From IMG/VR virus record IMGVR_UViG_3300048554_000489, positions 1-21,883 of that record: DNA of 21,883 nucleotides; one strand, given 5' to 3'. Below the pieces are notes generated by a model that saw only the letters and a program-made list of their open reading frames with translations, searched no databases and was not told the origin of the DNA. Each line of letters opens with the position of its first letter. Within the stretch, counting starts at the first letter, position 1. Shown here in pieces: positions 1 through 21,883 of this stretch. A program made the position numbers and the translations under genes. This stretch comes from a virus.

Positions 1-1
1 T

Positions 2-298
2 GATATTGAGGACAGTCCATATATGTTATATAATGCTCAAGTGAAAAATGATAGTATTCCTACTGTAACCCACATTGACAATACTTGTAGACCGAATACG
101 GTGACACCTGAAATGAATCCTGCTTATTACGAACTACTAGATGAATTTGAAAAACTTACTGGTGTGCCTGTGTTATTGAATACATCATTGAATAGAATGG
201 GTGAACCTATTGCCGGTAAAAGAGAACAGGCAATAAAGTTATTTAACGAAACTCAAATTGATAAGATGGTTATAGGAAGTAAAACTTGGTCAAGATGA
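2..298 (+). CDS. Carbamoyltransferase (NodU/CmcH type), C-terminal end only
   Basis: The gene enters from the left window edge. The frame is open from base 2, before the first ATG at 23, so this is a 5'-truncated gene and not a 91-residue protein. The visible 98 residues begin with DIEDSPYML and contain NTSLNRMGEPI followed by a helix with QAIKLF. These match the C-terminal domain of NodU/CmcH O-carbamoyltransferases, where the NTSxNxxGEPI block is highly conserved. Family members transfer a carbamoyl group from carbamoyl phosphate to a sugar or antibiotic hydroxyl, through an N-terminal Kae1-like ATPase fold that lies outside this window. The stop TGA at 296-298 overlaps the ATG of the next gene (ATGA), which implies cotranscription with the sulfotransferases. 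Substrate unknown; a glycan is likely by family and context. Confidence 0.82.
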   Translation, partial: DIEDSPYMLYNAQVKNDSIPTVTHIDNTCRPNTVTPEMNPAYYELLDEFEKLTGVPVLLNTSLNRMGEPIAGKREQAIKLFNETQIDKMVIGSKTWSR

Positions 299-1041
299 AT
301 AACATTATAATCATATCACCTGTTAGATCAGGTAGTACTTGGTTAAATCTTGCCTTAGCAAATCATCTAAAGTTATATAACTTTGGTGAGACATTTTGTA
401 CAATAAGTCCTGAATTATCTTTTGAAGGATTTTTAAATGAATATCGTTTTTTTCATAGTGATCATTTTAACAAGGTAGTAAGAGATCATTGGTCTATGCG
501 AAAACTATCTAGTGAAACAATAACAAAATCAATAAGTGAAAAACAACCCTATATTATAAAAATAACTCCTTGGGATTTATATGACGCTAAAGAGACGAAT
601 GAGTCAGATATTACTAACTTTGATTTTTTTGATTTATATAAAAAAACAAAACCTACAATTATATTTTTATATAGAAAAAATTTAGTAGAGCATTTTCTTT
701 CTTTTAATGCTGTTCATCAAACCGGTATTATGAATGCTGATAGTCCTTTTATGAATTATCAAAGACCAAAATTTAAATATACAGAAAAAGAATTTCAATA
801 TTGGCAGGCACATAAAGAACATTGGGAAATGTGTTATAGAGATTATGGTGATTTATTCGATCATATAATAACTTATGAAGAACTGTTTAACTTAGATGAA
901 TTATGTGGCGTGCCACTTAAACAGTATCACGAAAATTTTACACTCAAATTAAATAACTATACAAAAGAAGAAAAAGAGGAGTGTAAACAGAAAACAGGAA
1001 TAAAAGATAATTATGAATTATTTGATTGTATCTCCAGTTAG
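295..1041 (+). CDS. Sulfotransferase-like protein, first tandem copy
   Basis: A 248-residue protein with a P-loop-like PAPS 5'-phosphosulfate loop at residues 8-17 (SPVRSGSTWL) and a probable 3'-phosphate-binding segment YRKNLVEHFLSF, with R127 and S136 in the expected places. YEEL near residue 195 resembles the YExL strand of sulfotransferases. Family members move sulfate from PAPS to a hydroxyl or amine of a glycan, lipid or small molecule. I start at ATG 295, which overlaps the upstream stop as ATGA; an in-frame TTG at 286 would add only three residues. The protein is clearly paralogous to the next gene: by my count 75 of 118 residues are identical from FLYRKN to the C-terminal NYE. No signal peptide or membrane segment is seen, so it should act in the cytoplasm. 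Acceptor unknown. Confidence 0.8.
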   Translation: MNNIIIISPVRSGSTWLNLALANHLKLYNFGETFCTISPELSFEGFLNEYRFFHSDHFNKVVRDHWSMRKLSSETITKSISEKQPYIIKITPWDLYDAKETNESDITNFDFFDLYKKTKPTIIFLYRKNLVEHFLSFNAVHQTGIMNADSPFMNYQRPKFKYTEKEFQYWQAHKEHWEMCYRDYGDLFDHIITYEELFNLDELCGVPLKQYHENFTLKLNNYTKEEKEECKQKTGIKDNYELFDCISS

Positions 1042-1723
1042 AACTGGTAGTACTTGGTTAAATTTAGTTATTGCAAAACATTTTAATTTATTTAATGTGG
1101 GTGAAACACTTTGTAGAATAACTCCCGGTATGTTATTAGATCCTTCTAAAGAGAGATTTACTGATAATTCTAAAATACAGTTACCTTACACACAACAATC
1201 ACAAAAATTATTTAATATTGATTTTGTAAAATTATCTAGAGAAGAACAATTTACTGAATTAAAGAAAACACCTTTTGTTATTAAATTTACACCTTGGGAC
1301 TTATATGAAGGTTATGATTTCGATAAGTTTAAAGAAGAACTGCAACCGTTAACAACAATATTCTTGTATAGAAAAAATCTACTAGAACATTTTATTTCTT
1401 TTATTACTGCTAACAAAACTGGTGTTGTTAATTCTGATAGTCCTTTTATGAATTATCAAAGACCTAAAATGAAATATAATCAGGATGAATTTGATTATTA
1501 TTTAGCACATAAACATATATGGGAAGAAATTTATAAAGAACACGGTCATAAATTTGATTACACAATAAGTTATGAAGAACTATTTAAAATGAATGAACTT
1601 TGTGGTATACCCCTTAAAGACTATCACGAAGAGTTTACACTTAAACTAAATAGATATACAGACGAAGAATTAAAAGAATGTAAACAGCAAACAGGATTAG
1701 AAAATAATTATGAAATATGTTGA
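1013..1723 (+). CDS. Sulfotransferase-like protein, second tandem copy
   Basis: A 236-residue paralogue of the upstream gene. The PAPS-binding loop is at residues 7-16 (SPVRTGSTWL) and the probable 3'-phosphate site at R120/S129 (YRKNLLEHFISF); YEEL is at 187-190. The segment SPFMNYQRPK at about 143-152 is identical in both copies and is probably part of the acceptor site or core. The region between the PAPS loop and residue 90 differs most, so acceptor preference may differ. ATG 1013 lies inside the 3' end of the first copy (29-nt overlap in another frame), and the stop lies 14 nt inside the cupin gene. Both junctions keep the same sequence AATTATGAA, as expected from tandem duplication. The product is predicted to be cytoplasmic. 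Confidence 0.8.
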   Translation: MNYLIVSPVRTGSTWLNLVIAKHFNLFNVGETLCRITPGMLLDPSKERFTDNSKIQLPYTQQSQKLFNIDFVKLSREEQFTELKKTPFVIKFTPWDLYEGYDFDKFKEELQPLTTIFLYRKNLLEHFISFITANKTGVVNSDSPFMNYQRPKMKYNQDEFDYYLAHKHIWEEIYKEHGHKFDYTISYEELFKMNELCGIPLKDYHEEFTLKLNRYTDEELKECKQQTGLENNYEIC

Positions 1724-2327
1724 CTTAATAAACGAACAGGAAAAGAATGACTCTTGGTTCTTAAAGTTTTGCAAGAACTGGTTATTCATACACGAAGTTA
1801 ATGCCATGCCACCAGTAGAAGGTAGTAATGGTAAATACTTTTATATACTTAGAATATTTCCATTTGGTTTTATACCAATACTTAATCATTTAGTAATTAA
1901 TATAATTTACAATGATTATACTGACTATCACAACCATCCTTGGCGTATGTACACTTTTATATTATGGGGTGGTTATAAAGAGATAGTTATAAACAGACAC
2001 ACTGGTGAAAAAACTATTAAGTCTAGACGACCTGGTTCATTTAGTGCTGATACAAAACTAGATGACTTTCATAGAATAGAATTGTATAAAGATAAAACTA
2101 TTTCTATTATGTGGAAAGGTTTTAAATATCTAGACCCTAAATCTAGACAAAGAAGTTTTGAATTCTTTGTTGAAGAAACTAACGAGACAATGCCAAGTTA
2201 TAAGTACTGGGCAAGAAAAGGTTGTACTCGTCAACAACAATTAGATGGTGTAAAAGTTTGGTACCCTAGAAAGTGGTTAGTACCTAATATAGTTAAAAGA
2301 TGGTTTGACTATTACAATGGTAAGTAG
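1710..2327 (+). CDS. Cupin-fold phage protein, probable metal-binding
   Basis: A 205-residue protein whose centre looks like a cupin barrel: HNHPWR at residues 74-79 gives an HxH pair, GGYKEI puts a Glu at 91 and DDFHRIEL puts a His at 121. This is the usual His-His-Glu-His metal set of cupins, in the right order and spacing. Proteins with this HxHPW motif occur as unnamed genes in large phages and bacteria. Cupins include sugar epimerases, isomerases and dioxygenases, and the reaction cannot be told from the motif alone. The start at 1710 overlaps the second sulfotransferase by 14 nt, so the gene is likely translated as part of the same modification operon. The C-terminal ~45 residues are rich in Trp, Lys and Arg. 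The cupin assignment is from motifs; the role in surface modification is inferred from neighbours. Confidence 0.68.
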   Translation: MKYVDLINEQEKNDSWFLKFCKNWLFIHEVNAMPPVEGSNGKYFYILRIFPFGFIPILNHLVINIIYNDYTDYHNHPWRMYTFILWGGYKEIVINRHTGEKTIKSRRPGSFSADTKLDDFHRIELYKDKTISIMWKGFKYLDPKSRQRSFEFFVEETNETMPSYKYWARKGCTRQQQLDGVKVWYPRKWLVPNIVKRWFDYYNGK

Positions 2328-2384
2328 AATTCTTTAATCTTATATATATGGGTGTAGTTCCCTTCAAGAATGCTCCAGAGTCTA

Positions 2385-3059
2385 TTATCTAATAGGTGGT
2401 CCGTTAAACCAACAAACAGCACTATATCTTGTACCTCTGGTTACCGGAGTGACTCTATGTCTTATCCAAGATGGAAAAACAACGACTGCACCTTTATCAC
2501 GAAAAGCAGGATTCGTAAATGTCTCTAATTCACTTATACTCGAATCTTGAGGCATTTTTGTTAACCATAAATCACCACCATCATAATCGCTAGGGTCAGA
2601 TAAATTAACGGTTACGGAAATCTTTCTACATAAACCGATATGATTGGGATTTTGTGTTTCAGTAATCGGCATGGCCATACCTTTTTTATCATAGTCTTGT
2701 TGTGTAGCAAAAACTTTTGAGGCATGATGATCGCATTGACCGTCAATATGCCAGTGATAGTGTTGATTTAATCCATACTTTGTAAATTGAATCAGTTCAC
2801 ACTCTCGTACATCTAATCGCCAACCTGCTTGTTCGTTAGCAGACTGTACGAATGGTCTTATACAATCAAAGACTGATTCATCACCCAACCAAGCAATACG
2901 ACTGGCACGAATATCATCATCTTCAGATTTTTTTGAATTTCCTAATTGGTGGGTTGCAACCTGTTCTTGGGCAGCGAGACCTTTTGACATAATATGATCG
3001 ACTTTTTCAGATGATAATCCATGACCACCAGAAAATTGCCAGCAAATGTTTTGAAACAT
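2385..3059 (-). CDS. 2OG-Fe(II) oxygenase (prolyl-4-hydroxylase-like)
   Basis: A 224-residue protein with the 2-oxoglutarate/Fe(II) dioxygenase signature: HWHID gives H104 and D106, the distal ligand is H201 in WIRHRVTPV, and R211 in TRYSAVCWF is the 2OG-binding Arg. YDGGDLWL at about 159-166 is the typical strand before the distal His in PiuC/P4H-like enzymes. The family couples 2OG decarboxylation to hydroxylation of proteins, nucleotides or small molecules; such genes are common in marine T4-like phages, usually with unknown substrate. The gene is the last of the minus-strand cluster. A TATAAATA box ends five bases before its ATG, and GAGGAG lies 13 nt upstream of the ATG. It converges on the cupin gene across a 57-nt gap with no convincing terminator hairpin. 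All catalytic residues are present, so it is probably active. Confidence 0.88.
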   Translation of the reverse strand: MFQNICWQFSGGHGLSSEKVDHIMSKGLAAQEQVATHQLGNSKKSEDDDIRASRIAWLGDESVFDCIRPFVQSANEQAGWRLDVRECELIQFTKYGLNQHYHWHIDGQCDHHASKVFATQQDYDKKGMAMPITETQNPNHIGLCRKISVTVNLSDPSDYDGGDLWLTKMPQDSSISELETFTNPAFRDKGAVVVFPSWIRHRVTPVTRGTRYSAVCWFNGPPIR

Positions 3060-3063
3060 ATAG

Positions 3064-3228
3064 TTATTTATACTCCTCTAATTTCTTCTTTATTTTTAGT
3101 TTATATAATGCTTTTACAATTAAGTATATTGGATAAGGTAAAGGTATTCTATAAGAAGATATACCTCTCACTATTAAGACCCGCCAGCACCAATCACCTT
3201 CACACCGACTGAAACCAACAATACCCAT
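3064..3228 (-). CDS. Possible small protein, 54 codons
   Basis: An open frame directly follows the stop of the membrane peptide gene (TAA immediately followed by ATG at 3228) and ends five bases before the oxygenase start. The product would have a middle stretch PLPYPIYLIVKALYKLKIKK that is hydrophobic then strongly basic, and an odd Cys/Trp-rich N-terminus (CEGDWCW). The odd composition suggests that the first ~18 codons may not be the real frame. In another frame the same DNA reads VSVGVKVIGAGGS and then stops at about 3174, and a GTG just after could start a 35-residue basic version of the C-terminal part. Supported only by position and lack of stops; no family recognised. Confidence 0.3.
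   Translation of the reverse strand: MGIVGFSRCEGDWCWRVLIVRGISSYRIPLPYPIYLIVKALYKLKIKKKLEEYK
3065..3072 (-). promoter_or_regulatory. Late-promoter-like box before the oxygenase gene
   Basis: The minus strand reads TATAAATA, the consensus of T4 late promoters, ending five bases before the oxygenase ATG at 3059. If the T4 spacing applies, transcription would begin at or next to the A of ATG. The box overlaps the stop of the small upstream ORF. In an AT-rich genome the octamer can arise by chance, so position is the main support. Confidence 0.45.
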
Positions 3229-3387
3229 TTACTTTATAGACTTTTCACTCTTCTTTAGAATTTGGGACATTCTACTTAAATCAACAGTCATTTTGTCCAC
3301 AATATTTTTCATCTGATTTAAAATGTAAATAGAATACCCACATAAAAAAATTACGAATAGATAAACTGCAATCATTATAATATCCAT
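3229..3387 (-). CDS. Small single-pass membrane protein, 52 residues
   Basis: Starts MDIIMIAVYLFV and has one clear hydrophobic segment at residues 3-23, followed by a charged helical tail (residues 24-52) ending KKSEKSIK. The pattern is that of a small inner-membrane protein with a short N-terminus and a cytoplasmic or periplasmic helix. The ATG overlaps the stop of the upstream 88-residue gene as TAATG, the same junction used by three other pairs in this cluster, which supports it as a real coupled gene. No Shine-Dalgarno is visible, so translation probably depends on coupling. Function unknown; small phage membrane proteins can be holins, antiholins or superinfection-exclusion factors, but nothing here chooses among these. 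Confidence 0.6.
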   Translation of the reverse strand: MDIIMIAVYLFVIFLCGYSIYILNQMKNIVDKMTVDLSRMSQILKKSEKSIK

Positions 3388-3653
3388 TATGATACCATTT
3401 CTAAGTATGCATATTCTTCATCATACTTTTTATTTTCATCTTCTTGAAATTGCATTTCAACTAAACTATCATCACAATACTCTCTCGCAAGTGAGACAAC
3501 AGCATTGAAATCAAGGTCTGATGTGGTTAAGCACATCACATTCTCGAATAGATAATTATTCAATTCACCTTCATCACCAAAGTAATTGGCACCTTTAGTA
3601 TTTGCTATTTCTGCTGCTTCTTGTGCTACAAACATCATTTCTTTATTACTCAT
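3387..3653 (-). CDS. Hypothetical acidic protein, 88 residues
   Basis: A small soluble acidic protein; the C-terminus is rich in Glu, Asp and Tyr (DENKKYDEEYAYLEMVS), with two Cys at about residues 41 and 60. Predicted mostly helical. Family not recognised. Translation is well supported: AAGGAG lies about nine bases before ATG 3653, and the start overlaps the upstream stop as TAATG. Its own stop overlaps the start of the membrane peptide in the same way. The setting among short coupled genes in a leftward cluster is typical of phage host-takeover genes, but no function can be assigned from sequence. Confidence 0.72.
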   Translation of the reverse strand: MSNKEMMFVAQEAAEIANTKGANYFGDEGELNNYLFENVMCLTTSDLDFNAVVSLAREYCDDSLVEMQFQEDENKKYDEEYAYLEMVS

Positions 3654-3841
3654 TATTTTTCTCCTTTTATTATATTAAGTTTTTGGTGTGCATTTTTCAA
3701 AGCACTTGCTAGATATCCAACCATATAGGCATTTTTCTCTTCAATAGAATAATTATTAAATCTATCGTGAGCAAGTTTATCATTACCGAACATATATTGT
3801 TGAATACCTGTATCGGTTGTATTTGTAAGTGATCTATACAT
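3653..3841 (-). CDS. Hypothetical protein, 62 residues
   Basis: A small near-neutral protein beginning MYRSLTNTTD and ending LNIIKGEK. The segment EEKNAYMVGYLASALKNAHQ looks like an amphipathic helix. The last codons double as the ribosome-binding site (AAGGAG) for the next gene, a compact arrangement that argues the frame is truly used. Both ends are TAATG overlaps with neighbours, and GGAG lies just before its own start. No recognised domain, signal peptide or membrane segment. Confidence 0.68.
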   Translation of the reverse strand: MYRSLTNTTDTGIQQYMFGNDKLAHDRFNNYSIEEKNAYMVGYLASALKNAHQKLNIIKGEK

Positions 3842-4029
3842 TATATCATCTCCATTATATCTTCTTCAGATAATCCAATTGATTCACCTAACTCGACTGC
3901 TTTATCGGCGTAAGTATTCTCATCACCCGAATACTGTCCGGCGAGACAAGCATTATATTTTGCAATATTATCCTCAATCTCACTCATTGTAGTTTGTATA
4001 TTCATTTCTGTATCAAATTTATTACTCAT
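3841..4029 (-). CDS. Hypothetical acidic protein, 62 residues
   Basis: A strongly acidic small protein: the C-terminus ESIGLSEEDIMEMI and the middle SGDENTYADKAVELGE carry most of the charge. Likely helical. GAGGG lies upstream of ATG 4029, and the start overlaps the preceding stop as TAATG, so translation is coupled to the 50-residue gene before it. Very acidic small phage proteins are sometimes DNA mimics or inhibitors of host enzymes, but there is no specific evidence for that here. Confidence 0.68.
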   Translation of the reverse strand: MSNKFDTEMNIQTTMSEIEDNIAKYNACLAGQYSGDENTYADKAVELGESIGLSEEDIMEMI

Positions 4030-4181
4030 TATGCTGCCCTCACTAGGTTTTTAATTAATTCAATGTTTCTTTCAATTTGTAGTTTCTCATCAAATGTTCC
4101 ACTATATTTTTGACCGGTTGAAGTTTCCCACACTTTCTTGGCAAACTCAAATTGTCTTTTGTATTGCATACTATATTTCAT
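4029..4181 (-). CDS. Small basic protein, 50 residues
   Basis: An open frame reading MKYSMQYKRQFEFAKKVWET and ending ELIKNLVRAA. It fills the otherwise empty gap between the two larger ORFs, and its TAA overlaps the ATG of the next gene as TAATG. Upstream of ATG 4181 is a purine-rich leader, AAAAGAAAGAAAAA, with an identical 14-nt stretch before another start in this cluster (near 4692-4705). The product is basic and helical, unlike its acidic neighbours. No family recognised. The junction and leader make it a credible gene despite its size. Confidence 0.6.
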   Translation of the reverse strand: MKYSMQYKRQFEFAKKVWETSTGQKYSGTFDEKLQIERNIELIKNLVRAA

Positions 4182-4206
4182 ATATTTTTTTCTTTCTTTT
4201 TAGTTA

Positions 4207-4434
4207 TTAATATTCGTTAACATAATCTGTTAGATCAGTAAATTTTGAATCTAAATCGACAGTATCAATTTCATCAACATCATCTAATTGATTATATTCT
4301 TCAATTAGAGAAGTCATTTTCTCATTAGTTAAAGCGAGTAAACTATCTACTATATTATTTAAATCAGCAAAATCTTCAATTTTCTTAGTACTAACTTCAA
4401 AGGTTATATCTTTTTTTATTTTTGACATATTCAT
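4207..4434 (-). CDS. Hypothetical acidic helical protein, 75 residues
   Basis: Begins MNMSKIKKDITFEVSTKK and becomes very acidic (YNQLDDVDEIDTVDLDSKF). The centre, about residues 20-48, is predicted helical with a possible coiled coil. There are two in-frame ATGs, at 4434 and 4428. AGAAAG lies close before the first, so I keep 4434, but the second is possible. The gene is ten bases downstream of the preceding stop and 25 bases before the next gene, in the same leftward unit. Family not recognised. Confidence 0.66.
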   Translation of the reverse strand: MNMSKIKKDITFEVSTKKIEDFADLNNIVDSLLALTNEKMTSLIEEYNQLDDVDEIDTVDLDSKFTDLTDYVNEY

Positions 4435-4444
4435 ATTCTTTCTA

Positions 4445-4681
4445 TTAATAATTAATTACTATTTCATTATGCAATCTTCTAATTAGTTTATCTAAATCTA
4501 AATCTAAGACATAATCGTAGGCGTCTTTCTTTAATTGTTTAGCATAATCTAATTTAGCGAAAACATCTTTACAATTCTGAAATTCTTTTGAAATTTCTGA
4601 AAAAGATTTGTATTGAAAATTGTCAACAGCGACTTTTTCTTTTGATTTGAGTTCTTGATGTAAGTTATTGTTTTTTTTCAT
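4445..4681 (-). CDS. Hypothetical charged protein, first gene of the leftward cluster
   Basis: The open frame reaches ATG 4723 (92 residues), but I prefer ATG 4681 (78 residues, starting MKKNNNLHQEL). The bases between the two contain the purine-rich stretch AAAAGAAAGAAAAA, which is identical to the leader before the 50-residue gene, and a sigma70-like -10 box at 4729-4734 would start transcription close to 4723. The protein is helical and highly charged (SEISKEFQNCKDVFAKLDYA), ending KLIRRLHNEIVINY. No domain recognised. As the promoter-proximal gene it is probably expressed early or in mid infection, by analogy with T4-like phages; that timing is inference. Confidence 0.62.
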   Translation of the reverse strand: MKKNNNLHQELKSKEKVAVDNFQYKSFSEISKEFQNCKDVFAKLDYAKQLKKDAYDYVLDLDLDKLIRRLHNEIVINY

Positions 4682-4728
4682 AATGATTCGATTTTTCTTT
4701 CTTTTCTTTGTTAATATACTCATATCCT

Positions 4729-4756
4729 ATCATATTTTAGACCCCTTTGCAAGCAA
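4729..4756 (-). promoter_or_regulatory. Probable sigma70-like promoter for the leftward cluster
   Basis: On the minus strand TTGCTT (4756-4751) and TATGAT (4734-4729) are separated by 16 bases. The -10 matches TATAAT at five of six positions and the -35 keeps TTG. The predicted start is near 4722. No other promoter is obvious before the cluster. AT-rich DNA makes such matches common, so this is moderate support. Confidence 0.4.
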
Positions 4757-4811
4757 TTTTTGTCTTTTTTTTAAACTTTCTTCCTTTTAGAATCAATAGG
4801 TTAGAAGAAAA

Positions 4812-4895
4812 GTGAAAAAAACTTGAAAAATCGCAGAAAACTGCGAAAAATGACGAAAATTAACGAAAAACTGCGAAAAATTAGACTAAAAAAAC
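4812..4895 (+). repeat. Phased A-tract array with 10-bp CGAAAA repeats (predicted curved DNA)
   Basis: Runs of four to seven A begin at about 4815, 4826, 4837, 4846, 4856, 4866, 4876 and 4888, close to one helical turn apart. CGAAAA occurs at exactly 4844, 4854, 4864 and 4874. The 15-mer AAAACTGCGAAAAAT is repeated at 4837-4851 and 4867-4881. In-phase A-tracts on one strand are the classic pattern of intrinsically bent DNA. The array lies in the only sizeable divergent gap (4724-4911), directly upstream of the late-promoter box at 4899. A short hairpin (TCGCAG/CTGCGA, 4831-4846) sits inside it. It could be a promoter-activating bend, an origin element or a protein-binding region; the sequence does not decide. 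Confidence 0.6.
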
Positions 4896-4898
4896 TCT

Positions 4899-4906
4899 TA
4901 TAAATA
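4899..4906 (+). promoter_or_regulatory. Late-promoter box at the head of the structural region
   Basis: TATAAATA, the T4 late-promoter consensus, preceded by the phased A-tract array and followed after five bases by ATG 4912. It is the only such box I see before the tightly packed genes from 4912 to 11520, so it probably drives that whole unit. In T4 these boxes are read by RNA polymerase with gp55 and gp33. Confidence 0.6.
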
Positions 4907-4911
4907 GTAAA

Positions 4912-5082
4912 ATGAGGGATTTTTGTTATGATGGCGTGATTCTTTACGAATCAGACAATTTTGCTTGGGACTTGATTTTAGATAGGCACGAATATATTGT
5001 GGATATCGTAAATCCAACGGTTTCCAAGGGAATTCGTCAAAAAATCGTAATAGAAGGTATATCTTTCGGAACTAATTATTAA
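4912..5082 (+). CDS. Hypothetical protein, 56 residues, possibly leaderless
   Basis: An open frame from MRDFCYDGVILYESDNFAWD to EGISFGTNY, ending 13 bases before the next small gene. Codon use and composition look protein-like (alternating hydrophobic and charged residues, few repeats). The ATG lies just five bases after TATAAATA, so either the mRNA is leaderless or translation begins further in, for example at the in-frame GTG 4936 after the AGGGA at about 4915. No recognised family. Position at the head of the late structural unit suggests a small virion or assembly protein, which is only inference. Confidence 0.5.
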   Translation: MRDFCYDGVILYESDNFAWDLILDRHEYIVDIVNPTVSKGIRQKIVIEGISFGTNY

Positions 5083-5095
5083 AAAGGAATAAAAA

Positions 5096-5236
5096 ATGAA
5101 TAATTTTATGCAAAAAGTCTATGATACTATTAATGGATTTATTCTTACTCTTACTGGTACATCTAAACCAGCAAAAACTGTTAAGAAAAAGAAAAAAGTA
5201 GTAAAAAAGACAACTAAAAAGAAAAGTAAAAAGTAA
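5096..5236 (+). CDS. Small lysine-rich protein, 46 residues
   Basis: Starts MNNFMQKVYDTINGFILTLT and ends in a tail that is mostly Lys with Thr, Val and Ser (residues 29-46). AAGGA precedes ATG 5096 with good spacing, and the stop overlaps the next start as TAATG. The hydrophobic N-terminal helix plus histone-like basic tail would suit a nucleic-acid or membrane-associated peptide. No family recognised. It is followed by a second small basic protein, so the two may act together. Confidence 0.58.
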   Translation: MNNFMQKVYDTINGFILTLTGTSKPAKTVKKKKKVVKKTTKKKSKK

Positions 5237-5388
5237 TGGCTAAAATATCTAAGTCTCACGGTATTAATTCAGGACACACTCCTACACATAAAGGCACTTC
5301 TCAAGGAAGAAACCCTATTAAGAGTACAATGAATAAATCTAAGAAGAGATCATTTAAGGCATATCGTGGTCAAGGTAAAAGGTCTTGA
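5236..5388 (+). CDS. Small basic protein, 50 residues
   Basis: Reads MAKISKSHGINSGHTPTHKG through KKRSFKAYRGQGKRS. It is rich in Lys, Arg, Ser, Gly and His and probably disordered when free, much like small ribosomal or nucleic-acid-binding proteins. ATG 5236 overlaps the preceding stop (TAATG), and its stop overlaps the next start (TTGA). I believe similar short basic ORFs occur near baseplate genes of marine T4-like phages, but I cannot name a family. Role unknown; packaged DNA-binding protein or assembly factor are possibilities only. Confidence 0.58.
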   Translation: MAKISKSHGINSGHTPTHKGTSQGRNPIKSTMNKSKKRSFKAYRGQGKRS

Positions 5389-5594
5389 ACGGACAATTCA
5401 TTATTAAAATAGGAACTGATCTTTTAGAGTTTTCTAATTACAATGATATTCCTGATAAATTTGATAATGTAATTATTTTCAAACCTGAAGTGCCTGATTC
5501 TCCACATAGTGAAGATGATCACAAACTAATAGAAACTTTCGATTCTAAATTAAAAGAATTGATGAAAAGGGAAACAAATGCCAGCGGTAACTAG
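5385..5594 (+). CDS. Hypothetical protein, 69 residues, TTG start
   Basis: Begins at TTG 5385 in a TTGA overlap with the upstream stop; no ATG occurs in frame until about codon 60, so TTG is the only sensible start. The sequence MNGQFIIKIGTDLLEFSNYN suggests a small beta-alpha fold, followed by an acidic linker (PEVPDSPHSEDDH) and a C-terminal helix. The 3' end overlaps the PAAR gene by 17 nt. Its position between basic peptides and the spike-tip protein suggests a tail or baseplate accessory role. Not recognised beyond that. Confidence 0.62.
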   Translation: MNGQFIIKIGTDLLEFSNYNDIPDKFDNVIIFKPEVPDSPHSEDDHKLIETFDSKLKELMKRETNASGN

Positions 5595-5868
5595 AATAGG
5601 GGATGCGGATGTTGCTCATTGTAGCGGTATGACTCGTGCCCAAGGTTCAAGTAATGTATTTGTAAACGGCATAGCAGTTTCTAGACAAGGTGATAATAAT
5701 ACAGGTCATCTATTACCTGGTGTTCCTTGTCCTTCTCATTCAGCACCGATTGCCTCTGGCAGTTCATCTGTATTTGTAAACGGTAAAGGGTGTGGTCGTG
5801 TTGGTGATGGTATATCTGGTTGTACATCGGTTGCCGCCGGTTCTTCTAATGTATTTGCAGGAGGATAA
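5578..5868 (+). CDS. PAAR-like spike tip protein (T4 gp5.4-like)
   Basis: A 96-residue PAAR protein. Three copies of the motif GSSxVFVNG/GSSNVF (about residues 23-31, 61-69 and 88-94), GD turns at 8-9, 38-39 and 76-77, and His/Cys residues (H14, H44, H54, C81) suited to one Zn site give the family pattern. PAAR proteins form a sharp cone on the end of the central spike of contractile tails and type VI secretion systems. In T4 the equivalent gp5.4 caps the gp5 spike. The gene sits directly before gp25, as in many T4-like structural clusters. ATG 5578 follows AGGG. The length is normal for a phage PAAR without a toxin extension. Confidence 0.9.
   Translation: MPAVTRIGDADVAHCSGMTRAQGSSNVFVNGIAVSRQGDNNTGHLLPGVPCPSHSAPIASGSSSVFVNGKGCGRVGDGISGCTSVAAGSSNVFAGG
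5859..5864 (+). promoter_or_regulatory. Strong ribosome-binding site for the gp25 fusion gene
   Basis: AGGAGG six bases before ATG 5871, inside the last codons of the PAAR gene. It is the closest match to the full Shine-Dalgarno consensus I noticed on the plus strand and fixes the start of the following gene, including its unusual N-terminal domains. Confidence 0.75.
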
Positions 5869-5870
5869 AA

Positions 5871-7067
5871 ATGGCAGCGCCACTATGGACAGTTAGTGAT
5901 AATGATGTATTCACTTCTATAAAGAGTGAACAAAAACTCAATATTAACTTACCCATACAAACAGAAAATGCAACAAATGATTTAGAGTTATTTTTAAATA
6001 CTCATAGATCAGCAAGTAGTACAATCTATGTTGATATGGATAATACACTTGCAGGTTTTAATATTAAACTTGCTCAATTATATGGTGTTGATAATCTACT
6101 AGACGCTAATGTTAGTTTATCTTCTATTGCACAACAAATTACAAACAATAGTCCTGGGTTCTTTTTAAACTTATCTGTATTACCTCAAGTATTTTTAGAT
6201 AATAGTAAAGGTTTATTAGATTTAGTACAATCAATACACGGTAGTTATTCTATATTAACAACTGAAGCGGGTACGACAGGTAATAGTGAAAAAACAACTT
6301 GGGTAAATAATAATCTTTCATCATTCGCCCCGACAGGTAGTGTTAATTTTGCTCAAAATTTTGATAAAGGACCTTTCGGTGGTGCGAATAAGATATTAAT
6401 TGATGATAGTCCTACCTATGTTGAACAATTTAAGGCAGCAGGGGGTCAGGCATTCAGATATATCTACACTACTTTAGTATCAGGTAGTTTACCAGAAGGA
6501 TTAAGTCTCGTTAATAATAGAATAGAAGGAACAGCACCTACTGTAAGTTCAGACACAACTTATACATTCACAATAAGACTAAATTATAATTCAGGATATA
6601 TAGACAGAATATTGAAAATATCTGTGCTTGCCAATATAAATAGAAGTATGACATATGACGCTTCTTCAACAAACAATAGTAAAAGCACTAAGGTCTGGAA
6701 AGACTTAAATCTGAATTTTACTAAAAATCCGGTGACAAATGATATTGTAAAGATAGATGGTGTTAATGCTGTGAAAAGAAGTGTTAGAAATTTAATCAAC
6801 ACAAATCATTATGAAAGATTTTTTCACCCTGAATTAGGATCAGGTATAAGAGAATTGTTATTCGAACCTATGACAGCTCTTACAGAAATATACCTAGCAA
6901 AAAAGATTGAAGAAGTATTAATTAATTATGAACCAAGAGTAAGATTAATTCAAGTTCTTGTCAGAGGAAATGCTGATCAGAACCATTACAATATAATGTT
7001 AGAATTTTATGTAGTTAATCATCCTGAACCGGTACAGATTGATACATTTTTAGAAAGATTAAGATAA
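5871..7067 (+). CDS. 25: Baseplate wedge gp25 fused to Ig-like and HAD phosphatase-like domains
   Basis: A 398-residue protein. The C-terminal part (about 275-398) is the T4 gp25 / GpW-gp25 domain: WKDLNLNFTKNP, VKRSVRNLI, ERFFHPELGSGIRELLFEP and a closing strand. gp25 joins the wedge inner ring and starts sheath assembly; T4 gp25 is only about 132 residues. The N-terminus has PLWTV and a later SGSLPEGLSL...NRIEGTAP (204-222), the pattern of a He_PIG-type Ig domain. Between them, residues 51-198 look like a HAD hydrolase of the 5'(3')-deoxyribonucleotidase kind: DMDNTL (D55, D57, T59), ILTTEAG (T130/T131), EKTTW (K141) and LIDDSP (D178, D179). All four HAD motifs are intact. The gene has a strong AGGAGG, and its stop directly abuts the gp6 start. 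The frame is continuous, so no frameshift explains the fusion. Confidence 0.88.
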   Translation: MAAPLWTVSDNDVFTSIKSEQKLNINLPIQTENATNDLELFLNTHRSASSTIYVDMDNTLAGFNIKLAQLYGVDNLLDANVSLSSIAQQITNNSPGFFLNLSVLPQVFLDNSKGLLDLVQSIHGSYSILTTEAGTTGNSEKTTWVNNNLSSFAPTGSVNFAQNFDKGPFGGANKILIDDSPTYVEQFKAAGGQAFRYIYTTLVSGSLPEGLSLVNNRIEGTAPTVSSDTTYTFTIRLNYNSGYIDRILKISVLANINRSMTYDASSTNNSKSTKVWKDLNLNFTKNPVTNDIVKIDGVNAVKRSVRNLINTNHYERFFHPELGSGIRELLFEPMTALTEIYLAKKIEEVLINYEPRVRLIQVLVRGNADQNHYNIMLEFYVVNHPEPVQIDTFLERLR

Positions 7068-8945
7068 ATGGCAACAACAACTAGTGCAACTGAAACAAAG
7101 AAATTACAGGTTACTGAATTAGACTTTGATCAGATAAAAAATAATTTAAAACAGTTCTTACGAAATCAAACTGAATTTGCTGATTTTGATTTTGAAGGTT
7201 CTGGTATGGCAGTTCTTATTGATTTACTTGCATACAACACACACTATTTAGGATTTAATGCCAACATGGCAGCAAATGAAAGTTTCTTAGACTCTGCTGA
7301 ATTGCGTTCTAGTGTAGTTTCATTAGCAAAGATGTTAGGGTATACTCCTTCATCTGCTATTTCGCCAACTGCTATCATTGATGTAACCCTTACTAATGCT
7401 ACAGGTGCTTCGGTGACAATGCCTGCGGGTACAAAATTTACTTCAACTCTAGACGGTGACTCATACACATATGTTACCAATTCTGATTTATCAATTACAC
7501 CTACTGACGGTGTTTATACTTTTTCAAATGTAAACATATATGAAGGTACTAGAGTCACTTTTGAATATACGATTGATAATACAAATGAAGAGCAAAGATA
7601 TGTTATACCTAATAACAATGTTGATATAACAACTTTAGGTGTATTAGTTCAAAATTCAGTTTCAGATACAACAAGTTTTACATATACAAAAGCAAGTTCT
7701 CAAGTAGGAGTAACCTCAACAAGTAAAGTTTATTTTTGTCAAGAGGTTGAAGATGGTCAATTTGAAATATATTTTGGTGATGGTGTTACCGGATTTAAAC
7801 CATCTGATGGTAATATTATAAAACTAACTTATATTGTAACCAATAAAAACGCTTCAAATGGTGCAAACACATTTACACCTTCGGGAACGATAGGTGGGTT
7901 TTCATCAACAACAAAAACAATTTCAAAATCTTCTGGTGGTACAAACGCTGAAACTATCGCTTCTGTTAAACTAAATGCACCTTTACAATTTTCTGCTCAA
8001 GATAGGGCGGTCACTGCTGCTGATTATAAAACACTAGTGAAAAAAATATATCCTGCCGCAAGTGCTATTCAAGTATGGGGTGGTGAAGATAATTCTGTAC
8101 CTGCATATGGTCGAGTTTATATATCTGTTAAAGCAAAAGACGGAACAACAATTACAAGTGCTGATAAAGCAAGTATTCAAACACAACTAGAAGATTTTGC
8201 TGTCGCTTCAGTTAGACCAGTAATTACTGATCCTGAAACAACTTTTATTACTTTAAAAACTACATTCAAATATGATAGTAATTCAACGGTTGAGGATGCT
8301 ACAGCACTTGCAAGTAAAATACAAACTGTTATTTCAAATTATAGTGATGACAACTTAGATAATTTTGTAGGTGTGTTTAGACATTCTGCATTGACAGGAT
8401 TGATTGATAATGTGGACAATTCTATATTAAGTAATATAACAACTGTTCAAATGTATCAATTGTTTAAACCTATAACAACTTCTTTAGTATCACAAGCATA
8501 TACAATAGGATTTAATAATGCAATTTATAATCCTCATACCGGACATAATTCAGGTGCTGGAGTTATTCAGTCAACAGGATTTTATTTAAATACTGATACA
8601 ACTACTGAATATTTTTTTAATGATGATGGTAGTGGTAATATTCGATTGTATCATTTAGTATCAGGTGTTAAAACATATGACAATAATACTTGGGGTACTG
8701 TTAATTATCTTACAGGTGAAATTAAAATTGCTTCTGCAATTATAAATTCTATTTCAAATGTAGATGGTGTCGCTTCAACTTCGATACGAGTTACCGTAAA
8801 ACCTAGTTCAAATGATGTTGCACCAGTAAGAGGACAAATTTTAAGTATTGATATATCAAACTCTTCAATTACTGGTCAGGTTGATACGATTGCGTCTGGT
8901 TCTAGTTCATCTGGAGTAGGATACACAACAACAACATCATACTAA
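7068..8945 (+). CDS. 6: Baseplate wedge protein gp6
   Basis: A 625-residue protein close in length to T4 gp6 (660). The N-terminus has FDQIKNNLKQFLRNQTEF and then LIDLLAYNTHYLGFNANMAA with NESFLDSAELRSSVVSLAK, a pattern typical of gp6 and related baseplate J proteins. A BaseplateJ-like core follows at about residues 300-360 (AQDRAVTAADYKTLV, IQVWGGED, YGRVYISVK). In T4, gp6 dimers form the continuous inner ring of the wedges and bind gp25, gp53 and gp7. The ATG follows the gp25 stop with no gap, so expression of the two is coupled. The C-terminal ~120 residues are Ser/Thr/Asn-rich, normal for marine relatives. No damage seen. Confidence 0.92.
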   Translation: MATTTSATETKKLQVTELDFDQIKNNLKQFLRNQTEFADFDFEGSGMAVLIDLLAYNTHYLGFNANMAANESFLDSAELRSSVVSLAKMLGYTPSSAISPTAIIDVTLTNATGASVTMPAGTKFTSTLDGDSYTYVTNSDLSITPTDGVYTFSNVNIYEGTRVTFEYTIDNTNEEQRYVIPNNNVDITTLGVLVQNSVSDTTSFTYTKASSQVGVTSTSKVYFCQEVEDGQFEIYFGDGVTGFKPSDGNIIKLTYIVTNKNASNGANTFTPSGTIGGFSSTTKTISKSSGGTNAETIASVKLNAPLQFSAQDRAVTAADYKTLVKKIYPAASAIQVWGGEDNSVPAYGRVYISVKAKDGTTITSADKASIQTQLEDFAVASVRPVITDPETTFITLKTTFKYDSNSTVEDATALASKIQTVISNYSDDNLDNFVGVFRHSALTGLIDNVDNSILSNITTVQMYQLFKPITTSLVSQAYTIGFNNAIYNPHTGHNSGAGVIQSTGFYLNTDTTTEYFFNDDGSGNIRLYHLVSGVKTYDNNTWGTVNYLTGEIKIASAIINSISNVDGVASTSIRVTVKPSSNDVAPVRGQILSIDISNSSITGQVDTIASGSSSSGVGYTTTTSY

Positions 8946-8946
8946 A

Positions 8947-11520
8947 ATGGAAAATTATTACACCTTAAAAGAAAAACTATCTTCTCTAGTAGGTCAACAA
9001 TCACCCGAGTATATACAATCAGAACATCCAGGATTTACTGAATTTGTTAAATCATATTTTATTTTTATGGAATCTGCCGAAATGCAGGTTACAGATATTT
9101 CTGAACAGGATGAAATATTATTAGAAACTGAAAACACAACATTAACTGGTAGAATAATAAATGAAGATGGTTCAGTACCTTTACTAGAAAGTAATAGTTT
9201 CGCTTCTGCATTTACTTTAGGTGAAATTATTACAGGTCAAACTACGGGTGCAACTTCAACTATTCTAAGTCCTGATATTTCAAATTCAAAACTATTCATA
9301 TCTGCAAACTCAAGATTTAAAACTGGCGAAACAATTACAGGAGCAACTTCTGGTGCAACTGCAAAGGTCAGTAAATATAGAGGTAATCCTGTACAAAATA
9401 TTCAACAGTTTTTAAACTTATCAGATTCTGATAAAACATTATTTGATTTCTTATCTAATATGAGAAAATCTTTTATGTCAGGTATAACTGAAAATTTATT
9501 TACAGATGTTGACAAAAGAAAGGCGATGAAAAATATTAAAGGTTTGTATCGTGCCAAAGGTACTGCAAAAGCAAACAAACTTTTCTTTCAAATGTTATTC
9601 AATGAAACTCCTGATATCTATTATCCTAATAGAGACTTATTAAAACCATCTATCGGTAAATTTTCAAGTAAAAGTGTTTTAAGAGTTTTACAAACTTCAG
9701 GTAATGTATTAAATCTTACAGGTAAAAATATTACAATGGTAAGTGGGACTAATACTGCAAGTGCCTTAGTAGAAAATGTTACCGCTTTTGGTATTGGTGG
9801 TATATTCTTATACGAATTAGAATTGAATGCCGAAACAATATCAGGAACATTTTTAGAAAATGCAACAATAACAGGTGTTGATAATATAGACGAAACAAAG
9901 GTCGCAAAAGGCACAATTAAAAAGATATTAGAAAATGTTAATATCGTAAATGACGGACACTTATATACTACTGATAGTTCGGTCACTTTATCTGGCGGTA
10001 GTGGTTCAGGTGCTACTGCGTTAATTGAAGAAGTGGGATCAGGTGGTCTTGATGAAATTATTGTTTCAGACGGTGGTGCAAATTATGTTGTGGGTGATAC
10101 AATTAGTTTCAATTATACAAATTCTGGTGGTGCAAGTGCTGAAGCGGTTGTTGCTGTTGTAAACGGAGGATTTAATTTAAATGAAGGAAGTACATCTACA
10201 ACCGAAACAGAAAGTCATATTATTTTAGAAGATGGTACACAGGCCGGCGATCCTTATGATGGAAATAAAATGGTTCAAGAATCAGGAACATCATCAACAA
10301 AAGATATTACAGATGTTAGACTTACAAGAACAGGTTTTGGAATGAATTCTTTACCAGCCGCTACGGTAACAAGTAGTAGTGGTTCAGGTGCTGTAATTAA
10401 AACATACGGTAGTCAAATAGGTAGAATTAAAAAGTTTAAAATTTTAGATCAAGGAATTAGTTATACATCAGCACCAACTGTCATATTAGAAGGTAATGCT
10501 GTTTTTAAAACATCAACCGGCACAATTTCTGCTAATGAAACATTTACTGGTAGTGGTAGTACGACAGGTACTTTAAAATCTATTGATACAAATACAAATA
10601 GAATTTCATTTACAACTGCAAGTGGGGCTGTTGTTGCCGATCAAACTTTAACATTTTCTGGATCAGGAACAGTATTAATTAAAAAAGTAGATCAAGCAAC
10701 TGCTACTTCAACTATTAATACAAAAGTTATAACAACTGGTGAATACACAACTCAAGACGGATTTATTTCAGAAAAAGATAAACGAGTTCAAGACAGTTTA
10801 TATTATCAAGATTATTCTTATGTTGTAAAAGTAGGTGAAAGTATTACTAAATGGAGAGACTATATTAAAAAGGCAATTCACCCATCTGGATTTGCCGTAT
10901 CTGGTCTTGTAAGAATTCAAAGTAGAGTAAGTGGTCAGATTTCTGTACCGGTTGATGGTATTGTATCAGGCGTTCAAGACACACCATTATTCTCAACTTA
11001 CAAATTCTTATTTGCAACTGTATTTGGTAGAAGAGCAGGAACATCAACTGGTACAAGTTTAAGAGCAAATCCTGCTGTGGGTAATGATAATAGAGATACA
11101 CATACTGCGAATACAAGAGATGTCACCGTAAATAGAAAAGTGACCATAAAGATAGTAGGTGATTCTGAAGATTTTGGTTTCAAAATACGAGGTCAAGTCA
11201 GAAAACATGGATACGCATATGCTGGACCTAGACTGAAAAATGCATTTCAATTTGGATTGTATTCAGGACCTTATAATACAGGTACAGGTGTGCCTGTAGC
11301 ACAATGGGGAAACTATAAATTATCAGGAATGTTAGATAGTTCTTTGAATGGTACTACATTAACATTAGCAGAATTAGAAGATCCTACGAATAATAGTAGA
11401 AATTTAAAGACGAATATTGCGTTCCCAATCGAGTTTTCCAATACAGTAGGGGATTTCTCTTCAACTACTAGAACTTTTGACAGTTCAAACACAACTTTTG
11501 ATGAGGACGATCTATCTTAA
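8947..11520 (+). CDS. Large virion protein in the gp7 position (baseplate wedge)
   Basis: An 857-residue protein. The start, LVGQQSPEYIQSEHPGFTEF followed by VKSYFIFME, is the N-terminal motif of many marine phage virion proteins (QxPEFI...YPxFxxFxxxYY). A conserved C-terminal block at about 618-665 reads YYQDYSYVVKVGESITKWRD, then HPSGFAVSG. The middle holds repeated beta modules: GEIITGQTTGAT and GETITGATSGATAKV near 95-140, GGSGSGATALIEEV near 350, and SSGSGAVIKTYG near 480. Its place between gp6 and gp8 is that of T4 gp7, the wedge initiator of 1032 residues, but I cannot show homology to gp7 by eye, so no symbol is given. One base separates it from gp6. It probably assembles into the wedge or an attached fibre. 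Confidence 0.75.
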   Translation: MENYYTLKEKLSSLVGQQSPEYIQSEHPGFTEFVKSYFIFMESAEMQVTDISEQDEILLETENTTLTGRIINEDGSVPLLESNSFASAFTLGEIITGQTTGATSTILSPDISNSKLFISANSRFKTGETITGATSGATAKVSKYRGNPVQNIQQFLNLSDSDKTLFDFLSNMRKSFMSGITENLFTDVDKRKAMKNIKGLYRAKGTAKANKLFFQMLFNETPDIYYPNRDLLKPSIGKFSSKSVLRVLQTSGNVLNLTGKNITMVSGTNTASALVENVTAFGIGGIFLYELELNAETISGTFLENATITGVDNIDETKVAKGTIKKILENVNIVNDGHLYTTDSSVTLSGGSGSGATALIEEVGSGGLDEIIVSDGGANYVVGDTISFNYTNSGGASAEAVVAVVNGGFNLNEGSTSTTETESHIILEDGTQAGDPYDGNKMVQESGTSSTKDITDVRLTRTGFGMNSLPAATVTSSSGSGAVIKTYGSQIGRIKKFKILDQGISYTSAPTVILEGNAVFKTSTGTISANETFTGSGSTTGTLKSIDTNTNRISFTTASGAVVADQTLTFSGSGTVLIKKVDQATATSTINTKVITTGEYTTQDGFISEKDKRVQDSLYYQDYSYVVKVGESITKWRDYIKKAIHPSGFAVSGLVRIQSRVSGQISVPVDGIVSGVQDTPLFSTYKFLFATVFGRRAGTSTGTSLRANPAVGNDNRDTHTANTRDVTVNRKVTIKIVGDSEDFGFKIRGQVRKHGYAYAGPRLKNAFQFGLYSGPYNTGTGVPVAQWGNYKLSGMLDSSLNGTTLTLAELEDPTNNSRNLKTNIAFPIEFSNTVGDFSSTTRTFDSSNTTFDEDDLS

Positions 11521-11523
11521 TCG

Positions 11524-11531
11524 TATAAATA
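11524..11531 (+). promoter_or_regulatory. Late-promoter box
   Basis: TATAAATA in the 17-base gap after the gp7-position gene, six bases before ATG 11538. There is no Shine-Dalgarno between box and start, so a transcript from it would be essentially leaderless. Probably adds late expression of the small fibre-like gene. Confidence 0.5.
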
Positions 11532-11537
11532 GTTTAT

Positions 11538-12122
11538 ATGGCAAAACAATCAATAAATTTAGGTTCAACTGCAAACGATGGAGGAGGTACTACTCTTCGT
11601 GCTGGTGGTGATATAGTAAATGATAACTTTAATGAGTTATATACTGCATTAGGTAATGGTACTGCTTTACAAATTAGTTTAGGATCACCGAGTACAGGTG
11701 ATGTATTAACTTGGAATGGTTCAATATTTACTACTGCTTCACCAACACTTGATAACATTGTTGAAGATACAACACCACAACTTGGTGGTAATCTAGATGT
11801 TAATACAAAACAAATTATATCAGCAAGTAATAACAATATCGTTATCACACCTAATGGTTCAGGTTCTGTCGTATTAGATGGTCAATCTTGGCCACAAGCA
11901 GACGGTTCTGCTAATCAAGTTTTAAAAACAGACGGATCAGGACAATTATCTTATAGTAATCTTGAAACCGTTGCTGCTACTCATCTTCAACTTCCTGTTT
12001 ATGCAACTACAAGTGCTAGAGATACTGCTCTCGGTTCTCCTGCTGCTGGAATGATGATTTACTTAACCGCAACAAACAAAGCACAAGTGTACAATGGTAC
12101 TGCTTGGACAGACTTACATTAG
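11538..12122 (+). CDS. Small tail-fibre-like virion protein, 194 residues
   Basis: The N-terminal motif INLGSTANDGGGTTLRAGGD, followed by INDNFNELY-like sequence (VNDNFNELYTAL), is common to many marine phage fibre and decoration proteins. The middle, NLDVNTKQIISASNNNIVIT with PNGSGSVVLDG, resembles triple-beta fibre shafts. The C-terminus reads TSARDTALGSPAAGMMIYLT, ending VYNGTAWTDLH, a small globular tip module frequent in phage structural proteins. It lies between the gp7-position gene and gp8, where T4 has no gene, and has a late-promoter box at each side. A short fibre or wedge-associated decoration protein is likely; receptor binding cannot be claimed from sequence. Confidence 0.72.
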   Translation: MAKQSINLGSTANDGGGTTLRAGGDIVNDNFNELYTALGNGTALQISLGSPSTGDVLTWNGSIFTTASPTLDNIVEDTTPQLGGNLDVNTKQIISASNNNIVITPNGSGSVVLDGQSWPQADGSANQVLKTDGSGQLSYSNLETVAATHLQLPVYATTSARDTALGSPAAGMMIYLTATNKAQVYNGTAWTDLH

Positions 12123-12156
12123 AGGATAAATAACAGGTAAACCTTAATTAAGTTTG

Positions 12157-12164
12157 TATAAATA
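12157..12164 (+). promoter_or_regulatory. Late promoter for gp8 and following genes
   Basis: TATAAATA in the 60-base gap before gp8. Unlike the other boxes it leaves room for a leader of about 13 bases that contains AGGA before ATG 12183. A 10-bp perfect palindrome, CTTAATTAAG (12143-12152), lies five bases upstream. It probably drives gp8, the DUF4815 protein and the two genes after it. Confidence 0.62.
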
Positions 12165-12182
12165 GTTAAATAGGAAAAAATA

Positions 12183-13655
12183 ATGGCTGCAATAATCACT
12201 TCAAAATTTAGATTAAACAATGCGGAACAGTTCGTTGAGTCTTTCTCGGAATCAGCGGCAACTGCATATTACTTGTTTATCGGTAGATCATCTACTTGGC
12301 AAACAGATGTAGATGTTCAAGGAAATTCAATAGTAGAAGGAACTGACTCTGTACCACCTACACCAAATGATGATGTAGTATCAGAATTCTACAACTATGA
12401 TGAAATTCTTGGACTTAAAAAGGTCGCTTCTTCAGATGTTTCTCAAGTTATTCCCAAAAGAACATGGACAACTGGCACAACTTATGATATGTACGAACAT
12501 AATATAAGTGCTTCAAATACCTCAAATAGTGGTGCAACAAATATATTTGACGCAAGTATCTATGTAATTAATTCTGCTAATAATGTTTACAAAGTCATTG
12601 AAAATGATGGTGCAACTGCTTCAACTAGTGAACCAACTTCTACTTCAAATTCTATATTCTCAACTGCTGACGGATACAGATGGAAATATATGTATTCACT
12701 AAGTACAACACAGGTTACAAACTTTGTATCAACTGACTTCATGCCTGTATCAACAAACTCAACTGTAGCAGCTGCGGCTGTTAACGGTGCATTAGATACA
12801 GTTCTAATCGCTGCTGGTGGTTCTTCTTATGATGTAAGTGGCGGAGGTACTTCAGGAACAATTACTGCTGTTCCTATTCGTGGTGATGGTTCTGGTGGTG
12901 TTGCTTCGGTAACTCTTTCATCTGGTACAGTAAGTGCGGTTACAATCACAACTGCTGGTACTAACTATACATATGCATATATTCGTAATGCAGATTTAAT
13001 TGCTGCAACAAATGCCGGAGGTAACGGAACTGGTGCAAACTTAAATGTAATTATTCCACCTAAGGGTGGTCACGGTAAAGACTCCGTAAAAGAATTAGGT
13101 GGTTTCTTCGTAATGATGAATACAGATTTAACTGGTAGTGAAGGTACTTCCGATATTCTTGCAACAAACGATTTCAGAACAGTAGGTATCGTAAGAGACC
13201 CAACAAACTTTGGTACTTCAACTGTTTCATCTGGTACTACATTAAGAGGTGCTAAGGCAATTAAAATTGCTTCATCTCCTACACCAGGTACATTTACGAT
13301 TGATGAAGAAATAAATCAAGCAACTACTGGTGCTGTTGGTCGTGTAGTATCTTGGGACTCTGACAATAAAATTTTATACTATTGTCAAACTAGATTCCCA
13401 GATTATGGTACAGACGCAAATGGAAATTTAACTGCATTTAGTGGTAACAATGTAATAACAGGACAAAGTTCAAGTGCAACTGCAACTCCAGATACTGGTT
13501 CAAGTGCAACTGTGAATGCTGTTGTATTCTCTTCCGGTTATTCTAATCCTGAAATACAACCTGATTCAGGAGATATAATCTATGTAGAACACAGGTCGCC
13601 GATTTCCCGTGCTTCTGACCAGACAGAAAATATTAAATTAATTATTGAATTCTAG
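12183..13655 (+). CDS. 8: Baseplate wedge protein gp8
   Basis: A 490-residue protein. The N-terminus (KFRLNNAEQFVESF, then YYLFIGRSSTW) and the next block (SEFYNYDEILGLKKVASSDV, then VIPKRTWTTGTTYDMYEHN) follow T4 gp8, as does the C-terminal strand IIYVEHRSPISRASDQTE ending in IEF. T4 gp8 is 334 residues; the extra length lies mainly in two Gly/Ser/Thr-rich beta insertions, at about 200-285 (GGGTSGTITAVPIRGDGSGG) and about 365-460. In T4, gp8 dimers bind gp10, gp7 and gp6 at the periphery of the wedge. AGGA is correctly placed before the ATG. The next gene begins ten bases after the stop. Confidence 0.9.
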   Translation: MAAIITSKFRLNNAEQFVESFSESAATAYYLFIGRSSTWQTDVDVQGNSIVEGTDSVPPTPNDDVVSEFYNYDEILGLKKVASSDVSQVIPKRTWTTGTTYDMYEHNISASNTSNSGATNIFDASIYVINSANNVYKVIENDGATASTSEPTSTSNSIFSTADGYRWKYMYSLSTTQVTNFVSTDFMPVSTNSTVAAAAVNGALDTVLIAAGGSSYDVSGGGTSGTITAVPIRGDGSGGVASVTLSSGTVSAVTITTAGTNYTYAYIRNADLIAATNAGGNGTGANLNVIIPPKGGHGKDSVKELGGFFVMMNTDLTGSEGTSDILATNDFRTVGIVRDPTNFGTSTVSSGTTLRGAKAIKIASSPTPGTFTIDEEINQATTGAVGRVVSWDSDNKILYYCQTRFPDYGTDANGNLTAFSGNNVITGQSSSATATPDTGSSATVNAVVFSSGYSNPEIQPDSGDIIYVEHRSPISRASDQTENIKLIIEF

Positions 13656-13665
13656 AAAGATATAA

Positions 13666-16600
13666 ATGGCAACCTTAACAGATTTTAATGTCAGCCCATA
13701 TTATGACGATTACGCTGACAGTAATAACTATCACAGAGTCTTATTCAGACCTTCTTATGCTGTTCAGGCAAGAGAGTTAACCCAAGCACAAACTATTTTA
13801 CAAAATCAAATTGAAAGATTTGGTAATAACATCTTCAAAGAAGGTGCTATGGTTATACCTGGTCAAATTTCTCTTAATACAGAATATGAATCTGTAAAAC
13901 TTTCTTCACTTTCTGGTACTGCTGATATCACAAATTTAATCGGAGGTACATTTACTGGTGGTACTTCTGGTGTTCAAGCAACTGTTGTAAATACCTTTGC
14001 AACTGACGGTACTGACCCCAATACAATATTTGTTAAATACATAAATTCAGGTTCTAATAATACTACATCAAGATTCTCTAATGGTGAAACAATTAGTGCA
14101 ACAATATCAATTAGTGGAGTAAATACTTCAATCTCTTGTGGTGTTACCTCTAGTCATACAGGTTCTGCTACTCAAATAGAAGCAGGAGTTTTTTATACAA
14201 GAGGATTTTTTGTACAAAACGAAGCACAAACTTTACTACTAGACAAATATACAAATACACCTTCTTATAGAATAGGTCTTACTGTTAATGAAATAACAAA
14301 TACACCTACTGAAGATGGTAACCTAAATGATAATGCTGCTGGTTCTTCAAATGAAAATGCTCCTGGTGCCCATAGATTAAAAATTACCCTTACTTTATCT
14401 AAATTGGCACTTACTGCAACCACAGATACTTCATTTATTGAATTAGCACGAATTGTAAACGGAATTTTAGTAAAACAAGTTCGTGCTACAGAATTTAATG
14501 TCATTGAAGATACATTGGCAAGAAGAACCTTTGACGAGTCTGGTGATTATACTGTTAGAGACTTTGATCTTGAATTAAGAGAGAGTGTACTAACTGGCAA
14601 TAATAGAGGAATTTATTCTAATAGTTCAACAACTGATAAAGGTAATACCGCTTCAACTGCTATGTTAGCGGGACTAATGTCTCCTGGTAAAGCATATGTT
14701 AAAGGTTATGAAATAGATCGTATTGCTCAAAACATTTTAGATATTGATAAGGCAAGAGATTTCACAACTGTTAATAATAATGTAACCCAATTTGATTTAG
14801 GAAACTTTGTTCATGTAAATAATGTACATAGTCTTCCTGATATGGGTGTTGTAACCGGTTCAAATGCTTCAGATGTAAAACCTTATCGTACAGTAAGTTT
14901 AATGAGTGAATTGACTAGTACTCCTGGTGCTAAGTCAACTGTTTCTGACTCTGAAATTGGTCGTGCAAGAATAAGAGGATTCGAACACGCTGCTGGAACA
15001 GCAACAAGTAAAGTATTTGCTCAGACAAGTGTATTTAAAGCATATCTATTTGATGTAGAAATGTTTACTACTATCGAGGTTGATGGTACAATTAGTAATG
15101 CTTCTGGGTTTACAACTGGTGAAAAGATAACTGGTGGCACTTCTGGTGCAACTGCTATTGTTGAAAGTATATCAACTGAAAAATCTGCAACTATAACTGG
15201 TGCTACAACTGCTACTCCTGTTGTGGTTACTTGCTCAGGTGGTCATTCATTTAAAGAAGGTCAAGTGGTTAAGATTGCAGGTGTTTCTGGTATGACTGAC
15301 ATTAACGGAAACTTTACAGTTAAAGATCCTACTAGTACAACTTTTAAAGTATTTTCAGACGCAAGTTCTGGAGGCACACCGACTGCTGTAGGCTCTTCAC
15401 AAACATATTCTGGTTCGGGTGCAACTGCAAAACATGATACAGTACAACTTTCAAATGTTCAAGGTGCATTTACAGAAAATGAAGTAATAACTGGTGCAAC
15501 TTCAACTTATACTGCAACAATTCAATTTAGTGCTTTCGGTCGTAAAGGAATTACAACTAGAAATATTGCTTCTGTAAAACAACTTTATAGTGATACTGAA
15601 AATGAAGATTTTACCGCTGACGCTGATTTATCTGCAACATACGGTTCAAGACTTGCATTAACAGGAAATATTTCGATTGCAAATTCTGGTACTGCGGTTA
15701 CTGGTTCTGGTACTAATTTTCAAACTGAATTAGTTATCGGCGATCAAATTACATTTATTGATAATGCTGGTTCAACAATTACAAAAATTGTAGAAAGTAT
15801 AGAGAGTGATACTAAATTAGAAATTTCTGCCGCTGTTGGTGGTTCTGGTGTTGCAACTTCTAAAGTAGCAACTAGAAATAGAGCAAAAGTAAATGAGGCA
15901 ACTAAAAATACACCGATATTTAAATTACCATATACACCTATTAAAACATTATTAACAACTTCAAACAGTTTACAAACAGATACAAGTTATACAGTAAGAA
16001 GAACATTTATAGGTAACTTATCTTCTGGTTCAATTTCACTATCTGCTGGTTCTGGTGAGACATTCTTATCTGCCGCTGATGTTGATTATGTTCTTAGTTT
16101 AGAAACTGCACCGGGTACTGGTTCTGTCGGTGATTTAATTCAACTAACTTCAAGTGAATTATCTGGTACAAGTGGTGGTACATTAACGATTGCCTTAGGT
16201 TCCGGATATGGTTCTGCTAAAGTGAAAGTAATCACTTCGATTGCTAGAAGTACTGCCGGTCAAAAAAGTAAAACAGATAATACAGCACAAACAAAACAGA
16301 TTGATACACAAGCACTTTGTCAAGGCGATGTTATTAGTATCGGTAAAGCAGATGTTCATACACTTACAAGTGTTCATATGGCCGCTGACTTTAGTACAAA
16401 TGCAACAACTGGTGATACAGATGTTACCGATAGATTTACACTCGATACAGGACAAAGAGATAACTTCTATGATATAGGAAGATTGATTAAAAAAGAAAAT
16501 GCTATTACAATTACTGGTAGATTATTAATTACATATAGTTTTTATTCTCATGGATCTGGTGAATACTTTAGTGTTGATAGTTATCCTTCAGCACAATACG

Positions 16601-19600
16601 AAACTATTCCTGAATATATTTCAGATACAACTGGTCAAACATTTAAACTAAGAGATTGTTTAGACTTTAGACCTAGAGTAGATGACGATTCAACAATTAA
16701 CTCTGGTGGCAACGATAGAGAATTTGATGGCACTGGCGCTGCTGCGATTGATGTGCCTAAATTTGGAACTCTTATTACTGCCGACTTAGAACACTATTTA
16801 AATAGAATTGATAAAATATTCTTAACTAAAGATGGAGACTTCAATATATTAAAAGGTGCACCTTCAACATTACCTAGAGTACCTGGTAATATAGATGACG
16901 CTATGCATTTATATACATTAGAGATTCCTGCATATACTTTTGATCCTGCTGATGTAAAATTATTTGCTCAAGATAACAGACGATATACTATGAGAGATAT
17001 CGGTAAACTTGAAAGAAGAATAGAAAATGTTGAATACTATACTCAACTTTCTTTACTAGAAACAGCTGCAGAAAATTTACAAATACAAGACGCTGATGGA
17101 TTTGATAGATTTAAAAATGGATTTATTGTAGATAACTTTACTGGCCACGATGTTGGTGATGTACAAAATGATGATTATAATATTGCTATGGATATGGCAG
17201 CAGGCGAGGCAAGACCTACACACTTTACAGACGCTGTTAAATTAATAGAGACAGATTCAAATGGTGCAACAGCAACCGATACAACAAGATCAAATTCTAA
17301 TTATAAGAAAAGTGGAGATTTCATAACACTAGATTATACTGAAGAGGCAGAAATAACACAACCTTTTGCTACACAAACTGAAAACATTAATCCATTTGAT
17401 GTTGTTAAATTTGTTGGTCAAGTGGCATTAAGTCCTTCTAGAGATGAGTGGAAAGAAGTGGAAAGAGCGCCTGATTTAGTGGTGCAAGGTGCTGATAACT
17501 TTGCTACTATGCAAAATAATCCTAATGTACAAAATTCATTAGGTACAGTATGGAATGAATGGCAAAATTCTTGGACTGGTGTACCAACGGTCACCACAAC
17601 GCCTGGCACAGGATTTTTAGGATTTTTAACAACTAATACTACCACAACAACAAGAGTAGGACAACGAAGAACAGGAATAAGAACTTCTTTAGTTCCTAGA
17701 ACAGTATCTAGAAGTCATGGTGATAGAGTTATAAATGTTGCCTTTATTCCTTTTGTAAGATCAAGAACGGTGACATTTACTGCAACTGGTTTGAGACCAA
17801 GTACTAGAGTTTATCCTTTCTTTGATGATCTTGCTATTACCTCATATGTCACCCCGAATGCTGGATCGCTTGGTGGTTCTTTACTTACAGACGCTAACGG
17901 TGCTGTAACCGGTACCTTCGCAATCCCTGATCCTAAAGTTAATTCTAATCCTAGATGGCGTACAGGTGAAAGAGTGTTTAAACTAACATCTTCTAGTACA
18001 AATTCATCAACTGCGGCTGATGTAGATACTTCAGCACAGGCTAGTTATACTGCTTCTGGTTTACTTGAAACTAAACAAGAATTGGTTGTATCAACTAGAG
18101 AAGGACAAGTAGTAAGAACTCAAGTTAATGAAGATAGAGTTAGAACACAAACTAATACTACATCTACATTCAACTTTAATTTTAACTTTGGTGGTATAGA
18201 TCCTCTTGCTCAAACATTTCAAGTTCCTAATTCTGGTGGTGCCTTTATAACATCAATAGATGTATTCTTTGCAACTAAGTCATCAAATATACCTGTAACC
18301 TGTCAAATAAGACCAGTAGCAAATGGGTATCCTACAAGTAGAATAATACCACTTGCAACTAAAACAATAAATCCAAGTGCTGTAAATGTTTCTACTGATG
18401 GTACAACTGCAACTAGATTTACTTTTGACGCACCGATTTATGTTTCAGAGCAAGTAGAACACGCTATAGTTTTAATGGCAAACACTACTGATTATACAGT
18501 ATATGTTGCTCAAACTGGTGAGAAAGCATTATCAAGTGGTAGATTAGTTTCTAAACAACCATCAACTGGTGTATTATTTAAATCACAAAATGGTTCTACT
18601 TGGAGTGCAAGTCAGGAACAAGATTTAAAATTCACACTTAATCGTGCTAAATTTGATACAACTAAAACTGGTGAGGTTACTATTGTCAATGATGATGTTC
18701 AAAATAGAACACTTGCTGCAAATCCATTTAAGACAACTAGTGGTTCTGCCGTAGTAAGAGTATCACATCCTAATCATGGTATGCATAGTACAAGTGCAAA
18801 TGTAACCATATCGGGTGTAGGATCAACTCTTAACAATATACCTGCGAGTGAATTTAATACAACACATACAAGTATTTCAAATATTACACTTGATACTTAC
18901 GATATTACACTTTCTACAAATGCAAACGCAACTGGTGTTGCTGGCGGTTCTGCTGTTATTGCTACTCAAGATAGACATTTAGATAACTGTCAGTTATTTA
19001 TTCCTACTATAACACTACCTGAAACAACACTTACTACTAAGATTAGAACTACTACTGGTAAATCGGTTGATGGATCACAAACTGCATATACTTTAACTGC
19101 TTCAACTGACGCTGAGGATGCACCTATAGGAGATAATATTTATTTCAATGCACCTCAAACTATTCCTTCATCTATAAATGAAACAAATGAAATGAGTGGT
19201 AATAAGTCTTTCTGGACAATACATTCTTTATCAACAACTAAAGATAATTTATCTCCTATAATTGATACAGAATCAATGAGTGTGTTCGTAACCAAAAATA
19301 GAATAAATAATCCTGTAAGCGGTACAACACCTGATTTTGTTGCTGAAACAAATTCAAAACAAACTAGTGCGGCTGCTAAGTATTTAACTAAATCTATTAA
19401 CTTAGATAATCCGTCAACTGCTTTAGATATTCGTATAAGTGGAAATGTTCAGAACGATTCAGAAATGAAAGTATTTTTCAGAGCAACTGGACCAAGTGAG
19501 ACAAGACGATTACAAGATATTGCCTTTACACCATTTAATACAACTGGTGTAGAAGATACAACGGTCACTAAAGCTGAAGATGACGCTACATTTAAAGAGT

Positions 19601-19725
19601 ATAAATTTAGTGCAAGTGATATAGAAGAATTTACTTCATTTCAATTAAAGATAGTGCTTACTGGAACTAATAGTGCGATTGCACCTAGAATAAAAGACTT
19701 GAGAGGTATTGCGTTGGCTGTCTAA
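13666..19725 (+). CDS. Giant DUF4815-type virion protein, 2019 residues
   Basis: The N-terminus (DFNVSPYYDDYADSNNYHRV, then FRPSYAVQARELTQAQTILQ) is the DUF4815 signature of large phage structural proteins. Later blocks include GEKITGGTSGATAIVES near 485, a GGHSFKEGQVVKIAGVSGM module near 520 with a relative near 1695 (HPNHGMHSTSANVTISGV), a stretch RSRTVTFTATGLRPSTRVY near 1365, and GIDPLAQTFQVPN near 1510 leading into a beta-sandwich with YVAQTGE near 1615. Similar proteins in marine T4-like phages are annotated only as virion structural proteins. It follows gp8, where T4 has gp9-gp11, so it may provide the outer baseplate and fibre attachment; that is inference. It uses over a quarter of the window. 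The stop overlaps the next start (TAATG). No catalytic motif seen. Confidence 0.82.
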   Translation: MATLTDFNVSPYYDDYADSNNYHRVLFRPSYAVQARELTQAQTILQNQIERFGNNIFKEGAMVIPGQISLNTEYESVKLSSLSGTADITNLIGGTFTGGTSGVQATVVNTFATDGTDPNTIFVKYINSGSNNTTSRFSNGETISATISISGVNTSISCGVTSSHTGSATQIEAGVFYTRGFFVQNEAQTLLLDKYTNTPSYRIGLTVNEITNTPTEDGNLNDNAAGSSNENAPGAHRLKITLTLSKLALTATTDTSFIELARIVNGILVKQVRATEFNVIEDTLARRTFDESGDYTVRDFDLELRESVLTGNNRGIYSNSSTTDKGNTASTAMLAGLMSPGKAYVKGYEIDRIAQNILDIDKARDFTTVNNNVTQFDLGNFVHVNNVHSLPDMGVVTGSNASDVKPYRTVSLMSELTSTPGAKSTVSDSEIGRARIRGFEHAAGTATSKVFAQTSVFKAYLFDVEMFTTIEVDGTISNASGFTTGEKITGGTSGATAIVESISTEKSATITGATTATPVVVTCSGGHSFKEGQVVKIAGVSGMTDINGNFTVKDPTSTTFKVFSDASSGGTPTAVGSSQTYSGSGATAKHDTVQLSNVQGAFTENEVITGATSTYTATIQFSAFGRKGITTRNIASVKQLYSDTENEDFTADADLSATYGSRLALTGNISIANSGTAVTGSGTNFQTELVIGDQITFIDNAGSTITKIVESIESDTKLEISAAVGGSGVATSKVATRNRAKVNEATKNTPIFKLPYTPIKTLLTTSNSLQTDTSYTVRRTFIGNLSSGSISLSAGSGETFLSAADVDYVLSLETAPGTGSVGDLIQLTSSELSGTSGGTLTIALGSGYGSAKVKVITSIARSTAGQKSKTDNTAQTKQIDTQALCQGDVISIGKADVHTLTSVHMAADFSTNATTGDTDVTDRFTLDTGQRDNFYDIGRLIKKENAITITGRLLITYSFYSHGSGEYFSVDSYPSAQYETIPEYISDTTGQTFKLRDCLDFRPRVDDDSTINSGGNDREFDGTGAAAIDVPKFGTLITADLEHYLNRIDKIFLTKDGDFNILKGAPSTLPRVPGNIDDAMHLYTLEIPAYTFDPADVKLFAQDNRRYTMRDIGKLERRIENVEYYTQLSLLETAAENLQIQDADGFDRFKNGFIVDNFTGHDVGDVQNDDYNIAMDMAAGEARPTHFTDAVKLIETDSNGATATDTTRSNSNYKKSGDFITLDYTEEAEITQPFATQTENINPFDVVKFVGQVALSPSRDEWKEVERAPDLVVQGADNFATMQNNPNVQNSLGTVWNEWQNSWTGVPTVTTTPGTGFLGFLTTNTTTTTRVGQRRTGIRTSLVPRTVSRSHGDRVINVAFIPFVRSRTVTFTATGLRPSTRVYPFFDDLAITSYVTPNAGSLGGSLLTDANGAVTGTFAIPDPKVNSNPRWRTGERVFKLTSSSTNSSTAADVDTSAQASYTASGLLETKQELVVSTREGQVVRTQVNEDRVRTQTNTTSTFNFNFNFGGIDPLAQTFQVPNSGGAFITSIDVFFATKSSNIPVTCQIRPVANGYPTSRIIPLATKTINPSAVNVSTDGTTATRFTFDAPIYVSEQVEHAIVLMANTTDYTVYVAQTGEKALSSGRLVSKQPSTGVLFKSQNGSTWSASQEQDLKFTLNRAKFDTTKTGEVTIVNDDVQNRTLAANPFKTTSGSAVVRVSHPNHGMHSTSANVTISGVGSTLNNIPASEFNTTHTSISNITLDTYDITLSTNANATGVAGGSAVIATQDRHLDNCQLFIPTITLPETTLTTKIRTTTGKSVDGSQTAYTLTASTDAEDAPIGDNIYFNAPQTIPSSINETNEMSGNKSFWTIHSLSTTKDNLSPIIDTESMSVFVTKNRINNPVSGTTPDFVAETNSKQTSAAAKYLTKSINLDNPSTALDIRISGNVQNDSEMKVFFRATGPSETRRLQDIAFTPFNTTGVEDTTVTKAEDDATFKEYKFSASDIEEFTSFQLKIVLTGTNSAIAPRIKDLRGIALAV

Positions 19726-19943
19726 TGAGCATATTAAAAGTAGAAGGACATAGTGATTTAATTAAAGATACAAAAACTAAAGGTGTTGTAAATACTGATA
19801 AAGATGGTTATGATGTTTATATGAGAAAAGTTATGATGAGAAAAACTGAAAGACAAACAGTTAGAGAACTTGTAAGAGAGATAAACGAATTAAGAGAAGA
19901 ATTAAAAGATATTAAAAATTTATTAGGAAAAGAAAATGGCTGA
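19725..19943 (+). CDS. Small coiled-coil protein, 72 residues
   Basis: Begins MSILKVEGHSDLIKDTKTKG; the pattern V-x-GHSxLxxDxxTxxVxN is shared, as I recall, with short unnamed proteins in cyanophage structural clusters. Residues 38-68 (ERQTVRELVREINELREELK) form a clear amphipathic helix with heptads, likely a coiled coil. The start overlaps the DUF4815 stop as TAATG, and its 3' end overlaps the next gene by eight bases. A chaperone or trimerising adaptor for the neighbouring fibre proteins would fit, but there is no direct evidence. Confidence 0.68.
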   Translation: MSILKVEGHSDLIKDTKTKGVVNTDKDGYDVYMRKVMMRKTERQTVRELVREINELREELKDIKNLLGKENG

Positions 19944-20646
19944 CAGAAATGTAACCACATCAAATACTCTAGAACAGTTTAGAGTCGAGTTTAATGAACT
20001 CGCTGTAGATGTAGGTGATATTACAAGTGTAACCGGCGCTTCGGGAATGATTGCATCCGCAACGGATGTGATTGAAGCGGTTGTTGCCCTAAATACTAGT
20101 AGTGCTACTTCAGCGAATCCTGTGTTTACAGGTATTGCAAGTTTTCCTGATGGGTCTGCCTCGGCACCTTCAATAACAAATACTGGCGATACAAACACTG
20201 GTATATTTTTTGGCGCTGCAGACCAAGTCGATATTACTGTAGGAGGAAGTCAGATACTTTCCGTACAGTCAACGGGCATTAATGTAACCGGAAACATTAT
20301 TGCCTCTGGCAATATTACAATGGGTGACGCTGCAACGGATAATATTACATTCAATGCAGATGTAAACTCAAATATGATCCCTAATACACACAATAGTTTT
20401 GATTTAGGGCAAGACACGCAATCATGGAGAAATCTGTATCTTGGAACTAGTGTTATCTTTGAAGGTACTGGTGTTGACGCTCACGAAACTACTTTGGTTA
20501 CGACTAACGCAACACAAGACAATACATTAACACTACCAAACAGTACAGGAACTTTGTTAACGACAGGTGTTAGTACCTCTGACTTAGCAGATTCCAATAT
20601 TGCAACAAAAGCTTTTTCAATCGCTATGGCGGTTGCTTTAGGATAA
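19936..20646 (+). CDS. Tail-fibre-like virion protein, 236 residues
   Basis: The N-terminus TTSNTLEQFRVEFNELAVDV is the short helical attachment motif seen at the start of many marine phage fibre proteins. It is followed by ALNTSSATSANPVFTGIASF and a repeated beta shaft including NTGDTNTGIFFGAADQVDIT, VTGNIIASGNITMG, and NSFDLGQDTQSWRNLYLGTS, a typical fibre motif. The C-terminus is short and hydrophobic (ATKAFSIAMAVALG) with no obvious receptor-binding head or intramolecular chaperone. AGGA lies before ATG 19936 within the coiled-coil gene. Probably a fibre or fibre-anchor subunit; specificity cannot be judged. Confidence 0.72.
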   Translation: MADRNVTTSNTLEQFRVEFNELAVDVGDITSVTGASGMIASATDVIEAVVALNTSSATSANPVFTGIASFPDGSASAPSITNTGDTNTGIFFGAADQVDITVGGSQILSVQSTGINVTGNIIASGNITMGDAATDNITFNADVNSNMIPNTHNSFDLGQDTQSWRNLYLGTSVIFEGTGVDAHETTLVTTNATQDNTLTLPNSTGTLLTTGVSTSDLADSNIATKAFSIAMAVALG

Positions 20647-20654
20647 TATAAATA
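20647..20654 (+). promoter_or_regulatory. Late-promoter box
   Basis: TATAAATA begins one base after the fibre gene stop and ends nine bases before ATG 20664. The following AGGA probably serves as ribosome-binding site on read-through transcripts, because a transcript begun from this box would start at or within a few bases of the ATG. Support is consensus plus intergenic position. Confidence 0.45.
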
Positions 20655-20663
20655 GGAATAACA

Positions 20664-21002
20664 ATGGCTAATACATTTAAAAAAGGTTTTTCATCAGGAA
20701 TTAGTGGTACTTCAGGGTCTCCAACTACATTATATACTGTGCCAAGTGCAAAGGCAAGTATTTTAATTGAATTGGATTTCTGTAATACTTCAAACGCTTC
20801 ACAAACTGTAACCGCTATTCTATCTCACGGAGGAAGTACAGACATTCATTTAGTAAAAAATGTACCGATACCTGCTGGTTCAACTTTAAAAGTTATATCA
20901 GGACAAAAGATAGTAGCAGAGGCAGCAGATGTCGTTAAAGTATATGCTTCAAACGCTAGTAGCGTTGACGCTATACTATCAATTCTTGAGGATGTTAACT
21001 AA
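20664..21002 (+). CDS. Small virion-associated protein, 112 residues
   Basis: A compact beta-rich protein: LYTVPSAKASILIELDFCNT, then SQTVTAILSHGGSTDIHLV, then PAGSTLKVISGQKIVAEAAD and VKVYASNASSVDAILSILED. This alternating pattern is that of small single-domain jelly-roll-like structural proteins often found beside phage fibre genes. No membrane segment or catalytic motif. AGGA precedes ATG 20664 at normal distance. It is followed after eleven bases by the large tail fibre gene, so it may be a fibre-base or tip decoration protein. The function is inferred from position. Confidence 0.65.
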   Translation: MANTFKKGFSSGISGTSGSPTTLYTVPSAKASILIELDFCNTSNASQTVTAILSHGGSTDIHLVKNVPIPAGSTLKVISGQKIVAEAADVVKVYASNASSVDAILSILEDVN

Positions 21003-21013
21003 GAGAGAGAATA

Positions 21014-21883
21014 ATGGGTAATTATACAGGACCATCACCGGCTAGAAGTTTTGCTCCAGTAGCAACTAAAGATAGATTTAGTGGCGACGGAAGTTCAGTA
21101 AACTTTGACATGACTTTTGATATACCTTCAGGTGGATTTAATTCACTAAGTGTATATGTAGAAGATGTATGGCAAGAACCTACAACTGCTTATACAGTAG
21201 GTAATGACAGTTCAGGCAACCCTAGAAGAATAACATTTACGGCTGCACCTGTTTCTGGTACAAATAACATTGTTGTTATTAATAGAGATAGGGAAACTGC
21301 TCGTGTTATACCTGATCCTAATTCTATCGGTTCTGCTCAATTAACTAGTGAACTAATCACAGGTCAAACCGAGGTGACTGCTGTTGCTGCTGACCATGTT
21401 CTCATCTATGACGCCAGTAATACTGCATTAAAAAAGGCATTAGTATCTACATTAGGTAATACTATTTCAAATAGTGCAAGCAATAGAGTTTTAACTGATA
21501 CAGGTACAACTGGATCAATCAATGCTGAATCAACATTAACATTCGATGGCACAACTTTAAGTACTAACGCATTAACTGCTTCTGGTACTGTAACCGCTGC
21601 TGGTTTCACAATCGGTTCAGCTGCAATCAATGAAGCAGAATTAGAAATTTTAGATGGTGCAACAATCTCAACAAACGAATTAAATACTCTTGCAAGTATT
21701 GGTTCTGATTCGGTTGCAACTCAACTCGCTACAAAAGCACCTCTTGCTAGTCCATCATTAACTGGTACTGCAACTGGTGTAAACTTAACATTATCAGGAA
21801 ATCTAATTGTTAACGGTACTACAACTACTGTGGCAACTACAAATACAACTGTTAGTGATAATATGTTAGAATTAAATACTGGT
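21014..21883 (+). CDS. Tail fibre protein, N-terminal 290 residues (runs off window)
   Basis: An open frame from ATG 21014 (preceded by GAGAGAG) to the last base, with no stop in 290 codons, so the gene continues outside. Residues 1-100 (FAPVATKDRFSGDGSSVNFD, then YVEDVWQEPTTAYTVG and INRDRET) match the N-terminal domain of marine phage tail fibres, which binds the tail. The shaft follows with DGTTLSTNALTASGTVTAAG, a characteristic AELEILDGATISTNELNTL repeat, and LIVNGTTTTVATTNTTVSDN near the end. The LDGATxxTxELN repeat is common in long phage fibres. The receptor-binding end is outside the window. Confidence 0.85.
   Translation, partial: MGNYTGPSPARSFAPVATKDRFSGDGSSVNFDMTFDIPSGGFNSLSVYVEDVWQEPTTAYTVGNDSSGNPRRITFTAAPVSGTNNIVVINRDRETARVIPDPNSIGSAQLTSELITGQTEVTAVAADHVLIYDASNTALKKALVSTLGNTISNSASNRVLTDTGTTGSINAESTLTFDGTTLSTNALTASGTVTAAGFTIGSAAINEAELEILDGATISTNELNTLASIGSDSVATQLATKAPLASPSLTGTATGVNLTLSGNLIVNGTTTTVATTNTTVSDNMLELNTG

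Follow-up and report, generated by a model that had tools for sequence, protein, structure and literature searches.

The window, the whole stretch of DNA analysed here (21,883 nucleotides), is a 21.9-kb piece of a marine T4-like phage genome and encodes a baseplate protein gp6 with 52-54% identity to gp6 of the Pelagibacter phages HTVC008M and Mosig and of the Methylophilales phage Melnitz. A leftward small-gene cluster closes at ~4681-4723 and a rightward structural region begins at 4912. The divergent gap and the two genes beside it carry the following features.

4445..4681, minus strand: first of the small genes in the leftward cluster, 78 aa counted from the conserved start
4724..4729, minus strand: -10 hexamer TAGGAT of a predicted leftward sigma70-type early promoter (TATAAT, TAAAAT or TAAGAT in relatives)
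4747..4752, minus strand: -35 hexamer TTGCAA of the same promoter (TTGTTT, TTGAAT or TTGAAA in relatives)
4757..4788, unstranded: near-phased T-tracts from the -35 hexamer to the IHF match, with phase taken relative to the IHF match
4791..4803, plus strand: IHF consensus match, AATCAATAGGTTA to the consensus WATCAANNNNTTR, centred ~-79 from the predicted leftward start
4815..4880, plus strand: A-tract array (seven tracts, 9.96-bp step) that forms the core of the predicted static bend
4831..4846, unstranded: palindrome TCGCAG-AAAA-CTGCGA within the array (1 found vs 0.1 expected)
4888..4894, plus strand: eighth A-tract, off the array phase
4899..4906, plus strand: T4-type late promoter box TATAAATA, an exact consensus match, kept in the ten closest gap sequences
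4912..5082, plus strand: 56-aa late ORF, leaderless by prediction, its ATG coinciding with the +1 predicted from the late box

The methionine of the 78-aa form is the earliest start among homologues of the first leftward gene in many relatives, and a longer frame (to 4723) would start upstream of the predicted transcript start. Homologues of the 56-aa late ORF are 43-98% identical and start directly 3' of the late box. A PHROGs search assigned no function to the leftward small genes (including 4445..4681) or to the 56-aa ORF, and an Rfam search of the whole window returned no match. The gap and its late ORF recur in eleven further IMG/VR contigs, and those long enough also carry the same leftward gene. 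A palindrome scan added five sequences at the syntenic place (L157, L163, L165, L168 and L171).

Two observations concern the surroundings of the gap. The ORF at 5871-7067 joins a 5'-nucleotidase-like (HAD) domain and baseplate gp25 in one frame, and holds an internal late box (6635-6642) with an in-frame ATG at 6648. Judging from this layout, gp25 may also be produced alone from the internal box, apparently leaderless. Near the equivalent gap of the array-less relatives L025, L026, L035 and L047 (HTVC008M) there are GTTC-N7-GTTC repeats, which have the form of the alphaproteobacterial LexA (SOS) box.

Curvature of the A-tract array

A first, sequence-only reading of this DNA placed CGAAAA repeats at 4844, 4854, 4864 and 4874, which is correct, and counted eight A-tracts phased at the helical repeat. 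Seven are indeed in phase (4815-4880, 9.96 bp), with centres at 4818, 4828, 4838.5, 4848, 4857.5, 4868 and 4878 and residuals of at most 0.46 bp from the common step, but the eighth (4888-4894) is centred 13 bp past the array and falls out of phase. A further tract at 4808-4811 sits 8.5 bp before the first in-phase one. With A/T runs at the helical period, 4815-4880 has the make-up of A-tract curved DNA.

The strong static bend predicted by that reading is borne out by calculation. The De Santis model gives a z of 7.5 (176 degrees over 84 steps, against a window mean of 33 and sd of 19) and the Bolshoy model a z of 7.1, both with wedge tables following the published models; a parameter-free A-tract vector, independent of such tables, reaches 6.9 at the array vs a window mean of 0.8. 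By all three measures the array region is the most curved DNA of the window, and the curvature maximum (4808-4892) is wider than the strict array. None of 5000 dinucleotide shuffles of the gap attained the observed curvature on any of the three measures. The maxima of 100 shuffled whole windows stayed at or below 149 degrees (De Santis), 152 degrees (Bolshoy) and 5.5 (A-tract vector). Among runs of phased A4+ tracts in three complete relatives (430 kb), there is one of five tracts and none longer. In nearly all relatives, the curved peak ranks first or near the top within its locus. Curvature no higher than background, or loss of the 10-bp period in close relatives, had been named as grounds for giving up the bend; the array is curved above background and its period is kept in relatives.

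A leftward promoter and an IHF match in helical phase

The same gap holds two elements that escaped the sequence-only reading, a leftward sigma70-type promoter and the IHF match. The -35 and -10 hexamers are 17 bp apart in all 15 array-bearing sequences, within the 16-18 bp of sigma70 promoters. Across the window and its relatives, the hexamers agree with the consensus at 7 to 11 of 12 positions. The window, with a poor 8/12, reads TTGCAA-17-TAGGAT and is absent from the list of a simple promoter scan; relatives read TTGTTT-17-TATAAT or near variants. The gap of HTVC008M has TTGACT-17-TAGGAT without an array, and its curvature is at most 97 degrees. Stronger curvature goes with weaker promoter hexamers among the 15 sequences (Spearman -0.53, p 0.04, a post hoc comparison), as would be expected if the bend compensates for a weak promoter.

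The IHF match is kept in 15/15 array-bearing sequences, the window included, in the forms AATCAATAGGTTA, AATCAATAACTTA, TATCAAGGGTTTA, AATCAATAACTTG and AATCAATGACTTG. Variation is confined to the degenerate positions of the consensus (W, N, R), all six of which vary, and the changes at W and R stay among the allowed bases. The match is also present in L328-L330, L340, L342, L349 and L350. IHF-type matches (WATCAR) show no enrichment across the window as a whole (4 found vs 5.3 expected), so the weight rests on the conservation of the match at 4791-4803. Pelagibacterales genomes encode HU as well as IHF-alpha-like and IHF-beta-like proteins, the latter two scoring below curated family cut-offs. 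Pelagibacterales are the host group of the isolates HTVC008M and Mosig, and the host of the window phage is presumptive.

The distance from the -35 hexamer to the IHF match varies among relatives. It is 41 bp in the window, L002, L009 and L163, 51 or 52 bp in the next group, and 21 bp in L165/L168. Later relatives, found through the leftward gene, have 21 bp again, 74 and 84 bp, and 72 bp at a second tandem promoter. The seven values (21, 41, 51, 52, 72, 74, 84) fall on one helical face, with a V-test p of ~0.0004-0.0005 for sequences that are related (L157, L163 and L171 nearly identical) and thus not fully independent. All lie within 1.25 bp of one phase (10.5-bp helix; leave-one-out). The three later values alone give p 0.11 in a test without a preset direction, and they count because they lie at the phase predicted from the first four (21, 41, 51, 52). 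The other intervals behave similarly. The distance from the IHF match to the array is phase-locked at 29, 39, 50 or 51 bp, and the T-tracts on the -35 side keep a phase of 8.2-9.1 (mod 10.4) to the IHF match in sequences having them. Gain or loss of 10-bp units could preserve such phase passively, at least for the array-side distances. This explanation is weaker for the interval between the -35 hexamer and the IHF match, because its spacers are unalignable between groups.

Comparison of relatives indicates which elements travel together. In L157/L163/L171 and L165/L168, the late box is set apart from the region by a conserved leftward gene of 84 aa, yet the IHF match and the leftward promoter are still accompanied by the array (reduced in L165/L168). 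The deeper relatives L340/L342/L349 are without the CGAAAA array, and their IHF match is still in phase with the leftward promoter. These two layouts point to the early promoter plus IHF match as the conserved unit, which would make the A-tract array an elaboration added in some lineages. L329/L330 carry tandem leftward promoters, each with its own in-phase IHF match (21 and 72 bp from the -35 hexamer), and the matches precede the leftward gene by ~84 and 268 bases. From their sequences, a modular duplication of promoter and match is possible.

Such pairs also occur elsewhere. When TATAAT-type promoters were scanned for a following IHF match, 26 places were returned, seven of them in the array phage's own family at a distance of 21. 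Outside the family, a same-orientation match occurs in the same phase in 7/9 sequence families, which were grouped by eye (p 0.003), and loci chosen for other reasons have the same phase preference (8/14, p 0.017). Sites in flipped orientation lean weakly to the same phase (p 0.05), which makes the claim on orientation soft. In HTVC008M two pairs are in phase (distances 31 and 41), and its most curved locus has one of the two. That unrelated phages favour one and the same IHF-promoter phase is suggestive of a general rule. The pairing was rejected as universal among pelagimyophages, with two pairs in HTVC008M and no same-orientation pairs in the Mosig and Melnitz genomes. Separately, many unrelated phage contigs, including some with high GC, share the motif AATCAATRACTTA (IMG/VR loci L087-L155); 36/71 of its matches have AC at the two free bases, and several lie upstream of strong sigma70 promoters. 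The 18-mer IHF scan was discarded as a family marker, having matched many unrelated phages and some coding sequence.

Alternative and proposed roles of the bent region

A rival reading starts from the palindrome inside the array. On the minus strand the palindrome reads TCGCAG-TTTT-CTGCGA-TTTTT, an intrinsic-terminator-like hairpin that scores as a terminator and lies directly past the stop of a leftward gene in L163. The array also gives a tandem-repeat signal at periods 10, 20 and 30. The hairpin might act as a leftward intrinsic terminator or insulator, and the array might be a by-product of 10-bp repeat slippage whose curvature has no role. The palindrome is kept in most array-bearing relatives, but L010 lacks it and retains the phased tracts, for which reason it was rejected as an essential part. 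To the right of the hairpin the window lacks a leftward gene, and the phase is kept also between the -35 hexamer and the IHF match, outside the CGAAAA repeat. We consider this explanation unlikely. The hairpin itself may be a remnant of a terminator role for the 84-aa gene.

The sequence-only reading tied the bend mainly to the rightward late promoter. Its layout is accurate, as the array lies in the divergent gap and TATAAATA at 4899-4906 follows four bases past the last A-tract. The box is identical to the T4 late consensus, and the relative Mosig is annotated with gp55, gp33 and gp45. The bend might help a polymerase dependent on these three proteins at the rightward box, alone or additionally, together with IHF. 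The distance from array to box is in phase where the two are adjacent (58, 67, 68 or 69 bp, Rayleigh p 0.02), and both elements are kept in the ten closest gap sequences. However, the array, IHF match and leftward promoter persist together without an adjacent late box in L157/L163/L165/L168/L171. Other late boxes of the window have no comparable array, and the array was accordingly rejected as a general late-promoter feature. T4 late promoters are moreover described as a bare -10 box activated with the sliding clamp (PMC1524935). The canonical form is not known to have an upstream curved element, whereas the box in the window adjoins one that probably belongs to the divergent promoter. A promoter-activity element stays plausible, but the comparison does not favour the late promoter as its main beneficiary, and we regard a bend serving that promoter as quite improbable.

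The late boxes have a spacing of their own. The box lies exactly 13 nt from an ATG in 9/19 cases in HTVC008M, 7/33 in Mosig and 3/23 in Melnitz-1 (genome records L315-L322 and L389-L394), and in 3/6 in the window, against 0.05-0.2 per genome in shuffles. In the window this spacing is seen at 4899-4914, 6635-6650 and the 18812 region (minus strand). Given T4-type initiation, this spacing makes the ATG the first transcribed base, and a leader may be missing from many late mRNAs.

A replication origin or other nucleoprotein assembly site in place of a promoter element is very unlikely: bent DNA with IHF is found at several origins and packaging sites, and each contig (17-38 kb) has one such array, but GC skew keeps its sign in the rightward genes either side of the gap, with no origin-like switch, and the fixed phase to the -35 hexamer and similar IHF-promoter spacing in unrelated phages favour transcription.

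We suggest that the gap probably acts on the leftward early operon as a bent upstream activating region assisted by IHF, similar to the "IB" element of IS5. Host IHF or an IHF-like DNABII protein would bind 4791-4803 and bend the DNA at ~-79 relative to the leftward start. The phased A/T-tracts flanking the site, chiefly 4815-4880, would add a static bend whose helical phase is constant with respect to both IHF site and -35 hexamer. The upstream DNA could then fold back to RNA polymerase at the weak sigma70 promoter and raise early output. IHF binding, early firing of the promoter and activation by the bend are steps that we infer. The array lies at ~-90 to -174, a long distance for direct contact by the alpha subunit of polymerase, and this counts against the proposal. 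An additional role of the bend at the late promoter is possible.

The proposed activating region has a close counterpart in IS5 IB, which lies upstream of E. coli glpFK. A weak sigma70 promoter there is activated by a permanent A-tract bend combined with an IHF site; both are required, and activation is lost with a 5-bp insertion and kept with a 10-bp one (PMC2753651). The phage gap likewise has multiple A-tracts and an IHF match upstream of a weak sigma70 promoter, in a fixed phase that is comparative and not experimental. IS5 IB is part of a transposon, beginning at ~-117 with its IHF site at ~-216, whereas the gap belongs to a lytic marine phage with the predicted match at ~-79. Phage lambda pL has an IHF site upstream of its -35 hexamer and is also a leftward early phage promoter. 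Lambda is not known to have a comparable A-tract array, however, and homology is not implied. Another T4-like parallel is the A-rich UP-like element at -40 to -44 of T4 early promoters, which likewise places A/T-tracts ahead of an early sigma70 promoter, but neither an IHF site nor a seven-tract phased array is described for these promoters (PMC1524935).

In a broader and rather doubtful extension, host IHF would serve phages widely as an architectural activator at strong early sigma70 promoters, with a single orientation and a single helical face. The A-tract array added in the window lineage would then form one bent nucleoprotein knot for the leftward early and rightward late promoters, possibly serving an early-to-late switch. 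The parts of the proposed activating region are known. Their combination in a lytic marine T4-like phage, with phase kept over two to eight helical turns, appears to be new, and searches of open-access papers on pelagiphage promoters and on early promoters with IHF turned up no report of it. Regulation in phages of SAR11-type ocean bacteria is almost unknown, and a pelagimyophage survey found middle and late promoters unpredictable by cyanophage methods (PMC7029224). A bent element at fixed phase to an early promoter provides a concrete handle on how phages recruit host architecture proteins.

Follow-up and report, generated by a model that had tools for sequence, protein, structure and literature searches.

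In a family of T4-like marine phages, sequence comparisons place an NT5C-like HAD domain inside an Ig-like domain, and this module is fused in frame to the complete gp25 that follows it. Our IMG/VR scans recovered this fusion in 16 distinct records: the window, by which we mean the whole stretch of DNA that we analysed (21,883 nucleotides, IMG/VR record IMGVR_UViG_3300048554_000489), and 15 further IMG/VR contigs. Because the architecture recurs in 16 records, it is not a product of chance. The domain-insertion fusion is real, conserved and apparently undescribed. A literature search of open-licence PMC papers found no description of a HAD or deoxyribonucleotidase domain in a baseplate or virion protein, a scope that means novelty is not proven.

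The fused gene of the window, its parts and its neighbours are the following, with the evidence for each:

4899..4906, plus strand: upstream TATAAATA, the proposed late promoter for read-through via the PAAR gene into the long form (motif scan)
5578..5868, plus strand: PAAR-repeat spike-tip gene, directly upstream (PF05488, E 3e-10; phrog_281, E 7e-24; synteny)
5859..5864, plus strand: AGGAGG ribosome-binding site of the fused gene, overlapping the end of the PAAR gene (sequence)
5871..7067, plus strand: fused gene with split Ig, HAD and gp25, 398 aa (open frame, domain matches)
5871..6005, plus strand: N-terminal part of the split Ig domain (He_PIG-type), residues 1-45 (joined-flank He_PIG match; AlphaFold model)
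6015..6461, plus strand: NT5C-like HAD, residues 49-197 (phrog_2643; invariant columns; PDB profile matches; model)
6462..6635, plus strand: C-terminal Ig part, residues 198-255 (PF05345, E 2.7e-6; model strands)
6635..6642, plus strand: TATAAATA, a T4-type late-promoter motif within the coding sequence (16/16 fused and 50/50 stand-alone gp25 genes)
6648..7067, plus strand: gp25 (sheath-initiator/wedge) domain with putative ancestral start M260 (alignment of M260 with stand-alone starts; PF04965, phrog_261, T4 gp25)
7068..8945, plus strand: gp6-like baseplate wedge gene, directly downstream (phrog_219, E 4e-185; PF21379, E 1e-24; synteny)

The original prediction of an uninterrupted 398-codon frame at 5871-7067 with an AGGAGG site is confirmed from the sequence. 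The AGGAGG lies six bases upstream of the ATG at 5871, and the fused relatives carry ribosome-binding sites of the AGG(A/T)GG or GGAG type. Elsewhere in the window, two overlapping paralogous ORFs (286-1041 and 1013-1723) look sulfotransferase-like by eye (PVRSGSTWLN and PVRTGSTWLN). An ORF that looks 2OG-Fe(II) oxygenase-like by eye (2385-3059, minus strand) has its own TATAAATA and lies on the strand opposite to the baseplate genes.

The C-terminal part of the protein had been predicted to be a gp25 domain, and Pfam, PHROG and PDB matches all agree: PF04965 (E 1e-13, residues 299-381; 51.2 bits with a gathering score of 27.2), phrog_261 (E 7e-43, residues 266-396) and T4 gp25 itself (5iv5_T, 132 aa; E 2e-10, residues 275-389). 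With the Pfam match above its gathering score and the PAAR and gp6-like genes as neighbours, residues 266-398 are by homology a complete gp25. The fused protein shares with the sheath initiator of T4 and other contractile tails (PF04965; 5iv5, 9f4a) a complete gp25, the invariant E-P-R (E354-R356) and the gene order PAAR-gp25-gp6. These are the neighbours that gp25 usually has in this group of phages, and every fused contig of sufficient length keeps the order. In contrast to the fused protein, T4 gp25 and nearly all of the marine relatives sampled have only about 132-150 aa, with neither Ig nor HAD: among the matches listed, 79 of the 80 related IMG/VR gp25 loci are stand-alone genes of about 138-150 residues without the extension. 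We therefore reject the idea that extensions are a general trait of gp25.

The HAD domain matches phrog_2643 ('5'-3' deoxyribonucleotidase', E 3e-10, residues 49-195) and contains all the residues that had been named as catalytic (D55, D57, T130, T131, K141, D178 and D179). We aligned 40 HAD sequences with identities as low as 29%; 10 are fused to gp25, and the others come from phage proteins of other kinds. Fourteen columns of the alignment are invariant, among them D55, D57, K141, K166, D178 and D179, and every sequence has either Ser or Thr at positions 130 and 131. All four HAD motifs (DxD, S/T, K and DD) are present, and the aspartates do not vary freely among the homologues. A profile search of the PDB with this alignment returned only 5'(3')-deoxyribonucleotidases, including the human and mouse enzymes, and one designed-protein entry (3bwv, E 6e-7; 4mum, E 2.7e-6; 2jao, E 5e-5). 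Other members of the alignment match Pfam NT5C (PF06941) with E-values down to 1e-10. The window HAD shares with the NT5C family (3bwv, 4mum; phrog_2643) the HAD fold and the motifs DxD, S/T, K...W, K and DD in the same order. The known members are free enzymes, whereas the window HAD is inserted in the Ig domain of a tail protein and reaches 13.9-14.7 bits, below the PF06941 gathering score of 24.8. Hence, we call it NT5C-like, not NT5C.

The predicted structure agrees with the sequence matches. An AlphaFold model of residues 1-260, made with the 40-HAD alignment, has a pLDDT of 90.9 and a pTM of 0.88 and consists of a HAD and an Ig domain, the HAD with a Rossmann-like fold. A non-HAD fold of the N-terminal region is thus contradicted by the model. 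For the full protein with nine close relatives the pLDDT was 37, and that model was discarded. In a Foldseek search of the PDB a HAD hydrolase comes out on top with a probability of 1.00 but an E-value of only 3e-3. In a viral library, Foldseek finds HAD matches (E down to 3e-8), phage deoxyribonucleotidases (E down to 1e-7) and, as a separate set of matches, Ig domains of phages, which superpose at about 2-3 A.

It had also been proposed that the HAD splits a He_PIG-like Ig domain. In the intact protein, He_PIG (PF05345) matches only residues 196-243 after the HAD (profile positions 38-85; 28.2 bits with a gathering score of 24). If the flanks are joined in silico (the N-terminal 39 residues and the protein from Y197 onwards), the match covers profile positions 12-85 with 36.0 bits, and the joined-flank version of a fused relative (L005; L numbers are our labels for loci) reaches 38.3 bits. 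The C half alone scores 31.8 bits. Five scrambled N halves, made by hand and not exact permutations, yield 32.4-33.9 bits, so that the joined flank is 2-4 bits higher and the sequence lends modest support to the N half. A tblastn search with the joined flanks crosses the junction into continuous Ig domains of HTVC022P and HTVC200P. In the model, strands 13-18 and 22-26 precede the HAD and strands 199-205, 211-214, 217-221, 229-239 and 242-253 follow it. The insertion is therefore most likely located between Ig strands B and C, and the N-terminal strands would pack in the Ig domain. The joined-flank match and the confident model together support the split. The He_PIG Ig domains of phage tail proteins (HTVC022P, HTVC200P, Atu_ph07) are similar in sequence and in predicted strands across the joined flanks. 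Those domains are continuous, whereas the window Ig has an enzyme-like domain in a loop, probably B-C. The Atu_ph07 match (residues 128-253) was considered as a HAD in another Ig protein and rejected; it is an Ig match only.

The fused relatives are 66-94% identical to the window over the overlapping parts of the queries. In all 15 other contigs the frame is uninterrupted over the part covered, with no internal stops, and dN/dS of the HAD part is 0.10-0.22. That all records are metagenomic fragments speaks for an assembly artefact, a chance frame or a decaying pseudogene. But the same architecture in 16 separate contigs, a dN/dS well below 1 and the absence of stops reject this explanation, whose probability we regard as negligible. 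Among the cultured phages in INPHARED none carries the fusion, and no record there covers 80% of the protein. A scan of genome contigs returned only one distant match, in a Spirochaetia MAG, and hence gives no host clue.

The two modules of the gene appear to differ in their history. Between L003 and L020 the C-terminal half of gp25 is near-identical (pS 0.02), and the HAD has diverged (pS 0.43-0.59). Synonymous divergence between the window and L020 follows the reverse pattern: pS is 0.30-0.36 for the HAD and 0.56-0.64 for gp25. Because synonymous divergence is opposite in the two modules, it seems that recombination has exchanged the HAD module and gp25 separately from each other. In the L020 lineage, a different PAAR-like protein (L020:5739-5999) takes the place of the window PAAR (5578-5868) upstream of the fused gp25.

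The fusion joint can be located precisely. M260-TYDASSTNNSK aligns with the N-terminus of stand-alone gp25 (MPNYDASSTNNSKR and similar). Judged by this alignment, M260 is the old gp25 start, and the Ig-HAD module was added precisely in front of it. Just upstream of M260 lies TATAAATA, the motif documented as a late promoter in T4 and KVP40 (in cyanophage S-PM2 it is NATAAATA; PMC2984593). As in T4-type late promoters (PMC2984593), this exact motif is found at start codons throughout the window. The difference is that one window copy lies inside a longer ORF, upstream of an internal start.

TATAAATA occurs six times in the window, each time 5-18 nt upstream of an ATG. It is found 5-16 nt upstream of the ATG in all 50 stand-alone gp25 genes inspected and, within the coding sequence, 5 nt upstream of the M260 codon in all 16 fused genes. 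Every one of these sites has the position of a T4-type late promoter. An upstream site is also present in L002, L004, L020, L023 and L025. When the runs of bases that are identical in nine fused genes are ranked by length, TATAAATAG comes fifth, with HAD motifs I and IV in first and third place. If the residues N-I-N-R are recoded at random according to local codon use, TATAAATA appears at the joint in 20% of cases, so that its retention alone is only suggestive. For the S-I-N-S lineage, where the flanking residues are Ser, the value from these codon frequencies is about 2.6%. The internal ATG at 6648 has no Shine-Dalgarno sequence at normal spacing. We consider a functional internal late promoter likely but unproven. 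Since the motif is present in every fused gene and in every stand-alone gene inspected, the fused gene probably makes both Ig-HAD-gp25 and plain gp25. A plain product weakens the earlier claim that each virion carries about six HAD copies: the HAD may still be displayed on the baseplate, but the number of long forms would then not be fixed at six.

The spacing between TATAAATA and the start codon is short at several places in the window. At 3065-3072 (minus strand), 4899, 6635 and 11524, only 5-6 nt separate the motif from the start codon, with no Shine-Dalgarno sequence between, and late mRNAs that start there may have almost no leader. Several stand-alone gp25 genes show this spacing as well.

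To explain the arrangement, we propose a gene with two products. Read-through from the upstream late promoter (TATAAATA at 4899) would yield the 398-aa Ig-HAD-gp25 from its own AGGAGG start. The internal TATAAATA and the ATG at 6648 would yield a plain gp25 of 139 aa. In T4, gp25 initiates the sheath from a position deep in the inner baseplate; the long form would thus carry its Ig-HAD head on the baseplate. Such a deep position counts against the proposal, as a 260-residue N-terminal module would need room there. The gp25 part would anchor the long form there, beside the sheath, and some or all gp25 positions would then display a phosphatase head. The head would be an active phosphomonoesterase that most likely dephosphorylates small phosphate esters such as nucleotides, either on the host surface or while the phage enters. 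Deoxynucleotides are mainly intracellular, and a surface substrate is therefore a guess. For the proposal as a whole, with two products, a gp25-anchored long form and a phosphatase head on the baseplate, we see an even chance.

In an alternative scenario, that of the original prediction, only the long form is made. The Ig-HAD module would then occupy every gp25 position, and the internal TATAAATA-ATG would be a functionless remnant inherited from the stand-alone gene. Each record has a single gp25 gene, the ribosome-binding site of the 398-aa form is good, and the motif could persist simply through the conserved I256-N257 (the 20% per sequence from codon use). However, the exact motif is retained in 16 of 16 genes even though the L003/L020/L206 lineage has different residues on both sides of it, and every other TATAAATA in the window is at a start codon. 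We consider this scenario unlikely, although it is the most serious competitor of the two-product gene.

The function of the HAD could also differ from the one that we propose. It could be an intracellular nucleotidase that recycles dNMPs as the free phage enzymes do, its attachment to gp25 being incidental. The nearest annotated relatives are indeed free phage 5'-3' deoxyribonucleotidases, which are counted as metabolic genes, and free copies exist in other phages. But the domain is attached to an assembly protein, lies within an Ig domain of a type that is characteristic of phage tails and is encoded at a late-gene position, and a relative is embedded in a second virion-block protein as well. 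An intracellular role is in our view improbable. We regard it as quite improbable, too, that the HAD is a folded spacer or a ligand-binding domain without catalysis. N58 and G62 do deviate from the NT5C consensus D-x-D-G-V-L-A-D-F, yet D55, D57, K141, K166, D178 and D179 are invariant in the 40 sequences, which include a separate virion lineage, and the domain is under purifying selection. Invariant catalytic residues and purifying selection also disfavour the structural relic that the original prediction offered as an alternative.

That separate lineage is found in a different type of phage. A related HAD, 35-41% identical to that of the window, lies inside a different virion-block protein of about 330-345 aa (L125, L136, L159, L169 and others), an architecture present in 32 of the 36 loci inspected. 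In HTVC023P-type pelagiphages, L125:2012-3022 (336 aa) and about 31 similar loci among L126-L182 contain the embedded NT5C-like HAD, and the gene sits between a 248-aa gene and an SU10-adaptor-like gene. The first 65-135 residues of the carrier match proteins of HTVC023P, HTVC027P and phage 023Pt_psg01 with up to 61% identity; these homologues have only 145-290 residues and no HAD. The HAD is embedded in what appears to be a small beta domain. As in the gp25 fusion, then, a protein of the structural region has a HAD of this family within such a domain. The differences are that the carrier is unrelated (phrog_28581), the phage is podovirus-type and the cultured homologues are without HAD. Two unrelated phage types thus have related HADs within proteins of the structural region. 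The gp25-fused and the podovirus-type HADs may or may not be sisters (support 81/48). A third setting is seen in L028, L029, L030, L181, L183, L187 and L191, where the HAD is near the N-terminal part of proteins of 300-540 aa; some of these proteins end in a KGKSRPGRVKRSGASCKGSVSELRRKAKK-type tail.

The second carrier suggests that the HAD is passed among virion proteins across phage families, which agrees with the cross-family transfers reported for pelagiphages (PMC9599517). More tentatively, the NT5C-like HAD could be a plug-in virion enzyme of pelagic phages, placed in beta-domain loops of structural proteins that are unrelated to each other, in myovirus as well as podovirus lineages, with the nested late promoter providing bare and enzyme-bearing sheath initiators and hence mixed baseplates. 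We think that this broader picture is possible but rather doubtful.

Where phage tails carry enzymes, these are as a rule lysozymes or polysaccharide depolymerases. If the sheath initiator does bear a conserved phosphatase, this would point to a chemical step, so far undescribed, on the cell surface or in the course of entry; the relatives of these phages include phages of abundant marine bacterioplankton. If functional, the nested promoter would allow one gene to provide two forms of a baseplate subunit.
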